A DNA stretch of 64,000 bases from Yamagishiella unicocca (taxonomy: Eukaryota; Chlorophyta; Chlorophyceae; Chlamydomonadales; Volvocaceae). Location of the stretch: assembly GCA_003116995.1 (NCBI GenBank), contig BDSL01000187.1, positions 25,572-89,571 of the forward strand, in the 5' to 3' direction. Under the pieces are notes generated by a model. It did not search any database. It had not been told where the DNA came from and saw only the letters and a list, made by a program, of their open reading frames with translations. Below, piece after piece: positions 1 through 64,000 of the stretch (its first letter is position 1; each line of letters begins with the position of its first letter). The position numbers were made by a program, and so were the translations under genes.

Positions 1-1080
1 AGCAAGTTGCACGCCAGCTGCCTATTTCCCGAGATGCGAATTAACCTGTGTTAATGAACCCGCTGGCCCCGCGTTCGCAGTCGATTGCGAAGAAAACCGG
101 GTGTTGTTGCGGCTGGATTGAAGGGTCGCGGGGCCCTCCGGGGACTCCACGGGGCGCGGTGCACCAAACACACGCACATCGCACGACCGCAACGCCCCCA
201 TTCCGCCAACCGAACGCGCTGCATCGCTTCACGGTGCCAGCGCGCTGCGTCTCTCCGTGCTCTGCACCCTTTGCTCCCCGGATCCCACTCCTAACCCTGC
301 AGTCCCCAGCTTCCCCTACCATTCTCGAGCTGCTCCAACTGCCGCAATTGCCGTACGTGTCCCCGCTCCTCCGCAGATCGCTCGCCGCCGTAAGGCCCAC
401 CAGGAGAAGCACCCCGACGCAAAGGTACGACCCGTGCCTCTGCTTGACACTGTCGTACACTTCACGACACACTTCGGTACTAAGCCTTCCACCGTACCCT
501 GATCCACGCGAAGCGCCTCCCCTCTCATTCCCGGTGTCTGCTCTTACCATATTGCGGGCCCGGGCGGAGGGCCGCCGCCGCCGGTAGTCGCTTGCTGTCG
601 CCTGACGGGCCGTATCGGTCGGACCTGGTGGGGCGTTGTTCCCACGTTGGGGAGTCTGGTGTCACAGCAGTCGCTCCCGCGACCGCACGCCCACCCGCCA
701 GATCACCTCCCTGGGCATCGGCCACACCACGGAGCCGCTGCCCAGGTACATCGCGGACGCCACGGCGGACGCGGCGACCGGACTGGCCACACGTGAGTGA
801 GGGCTACAGCGGGTGGGGTGGGGGGCGGGGCTGCCTGCTTGCACGTGCCAGTTGTTAGACCCGTGCTCCACCTGGCGAAGGCTCCTCCCAGCCGTCCAGA
901 CCACCCTGCGTGACCGCCTTCTCCTGCGAATCCTTTCGGGTTCTGCTGCCGGCCGCTCTACTTGAGCTGCCCTTCTTTGCGCCGGTGCCCCACTCCTGCC
1001 GTCGCTGCAGGTACGACAAGGAGGAGGGCCAAGGGGCGCTGCGCGAGGCGGTGCCGGCCACTTCTACACGGGCCTGCGCG
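1..1080 (+). pseudogene. LL-diaminopimelate aminotransferase fragment (block A copy)
   Basis: Four exon remnants in the right order match the N-terminal third of plant/algal DapL, the PLP enzyme that makes LL-diaminopimelate for lysine synthesis in the plastid. They are SKLHASCLFPE at 1-33, IARRRKAHQEKHPDAK at 377-424 (after cag, before gtacga), ITSLGIG-TTEPLP and on to GLATRE from 702, and YDKEEGQGALREAV from 1012 after gtcgctgcag. Exons 2 and 3 join in phase. Decay is clear. A 4-base tandem duplication (GAGT at 795-798) puts a stop before EGYSGWG. One base is missing in the ATFYTGL stretch near 1062. The conserved GIGDTT aspartate is His here. Nothing matching the catalytic half follows. 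It is a dead partial copy; the identification rests on family motifs I know. Confidence 0.8.
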
Positions 1081-1583
1081 GGCCGGGATTGCCCTCCCTG
1101 GAGCCGGCACTCAAGCCTGCATCAGGACCCGGCTCCAGGACCCGGGCGAAGTCGCTGGCAGCGGTGGTGGCGGCATCACGGGCGGAACAGGCTGAGCGGG
1201 ACCCAGAAGGAGTAGAAGGCGGTGAACGGGACGATTGCTGCGCTGGATGAGCTGCAGCAGCACCACCACCAATGTAGCAGTGCTGAGGAGGCCGACGCCG
1301 CGCTCGCTGGGCCTGCCAGGGTGCGCTGGTGCTGGTGCTGGGTGAGGGCGGCGAGCAGGAGCGGCCCCCAAGCGAGAGCTGGAAGGTCGGTGAGTGCAGG
1401 GCTGGAAGGGTGAGGAGCGGGCAGCAGGGGTTAGGGCCGCTGGCGCTGTGCTGACGGTGCGTGCTGTGGGACATTGGGGGGAACCCGCATACGAGTGCAG
1501 CTTGCCTACTGGCTGCTCGAGGAGCACCCACAACGCGGCGATGGCGGTGCGGCAGCGCTTGATGTGGGGCTCAGCGCGTGGTG
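1..1583 (+). repeat. Segmental duplication block A (copy 1)
   Basis: This stretch is almost identical over its full length to 17120-18730. The shared sequence ends abruptly after 'cagcgcgtggtg' in both copies, and the two continuations are unrelated. The block is cut by the left edge of the window. It contains the DapL pseudogene described separately. Differences are point changes and small indels, including a 12-bp 'ctggacgaggcg' stretch present only in copy 2 (near 17762). Confidence 0.9.
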
Positions 1584-3154
1584 TGCGGCGTTTGACAAAA
1601 CGGACGGTACCTAGAAGTTTCGTGAGTGTGGCAAGAATCCCCTACAGCTTGTGGGGATCAGCTCGGGTCCGGAGGGCGCAGGCCTGGCTTCCGGGGGTTC
1701 CGGGACAAATCTGGCCGTGTGGTGTGTTGGTGGCACCGCACAGCTACCCACAGAACAACACTACGAAGGACAGCGGCCCACCTCACCCTGACCTCAACTC
1801 GCCTCACCTTCGCCTCCCATCGTGCGCCGGACGCAGGCGACAGGCAGCTGCTCGCTGCCGCCGCTGGTCCAATCAGCCAGGCCTTCCTGCAGGAGCGCCG
1901 CCGACCCACTGCCTCCCTGCACCTACACATAGGCCACTTCGAGTGGTGGTGGTGGTGGAGGGTTCAGGCCGCACCATCCCTATGTAGTGTGATCCGCAAG
2001 GACATCCATCGTTGCATGTTCCAGTTATGGGCCATGCATTTTGCGGACGGCGACGGCGGGCGGCCGCTGCCGGAGCCCTTTGTACCTGGATCGAGGGTGG
2101 GCGGCCGGGCGGGTGCCGCCGCTTAGCCATACCGCCTACTGCGACCGTAGGGACGAGTGGGGCGTCTTGGGGCCCATTGAAGCCGGATTCGAAGGCAGCA
2201 ACCGCAAGCGGCACATCCTGCACAATTGAAACCCTGCCAACAATGCTCTCGGACGGATTCACATGGAGAGCGGCTCGAACCAGATGGTGCGGAGGAGCGT
2301 GCCCCCGGCCCTGCGGTCCATGTTGTTGCGCTGTTGTGGGTCCCCACCCTCCTGGCGCAAAAGAGGACTGCACTGAAGCCCCGGCTCCCAGCCGCAGCGC
2401 CGGCGCCCTTCCACAACGCCACGCTGCCGCTGCCGTTGAAGGTTAGTTGTTGTGCTGGCTGAGGGGGGTTGCGTACGGGATACTGGGGGCGGCAGGTTCA
2501 GTCTCGGTGGGCGCCGTGACACCCGCTGATCGCCATGTCCAGCTGCAGTGGGGCTCAGATGGGCGGTATGGGATATCCACATCTAGACGAATGCGCTCCT
2601 TCCACATTCCGTCCCACCGACCTCCATGTTGCCACTGTGCTGCGACATCCACCCAGCTATACCTACAGCTCTCCACTCTGTTCCGAAATCCTGGGCTTGG
2701 CCCCAAGTGCCGACCAACGGGTTTCCTCTCAGCCCCCTCCGCCGCCCCTCACTCCGCTTGGCTCCTGCCGCCCTGCCTGCCTCGCAGGACGGGACCAGTA
2801 TCTTGCCCTCCCTCGGGGGCCCTCTGCGCCCGGGCTGGAGCTGGCGGTGGTGCCTTACCTGGTGGACCAGGGCGCCATCGTAACGCTGGAGGTAAGTTGG
2901 TCATTGCGTCGTATCTTCCTATGGGTGCTTGCGTAGCTGGTTGGGTTGACCGGCAAATTGGGCTTCGTGGCTGATGGGTGTGGTGGCTGATTGGCTCGGC
3001 CTGCCTGCATCTGTTTACACGAATCAATTTGCGTCTGGAACCAGAGGCCCAGCCCACCTTCACCCCTCCCGATGGCCTTCCGCCGGACCCTCCTCACGCC
3101 CCTCCCCACGTCGCCTACTGCCCGGTGCCCTCACCTCACTCCCCGGACTGCCCG
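1584..3154. other. Single-copy stretch between blocks A and C
   Basis: No recognisable gene was found apart from one exon-like island listed separately (2788-2891). The stretch is GC-rich, with C-rich tracts and several GT/AG-type boundaries such as gaag-gttagt near 2440. It may be intron sequence of an unidentified gene. Confidence 0.4.
2788..2891 (+). CDS. Isolated exon-like segment, unknown
   Basis: The segment follows a C-rich tract ending in ctcgcag and is followed by gtaagt, so both splice signals are good. In the open frame it encodes 34 residues beginning RDQYLALPRGPSAPG and ending VDQGAIVTLE, leaving phase 0. The composition looks coding. No family is recognised, and no neighbouring exon can be joined with certainty. 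It may belong to a gene whose other exons were lost in the rearrangement that produced blocks A and C. Confidence 0.3.
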
Positions 3155-3260
3155 CCCGCCCGCTGCAGACTGTAAGCGCTCCGAAAAGCGGCCATCAACG
3201 GCCTCCAGGAGCTACTGCCGGGAGCGCCGGTGTTCGTGTTGATTCGCTGTAGGCGAGGAG
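3155..3260 (+). repeat. Dispersed repeat family E, 5' piece
   Basis: After 'cccgctgcag' one frame reads ALRKAAINGLQELLPG and continues PVFVLIRCRRG. The same piece starts block C' (27275-27380), and a diverged form lies at 33440-33540, reading KLKAAIHDL, a stop, then ELLPGEPVVALVRC. Conservation at the peptide level suggests a former coding exon of a mobile element, but no family is recognised. Confidence 0.5.
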
Positions 3261-3536
3261 GCGCTGGTGGTCGGTTGCTGATAGGGGAGTCTGACAACGC
3301 AATTTCCCCTGCTGCTGTCTTAGCTAGAGGCTGTCTAGAGGCTGCTGCTGTCTTAGCCTCTAGACTGTTGTCTAAGTGGTTTGCCATTCATGCGGTTAGT
3401 TCTGCTGGATTCCTGTCTCTTTCGTGTCCTTCCTTGTCCGGCGATGTGCCCGGTGGTCCTGCTTTGGGTGTTGAGCCTTTAGGGGTTGCATACCTTTCAT
3501 CAGTGTACAAGGCGCTTGCAGCCTTGAACCATACCA

Positions 3537-3546
3537 CTATAAAAAG
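3537..3546 (+). promoter_or_regulatory. TATA-like box in block C
   Basis: 'ctataaaaag' follows 'gaaccatacca' and is kept in block C' near 28411. The third, chimeric copy at the right window edge breaks off just before this point. It may be the promoter of the repeated element, but no transcript start can be placed. Confidence 0.25.
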
Positions 3547-4009
3547 TGCTTCAGCCGCAGTAGGTAGCAGTTGTAAGAGTCATTATCACGACCATGTATA
3601 CGACAACGTCCAGGCAGACGAGGAAATTAAGAAATGAATATAAATCATTATCCAAGGGTCCTGACTCCGACAGGTTGGGCCATGTGGTCGCTCCGACCCC
3701 CAATTTAAAGCCGAGGGATGGCTGCAGTAACTGTTACAGTGGGCCCCAGACCATAAGGTAGAGCCATCGGGCGCAGACAAACTGACAAACTGAAAGAGAC
3801 GCACGAAAAAGATAGCAGTGGCACCTACCATGCACTGCCACAACCACAACCGTTACAACAAAAACACAGGGACACCACCGGCCCCCGCACATGGGAGTTG
3901 GGAATCTCCTCAACCGTGAGCCGCCACCACTACCCCTCCTTGGTTGACTGGATGTCTGGATGGCTGGCTGGCTGGCTGGCTGGCTGGCTCCCACGGGTCA
4001 CTGGCGTGG

Positions 4010-4745
4010 CATCAAGCCGTTGCCACCTTTCCTCACATTGGTAACTTATTCAGTACACTCACCGTGTAAATGAGCGCCGCCACGCTTTCATAAGATGAAT
4101 GTTTCCTTGCTTCATACATCATCGCACTGAGCGCTGCCACTAATCGCCCCCGTGGGTCACTGGCGTAATAGGCAAGTATGAATAGCCTTTGTCCCTTTGC
4201 TGGGAAGCCCCGCTTATAACGCAAAAGTAAAGAGAGCTGGCGACAATACGCTCTTCGATTGTGTTCCCGTGGGTCGCTGTCGTTGGCATCAAGCCATGGC
4301 CTCCCTTCCTCCCATTGGTAGTTTGGATCGTAATAGAGCGCCGCCATTACGTACGCTCTTCGATTGTGCTCCCGTGGGTCGCTGTCGTTGGCATCAAGCT
4401 GCGAGCGATTTCCTTCCTCCCAGTGGTAACTTGGATCGTAATACAGCGACTCCCTTCCTCCCATTGGTAACTTGGATCGTAATATTAAAGAGACGCCGCC
4501 ATTACGTACGCTCTTCGATTGTGTTCCCGTCGTTGGCATCAAGCTGCGAGCGACTTCCGTGCTTCCTCCCATTGGTAATTTGGATCGTAATAATATCAAA
4601 GAGCTAGCTCTGCCATCACGTACGCTCTTCGATTTTGCTCCCGTGGGTCACTGTCGTTGGCATCAAGCCATGGCCTCCCATCCTCCCACTGGTAGTTTGG
4701 ATCGTAATATTAAAGAGCGCTGCCCAAACGCTCTTCAATTGCGTT
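4010..4745 (-). repeat. Tandem peptide-coding array, LDANDSDPREHNRRAY repeat
   Basis: Units of roughly 85-105 bp, diverged and of unequal length, run through this stretch. Read on the minus strand they encode repeats built of YYDP-x-Y-x-WEEG followed by LDANDSDPREHNRRAY and VMAAL. At least five clear units lie at 4235-4745, with more degraded ones toward 4010. The array directly follows, on the same strand, the cysteine-rich reading frame at 4710-5196. Several units have frame breaks, so whether the array is translated through is uncertain. The duplicate array is at 29215-29950. Confidence 0.6.
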
Positions 4746-5442
4746 CCCACAGATCATGCCTAGTTGATTAGCAAAACTGTCGGTTGACGGTTGGGCCCGA
4801 GTTACCCACGCCATCCCACGCTGCTCGCCGCCTGGGATGCACACTGGCCCCACTGCCGTGGTGCAATTCATGACCATGCACTGGGCGGAATCGTAGCCAT
4901 TATTAGTCGGACCAGCATTGCAACGACAAACATTACGTAGGTATGAGCACCAACCATAGGCAACATAGAGAATTTCCTGGCTACTTGGCAAATTGGGCTG
5001 CATACCTGGCAGGCGTGTACCATCGCAGAAAGCCACAGGTCTGGAGAGAGGTATCAATTTGCCCGCCGGCGCTCCAGCAGTCCATGTAGCAGTATGGGAC
5101 CGGCGGCACTCGTCCCATACATACCGCAAATTTTCCTGCGGTGCCGGCGGACCACTCGGTCCTTCCCACATCACTAGTGTAATCCGCGGCTTTTAGTGAA
5201 GAGGCCCGGGTAATGGTCAAGCAGTTGCTCCCCACGTGGCCGGGGTAGAAGAGTGCAACTCGACAGTCGGACCTCGCGCTCCGCTGCACCGTGACTGGGC
5301 CCATGGTAGGCTGGCAACACAGCGACCTGCAGGAGCAAAGAATCGCAAAGTGAAACGCTTGCATGGCGCACAGACAGCCTGAAATCCTAGGCATGTGAGT
5401 GAAGCTTACCTGACCAAAGTCAATGACCATTACATTTCTCAA
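4710..5442 (-). CDS. Cysteine-rich protein of unknown family, 3' exons (block C copy 1)
   Basis: The minus strand has an open frame from about 5196 to 4710. It carries MWEGPSGPPAPQENLRYVW, then CRRSHTATWTAGAPAGKL, YGWCSYLRNVCRCN and CMVMNCTTAVGP, with about ten cysteines in spaced pairs, as in secreted or extracellular domains. Upstream, an exon ending NVMVIDFGQ has a good donor (gtaagc, exon end 5410), and a candidate acceptor (tgctcctgcag) precedes 5326. The frame linking 5326 to 5196 is ambiguous: two frames stay open. The frame runs directly into the LDANDSDPREH array. The copy at 29914-30646 differs by only a few residues. I do not recognise the family; VIDFG alone is not enough to call a kinase. 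Confidence 0.45.
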
Positions 5443-7562
5443 GAGCGCGTGCGGAGGATGATCAGTGGCTGCAGTCCAAGCAGCGCCTCAGCCGCGGTGC
5501 CGCTGCATCGCCGCACGATAATCCACGTATGGCGTCCTACGGAAGGCAGGTGGCAGCGGCGGCAAGGGGGCGAAAACATGACTTGGCACTCGTGGTACGC
5601 AAAGTGCATATAAGTCGGTTATTGTCATGATTGTAGGTTGTGACCGCGGAAATGGCACCGGCCCGTTTCCTCAGCAGCATCCTGAGTAATGGGATTTACC
5701 TGCGAGTCCAGAGAACGGGAGCTGTAATGTCTGGGCCCCTCCCAAGGCACGAAGCATGGCTGGATGGCTTACTGAGAAACCTCAAAGAAGGCCCCCAATA
5801 GTCCTGCAATGCACCCTTACGCATATATCGGATCCTGGGATGGTTGCGCTGTTGATTGCGGCAAACGCGTGCAGAACAGGCCGTCAGTGGACATTCGCCA
5901 TCAGGCCACGTCGGATACAGCTGCAACTATGAGGATTGCAGCTGTATGTATATCCGATTTAGCAGCAGCCACAAAGTTCTTGCAGCATTGTGCTGAAATG
6001 CATACCCCAATCCTGAGGTACCGGTGGCTGTCCTCCGAACGAATTTAGCCAGGACAGAGCTTACATCCAGCGCTCTGAAGCAAGATAACGTGGATGACGC
6101 AGTTGGAAGAAAATCCTGGCATCATTGGATGTATAATAGGGCAGATGGACGTCTAAAGGCGGACATGCACCGTTTCGCCTCCGTAAGGGTCGACTCCAGT
6201 TTGGTTGCTGGCTATCGTTACTATTAATACAAAAAAGCATGTGATTTACAATCCAGCAAGGACGCGGCAGAATGCAGCAGCTAAGAGGGAGCTGGAGGTG
6301 GGCAGTCCGGCCGCTGTACGATAACTGACACTACTGCTTGCACTGCACTGGAAGGTCACTCGCCTAGACCTGGTCGTGTTGAGCGCACCAGGATTGTATG
6401 CAAAGCTTCTGAACACTATGAATTTGTGGCCGAACAACGAGAGAAGCCATAGCCAGGTGGAGGCTTTCCGCGCGACTAATTGCCACGAATTGAAGTATTG
6501 ACAGCCAATTTGCTGCATACCAACAAATTATCACTTCCCCAGCGCAAAGTACATGATGAGACGAGTGCCAGGTAGTGCATCCTGTACCGGTACCGCAAGC
6601 AAAGGGTTCGGCTGCGCTCGTGCGCTTGCATATGCTGGACTTTAACTAAACATAAAAGTTCAAATGTTCGTATGATTTACACCTGTTTATTCGTCGGTTA
6701 GAGCCCTTTGAGATGTAACGTGCCTGACAGCCTGCTGTTTAAATTTTGCGCGACAGATGCATACATTGATGTGGGGCCGGGTGCCCTCTCAGCCCCTTAT
6801 TAACGGGTATCATCAGGATTGAGCAGCTTTATCTGGGTGAAGGCTTGTCGGTAGAGCGGCAAAGTCAATTTCCAATCGGTCCCTTCGGCACAGCCACTGC
6901 GACAGCGGTAGCACTAGTGTTTCATCTTCATCACACTTATATATTATGGCCGCGCAGCAGGATCAGCCAACAGCGTGCGCCACCCGCCGCCCCGCCTGCT
7001 GAGCAGTCGGCGCTGCTCCTGCGCCAGAGCCCCACGGTGGCGAAAGAGCGGGACGCTGGTGTGGTCTGCCTGGACCCGTGGGTCACCCGGGGGACAGCCC
7101 TGGCCGGCCAGCCGCGGGTTGAAGGTGACGTTGGCCTGGTCTGATGGGCTCGGAGGGCCCGCGGGGGGCCGGGGATCTTGTCAGCGAGGGTTTATTGGGG
7201 CACGGAGGGCCGGCAGGGGTGCAAGGCGAGGGGCCGTGGGAGACCGGCAGTGAGACCGCGCGTTCCCGCGGGTTTCATATGGTTGTTGGCCGCGGGGCGA
7301 CGGGCCACGTTTGTTCCGAGTGCGTTGTGCGCTTGTGTCGGCGGGGTACGGAGGTCACTGGGATATCCATGCCAATGGCACTTTACAATGCTCTCGTTGT
7401 CCCCGTGCTCTCCTGGGGTACCGACGTGGGCCCCTGACTCCATTGGTGTTAACTTCGAGAGCGCTGTGGCCAATCCTATGGTTCCGGAGCAACGTGCGTA
7501 CATGCGGTCAGAGTTGTCGAAAAGATCGCTCCAGCCCCATTGGGATTTCGTTGCGGACCTAG
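5443..7562. other. Block C stretch without recognised genes
   Basis: The stretch is lower in GC than its surroundings in 5.6-6.8 kb and GC-rich from 6.95 kb. Short open frames exist on both strands but have no recognisable motif, no good splice frame and no conservation pattern beyond the block duplication itself. It is probably non-coding parts of the duplicated element. Confidence 0.4.
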
Positions 7563-7640
7563 AATGGCTGTCAAGGGTCGTACGGACTGCTGGGCAGGCA
7601 AGGTCCTCCCCCGCAATCCGTACGACCCTTGACAGCCATT
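7563..7640. repeat. Long hairpin (inverted repeat), copy 1
   Basis: The left arm starts 'aatggctgtcaagggtcgta' and the right arm ends with its reverse complement, 'tacgacccttgacagccatt'. The arms are about 30-36 nt with very few mismatches around a loop near 'caaggt'. The second copy (32771-32848) has different mismatches. The size fits a short foldback RNA or the end of a foldback element. Transcription is not shown. Confidence 0.8.
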
Positions 7641-7843
7641 TCTGCATGTTTGGGTGCGAGGCCGCCTGAGGGCTGCACGGCGACGACTTAGTCGCGCACG
7701 ATGCTACCATGAACGGTCGGTAGCTTTTCGGAAGGATTTACTGCGCGATTTGACGCATGGTGGGTGGTTCGCGACACGTTAGGTGACCCACGGGCCTCTC
7801 CAACCGGCTCTATCGGCGCTTAGGCCTGTCGCGGCTTGGCGAG

Positions 7844-8455
7844 TTGGGGGGTCGCTCAGCGGCTCCGAAGACGTCGGCTGGGCAGCTCGGAGGGGCGCGC
7901 GGGGGCGTTCGTCGCTCCCGGTGGGGCCCTGGACCTGGACTGTCACTGAGCTCCCGCTGCGACCCCCTCAGCGAGGAGCTAGCGGGGGACGTAGACAGTG
8001 AGCTAGTAGTAGCCAGCAACCCCATGCTGGCTTCCTTGCTTTACATGCACGGACGGAAGCCCATCGCGTCTTCGGAGCACGCTTTCCAGAACAAGGCACG
8101 CAAGCTGACCAGCGACGCGTCAGCCCGGGCGTCGATGTACTGGAGGCTGGCGCAGTCGACGGCCTCGGACTCGGAGCGGCTGCGGCCCCTGGAGGCCGCG
8201 CTAGCAGCGAGCAACCAGCTGGCCGGGGTGCGGGCAACAATGGTGGAGGTGTCCAACATGCGTGCCAAGGGGATCCCGCACGCCACGGCGGCCCAGGTCA
8301 TCGGCGGACCACCCGAGCAGCGCAAGTTCATCGCCATGCTGACTTCGATGCCGGACGAAGTGCTCGGCGCGCTGGGTGGGTTCATCGCCAGCGAGGCGAC
8401 GAGCAGCGTGTCGGCGACGGTGTTTAGCGAGCAGCGCGTCTTCGGTGCGGGATAG
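7844..8455 (+). CDS. Gag-like ORF upstream of zinc-knuckle/recombinase frame
   Basis: A 203-residue open frame with an Ala/Ser-rich, helix-prone middle and motifs such as YMHGRKPIASSEHAFQNKAR and a C-terminal MPDEVLGALGGFIASEATSS. It ends at 8455, within a frame that then supplies the CCHC knuckle and recombinase (8376-8942), so the two overlap by 80 bases in different frames. The position fits a gag-type protein of a DIRS-like/tyrosine-recombinase retroelement. This part is not included in copy B', which starts at 23572. No family match is claimed from sequence alone. The start is uncertain; the ATG at 7844 is the first. Confidence 0.45.
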   Translation: MGGRSAAPKTSAGQLGGARGGVRRSRWGPGPGLSLSSRCDPLSEELAGDVDSELVVASNPMLASLLYMHGRKPIASSEHAFQNKARKLTSDASARASMYWRLAQSTASDSERLRPLEAALAASNQLAGVRATMVEVSNMRAKGIPHATAAQVIGGPPEQRKFIAMLTSMPDEVLGALGGFIASEATSSVSATVFSEQRVFGAG

Positions 8456-9675
8456 GATGCCCGCTCCATCCTATCCGGCTCCCCCCCACTACCCCCAAAG
8501 CCACCTGCGGCTCCTCCCGCCGCCCCCTGCCGAATTGAGGCGTCAGCACACAGCCCCAGGCGGCAGCAGCATGGTCTGCGACGAGTGCGGCCAGAAGGGT
8601 CACGGCTTCCTGCACTGCCCGGGCATGACGGCCCGCATGGCCTCAGACGCACCTCGGTATCTATCGCACTGGGGACAGTCCTGCCCGTTCTGCCGGTTCT
8701 GTGAGGATCAGCTGGGGCTGTCGGAGTCCGAGGTCTTCCCGAGGGTCTGGGGTGAGGACCTGAACCCGATGTCGGCGTGCCTGTTTGTGACGGTCGCCAC
8801 GTCACGCTACACCGCGTCAACGGTGGAGGGCACGCTCTCGGCGCTCGCCGACTGGCAGCGGTCCCGCGGCGTCTGGGGCGGTGACAGTTTCAATCACCGC
8901 CCATGGGTCAAGCCCATGCTCGCGAGAGCGTGGCGGACATGATCGCCGGCGCACGCAGACGGGAGTGGTGTGGAAGGGCCGCTAACGTTGGGGCTGCTGT
9001 GTCTGCTGATTGGCTGGCTGGTGACCCGGGCGGGTCCACAGCTGGAGGCAGCCCTGCGACACACGTGCGACGCCTGCTGGTTGGCTGTCGGGTTTTTTGG
9101 ATTGCAGCGGTGCTCGGAGCGGGTCGAGCTGACACCGGCCAGCATCACAGACCTCCCTGGACGGGGCGTGTCGTCTGGATCGCGCGCAGCAAGGCTGACC
9201 AGTTGGGACGAGGGGTATCACTATGTCTGACGGAGTGCACGGAGAGGGGGATGCCGATTGGAAAAGTCGTGCGGAGGTTTCGGCAGGCACATACGTGTGC
9301 GGACGGCAAGGTATGTAGGTATCGGACCCCCTCTTCCCCCGGTGGGGCCGGACGGGGCCGGTGTTTGGGCACAGCATGGTGAAGGGGGTGTTTACCGCGA
9401 GGTTGCGCGAGCTGTTGCGGACGCTGCAGTCGGAGTTTCCACAGCTGACGTATACGTTTGGAAATACTTTCCAAAATCCAAGTGGCTGGGGCTGCAGACG
9501 CACACTGTTATCGGCACACAGCCTGCGCCAAGGAGGCGCGATCGCAATGGCGGAAGCGGGCGTGAGTGGGGAGCTCGTCAAGCTGCACGGCAGGTGGCAG
9601 TCGGACGCGGTGGATGCTTGCTTGAAGCCGTCCTGCTCCCTGGCCACCCAGTGGAGCGAGGTTGGCGGCTTGTAG
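8376..9675 (+). pseudogene. Zinc knuckle plus tyrosine recombinase of a DIRS-like element (degenerate)
   Basis: The frame around 8571 carries a perfect CX2CX4HX4C knuckle (CDECGQKGHGFLHC), then an N-terminal recombinase-like helical part (SRYTASTVEGTLSALADWQR). Further on, in shifting frames, come LGLLCLLIGWLVTRAGPQL, WIARSKADQLGRGVSL, and the C-terminal core SAHSLRQGGAIAMAEAG with LHGRWQSDAVDACLK ending at 9675. These fit the HxxR and GRW boxes of tyrosine recombinases in DIRS/TOC-type retroelements. At least three frame changes break the protein. The expected nucleophile tyrosine (VDAYL) reads Cys (tgc). No reverse transcriptase is seen next to it. Inactive remnant. Confidence 0.65.
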
Positions 9676-10340
9676 CGCGAGCGCATGGGGGCGCTCCAGG
9701 AGGGGGCGGGAGGCTCACCCCTGGGACTGGGTGTGGGGGAAGCTGAGAGCTAAGGGTCGCTGAGAGCAGAGCGGCGCCGGGGCAGTGCCCAAGCGGCGCG
9801 GGCCGGGCCGGCACACCTGGGCCTCCCGGGTCGACTGGAGGCGGGTATGAGGCCAGAGGGCCACGCAAGTTCCAAACATCCCACACGTCGCCCTCCCTTT
9901 CGCTGCATGTTGACGAAGGCAGCACGTGTTTTCGGCGGTCAGAGGGACCTGAAGTGGTTCGTGCAGTACGATTTCCATGAGCGCCGCACGGTTCCGGGTT
10001 CCCACTTGTGACCCGTACAACTTTGGAGCGCAGAGCCGGTAGAAATGCCTTGAGCATTATTGTCTTATGTATAACAGGTTCTGTAATTGCTTTTTGAAAT
10101 AGTGCCAAGTAACCGAACACTGACTCGAAGCCAAGTGGCACCTTCCTTTTGAACCTCAAGGTGCTGAATTGCGTCGTTTGTCTCATTGTTTTTCAGCAAG
10201 CGCTCTCCTTATGCCCGCCTGCCTTCTCTTGGCTGGTGGAAGAAGTAGAAAGGTAGCGTAGGACTACTTTTGCATACCTTTCTGCGCTGCCTGCATCTTG
10301 CAGCGAGATTGGAAGGACACGACCACTACTTGATTCTCTC
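9676..10340. other. No gene recognised
   Basis: The stretch lies between the recombinase remnant and the conserved-peptide repeat. A G/C-rich part (9740-9850) is shared with 63478-63610. The AT-richer part (10040-10200) holds nothing recognisable. Confidence 0.4.
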
Positions 10341-10600
10341 GTGGAGGCGATAGCGGCAGGCTGCTGTGCTGCAGTCAGCGGACGGCCGAAAGGCATTCGA
10401 CTACCAGCAAGTGGACCTGCTGCGCGAGGACCTGGCTCTCGGCACAACGACGATCCCAACCAACGGCAACTTCGGGTTTGTGCTGGTTCCAAAGGTTATC
10501 AAAGCCACGCTGGTGGCTGCGGACGTCTGCGTTCGGGCAAACCGTGCTTCCACAGTCCCCAGCCCAGCGTGCTTCATGGCGGCACGTTGCGAGCCTGCTG
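10341..10600 (+). repeat. Conserved-peptide repeat LLREDLALG...VPKVIKA (copy in B)
   Basis: One frame encodes FDYQQVDLLREDLALG, then LVPKVIKATLVAADVCVR and AST. The block B' copy (25265-25530) is almost identical. A clearly diverged copy at 16331-16684 keeps YQQIELLRKNLALS, VPKVIKAPVVVADVCVR and AST. Keeping the peptide while the DNA has diverged suggests the frame was once under coding constraint. The family is unknown; it is probably an exon of a mobile element or a captured gene. Confidence 0.5.
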
Positions 10601-10792
10601 CGATTCGACGCGCCCTGCCAAACTTGTACCCACCTGTATCCCACTACTCCCCTACTCTAACATTTCGAAGCTTGTTGACTTGCCGAACTTGCTGCCAGGT
10701 GTGCCTCATCTCCATCCCCTTCTGAGCCCGGCCGTGGACAGCACCTTCGGGCCGCTCGACGCCTCAGACTTGCCAAAAGCCCTCTCCTAAGC

Positions 10793-10902
10793 TGACGAGG
10801 GCAGGATTTGAGCCCGCGCCCTTACGGACTAGTAGGTTTCCTTCCTGATACTGCACCAGGTAGTCCTGAAACTAGCGCCTCAGACCGCTCGGCCACCTCG
10901 TC
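10793..10902 (-). tRNA. tRNA-Leu (CAG) with intron, copy 1
   Basis: On the minus strand the acceptor stem GACGAGG pairs with CCTCGTC, followed by discriminator A. The D arm is GCCGAGCGGTCTGAGGC. The anticodon stem CTAGT/ACTAG encloses TT-CAG-G and an intron of about 28 nt after position 37. The long variable arm (TCCGTAAGGGC) is of class II type. The T arm GCGGG-CTCAAAT-CCTGC has C at position 54, where T is usual. Mature length is about 82 nt. A run of four T lies about 17 nt downstream, as for RNA polymerase III. The unusual T54C may lower function. Whether the intron sits exactly at 37/38 was judged by eye. Confidence 0.75.
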
Positions 10903-11200
10903 ATGCTACCCCTCGATGGCCTCATTGCAGTCGCTTCAGTCCAACGCGCACATTGTGTGTACACACGACTGGAGGGGGCGGGTGCGGAGGGGGGAGCGTG
11001 CAGCGGGGGGGGCGTCGGGGTTGACATGCTGGAGGAGCCGCATATCGCCGGATGTGACGCCGGTGTGGGGCTGCCATGCAGAGGCTTTCGCGGCCAGGGT
11101 ACTCGGGTGCGACATGTGTCGTAGAACACACCTGGAGTGGGAACCCTTACTCTTGCGCTTAACGTGCCTGCTTGCCCTGCGAAGGATCACAGTTGTTAGT

Positions 11201-11339
11201 GGGGAGCAGGGCCAGGGGGCGCTGCTTGGGGCGGTGGCGTCCGCTTTCTGCAGGGGCCTCCATTTCGGCGGACGGATCCAAGTGCGATATCGCGCGGATC
11301 CAGAGCGTGTTTGGATTCAAGCTCAGAGTTGCGGCGCAG
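11201..11339 (+). pseudogene. DapL fragment, internal exon (block B)
   Basis: The frame GEQGQGALLGAVASAFCRGL is followed after a one-base slip by ADGSKCDIARIQSVFGF and KLRVAAQ, ending at a donor-like gtacgg. It corresponds to the DapL stretch reading roughly EQGQGALREAIA, a short linker, then SDGAKCDI and on into the FG region. It overlaps the part carried by block A and differs from it, so it comes from a separate, older copy. The single-base break and lack of flanking exons make it a pseudogene fragment. It is repeated at 26126-26264. Confidence 0.65.
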
Positions 11340-11639
11340 GTACGGCCGGGCAGTGCTGCGCCGGAGTTGGAGTCCCGGTGGGGGGTGGCCACCGGGGCCC
11401 TAGGCGAGGTTGTGGGTGCCGGTACTGCCGTAGGTGGTGGTGGTGTCGGAGAACAGGTCTAGGAAGGTGGTCATGGTGCGGATGGAGGAATAGTTGGTGC
11501 TGAGGAACCGTCCGCCTTGCAGGGGAGGGAGCCCCGGGTGGTCTTGTGTCCACACCCTGCCTATGTCCTCCGCCTCATCGCCATTTCGCCCACCCTCTCC
11601 AAATCCATATCACCACAAAGTAACAACCCAACCGCCGCA

Positions 11640-12240
11640 ACCTCTCACAGGTCCGTCTCTTAGCGGATGCGTACGCCACCCATGGTGCGATCCGCAAGGT
11701 CACTCGCTTTGAGTAGCTGCGCTATGCTGTAGTCCTGGTGGGAAGAAACAGGGGGCCGCGGCGCGTTGGGGGGTTGTGTGTGCGAGCCGGTCTCTGTAAA
11801 GTGCTGCCATGGGCCTTGCACATTCCACAGGCTGCAGGGCCGCTGGGGACGGCGAGCAGCGACTGGATCGCGGAGTCACAGCTACTGGAGCTATGAGGTG
11901 AGGCGGAGGTGAGGCATGGCTCGCTAGCGCGTGGCGTATCTCATCAAACGGTTTTGACAGCTTTGCAAGGCGCGTTCGAATACGGTACGGGCTATGTGGT
12001 CCGAAACAGCACGTGGGACACCCTGCAGCTGTCGCGTGAGTCGGTCCTTACGTAGAGCCACCGTGCAGCTGGCAGGTCCACGGGCAGCATCGTTGTCGAT
12101 ACACTGTGCGTTACGACGGTGTCCCTGAGTTGCAAGGATTCGACTGGGCAAACGCCAGGTGGAAGTAAGGAAGCATAGGGAATACCGATTCCACGACAGG
12201 ATGACGGCGTTTTTTAACGCCATTTCCTCTTGAACATTCA
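11640..12240 (+). repeat. Dispersed repeat family F (copy in B)
   Basis: The stretch aligns by eye with 26575-27170 (copy B') and with the reverse complement of 55660-56280. Shared landmarks are the 'agctgcgct' stretch with 'gtagtcctgg', 'cagctactggagctatgagg', 'agcacgtgggac' and 'tgagtcggtccttac'. The minus-strand copy at 55.7 kb keeps the best open frame. No function is recognised. Confidence 0.6.
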
Positions 12241-12379
12241 TCGGTACCTATGATTTGTGAGGACACTGAGCAGCCCAGGGACGAAAGGGCAGTCCCATTC
12301 CTACTAGTCCAAGATACAGAGACGGCAGCCAGCCTTGCTGCTGTTTACATACGGATTGAGTAACCGCCACTGCCGCCGC

Positions 12380-12665
12380 CCCGACCCGGCCGCGCGTCAA
12401 GCGCTTCGTCCGCAGGGAGGAGTCGGACGACGGGCAGCTGTCTTTGGAGGTGGTGGAGCGGGTGGGTTGGTGGAGGATGGCAAGCGGGTGACCCTCAGCA
12501 GCGCCCCATCACCTTCCAAATGAGCAACCCCACGCCCAAGATGGAGTGTACGGCAGAGCAGCCGCTGACGTGGGCGGCTTCCTGGGCCACACCAACACCG
12601 TGACGGAGAAGAGGCTGGTGGCGGAGACGCTACTTGACATGACTGAGGACAGCCTGCGCTAGGGT
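12380..12665 (+). pseudogene. Gene fragment EESDDGQL...MSNPTPKME (unknown family)
   Basis: The sequence reads, across frame breaks, RREESDDGQLSLEVVE, then SAPSPF-MSNPTPKME and an ending EDSLR before a stop and a gtgagg-like donor. A second, better preserved version lies on the minus strand at 58240-58500, with CREESDDGQLLEVVV, SNPTLKMEEMLVAVAEALPD and GEDSLRQ before gtgagg. The two share gene structure, so they are diverged copies of one exon pair. The family is not recognised. Confidence 0.45.
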
Positions 12666-12669
12666 GAGG

Positions 12670-13285
12670 TGGCGGGAGGGGGCAGGTAGGGGGGCCAGGG
12701 AGGGGCGAGATGCCAGCAGCCGCAACACCGCCAACATGCGCACCACTGCCTGTGCGGCTGCCCGGCTGTCACATTACGAAGCAGATGTTGATCCGTCGTG
12801 GGAATCTATGCCTCGAATAGTTGTGAGGTTTGACGACTTGAATAGTCTGCGACGAGGAGCTTCATGACTCTGTCGTTCACCGGGTAATTACCGGTAGTCT
12901 AACCGTCCAGTGCGCATGCGGCACTCCAGTAACCTAATTAAGGGCGATATGTTAGCCTGAGTACATGCTGAATGCTTAAAACACCCGTGGATTTAGTGAA
13001 GCCGCTGCCCGGGAAATTCTAATATGCGATTGGTGGTCTGGAAAGTTGGAGGCGTGTGGAGTAGGAACCGGCGGGGTGAAATTAAGGAATGAAGGTCGGG
13101 TCTTTGTAAGAGGCAGGAAGCAAGGATACAAGAAAGGATGAATGTTACAGTAGTAGAGAAGACGTGAACGTATGAAGCCACGTACGCGGCATCAGGGGGC
13201 GGGGGGGAGGGGAGGGGCACTGGCGGCCGAGGGGCAGGCGGGGGGCGGGGCGGCGGCAGGGCTGGCACGGGGGCCACCGGGTAGG
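12670..13285. other. No gene recognised
   Basis: Purine-rich G tracts occur at 12670-12720 and 13190-13265 around an AT-richer middle. No supported coding exon was found. Confidence 0.4.
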
Positions 13286-13289
13286 GGCA

Positions 13290-13680
13290 GGAGCTTCACT
13301 TTGCGGAGGTTGAGCTGCTGTCCCGACGCGGCGTGGAAGGCGTCCATGGTAGCCAGGAAGCGGGGGACGTCCGCGGCATCCCGGAGGAGGGGGGTGCGGT
13401 CATCCGCGTACTGGGAGGCGGTGAGGCGGAGGTCGGCGAGGGAGATGCCGATGGCTTCATGCTGCAGCCAGGAGAGGAGGGCCTGGCCGGGAGCGAGGTA
13501 GAGGAGGGGCGCAGCCGGGCAGCCCTGTCGAACGCCGGCAGTGATTGGAACCCAGCCGGACAGGTGGCCATTGACGAGGGCGGCAGAGCGGGTGCCCCCG
13601 AGCAGGCGTTGCACCCAGGCAAGGCAGCCAGGGCCCACACCCATGGCATCCAGGCATTCCTGGTGCTGCTGCAGAGTACG
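13290..13680 (-). pseudogene. LINE (L1-type) reverse transcriptase fragment
   Basis: The minus-strand frame carries RLLGGTRSAALVNGHLSGWV, then GVRQGCPAAPLLYL and LTASQYADDRTPLLRDAADV, followed by FHAASGQQLNLRKVKLLPL. These are the palm motifs of non-LTR retrotransposon reverse transcriptase, including the catalytic YADD. The fragment covers only the palm region. It begins abruptly, upstream on its strand, at a 23-bp tandem repeat and ends in low-complexity Pro/Ala sequence. There is no endonuclease or full-length ORF2. It fits a 5'-truncated, broken insertion. The reading frame itself is uninterrupted over about 120 residues. Confidence 0.8.
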
Positions 13681-13689
13681 TAGTTCGAG

Positions 13690-13801
13690 TTTGCGCAGCA
13701 CCAAATACGTAGTTTGCGCAGCACCAAATACGTAGTTTGCGCAGCACCAAATACGTAGTTTGCGCAGCACCAAATACGTAGTTTGCGCAGCACCAAATAC
13801 G
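13690..13801. repeat. 23-bp tandem repeat, about 4.9 copies
   Basis: The unit 'tttgcgcagcaccaaatacg' followed by 'tag' is repeated head to tail without variation until the last copy, which changes to 'cggcc'. It abuts the truncated end of the LINE fragment, so it may have arisen at the insertion junction. Confidence 0.95.
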
Positions 13802-14944
13802 GCCGCTGTGCTGAGGAATCGCGTTGAGCTGCCGGTACTCGCGCTGCATTAGGCATTACACCGGTACAAGCGAAGGCGCCGGGACTACCTGGCGTGGTGG
13901 ATCCGAAACCAAAGGCAGCTGTCGCCTGGCGGCGCTGACGACCCAAACGCGGGGCTCGCAGCGACCTACGCGCCGAAAGGACGTGAACAGCGCCACCAGG
14001 CTCTCCGAAACCGCCAGCCGTACGATGGTGTCCCAGCACCAGCTCGAAAGGATGAGGCGACGGGAGCGGCGAGCCGTCGGGTCGTATGTGCAGCGGACTT
14101 GGTGCCGGCCTGCGCGGGCGGCAGCGGTGCATTGTCGGAACACAGCGCACGAACCAGGAGGGCAGAGCCGCGCGAATTTCGGAGCTAACGCTGCTGGGCG
14201 TTGCTTGGTGGCACGCGTGGGGGTTTAAAGAGAATCCGTGAATCCACGCGTGGGGGACCCGCTGAGAGCGAAACACGTGTGCCTGTACCGCGCCGCCTGG
14301 GTTATATGCTGGCAACAGGCCTGGATTACGTGTAAGTAGCCGGCTGGGGTTATGTGCTAGCAACATTCAGGCGCTGCGGCGAGTGCGGAGGTCCTTGTGA
14401 TGGCCCCAGCATGATGCCTCCGTGTGGCCGGAGACGACCTTTTATGATGAGTCCCTCTTATCTTCGCACGTAGTTAGCAAGCCGTATCCGCATCCAGCCC
14501 CCACCCAACCCCACGCCTCAACAGCGCAGGTGGGACCACCAAACTAATTACCCGGAGGTTCCGTGTGCCTCGCTGGTTATCGTGACACACCCCCTGCAGC
14601 TTACTCAGGTGCAGCGGCTCTTGCCAGCAAAGGGGCGCTGGGGCAGCAAGTGTGGCGCCGCCGGCGCCAGCACGCCAGGGGCGGTCAGTCGGCCCCAGCG
14701 CCGCCACCTGCACCGTGGCCGCCGTTGGGGCAGGCGGCCTCTGAGGCGATTGCCGCATCACCGTCGACGCGAAGACGACGGCACCGTTGGACCTGACGAC
14801 CGGATGGTGGACAGAGAGGGGGAGTCAGCAACCGTAAGCTGCACGTGTGTAATTGAATACTCTACTCAGTACGGCACCTCAGACGGTGCTAGCCATTTTC
14901 CTTTACGGGCACGTTCATTGTTTGTTATCGCGGCCATATGTCAC
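13802..14944. other. No gene recognised
   Basis: Short open frames on both strands have no motif. At 14230-14300 the motif 'agagaatccgtgaatccacg' resembles one at 54815-54840, which suggests scattered transposon ends. Confidence 0.35.
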
Positions 14945-15205
14945 CGATAACCATACATGGTCTTCGCCGCCACGCTCTGCTGCGAGCGGCGCGTAGTCTC
15001 GCGGGCGGAGAGCTCCCGCCACAAGTCCGCCGGGAGGTGCTGCAGCAGCAATCCCGTATCGTTCTCGCCTGTCTACGAAAATAACACCTTTCCTATCCTG
15101 GCGGTGCTGTCCAAGGTCAGTTTTCTCCCGACCATCGAGTGCGAGTACACGTGTCCGAGGACGTGTGACGATTGACGCATTTCGTCGTTTGTTGAGCGTG
15201 CCGAC
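14945..15205 (+). repeat. Dispersed repeat family E (diverged copy)
   Basis: The stretch shares 'acacctttcc-atcctggc' and 'tgctgtccaaggtc', then a 'cacgtg-ccgaggacg' motif and 'gacgcatt-cgtcgtt', with 33640-33770. The minus strand of both also keeps a DLGQH-Q-KG peptide, so coding polarity is undecided. Confidence 0.5.
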
Positions 15206-16330
15206 ATTCCCTGTGCTCACGACAGCTCCAATTGCTTGCCAGATTTCCCTCCCCAGCCCCACCTACATGTCCTCGAGGCGCGTGCAAGACCTCCGAAGCT
15301 ATGGACCATTAAAAGCTCGGAGTTCGACTCAGCAGGTCCCATTCGGCTCGCTTGGCAGCCCAATCCAGCAGCGAGCCCTCCTGTAAACGTAGACAGAGCA
15401 GGAACGAATAAGTTCGGGGCACGGCGGTTTTGGTCCCTCCCCCCCCGCTCGGTTTGTCCACTCCCCACCTAAACCCGTTATCCCCCTTTTCCTCCCCCGT
15501 GCCCACCTACCCTGACTGCGTTCCCCTCCAGCACCACTGCTCCACCAGTAGTAGCGCGGCCCGCAATACCCAGCACGCCCTACTAAACGGAGATAACGAA
15601 CACAGCACGCATACGATTCCCCCGCCCTTCCCTACCACGAGCGCCCGTCACCGCCGCTGGCCCCTGCGTGTTCCGCCAGCGTCAGGTGCCACCCCACCAC
15701 TGGCCGCATGAGGCCCACAGAGCGCGCCCAAGCGTATCATGGCAGCGGCGGTCGCCAGCGCCGACTACTACAAGAAGGATGGACTAGCGGAGTTGCTGAA
15801 GCAGGTAGACAGCGGGGTGGGGCGGAACAAGGAGTGCGGGAGCAGCCGTAGAAGCAAGCTGCTCTGACAGCAGAGGCACCTGCATGATTCTTCCTGGTCG
15901 TAGTGGAAAAGCAAGGTAGGTCGCACTGCCGGCAAAGGAGCGAGCAGCCGCTGTCCAGGAGCCATTCGCACACCGCCTGCTGCCCCGCGAGTGTTGCCTG
16001 TGGCCCCCAAAGCTGTCCTGCCTGCTCCAACTGTCTTGAAGCGGTATCAACCACGAAAGACATCATGATACCATGTTGGTATGTTCGTTAGGGCCATGGA
16101 CTTCGTGGGCAACGCCAGCAGCAGAATGCGTTATGCGAGTACCGGATCGGAGTTGGTAGAGTTAGATAGATATCTCAAAGGTCTGCGAAGAGGAACTGCA
16201 TGACGGTGCCAATTGAAATGCCGGAAGGCCAACCGTACTGCAGATAGGAGATAGCCCTAGTTAAGACTAAAGCTCGAGTATCTCAACCAAACGAATCATA
16301 AAATGTGACACCCGCCTGCCCTATCTCGGC
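15206..16330. other. No gene recognised
   Basis: C-rich tracts and short open frames only. A stretch near 15625-15700 ('ccctaccacgagcgcccgtc') resembles 55230-55260. Nothing was identified. Confidence 0.35.
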
Positions 16331-16684
16331 TTGTGGAAGAAGCAGAAGGCAGCGCAGGAACACAAAACTTATTGCATATTCAGCTGTTACATGTCGCTGC
16401 CTGCATCTTTGAGCAAGATTGCGAAGGACAGCACCATTAACGGTATGCTAAGGCTACAGCAACAGGTTGCGGTACTGCTGCCGATGGACGGTAGGATGGC
16501 GCGAACGGCAACCGGATACCAGCAAATTGAGTTGCTGCGCAAGAACCTGGCTCTCAGCGCGATGTTGATGCCAACCAACGCCAGCGATGAGGTTCTGCTG
16601 GTCCCAAAGGTAATCAAGGCCCCAGTCGTGGTTGCTGACGTCTGCGTTCGGTCAAACGGTGCTTCCACGAGCGGAATGCTATAG
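16331..16684 (+). repeat. Diverged copy of the VPKVIKA conserved-peptide repeat
   Basis: The frame reads YQQIELLRKNLALS, then VLLVPKVIKAPVVVADVCVR and SNGAST, paralleling 10366-10560 and 25290-25490. DNA divergence from those two is much greater than the divergence between them. It is the oldest of the three copies in the window. Confidence 0.5.
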
Positions 16685-17087
16685 TATGAGGGGGTTATTG
16701 AGGAGAAATCCGTGGTCCGGCACGCAAAGAGGGAAGGGTGGGGGCTGATGTGAGGAAGCAGGGACACGCTTAGCATGGGATGACCGGCTAAGGGAAAAGG
16801 GGGCCTAGGAGGCACTCGTAGGAGGACGTGGGCCGCTGCCGGGAAGAGCACTTGCTCCCTCCCTACCACGGTGGGGGGCTCCTGCACCTGCCCGCCGTCT
16901 GCTTGGACAGCGGCACGGAAGCTGCAGCCGCGTCATGTTTTGCGACGCGGGCGGGGGAGCCAGGTTGCTGCGAGTTTCGGGCGGGACTTGGGGCGGGGCG
17001 TATGGGTGGAGAGAGGGCTCCTATCGCGATGGCCACCGCCCACTCACTCCGCGCTGCAAAGGACGTGCTGCATCTCCCTTTCCCCAG
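16685..17087. other. No gene recognised upstream of DapL remnant
   Basis: GC-rich sequence ending in a pyrimidine tract and 'tccccag' just before the first DapL exon piece. It may be former intron sequence. Confidence 0.4.
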
Positions 17088-18215
17088 GCACCTTGCACGT
17101 AAACCGAAGCTGGGACTTCAGCAAGCTGCACGCGAGCTGCCTGGTTCCCGAGGCGCGAATGAACCTGTGTGGATGAACCCGCTGGCCCCGCATTCGCAGT
17201 CGACTGCGAAGAAAACCGCCCGGGTATTGTTGCGGCTGGATTGAAGGGTTGCGAGGCCCTCCGGGGACTCCACGGGGCGCGGTGCACCAAACACACGAAC
17301 ATCGCACGACCGCAACGCCCCCATTCCGCCAACCGAACGCGCTGCATCGCTGCGCGGTGCCAGCGTGCTGCGTCTCTCCGTGCCCTGCACCCTTTGCTCC
17401 CCGGATCCCGCTCCTCCCCTACCCCTGCAGTCCCCAGCTTCCCCTACCTCTCCCGAGCTGCTCCAACTGCCGCAATTGCTGTACGTGTCCCCGCTCGTCC
17501 ACAGATCGCTCGCCGCCGCAAGGCCCACCAGGAGAAGCACCTCGACGCCAAGGTACGACACGCACCGCTTCTCTACACTGTCGTACACGTTACGACACTC
17601 TTCGGTACTAAGCCTTCCACCGTACCATGTTCCACGCGAAGCGCCTCCCCTCTCATTCCCGGTGTCTGCTCTTACCATATTGCGGGCCCGGGCGGAGGGC
17701 CGCCGCCGCCGGTAGTCGCTTGCTGTCGCCTGACGGGCCTTATCGGTCGGACCTGGTGGGGCTGGACGAGGCGCATTGCGTTGTTCCCACGTTGGGGAGT
17801 CTTGTGTCACAGCAGTCGCTCCCGCGACCGCACGCCCACCCGCCAGATCACCTCCCTGGGCATCGGCGACACCACGGAGCCGCTGCCCGGGTACATCGCG
17901 GACGCCACGGCGGACGCGGCGACCGGACTGGCCACACGTGAGTGAGGGCTACAGCGGGTGGGGTGGGGGGCGGGGACGCCTGCTTGCACGTGCCAGTTGT
18001 TAGACCCGTGCTCCACCTGGCGAAGGCTCCTCCCAGCCGTCCAGACCACCCTGCGTGACCGCCTTCTCCTGCGAATCCTTTCGGGTTCTGCTGCCGGCCG
18101 CTCTACTTGAGCTGCCCTCCTTTGCCCCGGTGCCCACTCCTGCCGTCGCTGCAGGTAGGACAAGGAGCAGGGCCAGGGGGCGCTGCGTGAGGCGGTGCCG
18201 GCCACTTCTACACGG
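17088..18215 (+). pseudogene. LL-diaminopimelate aminotransferase fragment (block A' copy)
   Basis: The exon set is the same as in block A, with one more complete 5' piece. A good acceptor (tttccccag) is followed by HVNRSWDFSKLHASCLVPE at 17088-17152. Then come IARRRKAHQEKHLDAK at 17505-17552, ITSLGIGDTTEPLPGYIADA from 17847, and DKEQGQGALREAV from about 18158. This copy keeps the GIGDTT aspartate that copy 1 has lost, but shares the 4-base GAGT duplication stop (17943-17945) and the one-base loss in ATFYTGL. It also carries a TAG where copy 1 has TAC. Shared lesions show the gene fragment was already dead before the segmental duplication. Confidence 0.8.
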
Positions 18216-18730
18216 GCTTGCCCGGGCCGGGATCGCCCTCCCTGGAGCCGGCACTCAAGCCTGCATCAGGACCCGGCTCCAGGACCCGGGCGAAGTCGCT
18301 GGCAGCGGTGGTGGCGGCAGCACGGGCGGATCAGGATGTGCGGGACCCAGAAGGAGTAGAAGGCGGGGAACGGGACGATTGCTGCGCGGGGTGGCTGCAG
18401 CACCACCACCACCAATGCAGCAGTGCTGAGGAGGCCGACGCCGCGCTCGCTGGGCCTGCCAGGGTGCGCTGGTGCTGGTGCTGGGTGAGGGCGGCGAGCA
18501 GGAGCAGCCTCCGAGGATCGGTGAGCTGGAAGGGCGGTGAGGGCAGGGCTGGAAGGGTGAGGAGCGGGCAGCAGGGGTTAGGGCCGCTGGCGCTGTGCTG
18601 ACGGTGCGTGCTGTGGGACATTGGGAGGAACCCGCATACGAGTGCAGCTTGCCTACTGGCTGCTCGAGGAGCACCCACAACGCGGCGATGGCGGTGCGGC
18701 AGCGCTTGATGTGGGGCTCAGCGCGTGGTG
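17120..18730 (+). repeat. Segmental duplication block A' (copy 2)
   Basis: Near-identical partner of 1-1583. Homology must extend left of 17120, but copy 1 is cut by the window edge. It ends at the same 'cgcgtggtg' and is followed by single-copy sequence that leads into the spliced gene at 18881. Confidence 0.9.
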
Positions 18731-18880
18731 GTTGAGGCGCGAGTGTGTGCCTGAAGCAATGGAGTCGTCAACTTGAGTGCTGCATGCCTGTATGTGTTGA
18801 GCGATGATCCCTTCAAGTGTACACGATCCCATCCCGTCTCGCCTCGCTTTGCGTGCTTACTTGCCCTCCCCCAAATGCAG

Positions 18881-21800
18881 CCACCATCCGGTGGGCACGG
18901 GAAGGTGCAGACCACCCATGATGTGCTCGCCGGGCCGCGGACGCTACAGCCGGACATGCCGCGCAACAACCGCGTTCGGCACATCGGGTTTTGGACTCTG
19001 CACAGCCAGACGCGCAGCCACACGGTGTACCATGATTCCGGGAGCACCATGAGGAGCACCACGGAGCGCACCACGGAGCGCACCACGGAGCGCACCACGG
19101 AGCGCACCACGGAGCGCACCACGGAGCGCACCACGGAGCGCACCACGGAGCGCACCACGGAGCGCACCACGGAGCGCACCACGGAGCGCATGCCGGTTGT
19201 GGCGGTCACGCAGCTCGGTGGCCGCCCGGTCGCCTTGTTCCAGGACCAGGACATGGCGATGCTGTCGGGGAACTCGACCGCCTTCGGGTACCTCTCTACG
19301 GCGGACACTGGGCTCTCCGACGCGTTGCGGTACACGGACGCGGTTGAGGAGTCGCTGCAGCAGCTGGAGCCGCTGGAGCAGCGGGAGCCCCGCAGGCTGG
19401 CCCCGGTACGATACGGTATGTACGACTGACCGGTACGGCACGTGCAGTTAACCGGTACTGTGTATGGGTACAAGCCCCTGGTGAACCCGACGGAGATGAC
19501 CGATGCCCTGTTTGGCCTCATCGGCAAGCACCTCGGTGAGTCTCCGGTTCATTAAGGTGGCCATCAGGGGGCACTATGGATATGTTGTGTTGTACAGCTA
19601 GGGAATGGCAAGGCTGGGTTGAACCTTTGGGTAGCAGGCAGCTTTGGGAATGGAAAGGCGAGAGCCTGTAAGAGGGAGGAACCATAGCGAAGCCTTGCCG
19701 GCGGACAGAGGGCGTGTTGCACTCTGCCTGCGATTTGGTTGCCGTGCGTTCAGGCCTCCCAGTCGTGAGCGGCGCCCATGCCGCAGTTGGCTGCAGGCAT
19801 GCATTGTGTCTGTTCGGTACTGCGCCAAGTAAGCTGTTTATCGGAAAATGTCACGCTGCTTGTGTCCTTGTATTGTTCTTGCACAGGAAAGGAGGGGCCC
19901 CTGTACGAACAGGACGTCCTTGCGATCGTGCTACAGCAGGTTGGCGAGGGCCCGACGGACGTGCGCCTCGAGTCGATGGGGCCCATGGAGGCAAAGACGC
20001 TCTTCTACATGCAGCAGCACTGGATGGAGGAACTGGAGAAGGAGCTGCAGGGACTCGGTTTGCGGATCAGAGATGGCGCCAAGTTCGTTCGCCGGCCCGG
20101 GTCGCACCATCTTCGGGCTGTGCCTTTCCCACTTGGTCAAAAATCACTTCAAGCATCCCCTGCACTCGCCCAAGCTCGCCACGCTGCCCAAGAAAGGTAG
20201 GGCTCTTTTCCCGGCATCTCCCAAGTTTGGCCATCGGCGCTTTCCCTTTCACCAGAGACCCTTCTCTGTCGCGTGCTGTCCTTGCAGGGCGCCAGTTCTA
20301 CGCGCCGGTGGAGGGCGTCCTGCTGGCGGCTCCGCTCAAGTACCTGCTCCTGGGCCCCAACTGGGACCGGGCTCTGCTGTGGTGGAACCAGTGCGTGCAA
20401 GAGCTCCTTGCGCGCCCCTGCCTACCCCCGGGCGAGCACTGGGTGCACGAGGAGCTTGGGCCCTTTGTGGTTGTCCGCCCTGGCACATCCGCCGATGCGC
20501 GCCCCGGCAACGAGATATGCCCGCATTTGTCTACGAGTTCCCGCTCTTTCGGACCCTCCAGGACAAGGTTTTCAAGGTGGGTGACGCAACAGCCACGCGG
20601 ACACCTCGATGTGCAGTGTCTTTTCTTAATGGCGTGGGTGTGTTTGTTGCAGCTGCGCTGCTGTGGGAGCAGCGTGCTCACCACGGAGGACGTGGAGGCG
20701 GAGTACGGCGAGGAGTTCCAGCGAGTGGACGAGATGCGCGCGGCTGAGGGCCGGAGCGCCAAGCTGGCGGCGAAGGTGGCAGCCCTCGGTGACGAGATCG
20801 GCGAGGGGCATGTCGAGGGGCCGGAGGGTGCGTATTGCAGAACAGCGCTCTGTTAGTCATGCGGTGCCCCTTCGTGAATCCTTTCCCCGCCGGCCCCCTT
20901 CCACCCCGTCTGCAGTTCCGACAGCGCCGTCGGGTGACGTCCAGGTGCGCAACCCCACGCACCTGAAGGTCATTCGCGGCAAGCCCGCCCTCCCATTGGC
21001 CGAGCGAGCCGCGGGCGACAAGTCCATCCTGTCCATCGCCTCCGCGTTGTACCACCCTATGCTGCCGCTGTTCCTGGGCTCCCGGGCAGTCAAATCGGCC
21101 GTCTCACCTGACGGCCGGGACGTGACATATGTGAGGACGTTGAGAGGGAGGACTTACTGACAGCGGAGACGCGGAGCGCGCGGGGAAGGGACTTTATGTG
21201 GGGGTTTTATGTGCCGGTGCCGGGCGAGAAGATGTGATAGCCCCGTGAGGTCGAGTGTGAACATGTATCCCGTTGGTGCGTTGACAATGGTGGAAGCTTG
21301 AAAGCATTGTCATTTGCCTGTCCCTGTTTTGCAGCTCTACATCCATGACGACGCGGTCGCTGGGAAGCAGCCGGACACCATCAGCTACCTGCAGAAGGGG
21401 AAGGTGATCGACACGGCGCAGGGTGTGGCCCGTGTGGTGGCCGCGCGAGACGCGATGTCGTGCGCGCCGCCTTTCGCGCGTGGTGACATGGCCATCAAGG
21501 CCATGGTGCGCGTGCACGAGCGCCGCACCCAGCCTGCCAGTGCGCGCCTCGAAGTCCTGCGCGGGGCTGAGGTCGTGAGCCAGGCCACTGCCAGGGGTGA
21601 GCGCTGCTACAACGCCGCTGGCTTGGCGTGGCTTGGAACCCCCTCTTCGGTGGCCCTGCACTCCAGCGCCTGCTGACCGCGGGCTTCCGGTACCCTGAGC
21701 TGGGTGGCGGCAGCAGCAGTAGCAGCGGACAGCCGCCACCGTCTGCCCCGGACTTGTTCTTCGGGGTCGACGCAGCCCGCCCGGGTGTGCCGCACGGAAA

Positions 21801-21984
21801 GGCGTCGCTGCTGCTGATTGGGGACCGCCGTCTGCGTCAGCGCTTCATCGTCGACCACTTGGACCTGGCGCCGCCAACAGCGGGGGGCGCCGCCGACAGC
21901 GGCGACGGTGACGGCGACGCCCTTACCGGCTTGCAGCTCGTGGACCAGCCGCTGTCGCAGTGGGGCAAGGCGCGGCGGCTGTAG
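18881..21984 (+). CDS. Multi-exon gene of unknown family with TTER repeats and frame breaks
   Basis: Six exons can be placed: 18881-19535, 19887-20196, 20288-20576, 20653-20827, 20916-21130 and 21335-21984, all with GT donors and AG acceptors. Phases match at every junction, for example LPKK-GRQFYAP and SPDGRDVTY-LYIHDDA. Peptide landmarks are NNRVRHIGFWTLH, EMTDALFGLIGKHLG, LLLGPNWDRALLWWNQCVQE and YGEEFQRVDEMRAAEG. An in-frame stop at 19427 and apparent frame slips near 20100, 20460-20510 and 21600 interrupt it. It is therefore either a recent pseudogene or a gene hit by indel errors. The 5' end and start codon are not identified, and an exon upstream of 18881 is likely. I do not recognise a domain. 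Confidence 0.55.
19058..19189 (+). repeat. 12-bp minisatellite, 11 copies, coding TTER
   Basis: The unit 'accacggagcgc' is repeated eleven times without change, in frame within exon 1 of the unknown gene. It adds 44 residues of alternating Thr-Thr-Glu-Arg. Perfect identity implies recent expansion. Confidence 0.95.
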
Positions 21985-22400
21985 TTGCTGTGGCTGTTGC
22001 TGAGGCTACCGGAGGCTCCTGGCCGGTCGCCGGCACGACGAGAGAGTCGAGCCATCGCCCGAATGTGAGTAGAAACAAACTAAGAAGCGTCCTCAATCGT
22101 ACTAGCTAGCTCTAGCGGATGAACAATGTTACTCACAAGGTCCGTCGGTGCATAGACTCCCCGGTACGCGGCCGGCGGGGGATACTCAACTGCACCTAAC
22201 TCCGTTGCGGCCAAAGCCCAAACGTCCAGCGGGACGCAGCGTGTCGACACCGTGTCGCTTCCGGCACTGTCCCCGCTGGCGTGACTTGCGTGCTTCCTGT
22301 CGTCTTCAGAAACACACAATGCTCTAACTCATCCCAATCCCTGGTCACCCTGCACATTATCCAACCCCGTGCCATATCCCGTACAGCGGACTCCCTGAGC

Positions 22401-23335
22401 ATGCCTTCCTGGATCAAGGACATCATGCGGGGCGCTTCGGTCGCCGGTGGCAACGATGCAGAGCCCAGCCAGCTGCAGCCGTCTGCGAGTCGCGGACGCG
22501 CTCGCAGCCCGAGCGCTGTGCGCACCGGTGACAGCCCCCCCCCCCCGGCAGCGCAGCGCCTCCGCCAGTGGCAGGCCTGTCACCGACAGGACTGCGCCTG
22601 CCGCGGTGCCGCCCAGCATGCGCGTCAAGGCCGGCGTTCACGGCGTCATTGGGCACGGCGCCATTGGGTGGTCTTTCAGCCGCCGCCGGGCCGTCTGGCG
22701 CACGGCATGCCATCGGCAGCGTCGGCGGCGGCGCTTCCTTCCCTGGCGCGCGGTCGCCCGGCGGACGGCCGGCAGGCGTGCCCACTCCACGGCTGACCGC
22801 CGTGCTCCCGCCGCCACGCGGCCCCGGCGCTGTTCGCGCCGCTGCCCCAGTGGCTCCGGTAGCGGCATCGGGTCGGGCGACGGTGCTGCCGCCGGCTTTC
22901 AACAGCGCAGCACGGGCCTTGGCGGGCAGGCCAATCGTCCGTCCCATGAGCAACAGCATCTGCTCGCTGGTGCAGCAGGAGTCCCGCAAGACTGTGCCCC
23001 TGAGCAGGCGGTCGAGTGAGCCCGTAGCCGGTATGACTCCGGACAGGGCAGGGGCAGCCGTGCTTTTCCCGGGGCAACAGCGCACGGCGCCCTTTGTGCG
23101 GGACGTGCTCCCGGGGACACGTCAGCTCGCAGGGACACGTACATGGCGACCCTGTACGGAGCTGGAGGATGGCCACAAGCCGTCTGTCGGGGGCAAGCCC
23201 TGCATGGGTCACGGGGGAAGGGTACGGCAGGTGGGAGGGTTCGCGGTCACCGTCGATGGCACTGGCATGGGCGCCCGCATCATCGCCATGTGGTTTCGCG
23301 AGGACTGCATCAGGGGGGCCGAGGGGCAGGCCTGA
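22401..23335 (+). CDS. Pro/Ala-rich ORF split by a C12 tract, unknown
   Basis: An ATG at 22401 starts MPSWIKDIMRGASVAGGNDA. A run of twelve C at about 22535-22546 follows RTGDS. After the run, a different frame stays open to 23335, with GSAAPPPVAGLSPTG, SNSICSLVQQESRKTVPLSR and RIIAMWFREDCIRG. Changing the C count by one or two would join the two frames, so an indel in the homopolymer (real or technical) is the simplest reading. Codon use and composition resemble the preceding gene. It could be that gene's continuation or a separate gene. No known domain. Confidence 0.4.
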
Positions 23336-23571
23336 AGCGGGGAAAGGGCGAGATGCTGAAAGGTTGTGACTGTGCGTATGGGTTGCATGCTAGGGTATGA
23401 GCAGGGATCGTCGGATCGTCCCTTGTTGCTGTGTCTGTTGGTGTAAAGGTGACCGAAAGCCATCAGCCGTACTGTACACTAGCGCCGATATGGTGTGTTG
23501 TGTGCCTTTCCCATCGGCGGTTGGTTTGGCTTTCCGACTGGCGGATAGTTAGACGCCACACACGGTGTTTA

Positions 23572-24613
23572 GCGAGCAGCGCGTCTTCGGTGCGGGATAG
23601 GATGCCCGCTCCATCCTATCCGGCTCCCCCCCACTCCCCCCAAAGCCACCTGCGGCTCCTCCCGCCGCCCCCTGCCGAATTGAGGCGTCAGCACACAGCC
23701 CCAGGCGGCAGCAGCATGGTCTGCGACGAGTGCGGCCAGAAGGGTCACGGCTTCCTGCACTGCCCGGGCATGACGGCCCGCATGGCCTCAGACGCACCTC
23801 GGTGTCTATCGCACTGGGGACAGTCCTGCCGGTTCTGCTGGTTCTGTGAGGATCAGCTGGGGCTGTCGGAGTCCGAGGTCTTCCCGAGGGTCCGGGGTGA
23901 GGACCTGAACCCGATGTCGGCGTGCCTGTTTGTGACGGTCGCCACGTCACGCTACACCGCGTCAACGGTGGAGGGCACGCTCTCGGCGCTCGCCGACTGG
24001 CAGCGGTCCCGCGGCGTCTGGGGCGGTGACAGTTTCAATCACCGCCCATGGGTCAAGCCCATGCTCGCGAGAGCGTGGCGGACATGATCGCCGGCGCACG
24101 CAGACGGGAGTGGTGTGGAAGGGCCGCTAACGTTGGGGCTGCTGTGTCTGCTGATTGGCTGGCTGGTGACCCGGGCGGGTCCACAGCTGGAGGCAGCCCT
24201 GCGACACACGTGCGACGCCTGCTGGTTGGCTGTCGGGTTCTTTGGATTGCAGCGGTGCTCGGAGCGGGCCGAGCTGACACCGGCCAGCATCACAGACCTC
24301 CCTGGACGGGGCGTGTCGTCTGGATCGCGCGCAGCAAGGCTGACCAGTTGGGACGAGGAGTATCACTATGTCTGACGGAGTGCACGGAGAGCGGGATGCC
24401 GATTGGAAAAGTCGTGCGGAGGTTTCGGCAGGCACATACGTGTGCGGACGGCAAGGTATGTAGGTATCGGACCCCCTCGGGTCTGATACCTAGCGGGCGT
24501 GAGCGGGGAGCTCGTCAAGCTGCACGGCAGGTGGCAGTCGGACGCGGTGGATGCTTGCTTGAAGCCGTCCTGCTCCCTGGCCACCCAGTGGAGCGAGGTT
24601 GGCGGCTTGTAGC
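23572..24613 (+). pseudogene. Zinc knuckle/tyrosine recombinase remnant (block B')
   Basis: This is the copy of the 8417-9675 remnant. It keeps the CCHC knuckle and N-terminal part (SRYTASTVEGTLSALADWQR) and the SKADQLGRG strand. It has lost about 220 bp corresponding to 9335-9555, including the HxxR box. The GRWQSDAVDACLK end remains, again with Cys at the tyrosine position. The deletion point carries a short inverted insertion. Clearly non-functional. Confidence 0.65.
24461..24493. repeat. Inverted repeat at deletion junction
   Basis: 'taggtatcggacccc' is followed by 'gggtctgatacctag', an almost perfect inverted copy with a 3-base spacer. In copy 1 the second arm is absent and the recombinase continues. 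The arm looks templated from the adjacent strand during repair of the deletion. Confidence 0.75.
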
Positions 24614-25264
24614 GCGAGCGCATGGGGGCGCTCCAGGAGGGAGCGGGAGGCTCATCCCTGAGACTGGGTGTGGGGGAAGTTGAGAGCTAAGTGTCGCTGA
24701 GAGCAGAGCGGCGCCGGGGCAGTGCCCAAGCGGCGCGGGCCGGGCCGGCACACCTGCTGGGCCTCCCGGGTCGACCGGAGGCGGGCATGAGGCCAGAGGG
24801 CCACGCAAGTTCCAAACATCCCACACGTCGCCCTCCCTTTCGCTGCATGTTGTCGAAGGGGGCACGTGTTTTCGGCGGTCGGAGGGACCTGAAGTGCAGT
24901 ACGATTTCCATGAGCGCCGCACGACTCCCACTTGTGACCCGTACAACTTTGGAGCGAAGAGCCGGTAGAAATGCCTTGAGCATTATTGTCTTATGTATGA
25001 CTGTTTCTGTAATTGCTTTTTGAAGTAGTGCCGAATAACCGAAGACTGACTGGAAGCCAAGTGGCACCTTCCTTTTGAACCTCAAGGTGCTGAATTGCGT
25101 CGTTTGTCTCATTGTTTTTCAGCAAGCGCTCTCCTTATGTCCGCCTGCCTTCTCTTGGCTGGTGGAAGAAGTAGAAAGGTAGCGTAGGACTACTTTTGCA
25201 TACCTTTCTGCGCTGCCTGCATCTTGCAGCGAGATTGGGAAGGACACGTCCACTAGATTCTCTC

Positions 25265-25530
25265 GTGGAGGCGACAGCGGCAGGCTGCTGTGCTGCAGTC
25301 AGCGGACGGCCGAAAGGCATTCGACTACCAGCAAGTGGACCTGCTGCGCGAGGACCTGGCTCTCGGCACAACGACGATGCCAACCAACGGCAGCTTCGGG
25401 TTTGTGCTGGTTCCAAAGGTTATCAGGGCCACGCTGGTGGCTGCGGACGTCTGCGTTCGGACAAACCGTGCTTCCACAATCCCCAGCCCAGCGCGCTTCA
25501 TGGCGACACGTTGCGAGCCTGCTGCGATTC
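25265..25530 (+). repeat. Conserved-peptide repeat VPKVI (copy in B')
   Basis: It encodes FDYQQVDLLREDLALG and VLVPKVIRATLVAADVCVR, nearly identical to 10366-10560. Confidence 0.5.
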
Positions 25531-25717
25531 GCCGCGCCCTGCCACCCTTGCACCCTCCTGTATCCCACTACTCCCCTACTCTTAGATTTCGAAGCTGCCT
25601 GACTTGCCGAACTTGCTGCCAGGTGTGACTCATCTCCCATCCCCTTCTGAGCCCGGCCGTGGACAGCACCTTCGGGCCGCTCGACGCCTCAGACTTGCCA
25701 AAAGCCCTCTCCTAAGC

Positions 25718-25827
25718 TGACGAGGGCAGGATTTGAGCCCGCGCCCTTACGGACTAGTAGGTTTTCATCCTGATACTGCACCAGGTAGTCCTGAAACTAG
25801 CGCCTTAGACCGCTCGGCCACCTCGTC
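25718..25827 (-). tRNA. tRNA-Leu (CAG) with intron, copy 2
   Basis: Same cloverleaf as 10793-10902: acceptor GACGAGG/CCTCGTC, class II variable arm and intron in the anticodon loop. The D arm here reads GGTCTAAGGC, the more usual form. The intron differs by one or two bases ('ttttcatcc' against 'tttccttcc' on the plus strand). The T-loop C54 is shared, so it predates the duplication. Confidence 0.75.
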
Positions 25828-26125
25828 ATGCTACCCCTCGATGGCCTCATTGCAGTCGCTTCAGTCCAACGCGCACATTGTGTGTACACACGACTGGAGG
25901 GGGCGGGTGCGGAGGGGGGAGCGTGCAGCGGGGGGGGCGTCGGGGTTGACATGCTGGAGGAGCCGCGTATCGCCGGATGTGACGCCGGTGTGGGGCTGCC
26001 ATGCAGAGGCTTTCGCGGCCAGGGTACTCGGGTGCGACATGTGTCGTAGAACACACCTGGAGTGGGAACCCTTACCCTTGCGCTTAACGTGCCTGCTTGC
26101 CCTGCGAAGGATCACAGTTGTTAGT

Positions 26126-26264
26126 GGGGAGCAGGGCCAGGGGGCGCTGCTTTGGGCGGTGGCGTCCGCTTTCTGCAGGGGCCTCCATTTCGGCGGACGG
26201 ATCCAAGTGCGATATCGCGCGGATCCAGAGCGTGTTTGGATTCAAGCTCAGAGTTGCGGCGCAG
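26126..26264 (+). pseudogene. DapL fragment, internal exon (block B')
   Basis: Near-copy of 11201-11339, with GEQGQGALLWAVASAFCRGL then ADGSKCDIARIQSVFGF and a donor-like gtacgg. It shares the same one-base slip, so the lesion predates duplication. Confidence 0.6.
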
Positions 26265-26574
26265 GTACGGCCGGGCAGTGCTGCGCCGGAGTTGGAGTCC
26301 CGGTGGGGTGTGGCCACCGGGGCCCTAGGCGAGGTTGTGGGTGCCGGTACTGCCGTAGGTGGTGGTGGTGTCGGAGAACAGGTCTAGGAAGGTGGTCATG
26401 GTGCGGATGGAGGAATAGTTGGTGCTGAGGAACCGTCCGCCTTGCAGGGGAGGGAGCCCCGGGTGGTCTTGTGTCCACACCCTGCCTATGTCCTCCGCCT
26501 CATCGCCATTTCGCCCACCCTCTCCAAATCCATATCACCACAAAGTAACAACCCAACCGCCGCAACCTCCTCAC

Positions 26575-27170
26575 AGGTCCGTCTCTTGGCGGATGCGTAC
26601 GCCACCCATGGTGCGATCCGCAAGGTCACTCGCTTTGAGTAGCTGCGCTGTGCTGTAGTCCTGGTGGGAAGAAACAGGGGGCCGCGGCGCGTTGGGAGGC
26701 AGTGTGTGCGAGCCGGTCCCGGTAAAGTGCATATTCCACAGGTTGCAGGGCCGCTGGGAACGGCGATCAGCGACTGGATCGCGGAGTCACAGCTACTGGA
26801 GCTATGAGGTGAGGTGGAGGTGAGGCATGGCTCGCTAGCGCGTGGCGTATCTCATCAGACGGTTTTGACAGCTTTGCAAGGCGCGTTCGAATACGGTACG
26901 GGCTATGTGGTCCGAAACAGCACGTGGGACACCCTGCAGCTGTCGCGTGAGTCGGTCCTTACATAGAGCCACCGTGCAGCTGGCAGGTCCACGGGCAGCA
27001 GGTCCACGGGCAGCATCGTTGTCGATACACTGTGCGTTACGACGATGTCCCTGAGTTGCAAGGATTCGACTGGGCAAACGCCAGATGGAAATAAGGTAGT
27101 ATAGGGGATACCGATTCCACAACAGGATGACGGCGTTTTTTAACGCCATTTCCTCTTGAACATTCATCGG
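26575..27170 (+). repeat. Dispersed repeat family F (copy in B')
   Basis: Partner of 11640-12240; see that entry for landmarks. It contains the private 15-bp duplication. Confidence 0.6.
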
Positions 27171-28127
27171 TACCTAAGGTTTGTGAGGACACTGAGCAGC
27201 CCAGGGACGAAAGGGCAGTCCCATTCCTACTAGTCGAAGATACAGAGACGGCAGCCAGCCTTGCTGATGTTTACCCGCCCGCTGCAGACTGTAAGCGCTC
27301 CGAAAAGCGGCCATCAACGGCCTCCACGAGCTACTGCCGGGAGCGCCGGTGTTCGTGTTGATTCGCTGTAGGCGAGGACCTGGCATCGCGGTGGGGGACC
27401 CTATCAGCAGATTGTACGTTACCGTGGTGGCCGCGCGGCGTATGACTAACAGTGTTTGTAAGGCCAGCGGGATTCGAGCTGCTAGTCAGGCAGGCTGCCG
27501 GCATCGGCTCGCCACGGAGCATCACCTGTTCACCCTGAAGCATCTTATTTCCAAGCAAACGGTGCCCAAGATGTACATGAGCTGTTCATAGCCGGAGACG
27601 CAGTGTCCACCTACGGCCTGCGCCTCGCTCAGTGTTTGTGGTTTGTATTGAAGGTGTGCGTGGACACCACAGGGAACAACCGCGCCGTATGTCCTCCTTA
27701 CTTAATTGTGGGGGGAACTGTTACGCCTGGTGTGTCTGCGACAGCTGAAGACTGCTGCGGGGGACACAAGGTGCTGCCGTGGGGATTGGGTGTCGGTTTA
27801 TGGCTGCGACCCTCAAGAGGTCGGGGACAGTTGTTCTGGTTGCATCGTGGCGGTGCTCCACTGGTTGCGGGTCTGCTAGGAGTGTTGGTGGTCGGTTGCT
27901 GACACATGTCAGGCTGATCCGTGTCACGGAACCCATGCCTCGCCACCTCCTGCTGTGCCAGCGGTTGGGGAAGCGACGTCCATGCTGACCGCGCGCGCCT
28001 AGGGTGGCGTTTGGGAGGTGGCATAAAGACCGGTTACACGACATGGGTATAATAGCTCGCGCATTGCCTTGGGACACATAGTTGTGGGCATGCTGGCGGT
28101 TTGGAGGGGGCCCTTGCCTGGCGCCAA

Positions 28128-28182
28128 CGCCACCCCCAACGCCACCCCCAACGCCACCCCGGCGTTGGGAGGGGCGTTGGGA
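28128..28182. repeat. Short tandem array with foldback
   Basis: Three copies of a 15-bp unit based on 'acgccacccccaac' are followed by 'ggcgttgggaggggcgttgg', which can pair back with them. It is only in C', not in C. Confidence 0.7.
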
Positions 28183-29214
28183 AGTCTGACAACGCAATTT
28201 CCCCTGGGGTGTTGGCTGCTGCTGTCTTCGCCTCTAGACTGTTGACTGGTGGTTAGTGGTTTGCCATTCATGCGGTTCTGCTGGATTCCTGTCTCTTTCG
28301 TGTCCTTCATTGTCCGGCGATGTGCCCGGTGGTCCTGCTTTTGGTGTTGAGCCTATAGGGGTTGCATACCTTTCATCAGTGTACAGGGCGCTTGCAGCCT
28401 TGAACCATACCACTATAAAAAGTGCTTCAGCCACAGTAGGTAGCAGTTGTAAGAGTCATTATCACGACCATGTATAAGACAACGTCCAGGCAGACGAGGA
28501 AATTAAGAAATTAATATAATCATTCTTCAAGGGTCTTGACTCCGATAGGTTGGGCCATGTGGTCGCTCCGACCCCCAAGCCGAGGGATGGCTGCAGTAAC
28601 TGTTACAGTGGGCCCCAGACCATAAGGCAGAGCCATCGGGCGCATCGCCTGACAAACTGAAAGAGACGCACGAAAAAGATAGCAGCGGCACCTACCACCC
28701 AGATATGATGCACCGCCACCGCCACAACCGTTACAACAAAAACACAGGGACACCACCGGCCCCCGTACATGGGAGTTGGGAATCTCCTCAACCGTGAGCC
28801 GCCACTACCCCTCCTTGTACAAGCCCTCGTAAGTCCTAACGCATCCCCTGCCACAGCCGCCGGAACACGCCTTGCAGTACAGACATGACCAAGTCCTCCC
28901 AGCATCTCTCAAACGAACAGGTCATGCGCGAACCGCCACCCTTTCAGATAGTTGCATAAGCGCAGACACTCGCACTGACATACTCCAAACCGGAATAGGT
29001 GGCCACCCGTCCAGCCGCCACCCGATGGCTGAGTTCGCTCGAATTGTCATCCTGTTTCGTCTTACTTCCGAGACTTGTCTGCTGATTGCTTGGCTGGCTG
29101 AGAGGCTGGTTGACTGGCTGGCTGGCTGATTGACTGGATGTCTGGATGTCTGGATGTCTGGCTGGCTGGCTGGCTGGCTCCCACGGGTCACTACTGGCAT
29201 GGCATCAAGCCGTT

Positions 29215-29950
29215 GCCACCTTTCCTCACATTGGTAACTTATTCAGTACACTCACCGTGTAAATGAGCGCCGCCGCGCTTTCATAAGATGATTGTTTTAT
29301 ACATCATCGCACTGAGCGCTGCCACTAATCGCCCCCGTGGATCACTGGCGTAATAGGCAAAAACTATTAGCCTTTGTACCTTTGCTGGGAAGCCCCGCTT
29401 AGAACGCAGAAGTAAAGAGAGCTGCCGACAATACGCTCTTCGATTGTGTTCCCGTGGATCGCTGTCGTTGGCATCAAGCCATGGCCTCCCTTCCTCCCAT
29501 TGGTAGTTTGGATCGTAATAGAGCGCCGCCATTACGTACGCTCTTCGATTGTGCTCCCGTGGGTCGCTGTCGTTGGCATCAAGCTGCGAGCGACTTCCTT
29601 CCTCCCAGTGGTAACTTGGATCGTAATACAGCGACTCCCTTCCTCCCATTGGTAACTTGGATCGTAATATTAAAGAGACGCCGCCATTACGTACGCTCTT
29701 CGATTGTGTTCCCGTGGGTCGCTGTCGTTGGCATCAAGCTGCGAGCGACTTCCGTGCTTCCTCCCATTGGTAATTTGGATCGTAATAATATCAAAGAGCT
29801 AGATCTGCCATCACGTACGCTCTTCGCTTGTGCTCCCGTGGGTCACTGTCGTTGGCATCAAGCCATGGCCTCCCATCCTCCCATTGGTAGTTTGGATCGT
29901 AGTTTGGATCGTATTAGAGAGCGCTGCCAAAACGCTCTTCAATTGCGTTC
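29215..29950 (-). repeat. Tandem peptide-coding array (block C' copy)
   Basis: Partner of 4010-4745, with YYDP-x-Y-x-WEEG and LDANDSDPREHNRRAY units on the minus strand. Small unit differences include a restored 'gtgggtcgctgtcg' in the unit near 29715, where copy 1 has a 14-bp deletion. Confidence 0.6.
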
Positions 29951-30646
29951 CCACAGATCATGCCTAGATGATTAGCAAAACTGTCGGTTGACGGTTGGGC
30001 CCGAGTTACCCACGCCATCCCACGCTGCTTGCCGCCTGGGATGCACTGCGGCCCCACTGCCGTGGTGCAATTCATGACCATGCACTGGGCGGAATCGTAG
30101 CCATTATTAGTCGGACCAACATTGCAACGACAAACATTACGTAGGTATGAGCACCAACCATAGGCAACATAGAGAATTTCCTGGCTACTTGGCAAATTGG
30201 GCTGCATACCTGGCAGGCGTGTACCATCGCAGAAAGCCACAGGTCTGGAGAGAGGTATCAATTTGCCCGCCGGCGCTCCAGCAGTCCATGTAGCAGTATG
30301 GGACCGGCGGCACTCGTCCCATACATACCGCAAATTTTCCTGCGGTGCCGGCGGACCACTCGGTCCTTCCCACATCACTAGTGTAATCCGCGGCTTTTAG
30401 TGAAGAGGCCCGGGTAATGGTCAAGCAGTTGCTCCCCACGTGGCCGGGGTAGAAGAGTGCAACTCGACAGTCGGACCTCGCGCTCCGCTGCACCGTGACT
30501 GGGCCCATGGTAGGCTGGCAACACAGCGACCTGCAGGAGCAAAGAATCGCAAAGTGAAACGCTTGCATGGCGCACAGACAGCCTGAAATCCTAGGCATGT
30601 GAGTGAAGCTTACCTGACCAAAGTCAATGACCATTACATTTCTCAA
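29914..30646 (-). CDS. Cysteine-rich protein of unknown family, 3' exons (block C' copy)
   Basis: Near-identical to 4710-5442, with a few replacements such as GPVCIPGG to GPQCIPGG and NQLGMICG to NHLGMICG. The exon ending NVMVIDFGQ and its gtaagc donor are conserved, as is the main frame with CRRSHTATWTAGAPAG and YGWCSYLRNVCRCN. Both copies stay open, so neither can be called dead. The family is unrecognised. Confidence 0.45.
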
Positions 30647-32770
30647 GAGCGCGTGCGGAGGATGATCAGTGGCTGCAGTCCAAGCAGCGCCTCAGCCGCG
30701 GTGCCGCTGCATCGCCGCGCGATAATCCACGTATGGCGTCCTACGGAAGGCAGGTGGCAGCGGCGGCAAGGGGGCGAAAACATGACTTGGCACTCGTAGT
30801 ACGCAAAGTGCATATAAGTCGGTTATTGTCATGATTGTAGGTTGTGACCGCGGAAATGGCACCGGCCCGTTTCCTCAGCAGCATCCTGAGTAATGGGATT
30901 AAGCTGCGAGTCCAGAGAACGGGAGCTGTAATGTCTGGGCCCCTCCCAAGGCACGAAGCATGGCTGGATGGCTTACTGAGAAACCTCAAAGAAGGCCCCC
31001 AATAGTCCTGCATTGCACCCTTACGCAGATATCGGATCCTGCGATGGTTGCGCTGTTGATTGCGGCAAACGCGTGCAGAACACGCCGTCAGTGGACATTC
31101 GCCATCAGGCCACGTCGGATACAGCTGCAACTATGCGGATTGCAGTTGTATGTATATGCGATTTAGCAGCAGCCACAAAGTTCTTGCAGCATTGTGCTGA
31201 AATGCATACCCCAATCCTGAGGTACCAGTGGCTGTCCTCCGAACGAATTTAGCCAGGACAGAGCTTACATCCAGCGCTCTGAAGCAAGATAACGTGGATG
31301 ACGCAGTTGGAAGAAAATCCTGGCATTATTGGATGTATAATAGGGCAGATGGACGTCTAAAGGCGGACATGCACCGTTTCGCCTCCGTAAGGGTCGACTC
31401 CAGTTTGGTTGCTGGCTATCGTTACTATTAATACAAATAAAGCATGTGATTTACAATCCAGCAAGGACGCGGCAGAATGCAGCAGCTAAGAGGGAGCTGG
31501 AGGTGGGCAGTCCGGCCGCTGTACGATAACTGACACTACTGCTTGCACTGCACTGGAAGGTCACTCGCCTGGACCTGGTCGTGTTGAGCGCACCAGGATT
31601 GTATGCAAAGCTTCTGAACACTATGAATTTGTGGCCGAACAACGAGAGAAGCCATAGCCAGGTGGAGGCTTTCCGCGCGACTAATTGCCACGAATTGAAG
31701 TATTGACAGCCAATTTGCTGCATAGCAACAAATTATCAATTCCGCAGCACAAAGTGCATGATGAGACGAGTGCCAGGTAGTGCATCCTGTACCGGTACCG
31801 CAAGCAAAGGGTTCGGCTGCGCTCGTGCGCTTGCATGTGCTGAACTTTAACTAAACATAAAAGTTCAAATGTTCGTTTGATTCACACCTGTTTATTCGTC
31901 GGTTAGAGCCCTTTGAGATGTACCGTGCCTGACAGCCTGCTGTTTAAATTTTGCGCGACAGATACATACATTTATGTGGGGCCGGGTGCCCTCTCAGCCC
32001 CTTATTAACGGGTATCATCAGGATTGAGCAGCTTGATCTGGGTGAAGGCTTGTCGGTAGAGCGGCAAAGTCAGTTTCCAATCGGTCCCTTCGGCACAGGC
32101 ACTGCGACAGCGGTAGCACTAGTGTTTCATCTTCATCACACTTATATATTCTGGTCCCGCAGCAGGATCAGCCAACAGCGTGCGCCACCCGCCTCCCCGC
32201 CTGCTGAGCAGTCGGCGCTGCTCCTGCGCCAGCGCCCCACGGTGGCGAAAGGGCGGGACGCTGGTGTGGTCTGCCTGGACCCGTGGGTCACCCGGGGGAC
32301 AGCCCTGGCCGGCCAGCCGCGGGTTGAAGGTGACGTTGGCCTGGTCTGATGGGCTCGGAGGGCCCGCGGGGGCCCGGGGATCTTGTCAGCGAGGGGTTAT
32401 TGGGACACGGAGGGCCGGCAGGGGTGCAAGGCGAGGGGCCGTGGGAGACCGGCAGTGAGACCGCGCGTTCCCGCGGGCTTCATATGGTTGTTGGCCGCGG
32501 GGCGACGGGCCACGCTTGTTCCGAGTGCGTTGTGCGCTTGTGTCGGGGTAAGGAGGTCACTGGGCCCCTAATATCCATGCCAATGGCACTTTACAATGCT
32601 CTCGTTGTCCCTGTGCTCTCTTGGGGTACAGACGTGGGCCCCTGACTCCATTGGTGTTAACTTCGAGAGCGCTGTGGCCAATCCTATGGTTCCGGAGCAA
32701 CGTGCGTACATGCGGTCAGAGTTGTCGCAAAGGTCGCTCCAGCCCCATTGGGCTTTCGTTGCGGACCTAG
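30647..32770. other. Block C' stretch without recognised genes
   Basis: Counterpart of 5443-7562; nothing further supported. Confidence 0.4.
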
Positions 32771-32848
32771 AATGGCTGTCAAGGGTCGTACGGATTGCTG
32801 GGCAGGCAAGGTCCTCCCCAGCAATCCGTACGACCCTTGCCAGCCATT
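32771..32848. repeat. Long hairpin (inverted repeat), copy 2
   Basis: The arms are about 36 nt, from 'aatggctgtcaagggtcgta' to 'cgtacgacccttgccagcca', around a very short loop. Pairing in the middle is better than in copy 1, and one outer pair is lost. Confidence 0.8.
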
Positions 32849-33045
32849 TCTGCATGTTTGGGTGCGAGGCCGCCTGAGGGCTGCACGGCGACGACTTAGT
32901 CGCGCACGATGCTACCATGAAGTGAACGGTCGGTAGCATTTCGGAAGGATTTACTGCGCGGTTTGACGCATGGTGGGTGGTTCGCGACACGTTAGGTGAC
33001 CCACGGGCCTGTCCAACCGGCTCTATCGGTGCTTAGGCCTGTCGC

Positions 33046-33439
33046 TACCTCAACTGGATGGGAAGGCCCCCGGTCGTCGGCAAGCGACTTGGGCGAATCA
33101 TACCCGCATACCCAAGCTGTACTGCCCCGGGGCCTGCATGAGGTGCTGATACTGTTTCGAGTGGGCTGTGGGGAGTTGCAGGTTAACCGGCCTAACAGCC
33201 GTGCTGAGCGTATCTGCCGATTTTGCGCATACCGCGCTGTGGAGGATGAAATGAACATTTTTTAAGAAGTTGCCTATGGGAGCTTGCGCGCGAAGTTCGA
33301 GGACGCGACAATATTCCAGGGCCGCGACAATGTGCGAAGCGCCTCCGGCCCGCCAACGTGTCTTAAGAAAACTTATAACCGTCCGTGGTCCCCCCTGGCT
33401 TTTACCGATGTCTCCGCGCTTATGCTCTAATTTGTAACC
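33046..33439. other. No gene recognised
   Basis: A single-copy stretch after block C'. Short frames only. Confidence 0.35.
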
Positions 33440-33775
33440 GAGAAGCTGAAGGCGGCCATCCACGACCTCTAGGAGCTGCTGCCGGGAGAGCCTGTGGTCG
33501 CGTTGGTTCGCTGTAGCAGAGGACCTGGCATCGCGCTGCGGGATGTGGCGGTAGCAGCGACGGCTTCCATGTGGCGCCTGTGATCGCAGCCGAAGGGTGG
33601 CGCGGTGCAATGTACTCGGGCCAGCCAAAGGATGTCACTGAAAACAGCACCTTTCCCATTCTGGCAGTGCTGTCCAAGGTCGGTGGTCTCCTCACGATGT
33701 ACGACACGTGCCCGAGGACGGGTGCGAAGAAGTGACACATTGCGTCGTTATTCGTTAATCTTTACATGTGTCAGG
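33440..33775 (+). repeat. Dispersed repeat family E (longest copy)
   Basis: It joins the 5' piece seen at 3155 and 27275 (KLKAAIHDL, stop, ELLPGEPVVALVRC, then RGPGIALRDVAVAA) to the 3' piece seen at 14945 (ENSTFPILAVLSKVGGLL, then RTGAKK before a stop). It shows that the scattered pieces belong to one element of at least 330 bp. An internal stop marks it as decayed. Confidence 0.5.
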
Positions 33776-34921
33776 ATCCAACCGGGCAAAAGCCCCAAAA
33801 GGGCTCCTCAGCCGCGAACCCTCGCAACTGCACGGAAGGTTGATATATTGTACGACTACATCCGGAGCATACCTGGCGAACGAACATAGCAAGGCGACCA
33901 CCCGGCCCACCCGCGACTAACTCAGGTTGGCGCGCTCCCTGGAGCAGACCTACACGCAGAACCGCCATCAGAATGCCGTAACTACACAGTAACAGCGACT
34001 GTTTCGGTATGGGAAGCAGGCCCCACCAAAATAAACGCTGCTGCTGTGTAGTTGGGTCTAATGCCGGTTACGCGTGCAGCCGCTAACAAACGAGCACACA
34101 GTCTAACAAACGTGCATCACTGCAACGTAATGGATCCTCGACATACGACCACGGACGGAACCACTGGGATCGCAGGTTTACGCATATGAAATTGTCGCCA
34201 GTACGACAGACGGACACCGCCAGCCAAGCAATGTTATGACGCACACCGTTGTGCGCAACATCACACACCAGTATTGCTACATACGAATTCGCATGACATG
34301 GCTCAGTCCCTAAGTGTGTAACCACGCAGGGCAGTCCTACGTACACCTGATGAGCGTCAGTACTATTAACAGTAAACCTAGCGCGCTGAAGGCTAACGGT
34401 AACTAAAGGTAGTAACGAGTGCAAACGCTTTGTAAAGCCCTGCGTTTCTACCAACCAGCTAGCACGAACCGCATGCGCCACTTGCTCAATCTATGTATGC
34501 ACCTATTCGCCTGACCGACGTATCCACGCAAGCATATACACTCAACAGATCCATCGGTGTGCGAGGCCGCAACCGGCACGTGGGACAGCATCGATCCGAG
34601 TTCGTGTCCCAGCCGCCTACCGGTATCCACCTACGAAACCAGGGCCGAGCCTAATAAAAGCCAAAATGCCGTGCCGCCAGCAGGCCATAGAAAACCGCTA
34701 ACCGCTAACAGCCGAAGTGGCCTAGGAGGTCAGCAGGATTCAGCCGGCCCTAAGTAACCGCTAACAGCTAACAGCCGAAACTACACAGTAAAACTATGTG
34801 CCAATACAAACACTTCGAATGCGGCTTACCGTGCCAACGCGTGTATCGTACACTATTAGTGAGGCATGCGCGCCAACAGATGACGGCCACAACCGTCGTA
34901 CTTGCGGCATCATGGTCGTAC
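33776..34921. other. No gene recognised
   Basis: A near-50% GC stretch with short open frames on both strands, without splice-consistent coding or motifs. Confidence 0.4.
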
Positions 34922-36712
34922 CGCACGTGCGGCGGGCCGGGCCGCCTTGTCACGCTTGGCCGCCAATGAGGCCGTGGGCCGCATGAAGCTTGGCACCACA
35001 GCTTCACCACTGCTGTTGCTGCCGTCCTTCTGCCGCCGCTGCAGCGGAGCGCGCGCAGTGCTGGGGTTTTGAGGAAGACCCGTGGATGCGAGGAAAAACC
35101 ATTTAGGACAGACGCTTAAAGATGCAAGTGTGCGTGGGGGGGTTAAAGGATAGTCCGTGTGTGTGAAACCGTGCAACGGCGGGGTCGGAGGGGTAATGGT
35201 GGGGATTGCGGGGAGGAGCGGGACGCGCCGCTCGCGCGAGGCAGGGAGGTCTGATGTCTGGTGAGTGAAGGGTGGTGAACTATAAGGCCCTCGGAGGCAG
35301 GGCGGCGAGGACCGGCGGTGTCGGACGCACACCCTACGCTTTGGACACAACGAAGCGCGCAAATGGACTGTTGACGAACAAAGCACAGCCTCCTAAACAC
35401 CAGCACGACAGTTAACCTTGTTAACCGAACACGTGCCGTACCTCTTCACGTCGTACACGGCGCCTCCTGGCGGGCCGCCTCGGCCCATGCTTGCGTAGGG
35501 CCCTGAGAGGCTGGGGACGGTCCGTGTGGTGGGGTGGTGGGGAGAGAAGACCCGGTTACGACGTGGGAGACGGAGTGGGGGTGGGGATAGGGGGGAGGCA
35601 CTGAGCTTGCAGCAGAGGGCGGCGCTAGGTGGCTTAAGCATGTGTGCGGGCGAGTCGCAGGGTGCCCAAAGCATCCCACAGGGAGGGAGGGGCAATACAC
35701 ACCGGCACTCACGCGCCTCCCTCCTCTCCCCTCCGCTCCCCCCCCCCGCCTCACTACACCTCTCAGCCGCACCATCGCCGCCCTCTGCTCCCAAACCCCC
35801 ACCGCATGAACATATTCACACACACACATTTACACATATCCACCTACCGCCTCCAGTCACCTCCCAGGCGCAAGCAACCCCCTGGCACAACCGCATGCCG
35901 TACGCTACATGGCCGCCAGGGCAAGTGCACCATGTGACAAGAAAACATACATAAAAAAACCCCATCCACACACCATGTATGTGGTCGCCGTAAAGGTAAG
36001 CACAAAAGCCCGCAAACTAAAACACAAAAAGGCACGAACACAAACACAAGCACGAACACTAGCACACGCACACGAACACAACGATGTCTCACCTCGCGGC
36101 GGTGTGCTGTACATCTGCTGCTGGGTCCGCGGGCCCCCACGCCGGCGACGTGAAGAAGCCGCCGTGACAGGCGGGGCTGGCAGGCGGCGTGGACGAAGAC
36201 GCCCAGCCGCTGCCGCCGCCGCCAGCGGAGCCATGGTGGCGAAGCCGCTGCTGCTGCTGGCGGCGCTGCCGAGACCTCGCCCCGAAAAGCCGCCCGCATG
36301 GGCCTGGGAGGAGTGGACGGTCGGAGTGCCGTACAGCCCGGCGTGGTGGCTGGCTCCGTAACCGCCGCCTCCACCTATGCCCGCCGCCGCGTGTGTGGGC
36401 GCCGGGCTGGCGCGGGAAGGAAGCTGCGAGAGGAAGGAGCAGCTCTCCTCGGTCTGCTGCACCTGCGCGGCCATCATGGCTGTTGCTGCCGCCATTGATG
36501 CGGATTGTTGCTGATGCTGTTGCTGCTGCTGTTGTTGTTGTTGCTGCTGTTGCTGCTGGAGGGCTGCGATGGCTGACTGGAGGTCAGCGGTGGTGAAGGC
36601 CGCCGGGCCGACGGGGGGCGTCGGGCCTGATGTGTGAAGTCGCTGTTGGTCGTGGATGGCGGCAAGGTGGACGCGGCCTTGAACGCCGACTGACGCATCA
36701 TGACGACCTTGG
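34922..36712 (-). CDS. Q-rich protein gene, partial, unknown family
   Basis: The largest exon runs from about 36712 to 36093 on the minus strand. It encodes FTTADLQSAIAALQ followed by a tract of more than ten glutamines, then SASMAAATAMMAAQVQQTEE, Gly/Ala-rich sequence, and QQQMYSTPPR before a gtgaga donor. Downstream candidates are an exon with SGPYASMGRGGPPGGAVYDV near 35447-35519, and RRQKDGSNSSGEAVV through AAKRDKAARPAARA at about 34923-35041, with cag and gtacga borders. Phases between the first and second exon do not match directly, so an exon is missing or misplaced. The DLQSAIAALQ plus poly-Q pattern is common in algal regulatory proteins, but no domain is recognised. Confidence 0.45.
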
Positions 36713-38267
36713 CGGTGATGCTCGAATGGGAAGGAGAGAAACTGGTCTGGAGGTTCCGGGTTCAGGTGCTCTCAGAGCTGCTCACGACGGCGGAGGATTC
36801 ACTAGCGAAGAGGAACGTGGTCACGTGCTGGCGGCCGAGGCGCGCAGAGGCGGCAGCTCCGGCGGCGGAGTCAGAACGCAGCAGCGGTCGGGATCACGAG
36901 AGCCGCCAGCAGCTCTTGGGTAATGGCTGGAACCGTGGGACCAAGCCGCACCGCGCGCGGCGGCGAGGCGGGGCAGGGCGACGCGAGCGTTCGGACTGCT
37001 GCCCTGTGCGCGCCTGCCCGCTCAAAAGGTGGAGGCCGAAAGCCGGGCCGGCAGGGCAACATGATGATCCTAGGTACTAAGCTTACATAAGCAAAAAAAA
37101 GCAAAGAGGTATTGACACGTTTCGGAACCGCGGACCGCTGCCCATAAATGAGGGCCGCCGCTCCGCCGACGGGCGGTTTTCCTTGAGTGACACGAGACCT
37201 TGGACTCGTACAATACGTTTTTTTGTCGATGAGGGCTCGCTGCTATGCGAAGGGATGCCTTATTTTGACGCGCAGCCCTCATCAAGGACATATGATTTAC
37301 GATGTGCGTTCAGACAGGACTCAGTGATGTGTGTCCGACAACCACCCAACAAGCCTGAACGTTGGCTTGTCAACAGGGCCTTAAAGCAGCTCACCAACTT
37401 CGTCACATTGGGACGTTTCAAATGGTAGGACTAGGCTGCGGAAACGTGACGGAAGGCCACCGCCTGGAAGTTTTTCAGAGGTTCTATCACTCTCCACAAA
37501 CTACGCAGCGACCCGTGGGTCAAGGATGCGTTCACCACAGGGAAACCAGTTCTCATGCAAGATTGATGGCGCGGCTTTCGTGAACGCCAATACAATAACG
37601 TAGAGTCTGTGCGGTTGACACATGTGCAATCAAAGCTCATTCCCAAAATCTGCGAATAGTTCAAAACGAAATTGTAATCCGGAATCACTCATGAAATCAG
37701 AAGCCAGGGCCAACCCAGTCAATATTATGTACAGCGCAAGCAGATGCCCTTCGCGGCACCCTATAAAGAATTATAGCCGCAAAAGCATTGGCCGCTGAGG
37801 CGACTGTGCACATCGCACAACGGCACGCATTCGCATTCCCGCGTAGGAGACGCTGATCGCCAGTGCGATGAACGCGGCAGCGTTCGCCTTCAATACTCTA
37901 CCACACCCTTGCCTGACCAGGAAGGCGCCCGACCATCGCGCAATTCAAAAAAGCCATTTCATGCCACTGTGTGTGCGGCCAGTGCGTTTCCTATTAGGGC
38001 TCCCGCTTTTGCAGCCGAGCAAGCCCTCCCCCCTAACCGCTCAGCCCAATGCTGGAGGGACGTTAACTTTTAAATGAAAATGCAGAAATGCACACACAAC
38101 GGCCCGCGCTGCTGATTTGGCGCAGCCACACGCCGCAAAATAACTCATGGTGTGGTAGGAAACGCCTATGGAAACAGCCACTTCACATAAGTGGTACTCC
38201 TTGGCCAGCCGCTCGGCTCGCATGATTTTCTTTTTGAGGACCAGCAACCTTCGCCTTACGCCTCGCG
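36713..38267. other. No gene recognised; possible 3' tail of the GRDP-like gene
   Basis: Immediately below 38268 another minus-strand frame (38041 to about 38300) reads GEVTRGVRRRLLVLKKKIMR, then AKEYHLCEVAVSIGVSYHTM. It may be a frame-shifted extension of the neighbouring gene. The rest (36.7-38.0 kb) is AT-richer and shows nothing recognisable. Confidence 0.35.
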
Positions 38268-41122
38268 TCACCTCGCCGCTCGCGTAACCTTCACCGCTGC
38301 CGCGACGGCCTTCACCACGGCGGCATCCCACGCCTCGCAGCAAAGCAGGGCCTGCAGATCCGGGCTGGCCGCCGGCTGCAATCCCACACCACCCACGCCG
38401 GCCCACGTCGCGCCCCGCGCGCCCGCCGCTGGAATGCAGTCGGACCAGAATGGGTGATCCGAGCGCATAGGCAAGTTGCGGAAGTTGCTGAACTCCGCAG
38501 CCCGCTTTGCAACGGCCTTGCCGAGGGCCTTGGCTGCCGCCGACTCACGTTTCGCCGTGGCCGCCACCGTCACCCCGCCACCGCGGCGCATGAACAGACG
38601 CGCAAGCACACGGCGGCCTGCCGGCAACGCGCCGTGCGCCGCACCTGCGGCCGCCGCTGCCACCGCCGTCGCCGTCAGCTCACGCTCCAGCATCCACAGC
38701 AGGTATCGAACATCACTGCCGGCCCGGGCCACACGCTCCGCCCCCCTGCCGCTGCCGCCCGCACCGTTCATGCGGGCGCCCGCACAGGACCGGTGGCGGC
38801 CGCAGCCCATGGCGCAGCCGGACGCATGCGCGGCCGTCGTCTGGTTGAACAGCGCCAGCACCTCGCTGCACAGCGGCAGCACCAGGGCCTCCACGGCAGC
38901 AGTGCCGGCCGCGGGGGCGGCATCGTCGCCGTTGGCGGAGCCGCAGCTGCTGGTGCTCATGGCACGCGCCTCGTCGGCCCCAGCCTGGAAGATGCGGTCC
39001 ACCGCGATGACGGCGGTGCCGTAGGCTGCCGCGCCGTACAAGTCCGGCGTCCGGGCACCGTCAAGGCTGGGCCCCATGGCCGCTGGTGCTTGCAAAGCGG
39101 CGGTGAAGACGCCGCTCTGCGGATTCTGCCGGTCCCGTGCAGGAGCCAGTCCGTAGCTGGACGCCCGGCGGCGGCGGCCCCACGGCATAGCCACCATAGC
39201 CATGACGTTCGCGACCTTTGCAAGCGGCGCGCTGGCGCTCTTGGCTGGGCTGCTGCTGCCCGCACCGCTTCCTCGAGGGAGGGGGCGGGATGCGAACACA
39301 GACCCGCTGGGGGCCGTCTGCCTATGCGCGCCCCCGTCGGAGCTACGAAGGCTGCAGGGGGGCTTGAGGATCACGGGCACACCCCGCTGCCCGCACTCGG
39401 CGCCCGTGATGTTGTTGTCGAAGCACTGCAGCAGCGGCCCCAGCTGCCTCACTAGCGTGTCCAGTGATGCGGCGCCGGGGCGTCGCACGGAGGCATCCAG
39501 GCAGACAGGAAGGGTTGCCGCGGTGGCGCTGGCTGTCGCCCACGTCATGTTGTACGGCTCGCCGAACTCCTCTTCGTACAGCTCTGCCGTTCGCCTGCAC
39601 GCAATAACGTGGTTGTGCGGGAAACGATGCTCAGCCTCAGAAGACCCGCTGCAGCGAGTGATGCAGTGAGCTTAGGCAAATCATGATGATACGTACAGAT
39701 GATACGTTTGGAATGTGTGGCCTGTCCTGGGTGCCGCCATCGGGGCGCTTCACTATCGCCGGTCAATCCCCTGTTATGAGGGGGGGTTCAAGGTATCAAC
39801 TCCCAACATCTCAGCATGCCCCAAGCACCGAGCCGACTTTGACGCTCATCTGTCAGAACGCCGGTTGCAGTGCCATGCTCCCACATAACAGAGCGGGAGC
39901 CCGCTCGTCCCACCTGGCGAGTACGGGGTCGTCCAGCGCTTGTACGACGGGGTCAAACGGGCAGCCCATGAGCAAGTCCATGTCCGCCAGGTAGGCGCCA
40001 CTGTGCGCCTTGTGGGCCCACCACACCAGCAGCACGTCGGGTGGGAACAGCAGCGCCTCGAACTGGTGACGCTGAGCAAGCAGGAGGAACTGGCAATATC
40101 TGCGGTGTGCGTGTAGAGCATGTGGCACACATGGGGGGGCGCCGGGTGGCTTGAGGGGCAGAAGCACCATGTGGGCGGAAGCAACCGGCTAGCGAGTTCC
40201 GGGCAAGCCTGATGCGCCAGACAGACAGAAAGGTTTTCGACATTCAAAGCACCTCCAGAGCGAGATGCTAGGTGACGGCTGCTCAAAGGGCAAGCGTGGC
40301 TGGCGACACGGAGCACTGGGCTGGATCCATGCTGGGTTGGATCCATGCTGGGTTGGATCCACGCTGGCCTGTCTGCAGGCTCACTGTAAGTAAGCTCCTG
40401 GTGCAATTCATGCACCTGTGGCAGTCATCATGCGTTCCATGACCGGACCCACCGTTCCACGGCTTTGTCGAAGTCCTTCGGGCTCCCAGTGAAGCCGTCC
40501 TGCACTAGCCTGCCCAGCAGCCAAGCGGCCTGGGGCAGGGCCGCCAGCAGCCTCCCCTGCATCTCCGCCTCCCATGCGGGAATCGGCCTGCATGACGCAT
40601 ACGACCGGCCGCCTCCGTGCTGTGCCAGCTGCGGCGGCCAGTACGGCTGTTGTGTACGAGGGGATGAGTGTGCTGAAGAGGAGCTTGGGCGGTGGCCCTC
40701 CTCCCCCATATCACCGTACGAGACATCACCGTACTGCCATGCCTACGTGGAGCGCAGTGGTGTGGGTGGCACGTTAGAGGAGAGGATTGGTAAGGAGAAG
40801 GATACTGTCGCTGACCGGCAGGATCCTGCCCACCTTGCTGGAAAGGGCCCCAACGTTGTCGGTGCCATCACTGAAGCCCAGCGCCTGTTCAGCGCCCACG
40901 TTCAGCAGCTCGGGCTCTCGGTCCGGGCCGGTGCTGAAGGAGACGGAAGTGCAGTCCTCGACGTAAGCGTGAATGTCGGTGGTGCGATGGAACATCCACA
41001 CCAGCGCGACATCAACCGGCGGCAACAGAGCTTCCCGCTTCTCTGGCTCGTCCAGAAATCGCATCAACAGGGGAAGCCAATCGTAGGAATAGCGTCGAAC
41101 AGCCAAACGCGCCCAAGCACCG
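38268..41122 (-). CDS. GRDP-like protein (DUF1399 repeats), 5' end missing
   Basis: Four minus-strand exons join in perfect phase: 41122-40834, 40556-40444, 40099-39914 and 39594-38268, giving about 637 residues after an unidentified N-terminal exon. Exon 1 carries RLAVRRYSYDWLPLLMRFLD and LLPPVDVALVWMFHR, then AYVEDC. Exons 2-3 give a second unit with AVERWV-RYCQFLLLAQRH, PPDVLLVWWAHKAHSGAYLA and DM. The junction to exon 4 gives ARRTAELYEEEFGEPYN. The pattern R-Y-x-x-x-WLPLL, then P-x-D-V-x-x-VW-x-x-H, then Y-x-x-D, and finally T-x-x-L-x-x-x-x-FGEPY, is the signature I know for glycine-rich-domain proteins (DUF1399) of plants and algae. The long last exon is Ala/Ser-rich and unlike the plant C-terminus. 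Function in the family is loosely tied to development and stress. Intact as read. Confidence 0.65.
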
Positions 41123-42945
41123 CTGTATAAGCCACCTGTAGTATGATACGGCACGATACGGGGTCAAAATCATTGACGGAATGCGCTATGTCGTCCATGC
41201 CGTCCATGTCGTCCAATGATTAGGACTGGCTGGGGTACCCATTTGCATGCCGCCTTTCCGGTGGACATGTGCTGCACTGATGGAGCATATAACGCTGAAG
41301 TTCGCGTTTGAGAGCAAGCAGGTGATAAACCTCAATCGGTAACGGTTGCATCGCCAGTGGACAACAAAGCAAAACAGAACAGACATAATGATGAATCCAA
41401 GGGGGAGGGGAATATTTACGGGACGTTAAAGAGGCCACCAGGCCTTGCTACGTCCGTATGTATCCTGCTGGTCATCCACGTGCAAGGAAAAGCCAGGCGC
41501 TGTGAGACCACTGCACTTCCTACTGGCACAGCCATGGGAGGCTGCCTAAGATATTTCGCAATATGCGGCTTCACCCAAGTGGAAGGAAAGCCATTCAGCG
41601 AAACATATCATAGCACCCGCATTATAGGGATAACGCCCAGCTCAAATTCCGGAGTATTCAGGATAAAAGCGACAACAGAATGTTTGGGCAGCTTCATTTA
41701 CAGTTTGACAGTAGCAATTGCAGTCGTCGAGGACCTGAGACGAACAAGCCAACACGCAACTTGCTGGCCAGCGGTGGCATGCATTCATAGCGTGATCATA
41801 GTAAAATCATAACAACTGCGTTGCATGCGCACCGTCGGGAGCCCCGCATCCGTAGCACCTAAAAAGCTACCATACGGAAGTCCCCACAGCCCTCCTTACC
41901 GGTGGGGAAAAGGTCCGCAGCAAGAAAAAGTCGGAGCAACGATGCCGCTTCGATTGTCAAGTCGACACTTAGGGCTTCCTTCACACGCGTTGCCATGCTC
42001 GTGTCCGCACTCGACTTGGGGACATATGACACTGGTTCAGGAGTATCAAGCATTACGATTGATCTTTCATACATTCATATATATACTTCAGCACAGGAAG
42101 CGCTGCATATCGGGTGCCGGCGGACCGGGCGCCGTACGCGCTCGTCCAGCCGGCCGACCCAGGGCGGACGCTCCGGCGGACGCGCCCTGTTTCGACCTGG
42201 CAACTCGCAGCTTCGGGCCGGCTCGCGCGGCATTCCGGCAGGGAACAACCTTCCTACGGAACTTTTTCGGGTCGCTCGAGCGTCGCAGGAGCTGTGGCTT
42301 TGTGGAGCGATGCACGTCCCATGGAGGCCAGGGAGGCCAGCAAAGCACTTTGGGCGGGCCAGGAGGCGCGCGGACGGCCACTCTGCCACTACTGTATGGC
42401 AATGCACTCGCCATTCCTCGCGAAAGTAAAAGCCGCGGGAAAGTAACGCTACACGAGCGTCCGTACAGGGCTTCTTTGCCAAGTCCAATCAGTATAATAC
42501 GTAAAGGGGTGAGACCCCTTCAGAGTCCGATGTGTTGCGGTCTGCGGTCAACATGCACAAGAGGAACGACTGTCGCTATCTCGGTGGCGTTGACGACCGC
42601 GGTTCTTGTAACGGCTGTTCATTGCATAGCGTTACACCTCTTCAGAAGGTGTAAGCTTGCAGCTTACTTGAGCTAGATGATCGTCGTCGATCCTAAGCGC
42701 GCGCGCGCGAGCCCACCCTAAGCGCCAGGAAGGGCTCGGACTACACTCAGTTACACTCAGTGAATGCTGCAGCTCGGGCGTGCACCATGTTCTCGTGCGT
42801 GCACCATGTTCTCGTGCAAGGCGCGGTGCTCGCGCTTTCATTGGGGGTTTTGCCCGCCCCCACAATCACAGCCCTTGCCGGCAGTCGCCCCCTGCGCCCC
42901 AGAGAGAACTTCTGCGCCCCATACAGCGGGGGGGCCGGCTTAGTC
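41123..42945. other. No gene recognised
   Basis: The upstream exon of the GRDP-like gene should lie here but was not found. At 41.4-42.1 kb the sequence is AT-richer, with a plus-strand 151-residue open frame and a minus-strand one (PEPVSYVPKSSADTSMATRV). Neither has recognisable motifs or confirmed splice sites. A (gc)n run sits at 42698-42710. Confidence 0.35.
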
Positions 42946-45577
42946 CCGCTTTCGGCGGTCCAGGCGCTCCCTTGCTGCTGGAGGGGCTGGGAGAGGGAAA
43001 GTGGCCGATTGTTGCGGTACGCGACCCTAGGCCACCGCCGCCGCGCCCAACTAGTACCTAGTATGATATTTGAGAGCTGGTGGGGTGCGGGGGGCTGGTC
43101 TGGCTTTAACCAGGAGAGCAAACCCGCTTTCGGCGGTCCAGGCGCTCCCTTGCTGCTGGAGGGGCTGGGAGAGGGAAAGTGCCCGATTGTTGCCGTACGC
43201 GACCCTAAGCCACCGCCGCCGCTCCCAACTAGTGCCTCGTATGATATTTGAGAGCTGGTGGGGCGCGGGGGGCTGGCCTGGCTTTAACCAGGAGAGCAAA
43301 CCCGCTTTCGGCGGTCCAGGCGCTCCCTTGCTGCTGGAGGGGCTGGGAGAGGGAAAGTGCCCGATTGTTGCCGTACGCGACCCTAGGCCACCGCCGCCGC
43401 TCCCAGCTAGTGCCTAGTATGATATTTGAGAGTTGGTGGGGCGCGGAGGGCTGGCCTGGCTTTAACCAGGAGAGCAAACCCGCTTTCGGCGGTCCAGGCG
43501 CTCCCTTGCTGCTGGAGGGGCTGGGAGAGGGAAAGTGCCCGATTGTTGCCGTACGCGACCCTAGGCCACCGCCGCCGCTCCCAACTAGTGCCTAGTATGA
43601 TATTTGAGAGTTGGTGGGGCGCGGGGGGCTGGCCTGGCTTTAACCAGGAGAGCAAACCCGCTTTCGGCGGTCCAGGCGCTCCCTTGCTGCTGGAGGGGCT
43701 GGGAGAGGGAAAGTGCCCGATTGCTGCCGTACGCGACCCTACGCCACCGCCGCCGCGCCCAACTAGTGCCTCGTATGATATTTGAGAGCTGGTGGGACGC
43801 GGAGGGCTGGCCTGGCTTTAACCAGGAGAGCAAACCCGCTTTCGGCGGTCCAGGCGCTCCCTTGCTGCTGGAGGGGCTGGGAGAGGGAAAGTGCCCGATG
43901 GCTGCCGTACGCGACCCTAGGCCACCGCCGCCGCGCCCAGCTAGTGCCTAGTATGATATTTGAGAGTTGGTGGGGCGCGGAGGGCTGGCCTGGCTTTAAC
44001 CAGGAGAGCAAACCCGCTTTCGGCGGTCCAGGCGCTCCCTTGCTGCTGGAGGGGCTGGGAGAGGGAAAGTGCCCGATTGCTGCCGTACGCGACCCTACGC
44101 CACCGCCGCCGCGCCCAGCTAGTGCCTAGTATGATATTTGAGAGTTGGTGGGGCGCGGAGGGCTGGCCTGGCTTTAACCAGGAGAGCAAACCCGCTTTCG
44201 GCGGTCCAGGCGCTCCCTTGCTGCTGGAGGGGCTGGGAGAGGGAAAGTGCCCGATTGTTGCCGTACGCGACCCTAGGCCACCGCCGCCGCTCCCAGCTAG
44301 TGCCTAGTATGATATTTGAGAGTTGGTGGTACGCGGGGGGCTGGCCTGGCTTTAACCAGGAGAGCAAACCCGCTTTCGGCGGTCCAGGCGCTCCCTTGCT
44401 GCTGGAGGGGCTGGGAGAGGGAAAGTGCCCGATTGTTGCCGTACGCGACCCTAGGCCACCGCCGCCGCTCCCAGCTAGTGCCTAGTATGATATTTGAGAG
44501 TTGGTGGGGCGCGGAGGGCTGGCCTGGCTTTAACCAGGAGAGCAAACCCGCTTTCGGCGGTCCAGGCGCTCCCTTGCTGCTGGAGGGGCTGGGAGAGGGA
44601 AAGTGCCCGATTGTTGCCGTACGCGACCCTAAGCCACCGCCGCCGCTCCCAGCTAGTGCCTCGTATGATATTTGAGAGCTGGTGGGGCGCGGGGGGCTGG
44701 CCTGGCTTTAACCAGGAGAGCAAACCCGCTTTCGGCGGTCCAGGCGCTCCCTTGCTGCTGGAGGGGCTGGGAGAGGGAAAGTGCCCGATTGTTGCCGTAC
44801 GCGACCCTAGGCCACCGCCGCCGCTCCCAGCTAGTGCCTAGTATGATATTTGAGAGTTGGTGGGGCGCGGAGGGCTGGCCTGGCTTTAACCAGGAGAGCA
44901 AACCCGCTTTCGGCGGTCCAGGCGCTCCCTTGCTGCTGGAGGGGCTGGGAGAGGGAAAGTGCCCGATGGCTGCCGTACGCGACCCTAGGCCACCGCCGCC
45001 GCGCCCAGCTAGTGCCTAGTATGATATTTGAGAGTTGGTGGGGCGCGGAGGGCTGGCCTGGCTTTAACCAGGAGAGCAAACCCGCTTTCGGCGGTCCAGG
45101 CGCTCCCTTGCTGCTGGAGGGGCTGGGAGAGGGAAAGTGCCCGATGGCTGCCGTACGCGACCCTAGGCCACCGCCGCCGCGCCCAGCTAGTGCCTAGTAT
45201 GATATTTGAGAGTTGGTGGGGCGCGGAGGGCTGGCCTGGCTTTAACCAGGAGAGCAAACCCGCTTTCGGCGGTCCAGGCGCTCCCTTGCTGCTGGAGGGG
45301 CTGGGAGAGGGAAAGTGCCCGATTGCTGCCGTACGCGACCCTAGGCCACCGCCGCCGCTCCCAGCTAGTGCCTAGTATGATATTTGAGAGTTGGTGGGGC
45401 GCGGAGGGCTGGCCTGGCTTTAACCAGGAGAGCAAACCCGCTTTCGGCGGTCCAGGCGCTCCCTTGCTGCTGGAGGGGCTGGGAGAGGGAAAGTGCCCGA
45501 TTGCTGCCGTACGCGACCCTAGGCCACCGCCGCCGCGCCCAACTAGTGCCTAGTATGATATTTGAGAGCTGGTGGGG
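42946..45577. repeat. 178-bp satellite, about 14.8 copies
   Basis: The period is exactly 178 bp throughout, without indels. Each unit has 'ctttcggcggtccaggcgct', 'ggggctgggagagggaaagt', 'gccgtacgcgacccta' and an AT-rich 'tagtatgatatttgagag', then 'ggcctggctttaaccaggag'. Copies differ at a few linked sites. It begins within 'cttagtcccgctttcggcgg' and breaks off at 'ggtggggc' before the 64-bp array. Open frames of 82-119 residues on both strands are by-products of the repeat: 178 is not a multiple of 3. Confidence 0.97.
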
Positions 45578-45611
45578 CAGGATTTCATTCTGCGGAACCA
45601 GCCCTTCATCA

Positions 45612-46104
45612 GGTTACACGAAGTGCAAGTCGCGCGCCTGCCAGGGATCCACACAGCGGCCCCGGCCCTTCATTTGATCACACGCAGCGCAAGTCGCGCG
45701 CCTTCCAGGGATTCACACAGCGGCCCCGGTCCTTCATCAGATCACACGCAGCGCAAGTCGCGCGCCTTCCAGGGATTCACACAGCGGCCCCGGCCCTTCA
45801 TTTGATCACACGCAGCGCAAGTCGCGCGCCTTCCAGGGATTCACACAGCGGCCCCGGCCCTTCATTTGATCACACGCAGCGCAAGTCGCGCGCCTTCCAG
45901 GGATTCACACAGCGGCCCCGGTCCTTCATCAGATCACACGCAGCGCAAGTCGCGCGCCTTCCAGGGATTCACACAGCGGCCCCGGTCCTTCATCAGATCA
46001 CACGCAGCGCAAGTCGCGCGCCTTCCAGGGATTCACACAGCGGCCCCGGCCCTTCATCTGATCACACGCAGCATAAGTTGCGCGCCTTCCAGGGATTCAC
46101 ACAA
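45612..46104. repeat. 64-bp satellite, about 8 copies, next to the Crypton-like gene stop
   Basis: Units of 64 bp start at 45676, 45740, 45804, 45868, 45932, 45996 and 46060, with an imperfect first unit from 45612. The core is 'gatcacacgcagcgcaagtc' followed by 'gcgcgccttccagggattca'. Two alternating end forms, 'cttcatttgatc' and 'cttcatcagatc', occur. The last unit runs up to the stop codon (46105-46107) of the minus-strand recombinase gene, so the array forms its 3' flank. Confidence 0.95.
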
Positions 46105-49100
46105 TCAGTGGTCGGTTTGGTGCTCCCGGAGTTGCTTGCTCTGCGCATTCCAATAGTCCCTCTCAGCCTGTGACAGCTGCCGCCACTTCAAGGCAATTTG
46201 TTTGGTGTGCTCATGCGGCAGGGAGCTCTGTCCAGCTGCCGCTGCTTCTGCCTTCTGCGACTGCGTAAACAACATGTACCCGTTGGGTACCTGCTTTGGC
46301 TTCGCCGCTTGGCCATCCACGTTCTTCTTCCTTGCACCCGCTCCTCTCTCTTTTACCGCAATCGTGCCCGCCGCTGCCTCCAACGCGGTGTCGGAGCCTC
46401 CCGCCATGGCAGCTGTCTCCTCGCCGGTCCCCCTGCCCCCCGCTGCCTCCAACGCGGTGTCGGAGCCTCCCGCCATGGCAGCTGTCTCCTCGCCGGTCCC
46501 CCTGCCCCCCGCTGCCTCCAACGCGGTGTCGACGCCTCCCGCCATGGCAGCTGTCTCCACGCCGCGCCCCATGTCGCCAATCTTCCTCCGCTTTGCTTGC
46601 GGGCTTCCGCTATCTAAGGCAGCCTTCAAGCGGGCAGCCTTGGCCCCCACGAGGTCCGCCTTGGCAGGCGAGATGAACGACACTGGTCGACTTTTGGAGA
46701 CGTACACATCAAACTGGCCGCTGTCCCTTAAGTCCTTGACGTGTTTCAGCAAGGCTTTCAGGCTGTTCAGGCCGTGTAGGTGCTGCTGCTGCTGCCTGCT
46801 GCTGCTGCCTGCCGCCAGCTGCCTGCTGCTGCTGCCTGCCGCCAGCTGCTGCTGCCTGCCGGGCGTGAGGCCTGGCGCGCCGGCAAACGCCAAGCCGCCC
46901 ACGCCGCTGCCGCCAGCTGCCCCCGTGAGGCCGCGCAAGTCCATGAGCGGCGAGGCTTGCGCCAGCTGCTGCTGCCTGCCGGGCGTGAGGCCTGGCGCGC
47001 CGGCAAACGCCAAGCCGCCCACGCCGCTGCCGCCAGCTGCCCCCGTGAGGCCGCGCAAGTCCATGAGCGGCGAGGCTTGCGCCAGCTGCGGCCCCCCTCG
47101 TTGCTGAACCAAGAATTGCTGAAGCATCACGGATTGCTGTAGTGGTAGAATGGCCATCTGCCGCTGCAGGCCGATGAGGCAGTCCAAGGCAACTGGCGGT
47201 TGCGTTCGTGCGATCGCCTGCATGACGGTGGCCGGTGGGATGTGACCGTTAATCCTTACCCTGCCGTTGCATAACCGACCTAGGGTGTTTCCGACCTGAA
47301 CATTATCTTTCCTCTGAAGTAAAGCGGTATTGCAGCGACCAGAAAACGAGTGAACACCTAACGAGATCTTACCCCCGTAGTCATGGCCTTTTCATAGGCT
47401 GCACGTAGAAGCTGCCACTGCGGCAGATTCCGCAATCTGTGGACCAAGGGGTTCTCCGCGGCGGTGTCCGCCAGTTCGAGAGAATCTTGCACAGCGCAGC
47501 CGCTTATGAACTCCATGGCCTCCAGGTTGAACGACGCAGACGGCAGCTTCTCCTTGGCACCTGCGGACATGCTGCCCACGCGCTCACGTAGCTGGGGTAG
47601 GAAAGAAAAAATGGCTACCTTCAGCGGCTCCAGCAAGGCAGGCGATATCTGCAGCATGAAGCGCGGTGCCCAGTAGGCCGTCTTCAGCTTGTCCGGCGTG
47701 CAGCAGTCGAAACCCGCGAGCATCAGTAGACCATCGTACGGGACAGGCATGAGGTACGACTCCACGAGCGCACTGCCCTCTTGCCAGTGGCCCATGCGCT
47801 TGATTGTCTCTCGAGAAGCCCTGCATGCAAAAAGGAAGCTCAGGGATCAACGGGTGTTTGTTTTACAACTGCCTCGAATGCCTCAAATGCCTACCCTGCT
47901 GCATCCAGAGCTTGTGTTCCTCCCACACGAAACACATGCGTCCTCTTCCGCGTGATGATGTCCAGGCACCGCAGGATGTCCTTCACCATATCAAGCTGCT
48001 GCGTATAGTTAATGGCCTGGTTGGTCGTCATGGCGCGCAGCAGCACGCACGTCAGCCTGCACGCATGGAATAATCCTGTTGAAGGGTACCTCAAACTGAG
48101 AAGTGCAAAGTCACTCGTAATCTTACCACTCCTCCTCGTCCAATGGGTTCGGATAGCTCTCGCCCTCCAACGTGAAGCGGACGTACAGGTACTCCGCCAG
48201 CGCCCTGATTGGACACTTAATGGCCGTCACGCCCCTCAGGAACGCGATCACTGTCTTCCGCCCACGCGCAAGTCCATGCGCTTGATTGTCTCTCGAGAAG
48301 CCCTGCATGCAAAAAGGAAGCTCAGGGATCAACGGGTGTTTGTTTTACAACTGCCTCGAATGCCTCAAATGCCTACCCTGCTGCATCCAGAGCTTGTGTT
48401 CCTCCCACACGAAACACATGCGTCCTCTTCCGCGTGATGATGTCCAGGCACCGCAGGATGTCCTTCACCATATCAAGCTGCTGCGTATAGTTAATGGCCT
48501 GGTTGGTCGTCATGGCGCGCAGCAGCACGCACGTCAGCCTGCACGCATGGAATAATCCTGTTGAAGGGTACCTCAAACTGAGAAGTGCAAAGTCACTCGT
48601 AATCTTACCACTCCTCCTCGTCCAATGGGTTCGGATAGCTCTCGCCCTCCAACGTGAAGCGGACGTACAGGTACTCCGCCAGCGCCCTGATTGGACACTT
48701 AATGGCCGTCACGCCCCTCAGGAACGCGATCACTGTCTTCCGCCCACTCTACACACAACGGCAACAACATGTTCATGTAATGTGGCAGTAAAGTATTCTT
48801 AGACCTGGCCAGATCCCAACAGCATTTCGCACCCGCTGAGCCTTGCCGCCCTCCAGCACGATGTTGATGTACTTCGCCTCACAGGGCCCAACAGTCTGCG
48901 CAACTTTGGGCTTCCCGATGCAGCAGACCAACAGCAAGCGGCTGTCATCCCCACGGGTGACCGTGTGGTGAAGCAGCTGCACGGTACACTGCCCAAGCGA
49001 CACCCGGTAGAGCGACTTCCATCCGAGTCTCTGCATCGCAGCGGTGCCAGACGCCATCAGCGAGAACACCCTGCCAATCTGGTCCTCGTCGTAAGCGTCA

Positions 49101-50047
49101 TTCACCGTCTGGGCGTGTGGGTCACGCGTGCGCCTGGAAAAAGACAGGAACTTAGTAAGGCCTCCCCCCCCACGAGAACAACTCTGGGGGTCTATCTTAC
49201 TTTGAGCCCTTCTTGCCAAGACATATTTCCTTGGCCAGTTCGTACTCATGCATAAACTCCTCCACAGCTGAGACAGCGGGCTCGTCCGAGGCGGTCGGCA
49301 GTGTCAGGCGGTTGGTTTTGTCCAATTTCACGATAGCGCTGCGCACTCCCTCAAGCGTTTTGAAGCCAACCTGTGCAAGTACAACATCCTTGTTATATGC
49401 ATTCCATGGGGAAGATAATGTTCATTGTAATTATGGACCCTGCTTGTACCTTCTCCTCTGCGAGCTGCTTGAACAGGACTCCTGCGAGGGCACCAAGCTC
49501 CCTGCCAAAGGTCTTCCCCATGTCGACGTCCTTTTTCTGGCATAGAGCCTGCAACGCACGGACATGTAACAGGCTGTCAATAACCGTTTGATTCGTTGCC
49601 AAACACACTCGTGCCGTCCAAAACCCTGGCCCTCCTTCCCCCCACACTCCAGACCGCAAAACATGTTCCCTCACGCTCCCCCTCGCTCCCCCAAACACAT
49701 TTCATTCCATATTTCATTTGTGCCCTGTGCAGTACCAACCAAGAGCTTGTTGAGCTGTGAGTCGTAGGTCCTCTTTGTGTTCGGCTTCCCGGACACCTTC
49801 GTGCGTTCCGCGAGATCCGCTCGCGCGTCGGAGTCATAGGCAAACCTGCATACACAGGATGACTTTTTATTACCATTGTTAATTGGGCGGGGCTTCTGGG
49901 TTGAGTGCGCGCGCCATGGTTGAACGGCTACATCCATCTTTCTTACCGCTTTTTCTGTTCACCATTAGCATCCTCCAACACAACTTCTTCTCCATTATCC
50001 AATGCGTTATCCCACTCGCGTTCCAAGGCGCGAGCCGCTCCCGCCAT
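46105..50047 (-). CDS. Crypton-type tyrosine recombinase fused to an HMG box (nine exons)
   Basis: The ATG is at 50047. Exons are 50047-49947, 49845-49740, 49548-49450, 49370-49201, 49133-48821, 48748-48609, 48577-48377, 47820-47373 and 47217-46105, with GT-AG borders and matching phase at all eight joins, giving about 896 residues. Residues ~50-100 (KVSGKPNTKRTYDSQLNKLL) are the N-terminal helical domain. The catalytic domain shows TRGDDSR (Arg219), CPIRALAEYLYVRF, THVFR (His363/Arg366), IKRMGHW (Trp389) and VESYLM (Tyr399), as in Crypton recombinases: R, HxxR, H/W, Y all present. Residues 527-830 form a Gln/Ala/Gly linker with in-frame repeats. Residues 832-896 (KPKQVPNGYMLFTQSQK, then ALKWRQLSQAERDYWNAQSK) form an HMG box. 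It could be a mobile Crypton or a host-domesticated copy. Element ends were not identified. Confidence 0.8.
46372..46578 (-). repeat. 69-bp in-frame tandem repeat (3 copies) in the linker
   Basis: 'caacgcggtgtcggagcctc' recurs at 46381, 46450 and 46519, a period of 69 bp. It encodes 23-residue units reading about GEETAAMAGGSDTALEAAGG. The third copy has drifted slightly. Confidence 0.9.
46841..47089 (-). repeat. 120-bp in-frame tandem duplication in the linker
   Basis: 46841-46960 and 46961-47080 are identical, followed by a 9-bp partial copy. It encodes two 40-residue units with LAQASPLMDLRGLTGAAGG and AGAPGLTPGRQQQ. Exact identity implies very recent origin, or possibly an assembly artefact. 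Confidence 0.95.
47792..48265 (-). repeat. 474-bp tandem duplication, decoy copy in intron 7
   Basis: It is identical to 48274-48747 by eye at an offset of 482 bp, with 8 bases (gcgcaagt) between. This copy contains duplicates of exon 6 (lacking its acceptor), exon 7 and intron 7, and ends inside the true exon 8. Reading straight through the fused exon-8/exon-6 piece gives a stop. Splicing exon 7 or its duplicate directly to exon 8 preserves the protein. Confidence 0.9.
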
Positions 50048-52200
50048 CGGAGCGTTTACCTTGCGCGAGTCCCCTTACTTTGCGTGAGATACTTTTATGT
50101 TAACCGAGTATACTACAATGTCTTGACAAAGTGTCCTGCTGTCAGTCAAAGTCAGACCTATGCCTAAACGCGAACCTAAAAGGCGCAATTCTTTGTCCAT
50201 AGGTTCGTCGTGAAAAGTCTTACTTATAACACTTGTAGACCATGCGAATACTTCAGTTTTTGGGTGTTTATGACAGCTCAGATGGCCGGCGGACCTGAAG
50301 GCACATAAATCAGGTCCGCCTTCGGTCCGCCGGTCGTACAATCCGGGTCCGCCGGACCCTGTTTATGGCCCACATAGATTACGCAATGCATTGCTCGTCA
50401 TTTACGGCACGGAAATGGCCGTGTCACCAACGCCGATTACGCATTGGCATTTTTGCCAAGGTATGTAAACAAAGCCACGCATATACGCTTTTCAGAGCAA
50501 ATGAATGCAGAAAATGTGCGCCATTCCGATTTTCCGAGCGTGTGTCCATTGTCGTCCAGACGGAAGCTAAATCCAAAAACGGGCGGATTGTTCGGCTAAT
50601 TGGTCACATTTTTAAAGCAAAAAACTTGTAAAACAATGCGCCCATCCAGTAATTGGGCCTGTAGATTCTTGCCTTCGGACAAACTGGTCTCAGGATATGA
50701 CGTTGCCGATTCCCATAATTGCAGTCGTTCTTTAGCATAGGAAGCTTAGGCTTAAGCTTAGCCAGGTTTACACCTTACACCATCGTCAGCACTTTTGGAG
50801 GCACCAACAACCTGGGAAGCTTCGCACTTGTCGTGACCCGTCCTGCATGGTCCTGCAATGATGGGGCCCCGACGATTGAAAACTCAAAATACTGCGCCAA
50901 ACTGGGGTGCCAATGGCCAGGTGCCTGATGATTTGTGTATCGGGCCAAGGGCCTCCAGCGAGCGCATGCATAAAGGTCCAGTGTCGCATCGTACCTTAAT
51001 GTACCTTTTTTGTGTTTACTCCATAGCAGCACAATCCTCTTTGTACCAGGAACGGTACAGCAGTGTCATAATTGATTTCTTTTCTGATAAGGTGGGCTGT
51101 GCATACTCCCTTCTTCCCGTTACAACGTTAGCTTCCAGGACTTGCAGATGCATGGAAAGCCTTTACGTGCACGGTGGTGCATTATTTCAGTATGTCAGGG
51201 GTTATGACATCGTGCCACTGCCCCCACTGGCCAGTGGCATTGTTGAAGAGATGACGCATGTTGAAGACGGTTGGGGCGAGAACGCGAACACGCAACATGT
51301 AGCGCCTCTGTGGCGCCTCTACCCTTGACTTTAATGTTTCATTATGTTTCCGACCGGAGGTAGGCAAGCCAGGCGTGCACAGCAACTTGCAAAGTTTGCA
51401 ATTCCTGGAACCAGGCAACGCGACACAACATACGTACATATCTGCGGACATTTGAGATCGCGAGTATTCAGCGGTGTATCCCCCATTGTATACCTAAAAC
51501 TTAAACCTTCGACCGCTTGAAAGTGTTGTAGCACTTGAGGAGCGCGTCGCAGCAACTCTAGTGCGACCTGGTGCGATCTTGCCCCAAAGCTTGGCGATGC
51601 AGAATGAGACCCTTAGTCTCCCCGGTTTTCTTACCCAATAGCTCCTCAACACCGGCTCCACTTGATTAGGTGGCGTGGATGGTGGCTCCTCCTGTGGCGT
51701 GGATCAGTGCCGATCAGTGGTTACGAAAGGGCGGGAGCGGAAAGGCAACGGGAGGTGACGGGAGACGCCATGAAGACGCCGATAGACGGTGCAGACTGCG
51801 ATTCAAACAGCGGGGGGTTGGACGGCCCGCAACAGATCGAGGACTGGAAGACAAGCGCATTAGTACTCGGTTAACCGGAGGTGAAAGACGCAGCTGCTGT
51901 TTCAATTCTTTCGCGCCTCCCATCACCATTTTCTGCGGCAAAAATGGCACTAATGAAACGCAAACAGGCTATCCTCCCAATGACGTCTTAAAAAGTTTTT
52001 GTGATGGGTGCGTCACTGGCCCGTCGCAACCAGTGCAGCTTTCCTTGGCTTTGTTTCTTTGTTTCACCTCATGCGCGTGTGGCGCGGTATAAGGCATGCT
52101 CTCCTCCGGATGCTGTACACCGGTTGAGTCGTGTTGAGTGTATACGTTGCTAGGATGGCAGGCAACTCCGGCCAGCATTAATGACCTCGAAACGCCCTGA
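50048..52200. other. No gene recognised; upstream region of the recombinase gene
   Basis: Lower in GC than the window average. It holds a cluster of GGTCCGCC palindromes (listed separately). Short frames on both strands lack motifs or consistent splice sites. The promoter of the recombinase gene should lie at its left end, but no clear TATA box is seen. Confidence 0.35.
50284..50362. repeat. Cluster of GGTCCGCC/GGCGGACC palindromic motifs
   Basis: Four or five occurrences of the octamer in both orientations lie within 80 bp, including the perfect foldback 'gggtccgccggaccc' and 'ggcggacc' paired with 'ggtccgcc'. It sits about 240-315 bp upstream of the recombinase ATG. Confidence 0.7.
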
Positions 52201-52537
52201 TGGACCCAGCTGATGATAGTCCTGCCCTTATTCGCCTCTCTAATGCCACCCTCTATGAGCGCGCCACAAAGTCACATGGGTTTCTTGCGTGACGATCAGC
52301 TTGAAGAGGCAGTGGCTTGCAAAGGCGAACCAACTCACGCGGCGAACGGCATCTTGGTTAAGCGGAACAGGTGCACCCAACGTTGCAAGCGATGGCGAAA
52401 AGGTCCTGTCCTTCCATGGTCTTACATGGCGGGCCACGAGACGAGGCGAAACCCAACGACGAGCTGTCCATATCACACACATCGCACGTTGCTCTGTGGC
52501 GCTGCCCTCCCTGGTCGCCGCCCACGTGTCTGGCCTG

Positions 52538-52793
52538 CCCACCGCGGGCCAGCCCACCGCGGGCCAGCCCACCGCGGGCCAGCCCACCGCGGGCCAGCCC
52601 ACCGCGGGCCAGCCCACCGCGGGCCAGCCCACCGCGGGCCTGCCCACCGCGGGCCAGCCCACCGCGGGCCAGCCCACCGCGGGCCAGCCCACCGCGGGCC
52701 AGCCCACCGCGGGCCAGCCCACCGCGGGCCTGCCCACCGCGGGCCAGCCCACCGCGGGCCAGCCCACCGCGGGCCAGCCCACCGCGGGCCATT
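52538..52793. repeat. 15-bp minisatellite, about 17 copies
   Basis: The unit 'cccaccgcgggccag' has two copies ending in 'ctg' at regular distance, which suggests a higher-order duplication. As 15 is a multiple of 3 and no stop occurs, long frames are open on both strands (PTAGQ, PPRAS, AHRGP and so on). None has a coding context. Confidence 0.95.
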
Positions 52794-53020
52794 TCCGTTT
52801 CGCTGCACCTGGCCACTGGTCATGTTTCGCTTCGCGAAACTGGAACCAACATCCTCTCTGCCGATGTCAGTTCGTCGTGCCTTTGCCTTCGCGATTGCTT
52901 GTTGGTTGTCCGTGGACGCTCGTGAGTCACTCCTATAGCATACGCGACTGAAGCATTCACGCCAAGCGCAACGAGGCGTTTCGACGCGACGCGCACTCCA
53001 GGGTTACGCACGGCCCGCCT

Positions 53021-54154
53021 CTACGACCCGCCATCGCGCTGCCGGGGCAGCAGCTGAGGAGGCGCCGGCGCCTGGCCCACCTGCAAGCTGGCGGCCTGGC
53101 TCTGCGGCTTCACGATCAACAAGCGCGGCCGCAGCATCTGCACGGCAGCTCTTGTCGTCCTGTGGGCTGGCGTGTCGAGAGTGGGGCCGAAGAAGTCCAA
53201 GCCGGCCGCCAGCTCCTCAGCTGCTGCCGGCGAGAGTGCCAGCGCACCTGGCTGCTGGAACTCCGTCGCCTCCGCGGCGCTTCGCCCCGCCGCCGCCCCC
53301 GCTGCCGCCGCCCCCGCCGCTGCCGCCCCCGCCGCCGCCGCCCCCGCTGCCGCCGCCCCCGCTGCCGCCGCCCCCGCTGCCGCCGCCCCCGCTGCCGCCG
53401 CCCCCGCTGCCGCCGCCCCCGCTGCCGCCGCCCCCGCTGCCGCCGCCCCCGCCGCCGCCGCCCCCGCTGCCGCCGCCCCCGCTGCTGCCGCCCCCGCCGC
53501 CGCCGCCCCCGCTGCCGCCGCCCCCGCTGCTGCCGCCCCCGCTGCCGCCGCCCCCGCTGCCGCCGCCCCCGCTGCCGCCGCCCCCGCTGCCGCCGCCCCC
53601 GCTGCCGCCGCCCCCGCCGCCGCTGCACGCGATGCCTCCAGTATCGCCGATACGACCGCCGCCACCAGGTCCACCTGCTCCCGCTGCCCCATCAACGCCG
53701 CGGTGTACAACACCCCGGCCACGTCACCAGCCGTGGTATCGTACACGGGTGACTCAGCCTGCGACACGTCACCCAGCCCCATCTGCCCGCTGCTCCCGAC
53801 CGCCCCTCGCTCCCCGCCCTGCCGCTGCTGCTGCTCTAGTGCCGCCTCCTGCCGAGACCGCTGCTGCTGCCGCTGCCCCTGCTCGAAGGCGCGCGCGTCA
53901 ACGACGTTGAGCCAGGCGGCTCTGAAGCTTCGCAGCTCCCGCAGCACCGCGTCTAGGGCGTTGTGGGCCAGGTCGTCATGCCGCCAGCCACCGACCACCG
54001 CGGCCCGCAGCAGCTGGTGCCAGTGCCGCAGCCGCATCGGCTCGGCCTCCGAACCAGCTGCGCGGAGTCCTGCCGCTCGTCCACCCGCCGGAACGGGGGC
54101 CTCATGCTCACCGCCGCGGCGCCTGCTGCCAGTCGGCGCATCGGCGGACGACAC
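53021..54154 (-). CDS. Ala/Gly-repeat protein, unknown family
   Basis: A minus-strand frame of 377 residues. Non-repeat parts look coding: RLRHWHQLLRAAVVGGWRHD, LDAVLRELRSFRAAWLNVVD, QSGQ-type Gln-rich stretches, and YDTTAGDVAGVLYTAALMGQ. The C-terminus is AEELAAGLDFFGPTLDTPAH and RPRLLIVKPQSQAA. Between them lies an AAAAG repeat encoded by a 15-bp minisatellite. The start ATG may instead be internal to an exon: the frame begins just after a possible cag acceptor. It lies on the same strand as, and downstream of, the SASA-like exon, but no splice link was established. Function unknown. Confidence 0.45.
   Translation of the reverse strand: MSSADAPTGSRRRGGEHEAPVPAGGRAAGLRAAGSEAEPMRLRHWHQLLRAAVVGGWRHDDLAHNALDAVLRELRSFRAAWLNVVDARAFEQGQRQQQRSRQEAALEQQQRQGGERGAVGSSGQMGLGDVSQAESPVYDTTAGDVAGVLYTAALMGQREQVDLVAAVVSAILEASRAAAAGAAAAGAAAAGAAAAGAAAAGAAAAGAAAAGAAAAGAAAAGAAAAGAAAAGAAAAGAAAAGAAAAGAAAAGAAAAGAAAAGAAAAGAAAAGAAAAGAAAAGAAAAGAAAGRSAAEATEFQQPGALALSPAAAEELAAGLDFFGPTLDTPAHRTTRAAVQMLRPRLLIVKPQSQAASLQVGQAPAPPQLLPRQRDGGS
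53282..53626 (-). repeat. 15-bp minisatellite coding AAAAG
   Basis: About 23 units of 'gccgccgcccccgct' and variants with ctg/ccg changes. All variation is in third codon positions of the minus-strand Ala/Gly reading, and the frame is never broken. Confidence 0.9.
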
Positions 54155-54382
54155 TGCGTGCAGTACGGCAGCGGCTGGCGTCGGCCTGCTCCAGCTCTGG
54201 CTTCAGCCCCGGCTCGGGCAGTCCTGTACCCATGCGCCCCTTTGCCACAGACACCGCCGCCGCCCGGGCCGCCTTCTCCCGCTCGGAGAAGGGACCCCCC
54301 TCGCAACGCGGACGACGACCATGCGCCAACTACCCTGTCCCCGTCGCGCAAACGGTTTTTATGACACCCCCGCAAATCGGAC

Positions 54383-54620
54383 CTGCACCCAAATCATGGC
54401 GCGCAGTCGGCCGCTCCCGCCGCCAGGCATCGGCGCCGCCAGCGCCGCCTTGGTCCGACCGATCATGGCGCCGTACAGGTCGCCGCCGCCGACGGGCCGC
54501 CAGTCGTGGTAGAGGCTGGCAGCCCCCTTGGCCGCTGGCACCAGCCCCACCCGCCCGCTGAGGCCCAGAGCAACCAGCGTGCGACCGAAGGCCATGGCGG
54601 GGCCGCAGCTGGGCTGCACC
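54383..54620 (-). CDS. SASA-type carbohydrate esterase exon (partial)
   Basis: The exon has a C-rich tract plus cgcag acceptor and a gtccga donor (exon end 54383). It encodes CGPAMAFGRTLVALGLSG, RVGLVPAAKGAASLYHDW, then GGGDLYGAMIGRTKAAL and LRAMIWVQ. This fits the central part of plant sialate-O-acetylesterase-like proteins (SASA/DUF303): GP-x-x-x-FA, LVPCA-x-GG-x-S-x-x-W, LY-x-x-M-x-x-R, and LWYQGESDA, where the exon ends just before the GESD box. The catalytic Ser and Asp/His exons are not seen. The upstream intron is occupied by a G-rich tandem repeat. It is probably part of a broken or unfinished gene. Confidence 0.55.
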
Positions 54621-54626
54621 TGCGGG

Positions 54627-54718
54627 GGGGGGTGTACAATAATACCGGCGGGGGGGGTTACAATAATACCGGGGGGGGGGGTGTACAATAATACCGGCGG
54701 GGGGGGGGTAAAGACTGG
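54627..54718. repeat. G-rich tandem repeat, three to four units
   Basis: Runs of 7 to 11 G alternate with 'tacaataataccgg' three times. The G runs could form quadruplexes. It lies directly upstream (minus strand) of the SASA exon and supplies its C-rich acceptor tract. Confidence 0.85.
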
Positions 54719-54719
54719 T

Positions 54720-55110
54720 GACACGGGTTACCAGGATACAAGGCGGGTTACATGGGTATAACAATAGAGTACGGGCCAAAACCAGTTACACGACACCCGG
54801 GGGGGGGGGGGGTGATAAGAGAATCCGCGAATCCGGGGGGTTCGAGGGAAACCCGTGGATGTCCGAAAAAAAATCGTTTAAAACAGAAGTTTTGAGATGC
54901 ATGCGGGAGAACTGGGTTGGGGATACGAAAGCCGAAGGTCGTAATATGACCTTTGGCGGCTAAATACTCCAAACCGGAACAGGCGGCCAACCCTCAAGCC
55001 GCCACCCGATGGCTGGCTTCGCTCAAATTGTGATCCTTTTCCGTCTTACTTTCGATACGTGCCTGCTCATTGCTTGGCTGGCTAGCTGAGAGGCTGGTTG
55101 ACTGGCTGGC
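54720..55110. repeat. Dispersed transposon-end-like repeats
   Basis: 54855-54960 ('gagatgcatgcgggagaact', 'gggttggggatac') matches 57730-57850. 54963-55110 ('ctccaaaccggaacaggcgg', 'ggctgactggctgg'-type runs) matches block C' at 28985-29140 but not block C. It also has a C/G homopolymer tract near 54797-54811. Confidence 0.6.
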
Positions 55111-55659
55111 GTGCTGATTGACTGCCGTGGTGTCGTACACGCCTCAGCCGCGCTGCCGCTGCGCCGCCGCAGGTGGACGCATACGATCGCGCCCTCCCCG
55201 CCCTACCACGATCGCGCCCTCCCCGCCCTACCACGAGCGAGGGCCCCCGCTCGCTGCTGGCTTCCAAGTGTTGCGCCAGCACCCTACCCGTTGCAGCTAG
55301 GTAGCCCTCACGGCGGTTGAAGATGACGTGGGCCTGGTCTGCTACGGGGTCCGGGGACATATGGGGAAGGTCGGCACTAGCATCACAATCGTCTTGCAAG
55401 TCGTCGCAACCGCTGCTAGCTGATGACGCCAGGTCTGTCCCGTGGTGCCACGCCCCACGGCCCAATGCCATCGTCCTACCGCAACGATGCGTGACGTGTG
55501 CATGTAAACGTTGAGCCCGACAGGGTGATCTAGGCTGCACGTATGGGTATGTATGATGTGCCGTACGCTTCGCACCAAGCCGTTCCAGGCATTGCAGAAG
55601 CGGGATGCACCTTCGTCCCCGGACCGCCCGGTTGTCCCGGGATGGCCCGGCGTCCTCAC

Positions 55660-56280
55660 GAATCTCCATCCCCAGCGATCAATGTTCCAGAGTAAATGGC
55701 GTTGATAAACACCGTCATCCCGTTGTGTAGTCTGGGTCCCTCCCACCTGATTTCCACCTGGCGCTTGCCCAGTCGAACCTTGCAACTCACGACGATCCTG
55801 GTCCCAGCCCATTTGTATCGAAGACGATGCTGCCCGTAGATCTGCCAGCTGCACGATGGGGCCACGTAAGGACCGACTCACCCGACAGCTGAAGGGCGTC
55901 CCACGTGCTGCTTCATTCGGACCACATGGCCCACACTCAACTGCGCCTCAAAGCTGGCGAAAGCGTTTGATAGGGTACGACACGCGCTAGCATACCATGC
56001 CCATCCTCCGCCTCACCTCATAGCTCCAGTAGCTGTGAGTCCACAATCCAGTCGCCGCTCTCACCGACCCCAGCGTCCCTGCAACCTGCTTGCACAGGGA
56101 ATGTGCAAGGCCCATGCATGGCAGCAGTTTGGAGGGACTGGTTCGCACACACTTCCACCTAATGTTCGGTGGCCCCCGGTTTCTTCCGACCAGGACCACA
56201 GCTCAGCGCAGCTACCCAAAGCGAGCAACTGCCCCCTGGTGCACCGCTGCTGCATGATATCCCGTCAGGGTTGCTAGGTG
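55660..56280 (-). repeat. Dispersed repeat family F, best open copy
   Basis: Reverse-strand counterpart of 11640-12240. Its frame GPYVAPSCSWQIYGQHRLRY, then TRIVVSCKVRLGKRQVEIRW and HNGMTVFINAIYSG is open to a stop at 55656. The block B copies have lost this frame. A shorter piece recurs at 58640-58800 with DDGVYQRH in another frame. No family is recognised. Confidence 0.5.
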
Positions 56281-57400
56281 CCACGCTTCATCGCACCGCT
56301 ACTCATCTGCTTGCTTCGCTTCCCCAAGCTACACACAGGTTCGACCCACCTCCAACGGGGCGTGACGGCCTGGCGAAGCAAGGCATGTCGGCACCATTGT
56401 GTGCAAGTTTATAATCCATTGGCAGAACATAGTTTATTCATTAGCAGCACATGGCTGGGCGCTGCCTGTGCCTGGGGAGCTAGGCGATGTAGGCTTGATC
56501 CTGTCCAATCGCTTGTTGTGCAAGAGCACTGAAGACGCCTGCTGAAGAAAACGAATGCGACAAACGATATAATATATCAGCGGTACTAGGTGATGCGTCC
56601 ACAGCACCTTCAAGCTCGCAAGCTTGACGTTGACTGCGCCTAGTATGCTCGTAGTGTCCAGAAGGAAGGTAACAATAAATGGATGACCATTCCGTTCACA
56701 TGCGCATCATATGCCTCATAGAGCTCAACGTCCGGGATAAGTCTAGCTGGCGTACCCAATGCCGTACCAAGAACTCGTGCCGTTGTGAATCCGGATGAGC
56801 ACCGACAGCAGGTTTAGGGTCTGAGAGACCAGGGCCGCTCTGCACCCAACACCGACGTATGATTCCCTCTATGCAAGGCGTGCAGCCCGTGCTCATACGT
56901 TTCACCCAGGATGCTGCCCTGATGTCACCGTCACTGTCACTATATGGTGCAGAACCCGCCAGCCTGCGCTCGGGCGGGCTGGGTGGCAGCACTTGACGGG
57001 GCTCGCAGCCGGTGACAGGCGATCAAAAGCATCAGAAACTGAAATGCTTGGCAACAAGCACACACACACGTGCGTGCGCAACACCAGCGACAGCACGCAT
57101 ATGGAATCTCGTCGCGCCGACCCCGAGCTCGTCGTTCACTACTTATCTGGGTAGAGTTTACGGCAAGCAAGCTGCGACCTACCCCCAACCAATACCCAGC
57201 AGCAAACCGCGCCCCGCAACCAAAACCACGACTACTTGCGACCGATGCCGTACGCTCGGGAATCCGCAGGTTGCGTGCTGGCGCAAACCCGTCCTTTCTC
57301 GACCATCGCCCTGTCTCGCTCCGGTCCGCTTTCGGCCCTCCCGGCTGCCCACTCCCAAATCCTTTTTACTTGTCTTCCAAGTGCCGACCCACGGGTTGGC
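56281..57400. other. No gene recognised
   Basis: Short open frames only. 57175-57240 resembles 58795-58860 ('acccagcagc', 'caaccaaaaccacgactact'-type), another dispersed repeat. Confidence 0.35.
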
Positions 57401-57429
57401 CCTCACTCCCCCACGCGTCGCGGCAGCTG

Positions 57430-57640
57430 CACCGGGCTGTTGTACTGGGGCCGGAACATGCTGCGGACGATGAGGCCCAACAGGACCCGCTCACCTCCCG
57501 ATGACGTCAGCGCCTCCCACGCGGTGCCGTGCATCAGGTGGCTCCAGCCGTGCGCCGCGACGCCGGCTGCCAGCGCCACCCGGGCGCTGATGGAGCGGGT
57601 GGCCTCCCAGCCGGGAGTGCGTCAGGCCTGGAGCGAGGGT
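57430..57640 (-). CDS. Possible exon, unknown
   Basis: The minus strand reads ARVALAAGVAAHGWSHLMHG, then TAWEALTSSGGERVLLGLIV and RSMFRPQYNSP, with balanced, coding-like composition. No start, family or confirmed splice partners. Confidence 0.25.
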
Positions 57641-57719
57641 GAAGAGGGAATCCGTGTGTGGGCGGCGGAAGGGGAGCTACATAAAAGAACCGTTGATTCG
57701 ACATGGGAATTGTGGCGGG

Positions 57720-57850
57720 TGCATAGCCTTTGGACACCTGGACCGAAAAACCGTTTGAAACAGAGTTTTGAGATGCATGCTGGAGAACTGGGTTGGGGAT
57801 ACTACCGGTAAAGCTGAAGGTCGAAATATGACCTTAAGCGTCTAACCTTT
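57720..57850. repeat. Dispersed repeat, copy of 54855-54960
   Basis: Shares 'gttttgagatgcatgc', 'ggagaactgggttggggata' and a following 'gaaggtcg-aatatgacctt'. Confidence 0.6.
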
Positions 57851-58239
57851 AGCGGGGAGGGGGTGGGGGTGGGGGCGGCTGCTGGCGGTTAATTTCGAGT
57901 TGAGGCGCGACACTGCTGCGCACTGTGTCCATCACTTGTGCCGCATTCCGGCTGGGGCTGGCAGCGCAACTCCTCCATGTGTTGACCCAATCCAGACACA
58001 ACGGAGGCTACGTGCACGTGCACGGACTTCCACGGACAGCGCACGTACCCCCTCACGAGCCGCCGACCCCAACCTCATCCATCGAGCCCGCCCGCGTCCC
58101 CTCCGCCCCCCTGCCCTGTCGGTGTGTGGGTTTCCTCGCTGCCACCCTGGCCCTCCTCCGCCTCTCACCCTGCCCACCCGCTCCTTCCCTGGCCCTCCCA
58201 CCCCTCCGTGGCCCTCTCTCCCCCCCCCCCGGCCCCTGC

Positions 58240-58500
58240 CTCACCCTGGCGCAGGCTGTCCTCCCCAATCATGTCGGGTAGCGCCTCCGCCACCGCCACC
58301 AGCATCTCCTCCATCTTGAGCGTAGGGTTGCTCATCGGGGGAGGTGAAGGGGCGCTGCTGCGGGTCACCTCCTTTGCCATCCCCCACCCACCCACCACCA
58401 CCTCCAGAAGCTGACCGTCGTCCGACTCCTCCCTGCAGGCGAAGCGGGTCGAGGCGGCGGTGGCGGCAGCGGAGGCGATGGACACTCCTAGCGTGCACCC
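58240..58500 (-). CDS. Gene fragment EESDDGQL (better copy)
   Basis: The minus-strand frame holds GVSIASAAATAASTRFACRE, ESDDGQLLEVVV, GMAKEVTRSSAPSPPPMSNP and LKMEEMLVAVAEALPDMIGE, ending DSLRQ at a gtgagg donor. Its plus-strand homologue at 12380-12665 is broken by indels. The family is unknown. The conserved donor and frame suggest a real exon copied from a host gene. Confidence 0.4.
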
Positions 58501-58639
58501 TGCCATCGGCCGGACTGCTCATTACTCAGTCCGAAGGTAACCAGCAGCAACGCGGACTACCTTCTCTGTATCCGTCCTGGTCGCCTAGGGCCAACGTGCC
58601 CATCACGCTTGCACAGGTTCACGCAGTGGCACAGCCCCG

Positions 58640-58800
58640 AAGTGCACTTCGCACCAAACTAGCAGAAGTGGGACTGCCCGTTCGTCCCGGGACTGATCGG
58701 CGCCCTCACGGATCTCAATCCCCGAACAATGTGTGAAAAGGAAATGGCGTTGATAAACACCGTCATCCTGTTTGAAGTCTGGTTCCCCCAACCCAAGCAA
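58640..58800 (-). repeat. Repeat family F, partial copy
   Basis: Shares 'aaatggcgttgataaacacc' and 'cttcgtcccc'-type context with 55600-55760. Confidence 0.5.
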
Positions 58801-59900
58801 CACCCAGCAGCCAACTACTGCGCCCGCAACCAACACCACAACTTGTAACCGCTGCCGTACGCAACACCCCAGCTGAAGTCCTCCAGAATCCATGCAGCGC
58901 CATCGGCGCCCATTTAAGAACCTCCCAACAGCCGAACTACCTAGTACCAACGCGCACGGCCTTCCCACAACCCTTACCACCTGCCCTCTTTCCGCAGCGC
59001 CACCAGCGCTAGAAGCCAAGCAAGTCCCGCATACAGCAGGCGCCTCTGCTGGCGAGCTTATGCAAGCAATGTCCAAAGCCACAGAGCGCGTGGAAGGTCC
59101 AGTGTCCTGCACTGCGCTTGCGACCTTCCATCCCCCCCGCGCTCCACCATGGCGGCTGCCAGCCTGGTGAGGCGGCCAAGGTGACACGGCGACTAGCCTG
59201 CTGACGAAGACGCGGCCAGGGCAAATACGCGATCCTCCCAGCTGATGTTTTGAGAAAGCGATGCTGCACAGGAGTTTCGACCTGCCGTGCAATCCCCTCG
59301 CTCGGTTCGTCCTCGCCCCTCCCAGCACCCCCAACTCCCAGGTTTCCTTGCTGCCCCGCAGTCCCCACCTGCGGCTTCTTGTTTTCCAAGGCAAGGCGGG
59401 CCCAGCCCGGCTCCAAGGCCCACGCGCTGGGTGTACAAGCCCAAAGCCCAGTAATTAGCGACGCATTTACAGATCGCATATTTTGCCGCAACGCCTCTCC
59501 CACAGCAAGATAGCCTGCATGTCGTGAAGATGGTATCCTTACGGGCCGGACTTTGTCAAGGCGCAGATCCCAGTATGAACGTCACATCCGCACAGCCAAT
59601 GAACAAGGGTGAACCAGAGGCCGAAAACTACCCGTCGTAATGCTTCAGGGTTTGAGGGCCCTCACGAGCTGTGCCTGCATAGTTCTAAATTCAAAGCAAA
59701 AACTTCGAAAGTGTGTGTATGGCCATACACTTAAGTGCGCAGTTTGGCCATGAGTATGTCGCAGGGCTTTTGGCCGGCTCATCGATAGCTCCAGAACCTC
59801 GTTTAAAACACAGGGATTGCACACCCTCTCACAGGGACAGTCTCTCTCTATACAGATGTAATGTAAACCATAATGTAGGCAACTGTGCGTCTTGCTGTTC
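58801..59900. other. No gene recognised
   Basis: Long minus-strand frames lack motifs and overlap the repeat piece at 58640-58800. Nothing else supported. Confidence 0.35.
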
Positions 59901-59941
59901 TTTGGTATCTTGGTGTTTGGAAAGATAAGCGCTCCACGGTG

Positions 59942-60092
59942 GCCGAAGCAGCTGCCTGCTCCTATCTTTGTAACAACTAACGGACGTTGGCTGCATCCAA
60001 TGCTCGCCTTCCTTGCAAACCTGCCGTCGGAACGCAACGACGCCACGACAGAGTTTACGAAAATGAAAGCCGCAGGTGGTGCAAACGCAGGT
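59942..60092 (+). CDS. Exon-like segment with gtgagt donor, unknown
   Basis: The plus-strand frame has FVTTNGRWLHPMLAFLANLP, then SERNDATTEFTKMKAAGGAN before a gtgagt donor. The 42-bp segment 60229-60270 (after ttctgcag, before gtgagc) could be the next exon, in matching phase. The acceptor of the first segment and the family are unknown. Confidence 0.3.
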
Positions 60093-60909
60093 GAGTCGTT
60101 GTGTGCCCATGTGGTGCCTCTTGAGTAATGTTGCCCGCAATTCATAGAGGCACGTACTCTTGCATATTATCGATGTGCGCGCAAAGCGCCAAAGTCTACC
60201 CCTGTCTGCCCTCCGCTTTCTTCTGCAGGCGCAGAGGCTGGCCATGGCCCTGGCGTTGCGGCAGCTGCTGGTGAGCTTGCTTGCTGTTGTCGCGTCTCCC
60301 TGGCTTGTTGGGGGCATATCACTTGCACTGGGGCTAGCCAGCTGTATGGTTCGGGCCGTCTTTTTCGGCCACGCAGCTGCGGGCTGTGCGGTCGGGTTGC
60401 TTGCCGCATTGTCAGTAGGGGCTGCCTGGGTGCTGTGTTGCGGAGGGGTCGTTGCATTGCGCATTCGTGTTGGTAATCCTATGCACACTCTCACTCCCCT
60501 GACGTCTAGGTGGTGGTGCGGGCGGCGTGGTGGCCTGTGGCTGAGCAGAGCTGGAGTGACCCCCCGTCTGAGGCAGTTGATTGGTAAGCTTGCAGCGCCT
60601 GTATCATTCAGCATACAACTGCAGCATGGTCGACAGCATGCAGCACAAGCACTGTGGCCCTAGCGCCTGTGGGAAGCCAGGAGGCATCATGCTGTCGGGG
60701 CTGCTGACCCAGGAACACCCAGCACCGGTTGCTTAGTGCTGCCCACTGTCAGGCCACCGGAGTTTTTGACCCAGGAGCACCTTTCCTGGCGTAGCTGGTG
60801 CGGCCGGGGGCCAAGCAAGCGCACATGCCCTAGAGACATGTCCGCATCTCGGCGTCGTCAACAATCCTGGCCCCACCGCTGCTCCATATCCGCGACCTCC
60901 GCCTCGCAG

Positions 60910-61030
60910 GCTGTGGTTGAGCTTCGCCGAGGCGCCCGAGATGGAGTTATCCATCACGCCCGTGCTGGGCAACCGCAAGCTGTCGGGGGAGCTCGTCATC
61001 GGCCGGGTGTCGGTGTGGGTCTGTTCCAAG
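60910..61030 (+). CDS. Exon LWLSFAEAPEMELSITPVLG, unknown (possibly SMP-like)
   Basis: A strong acceptor (cgcctcgcag) and donor (gtgcga) bound 40 codons: LWLSFAEAPEMELSITPVLG followed by NRKLSGELVIGRVSVWVCSK. Alternating hydrophobic residues suggest beta strands. The F-x-x-x-P-E-x-x-x-S-I-x-P sequence recalls lipid-transfer SMP domains, but this is only a resemblance. Downstream, Pro/Gly-rich frames at 61372-61704 may belong to the same plus-strand gene. Confidence 0.4.
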
Positions 61031-61371
61031 GTGCGATCACCCGCAGCATCACAACTGCCTCCCGCCGGCACTCACGCACTACCTCAGTGGCGAACACTAC
61101 TCCATGGAGCCTCGGGCGTCTCTATGGCACCCATGGCGTTTCGTACTCCTGTTCCTACACCACGACAGCGGGCTGACCAAGATCTTGAGCCCCCACTAGC
61201 TGCTAGCGGCTTACCCTTTGACGTCGACCACAGCCCTGTTGATCACGGCCCCGTCACCTCGGCTGGCCATTCAACTTCGGTTACACCACCGCATCGCACC
61301 ACTTCAGCCCTCCCCGCCCCCGTTCTTGACCACCCTGCTCCCCCAACTGCAGCTACCAGCACCCCGCGGGG

Positions 61372-62157
61372 ATGGGTATGGGCGCTGGTAGCTGCCCCTC
61401 CGTGCCGCCCTTTCCGCCGCCGCCGCTGTCTGTCTCCGGGGCCATGGTCCGGCCCCACCACGTTCATCAGCTCCGCCCTGGTGGTGATGGCCGCCGCTGG
61501 CCTAGCCGGCGGCAGCAGCGGCAGTGTTTTTACCGAGAGCGCAGTCCACCACGTGATTCGCCGTACGTCGTCGGTCCTTGGCAGCAACCCGGGGATGCTG
61601 CCCTCATTGGACGGCATGCCGGAGGCAATCGAGGGCGAGGAGGGAAGGCGGACGACGGTTCCAGAGAGGACGGCGGCCTGTGCGACTCAACGGTATGGCG
61701 CTGACTACTAGCGACGGTGGCGCGATGGCAACATCGATGGCAGGGCGGCAACACTGTACGGCACGGACCGGGCCGTCGGCGGCGCGCCGTCGCCGTACTG
61801 GCCCTGCGGCGTGGTGGACGCCTCTACCTGTGTTCTGTATTCTGGCGCCGCGCCGCCGGTTGGCAGCGGCGGGCAGCAGACTTTGGGTCTACACGTTTGT
61901 CCTCTGGTATCTAGGAACGAAGAAGCACAGGGCGAAGGCCGTGGGAAGCAGCAGGGATCTAGCGGCCGCGAAGGCGCTGAAGGCGGGGCCACGACACGGG
62001 GTGGGCCCAACGAGTGGCCGGTGCACAGCACTTCCCGAGGAGGAGGCAGGGGTTTAGGGTTTAGGGGAAAGGCTTGCACCCGGAGGCGTGGCAGAAGACC
62101 CGGGCGGCTGAAAGGTTCGGCAGAGTGCGTTCCGGAAGCAGGACCCAGTCCGTAAGA
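61372..62157 (+). other. Possible 3' coding region, low complexity
   Basis: Overlapping plus-strand frames, one with SALVVMAAAGLAGGSSGSVF and SSVLGSNPGMLPSLDGMPEA, another Pro-rich. Which is translated cannot be decided. Sequence after 62040 has 'gggtttagggtttagggg', a short run resembling plant-type telomere repeats. Confidence 0.25.
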
Positions 62158-63477
62158 AGCAGGCATTGGCGGCCGAAGACGAGGGGCCTGACTGGCACGG
62201 CGCTGTTGCTGTGGTTGCTGAGGGGGGCAGGGCAACGTTGGTGGCAGCGGGGATGCCATGAACACCGGTTACACGACATGGATAGGATAGCTAGCGCATT
62301 GGCTTCGGACACCTAGTTGTGGGCCCATGCTGGAGCACTAGGATTGAGGACTGAGAACCCTATGCAGGCGGCATTTCATCGGTCGTTTACAGGAAAGGAC
62401 ACAAACAAATGTGCGGTAACGTGCAGCGCGTAAGACGGGAGAAACAGGTTGGCGGAATGGGACGTGGTGAGGCGAGATGCAATGTAGTTCTTCTCCGTCC
62501 CAGCCCGGATACTGACCGTTATTGTGGAGACGTGGTTTGTTACCAAGCGGCGCCAGCGAGCTTGAAGAGTGTGAGGCGCGGCCGAGTGCTGTTGGCGGAG
62601 TCAGTGGTCAATGGGGGCACTGGGGCCCGGCGGCAGGGCGAGGTGACGGCGACAAGCGCCCATTTTGACATGGCGGCCGAGAGAGTCGAACTGCGACGAC
62701 GGAAACAGGAGGAGTAGCGTTGTGGCACAAGACGTGCACCGCCTCATCGTTGTTTCGCGTTCATCCGTGCGCTGCAAGGTGGTCGGTCACGAATCTCTCG
62801 CTACAATACCTGCCCACCGCCGGTTTGGGAATGTACCTGTGTTCGCGCAATGCTTTCACATACACTGTATCCATGGCGACGAGTGAGCCTCTCACTCGTT
62901 AATATGCTCGAACCAGATTTCCTAACGGAGGAGCGGAGTCCTAACGCTCCTCCGTTGGGACTCCCAACCGCAGGTTTGGGAGAACGTACGGCAGCCTCGT
63001 GCAGCATGAGATCAACGATGCTTCAGGTTATATTGCGTAGGCGGAATGGACAGTCTTTCTTGCAATGTTTTCGATACGGTAATAATGCCTTTCATTGCCG
63101 AGTGAGTTGAGAGCCACCATGCTGGTTGTGTGAGGCGCCTCATAAGCGGTATTTTTGGATCCTGCTCCGAAAATTGGTTTCTAAGCGGTCGTAGGGCCCT
63201 CAGACGTGGGTTGGCGCGCAGGTTTGTTCGTAGGTGAAACGGCCCGCGGGCTTCTTTAGAATGCCTTTCGTTGCTAGGGTCCCCTTAACTGTTTTCATTC
63301 TCAGGGAATCATTTTCAGCGACCGGTTTTGGCGGGACCGGGCTCACGCGCGACCTAAGTGTATTTGGGAACTTGTTTCGCCCGCCCGCCCCTCCCTTTTT
63401 GTTTTGGGCCCTGATTGCTGTCTGGTTTATTTCGTGCTTCGCGTTTGTTGGTCGTCCGACCGGGGAGGAGTTGAGAG
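62158..63477. other. No gene recognised
   Basis: 62266-62330 ('ggttacacgacatggatagg' through 'tagttgtgggcccatgctgg') matches block C' at 28033-28100. 62905-62990 has a short inverted repeat ('cctaacggaggagcggag' against 'ctaacgctcctccgttggga'). Otherwise nothing supported. Confidence 0.4.
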
Positions 63478-64000
63478 TTTAGGATTGCTGAGAGCAGAGC
63501 GGCACCGGGGCAGCGCCCAAGGGGCGCGGGCCGGCCTGCCACATCGCAGGTGTGAGGATAGAGGTGCAAAGACCCGGGGGGGCCGCACACTTCCCCCATC
63601 CCACACGTCGCCCTCTCGTGGTTGTCTGGGATTAGGGGTGGGCAGTTGTTCTGGTTGCATCGTGGCGGCGCTCCACTGGTCCTCCGGTTGCGGGCCTGCT
63701 AGGTGTGTTGGTGGTCGATTGCTGGTAGGGGAGTCATACAACGCAATTTCCCCTGGGGTGCTGGCTGCTGCTGTTTTTGACTCTAGACTGTTGACCGGTG
63801 TCTTAATGGTTTGCCATTCACGCGGTGCGGCTGGATTCCTGTCTCTTTCGTCTCCTTCATTGTGCGGCGATGTGCCCGGTGGTTCTGGTTTTGGGTGTGA
63901 AGCCGGTAGGAGTTGCCTAACTTTCATCAGTGTACATGGCGCTTGCAGCCTTGCACCATACCTGGTCCAGGCAGACGAGGAAGGTAACATAAATATTATC
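63478..64000 (+). repeat. Chimeric third copy of block B and block C pieces
   Basis: 63478-63610 matches 9748-9903 (block B: 'gctgagagcagagcggcacc'). 63640-63960 matches 27825-27905 and 28183-28410 (block C': 'ttgttctggttgcatcgtgg', 'caacgcaatttcccctgggg'). Here the two pieces are adjacent. It is more diverged than the main duplicates and runs to the window edge. Confidence 0.7.

Follow-up and report, generated by a model that had tools for sequence, protein, structure and literature searches.

A probable Crypton-type transposon family of the green alga Yamagishiella unicocca whose spliced tyrosine recombinase ends in an HMG box

We analysed a 64,000-nucleotide stretch of contig BDSL01000187.1 of Yamagishiella unicocca (hereafter, the window), the minus strand of which carries a spliced gene of nine exons. 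The exons are joined at GT..AG junctions with matching phases and run from an ATG at 50047 to a stop codon at 46105, giving a translation of 911 amino acids and bearing out the phase-matched chain that an initial annotation had proposed. The gene makes up only a portion of a mobile element about twice as long as the stretch first noted (46105..50047). An element no larger than the nine-exon gene was ruled out, as both ends lie outside the gene. Positions are reported in Table 1.

Table 1. Features of the element copy in the window, and location of the full-length copy C245.
Feature	Position	Strand	Basis
Complete mobile element (8,271 bp), each end with TATG	42106..50376	-	shared edges of copies
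Left core TATG	50373..50376	-	left junctions of copies
Subterminal motif, 1 of 4 (GGTCCGCCGG, reverse complement)	50346..50355	-	element index 21
Exon 1	49947..50047	-	spliced chain
Exon 2	49740..49845	-	spliced chain
Exon 3	49450..49548	-	spliced chain
Exon 4	49201..49370	-	spliced chain
Exon 5, recombinase with RGDDxR	48833..49133	-	spliced chain, C10 comparison
Exon 6, first copy	48609..48748	-	spliced chain
Exon 7, first copy, HxxR	48377..48538	-	spliced chain, C10 comparison
Tandem duplication, 482 bp, of exons 6 and 7 with the beginning of exon 8	47792..48747	-	single unit elsewhere
Exon 8, GxW and Y	47373..47820	-	spliced chain, C10 comparison
Exon 9, coding repeats and C-terminal HMG box	46105..47313	-	profile match, spliced chain
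Two 120-bp coding repeats (ten in C245)	46840..47089	-	
HMG box in exon 9	about 46120-46310	-	
64-bp tandem array, 7.9 units, in element	45601..46103	.	common to other copies
178-bp tandem array, 14.8 units, in element	42945..45578	.	common to other copies
Subterminal motif GGTCCGCCGG, right end	42117..42126	-	element index 8250
Right core TATG	42106..42109	-	right junctions of copies
C245 element, 8,444 bp	C245:4393-12836		

A Pfam profile search with exons 1–8 of the window copy returned NDC10_II (PF16787) at 1.9e-12, in agreement with the tyrosine recombinase claimed from the bare sequence. Yeast Ndc10, to which Pfam relates the recombinase part most closely, acts at the centromere and is not mobile, unlike a transposon recombinase; we take PF16787 to be the Pfam home of this protein and to be linked to Crypton recombinases. 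Over the whole genome, none of the five single-exon matches to PF16787 passed the cut-off, because the domain is split over exons. The catalytic residues of Crypton tyrosine recombinases are R, HxxR, H/W and Y, and the order R, HxxR, W, Y read earlier was recovered as RGDDxR, HxxR, GxW and Y, all of them invariant between the HMG-box family and a paralogue (C10) in the same genome. No homologue of the recombinase or of the last-exon end was found in 5.8 billion proteins, and none was found in viral contigs (214 pattern stretches), though spliced algal sequence may be sparsely represented in these collections. Among solved structures there was no relative of the recombinase (best E 0.83).

The paralogue, at C10:330.5-332 kb, has a recombinase 35% identical to that of the HMG-box family. 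All four comparable introns (E5/6 to E8/9) fall within about one to two residues of each other, with identical phases (0, 2, 2, 0), and because the two genes share introns in place and phase, the nine-exon chain is more than chance. C10 likewise has coding repeats and a homologous C-terminal part resembling GCR1_C. No HMG box was found in C10, either by Pfam or in the genome-wide lists of HMG matches. A match of its last exon to PF00725 (1.3e-4) was set aside as a repeat artefact, with no stretch passing. Elsewhere in the genome, a 395-residue ORF at C31:278500-284000 matches PF16787 weakly and includes an HxxR..Y stretch like that of recombinases; judged by eye only, it is perhaps a DIRS-type element.

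The C-terminal HMG box was likewise checked with profiles. The last-exon frame matched HMG_box_2 (PF09011) at 9.4e-7, over the cut-off, and HMG_box (PF00505) at 7.9e-5, which at 23.5 bits is under the cut-off of 25.4; a 92-residue piece with the HMG box gave 4.2e-8 and 4.3e-6, respectively. The nearest PDB chains are those of TFAM, with weak matches (E about 0.001). Compared with host HMG boxes, the domain is only about 22–31% identical, and therefore was not recently captured from those compared.

In copy C245, the corresponding nine exons, taken from its own sequence, give an uninterrupted frame of 1,363 residues. Its protein comprises, in order, an N-terminal part, the recombinase, ten 40-residue repeats, a GCR1_C-like part and the HMG box, of which the last three elements form one open last-exon frame of 880 residues. 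With both parts matched by profiles and the HMG box of C245 lying in an open last exon, the fusion of recombinase and HMG box claimed for the window gene is supported. The number of bases before the HMG part keeps the frame in six of the seven copies that hold this spot; in the other, C1028, a one-base deletion before the HMG box would end the protein at 1,142 residues.

The window copy differs from C245 in two respects. Its exon 9 is 452 residues shorter, with two repeats left and the GCR1_C-like part gone, and it has a tandem duplication of 474 identical bases (48747-48274 and 48265-47792, with 8 bases between them) where C245, C1028, C1243 and C462 have one unit only. One set of exons 6 and 7 must be skipped in the nine-exon chain, and the unskipped translation meets a stop after residue 377, upstream of the tyrosine. 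Since the duplication brings this stop and the GCR1_C-like part is absent, the window copy looks defective, and on its sequence is probably a defective member of the transposon family. Thirteen bases at the joint of the duplication recur in the coding repeats of the element, so template switching is possible; the duplication may also be an assembly error.

The assignment of the GCR1_C-like part follows from homology more than from its own profile score. A 92-residue piece of C245 matched GCR1_C (PF12550) at 0.0063 and 17.2 bits, under the cut-off of 23, and the HMG-box family was not among the matches listed in a genome search with PF12550. The stretch is homologous to an ORF on C149 (29.6% identity, E 9e-12) that does pass the GCR1_C cut-off (1e-6), and to the C-terminal end of C10 (35.6% over the aligned stretch, E 8e-6), which itself has no Pfam GCR1_C match. 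The C149 ORF, to which one database protein is 75% identical, has an OTU protease and a D5-like primase (DUF5906; weak match to Pox_D5) as neighbours, and we therefore read C149:70500-76000 as a giant-virus-like block.

C10, with its related recombinase and matching introns, has no HMG box by Pfam, so the box has the appearance of a gain in a single lineage, on a protein whose family would otherwise close with the GCR1_C-like part. From the two families compared, loss of the HMG box in C10 is equally possible.

Constraint on the protein was assessed by comparison with C141, a single copy that has diverged and been rearranged. In the HMG codons there are 8 synonymous changes on 36 sites and 0 replacement changes on 129 (Fisher test, p = 2.6e-6), indicating, from the one diverged copy compared, that the HMG frame is under purifying selection. 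The recombinase exons have 10.7 synonymous changes on 232.8 sites and 22.3 replacement changes on 718.2 (dN/dS 0.67), a weak constraint, and the start of exon 9 has 1 synonymous and 5 replacement changes (dN/dS 1.65). In C43, the GCR1_C-like part has 0 synonymous and 3 replacement changes.

With the gene as query, the 1,415 contigs of the genome (133.4 Mb) yielded at least 20 loci of the family among the best 40 of 92 candidates. Seventeen of the 19 loci other than the window are 99–100% identical (rounded) in their best stretch, the remaining two being C43 (98%) and C141 (95%). The left ends of 18 copies start at one point, with TATG in 17 and CATG in one, and fall in 12 different left contexts; one left flank is common to five loci and another to two. 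At C825:9898-13005, two short copies meet at their left ends in a head-to-head arrangement. Given this pair and the shared flanks, the loci are not all independent insertions. At the right junctions, 14 of 15 rows read GATATG and then diverge, and the right end of C17, which is 87% identical, reads GATAT-C. The transposon family is recently mobile.

Inside these ends, GGTCCGCCGG occurs four times per element, always within 100 bases of an end, where 0.04 occurrences are expected for this motif, which was picked after looking; the motifs at the element ends are inverted. Short derivatives (C9, C138, C14, C15, C47 and others) have lost most recombinase exons and have the same ends at other sites, which suggests that the recombinase would be supplied to them in trans. 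The 178-bp array is also present at C229, C142, C25 and other places with a different right continuation. Elsewhere in the window, a 41-bp unit is tandemly repeated at two places (4404-4484 and 29589-29669).

To find empty sites, we placed a single core between the left and right flanks of each of eight insertions and searched the genome with the resulting sequences. Unbroken matches were obtained for the C138 pair (19 of 41 listed) and the C245 pair (21 of 41 listed), in each case among the best 40 of 261 candidates, and represent two repeat families. For the six other flank pairs there was no single match across the junction among the best 40 of 170 candidates, and no empty site of the window copy, C14, C15 or C47 was seen among the matches listed. 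Empty copies were read at four insertion sites, with 17 of 18 fetched stretches readable. A single TATG is present in all four C138-type sites, in all five readable C245-type sites and in both sites that join the C9b left flank to the C9a right flank; the six sites that join the C9a left flank to the C9b right flank all have a single CATG, with a one-base difference beside the core. Empty sites thus carry one TATG or CATG core and filled sites one core per end, the filled C245 site having one extra G after its right TATG. The termini are short direct repeats of 4 bp, with no copied target beyond them.

The CATG target is the informative one. After insertion its left junction reads CATG and its right junction TATG, and because these junctions differ, the core was exchanged with the TATG of the element rather than duplicated. 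As read from the junctions, this core exchange is insertion of the Crypton-like tyrosine-recombinase kind. The two C9 copies concerned (C9:392852-395107 and C9:1258270-1260525) are inverted relative to each other and separated by about 0.86 Mb of the same contig. Their flanks are joined crosswise at the empty sites, so the two copies have exchanged flanks, by recombination between copies (an inversion) or through misassembly.

The family combines features of described Cryptons. In the account of Kojima and Jurka (2011, PMC3212892), CryptonF elements of fungi and oomycetes encode a recombinase followed by GCR1_C and have mostly 6-bp repeats. The algal family resembles them in its tyrosine recombinase followed by a GCR1_C-like domain and in its short terminal direct repeats; it differs in its TATG core and its green algal host, and in its HMG box and long arrays, neither of which we found in CryptonF as described there. 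CryptonS elements of oomycetes and a diatom are given mostly TATGG termini, close to the TATG of the algal family, and no GCR1_C, unlike the algal family with its GCR1_C-like part (PMC3212892). The hosts in Table 1 of that paper are animals, fungi and stramenopiles, with no green alga among them, and a survey that included Volvox carteri gives, in its Crypton results, one Crypton, in Nematostella (PMC4157794). In the host genome, a RuBisCO small-subunit exon agrees with PDB chain 9hvm_B, a Chlamydomonas chain, at 57 of 59 positions, which fits a relative of Chlamydomonas or Volvox. In the literature searched (mostly open-access, excluding Repbase), we found no report of an HMG box on a Crypton or any tyrosine recombinase.

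We consider it highly probable that the locus is a Crypton-type DNA transposon encoding a spliced tyrosine recombinase with a C-terminal HMG box, of which the window copy is a defective member. The recombinase and the HMG box could also be two genes of one element, with the junction between them not translated as one protein. The C1028 frameshift falls between the two parts, and the short derivatives keep the HMG end with the recombinase gone, as might be seen in such a case. Against it, the open last-exon frame of C245 spans the repeats, the GCR1_C-like part and the HMG box, the base count before the HMG part is kept in frame in six of the seven copies with that spot, and the splice from exon 8 to exon 9 has the same place and phase in C10, which makes two separate genes unlikely. 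It is very unlikely that another enzyme, such as a DDE transposase with a fixed 4-bp target, moves the element with the recombinase as a passenger. Fixed-target transposases likewise leave a seemingly constant 4-bp repeat, and the inverted GGTCCGCCGG motifs would suit this reading too; however, the CATG and TATG junctions differ at the CATG target, where duplication would need a later mutation, and a Pfam scan of 11 ORFs located in the remainder of the element and at its right edge gave no other domain.

The initial annotation had left the choice between a live transposon and a domesticated gene. A host gene built from a Crypton recombinase and an HMG box would fit the constrained HMG frame, and domesticated Crypton genes are known in number, according to the account in PMC3212892. 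The many loci with the same ends and different flanks, together with the empty sites, contradict such a gene and effectively rule it out; the catalytic residues are intact, and the window copy is defective. The transposon half of that proposal therefore holds for the family, on its at least 20 loci and empty sites, and the window copy itself is probably no longer functional.

For the Crypton-type transposon, we infer a cycle that would begin with excision of a circular form of the element by the spliced tyrosine recombinase; the TATG core of the circle would then recombine with a genomic TATG or CATG core, giving insertion at ATG-containing cores. Synapsis of the sites by the recombinase would most likely be aided by the HMG box, which would bend or hold the DNA of the element ends or of the target. 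In the putative circle, copies of GGTCCGCCGG flank the core on either side and point towards it, at distances of 7 and 17 bases, a spacing of ten bases or one helical turn. We tentatively propose, as a possibility short of an even chance, that the HMG box is a built-in architectural factor, bending the stretch that separates the core from the subterminal GGTCCGCCGG sites; additional binding sites could lie in the 178-bp and 64-bp arrays. If true, one polypeptide would do what separate bending proteins do for other integrases.

Of the DNA transposons of eukaryotes, Cryptons are to our knowledge those least well understood. The present family offers near-identical copies, readable empty sites and one fully open copy, as well as a natural comparison, within one genome, of recombinases with and without an HMG box. 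The CATG target shows which core base comes from the target and which from the element, and with such a Crypton family the assembly of sites by eukaryotic tyrosine recombinases would become testable.
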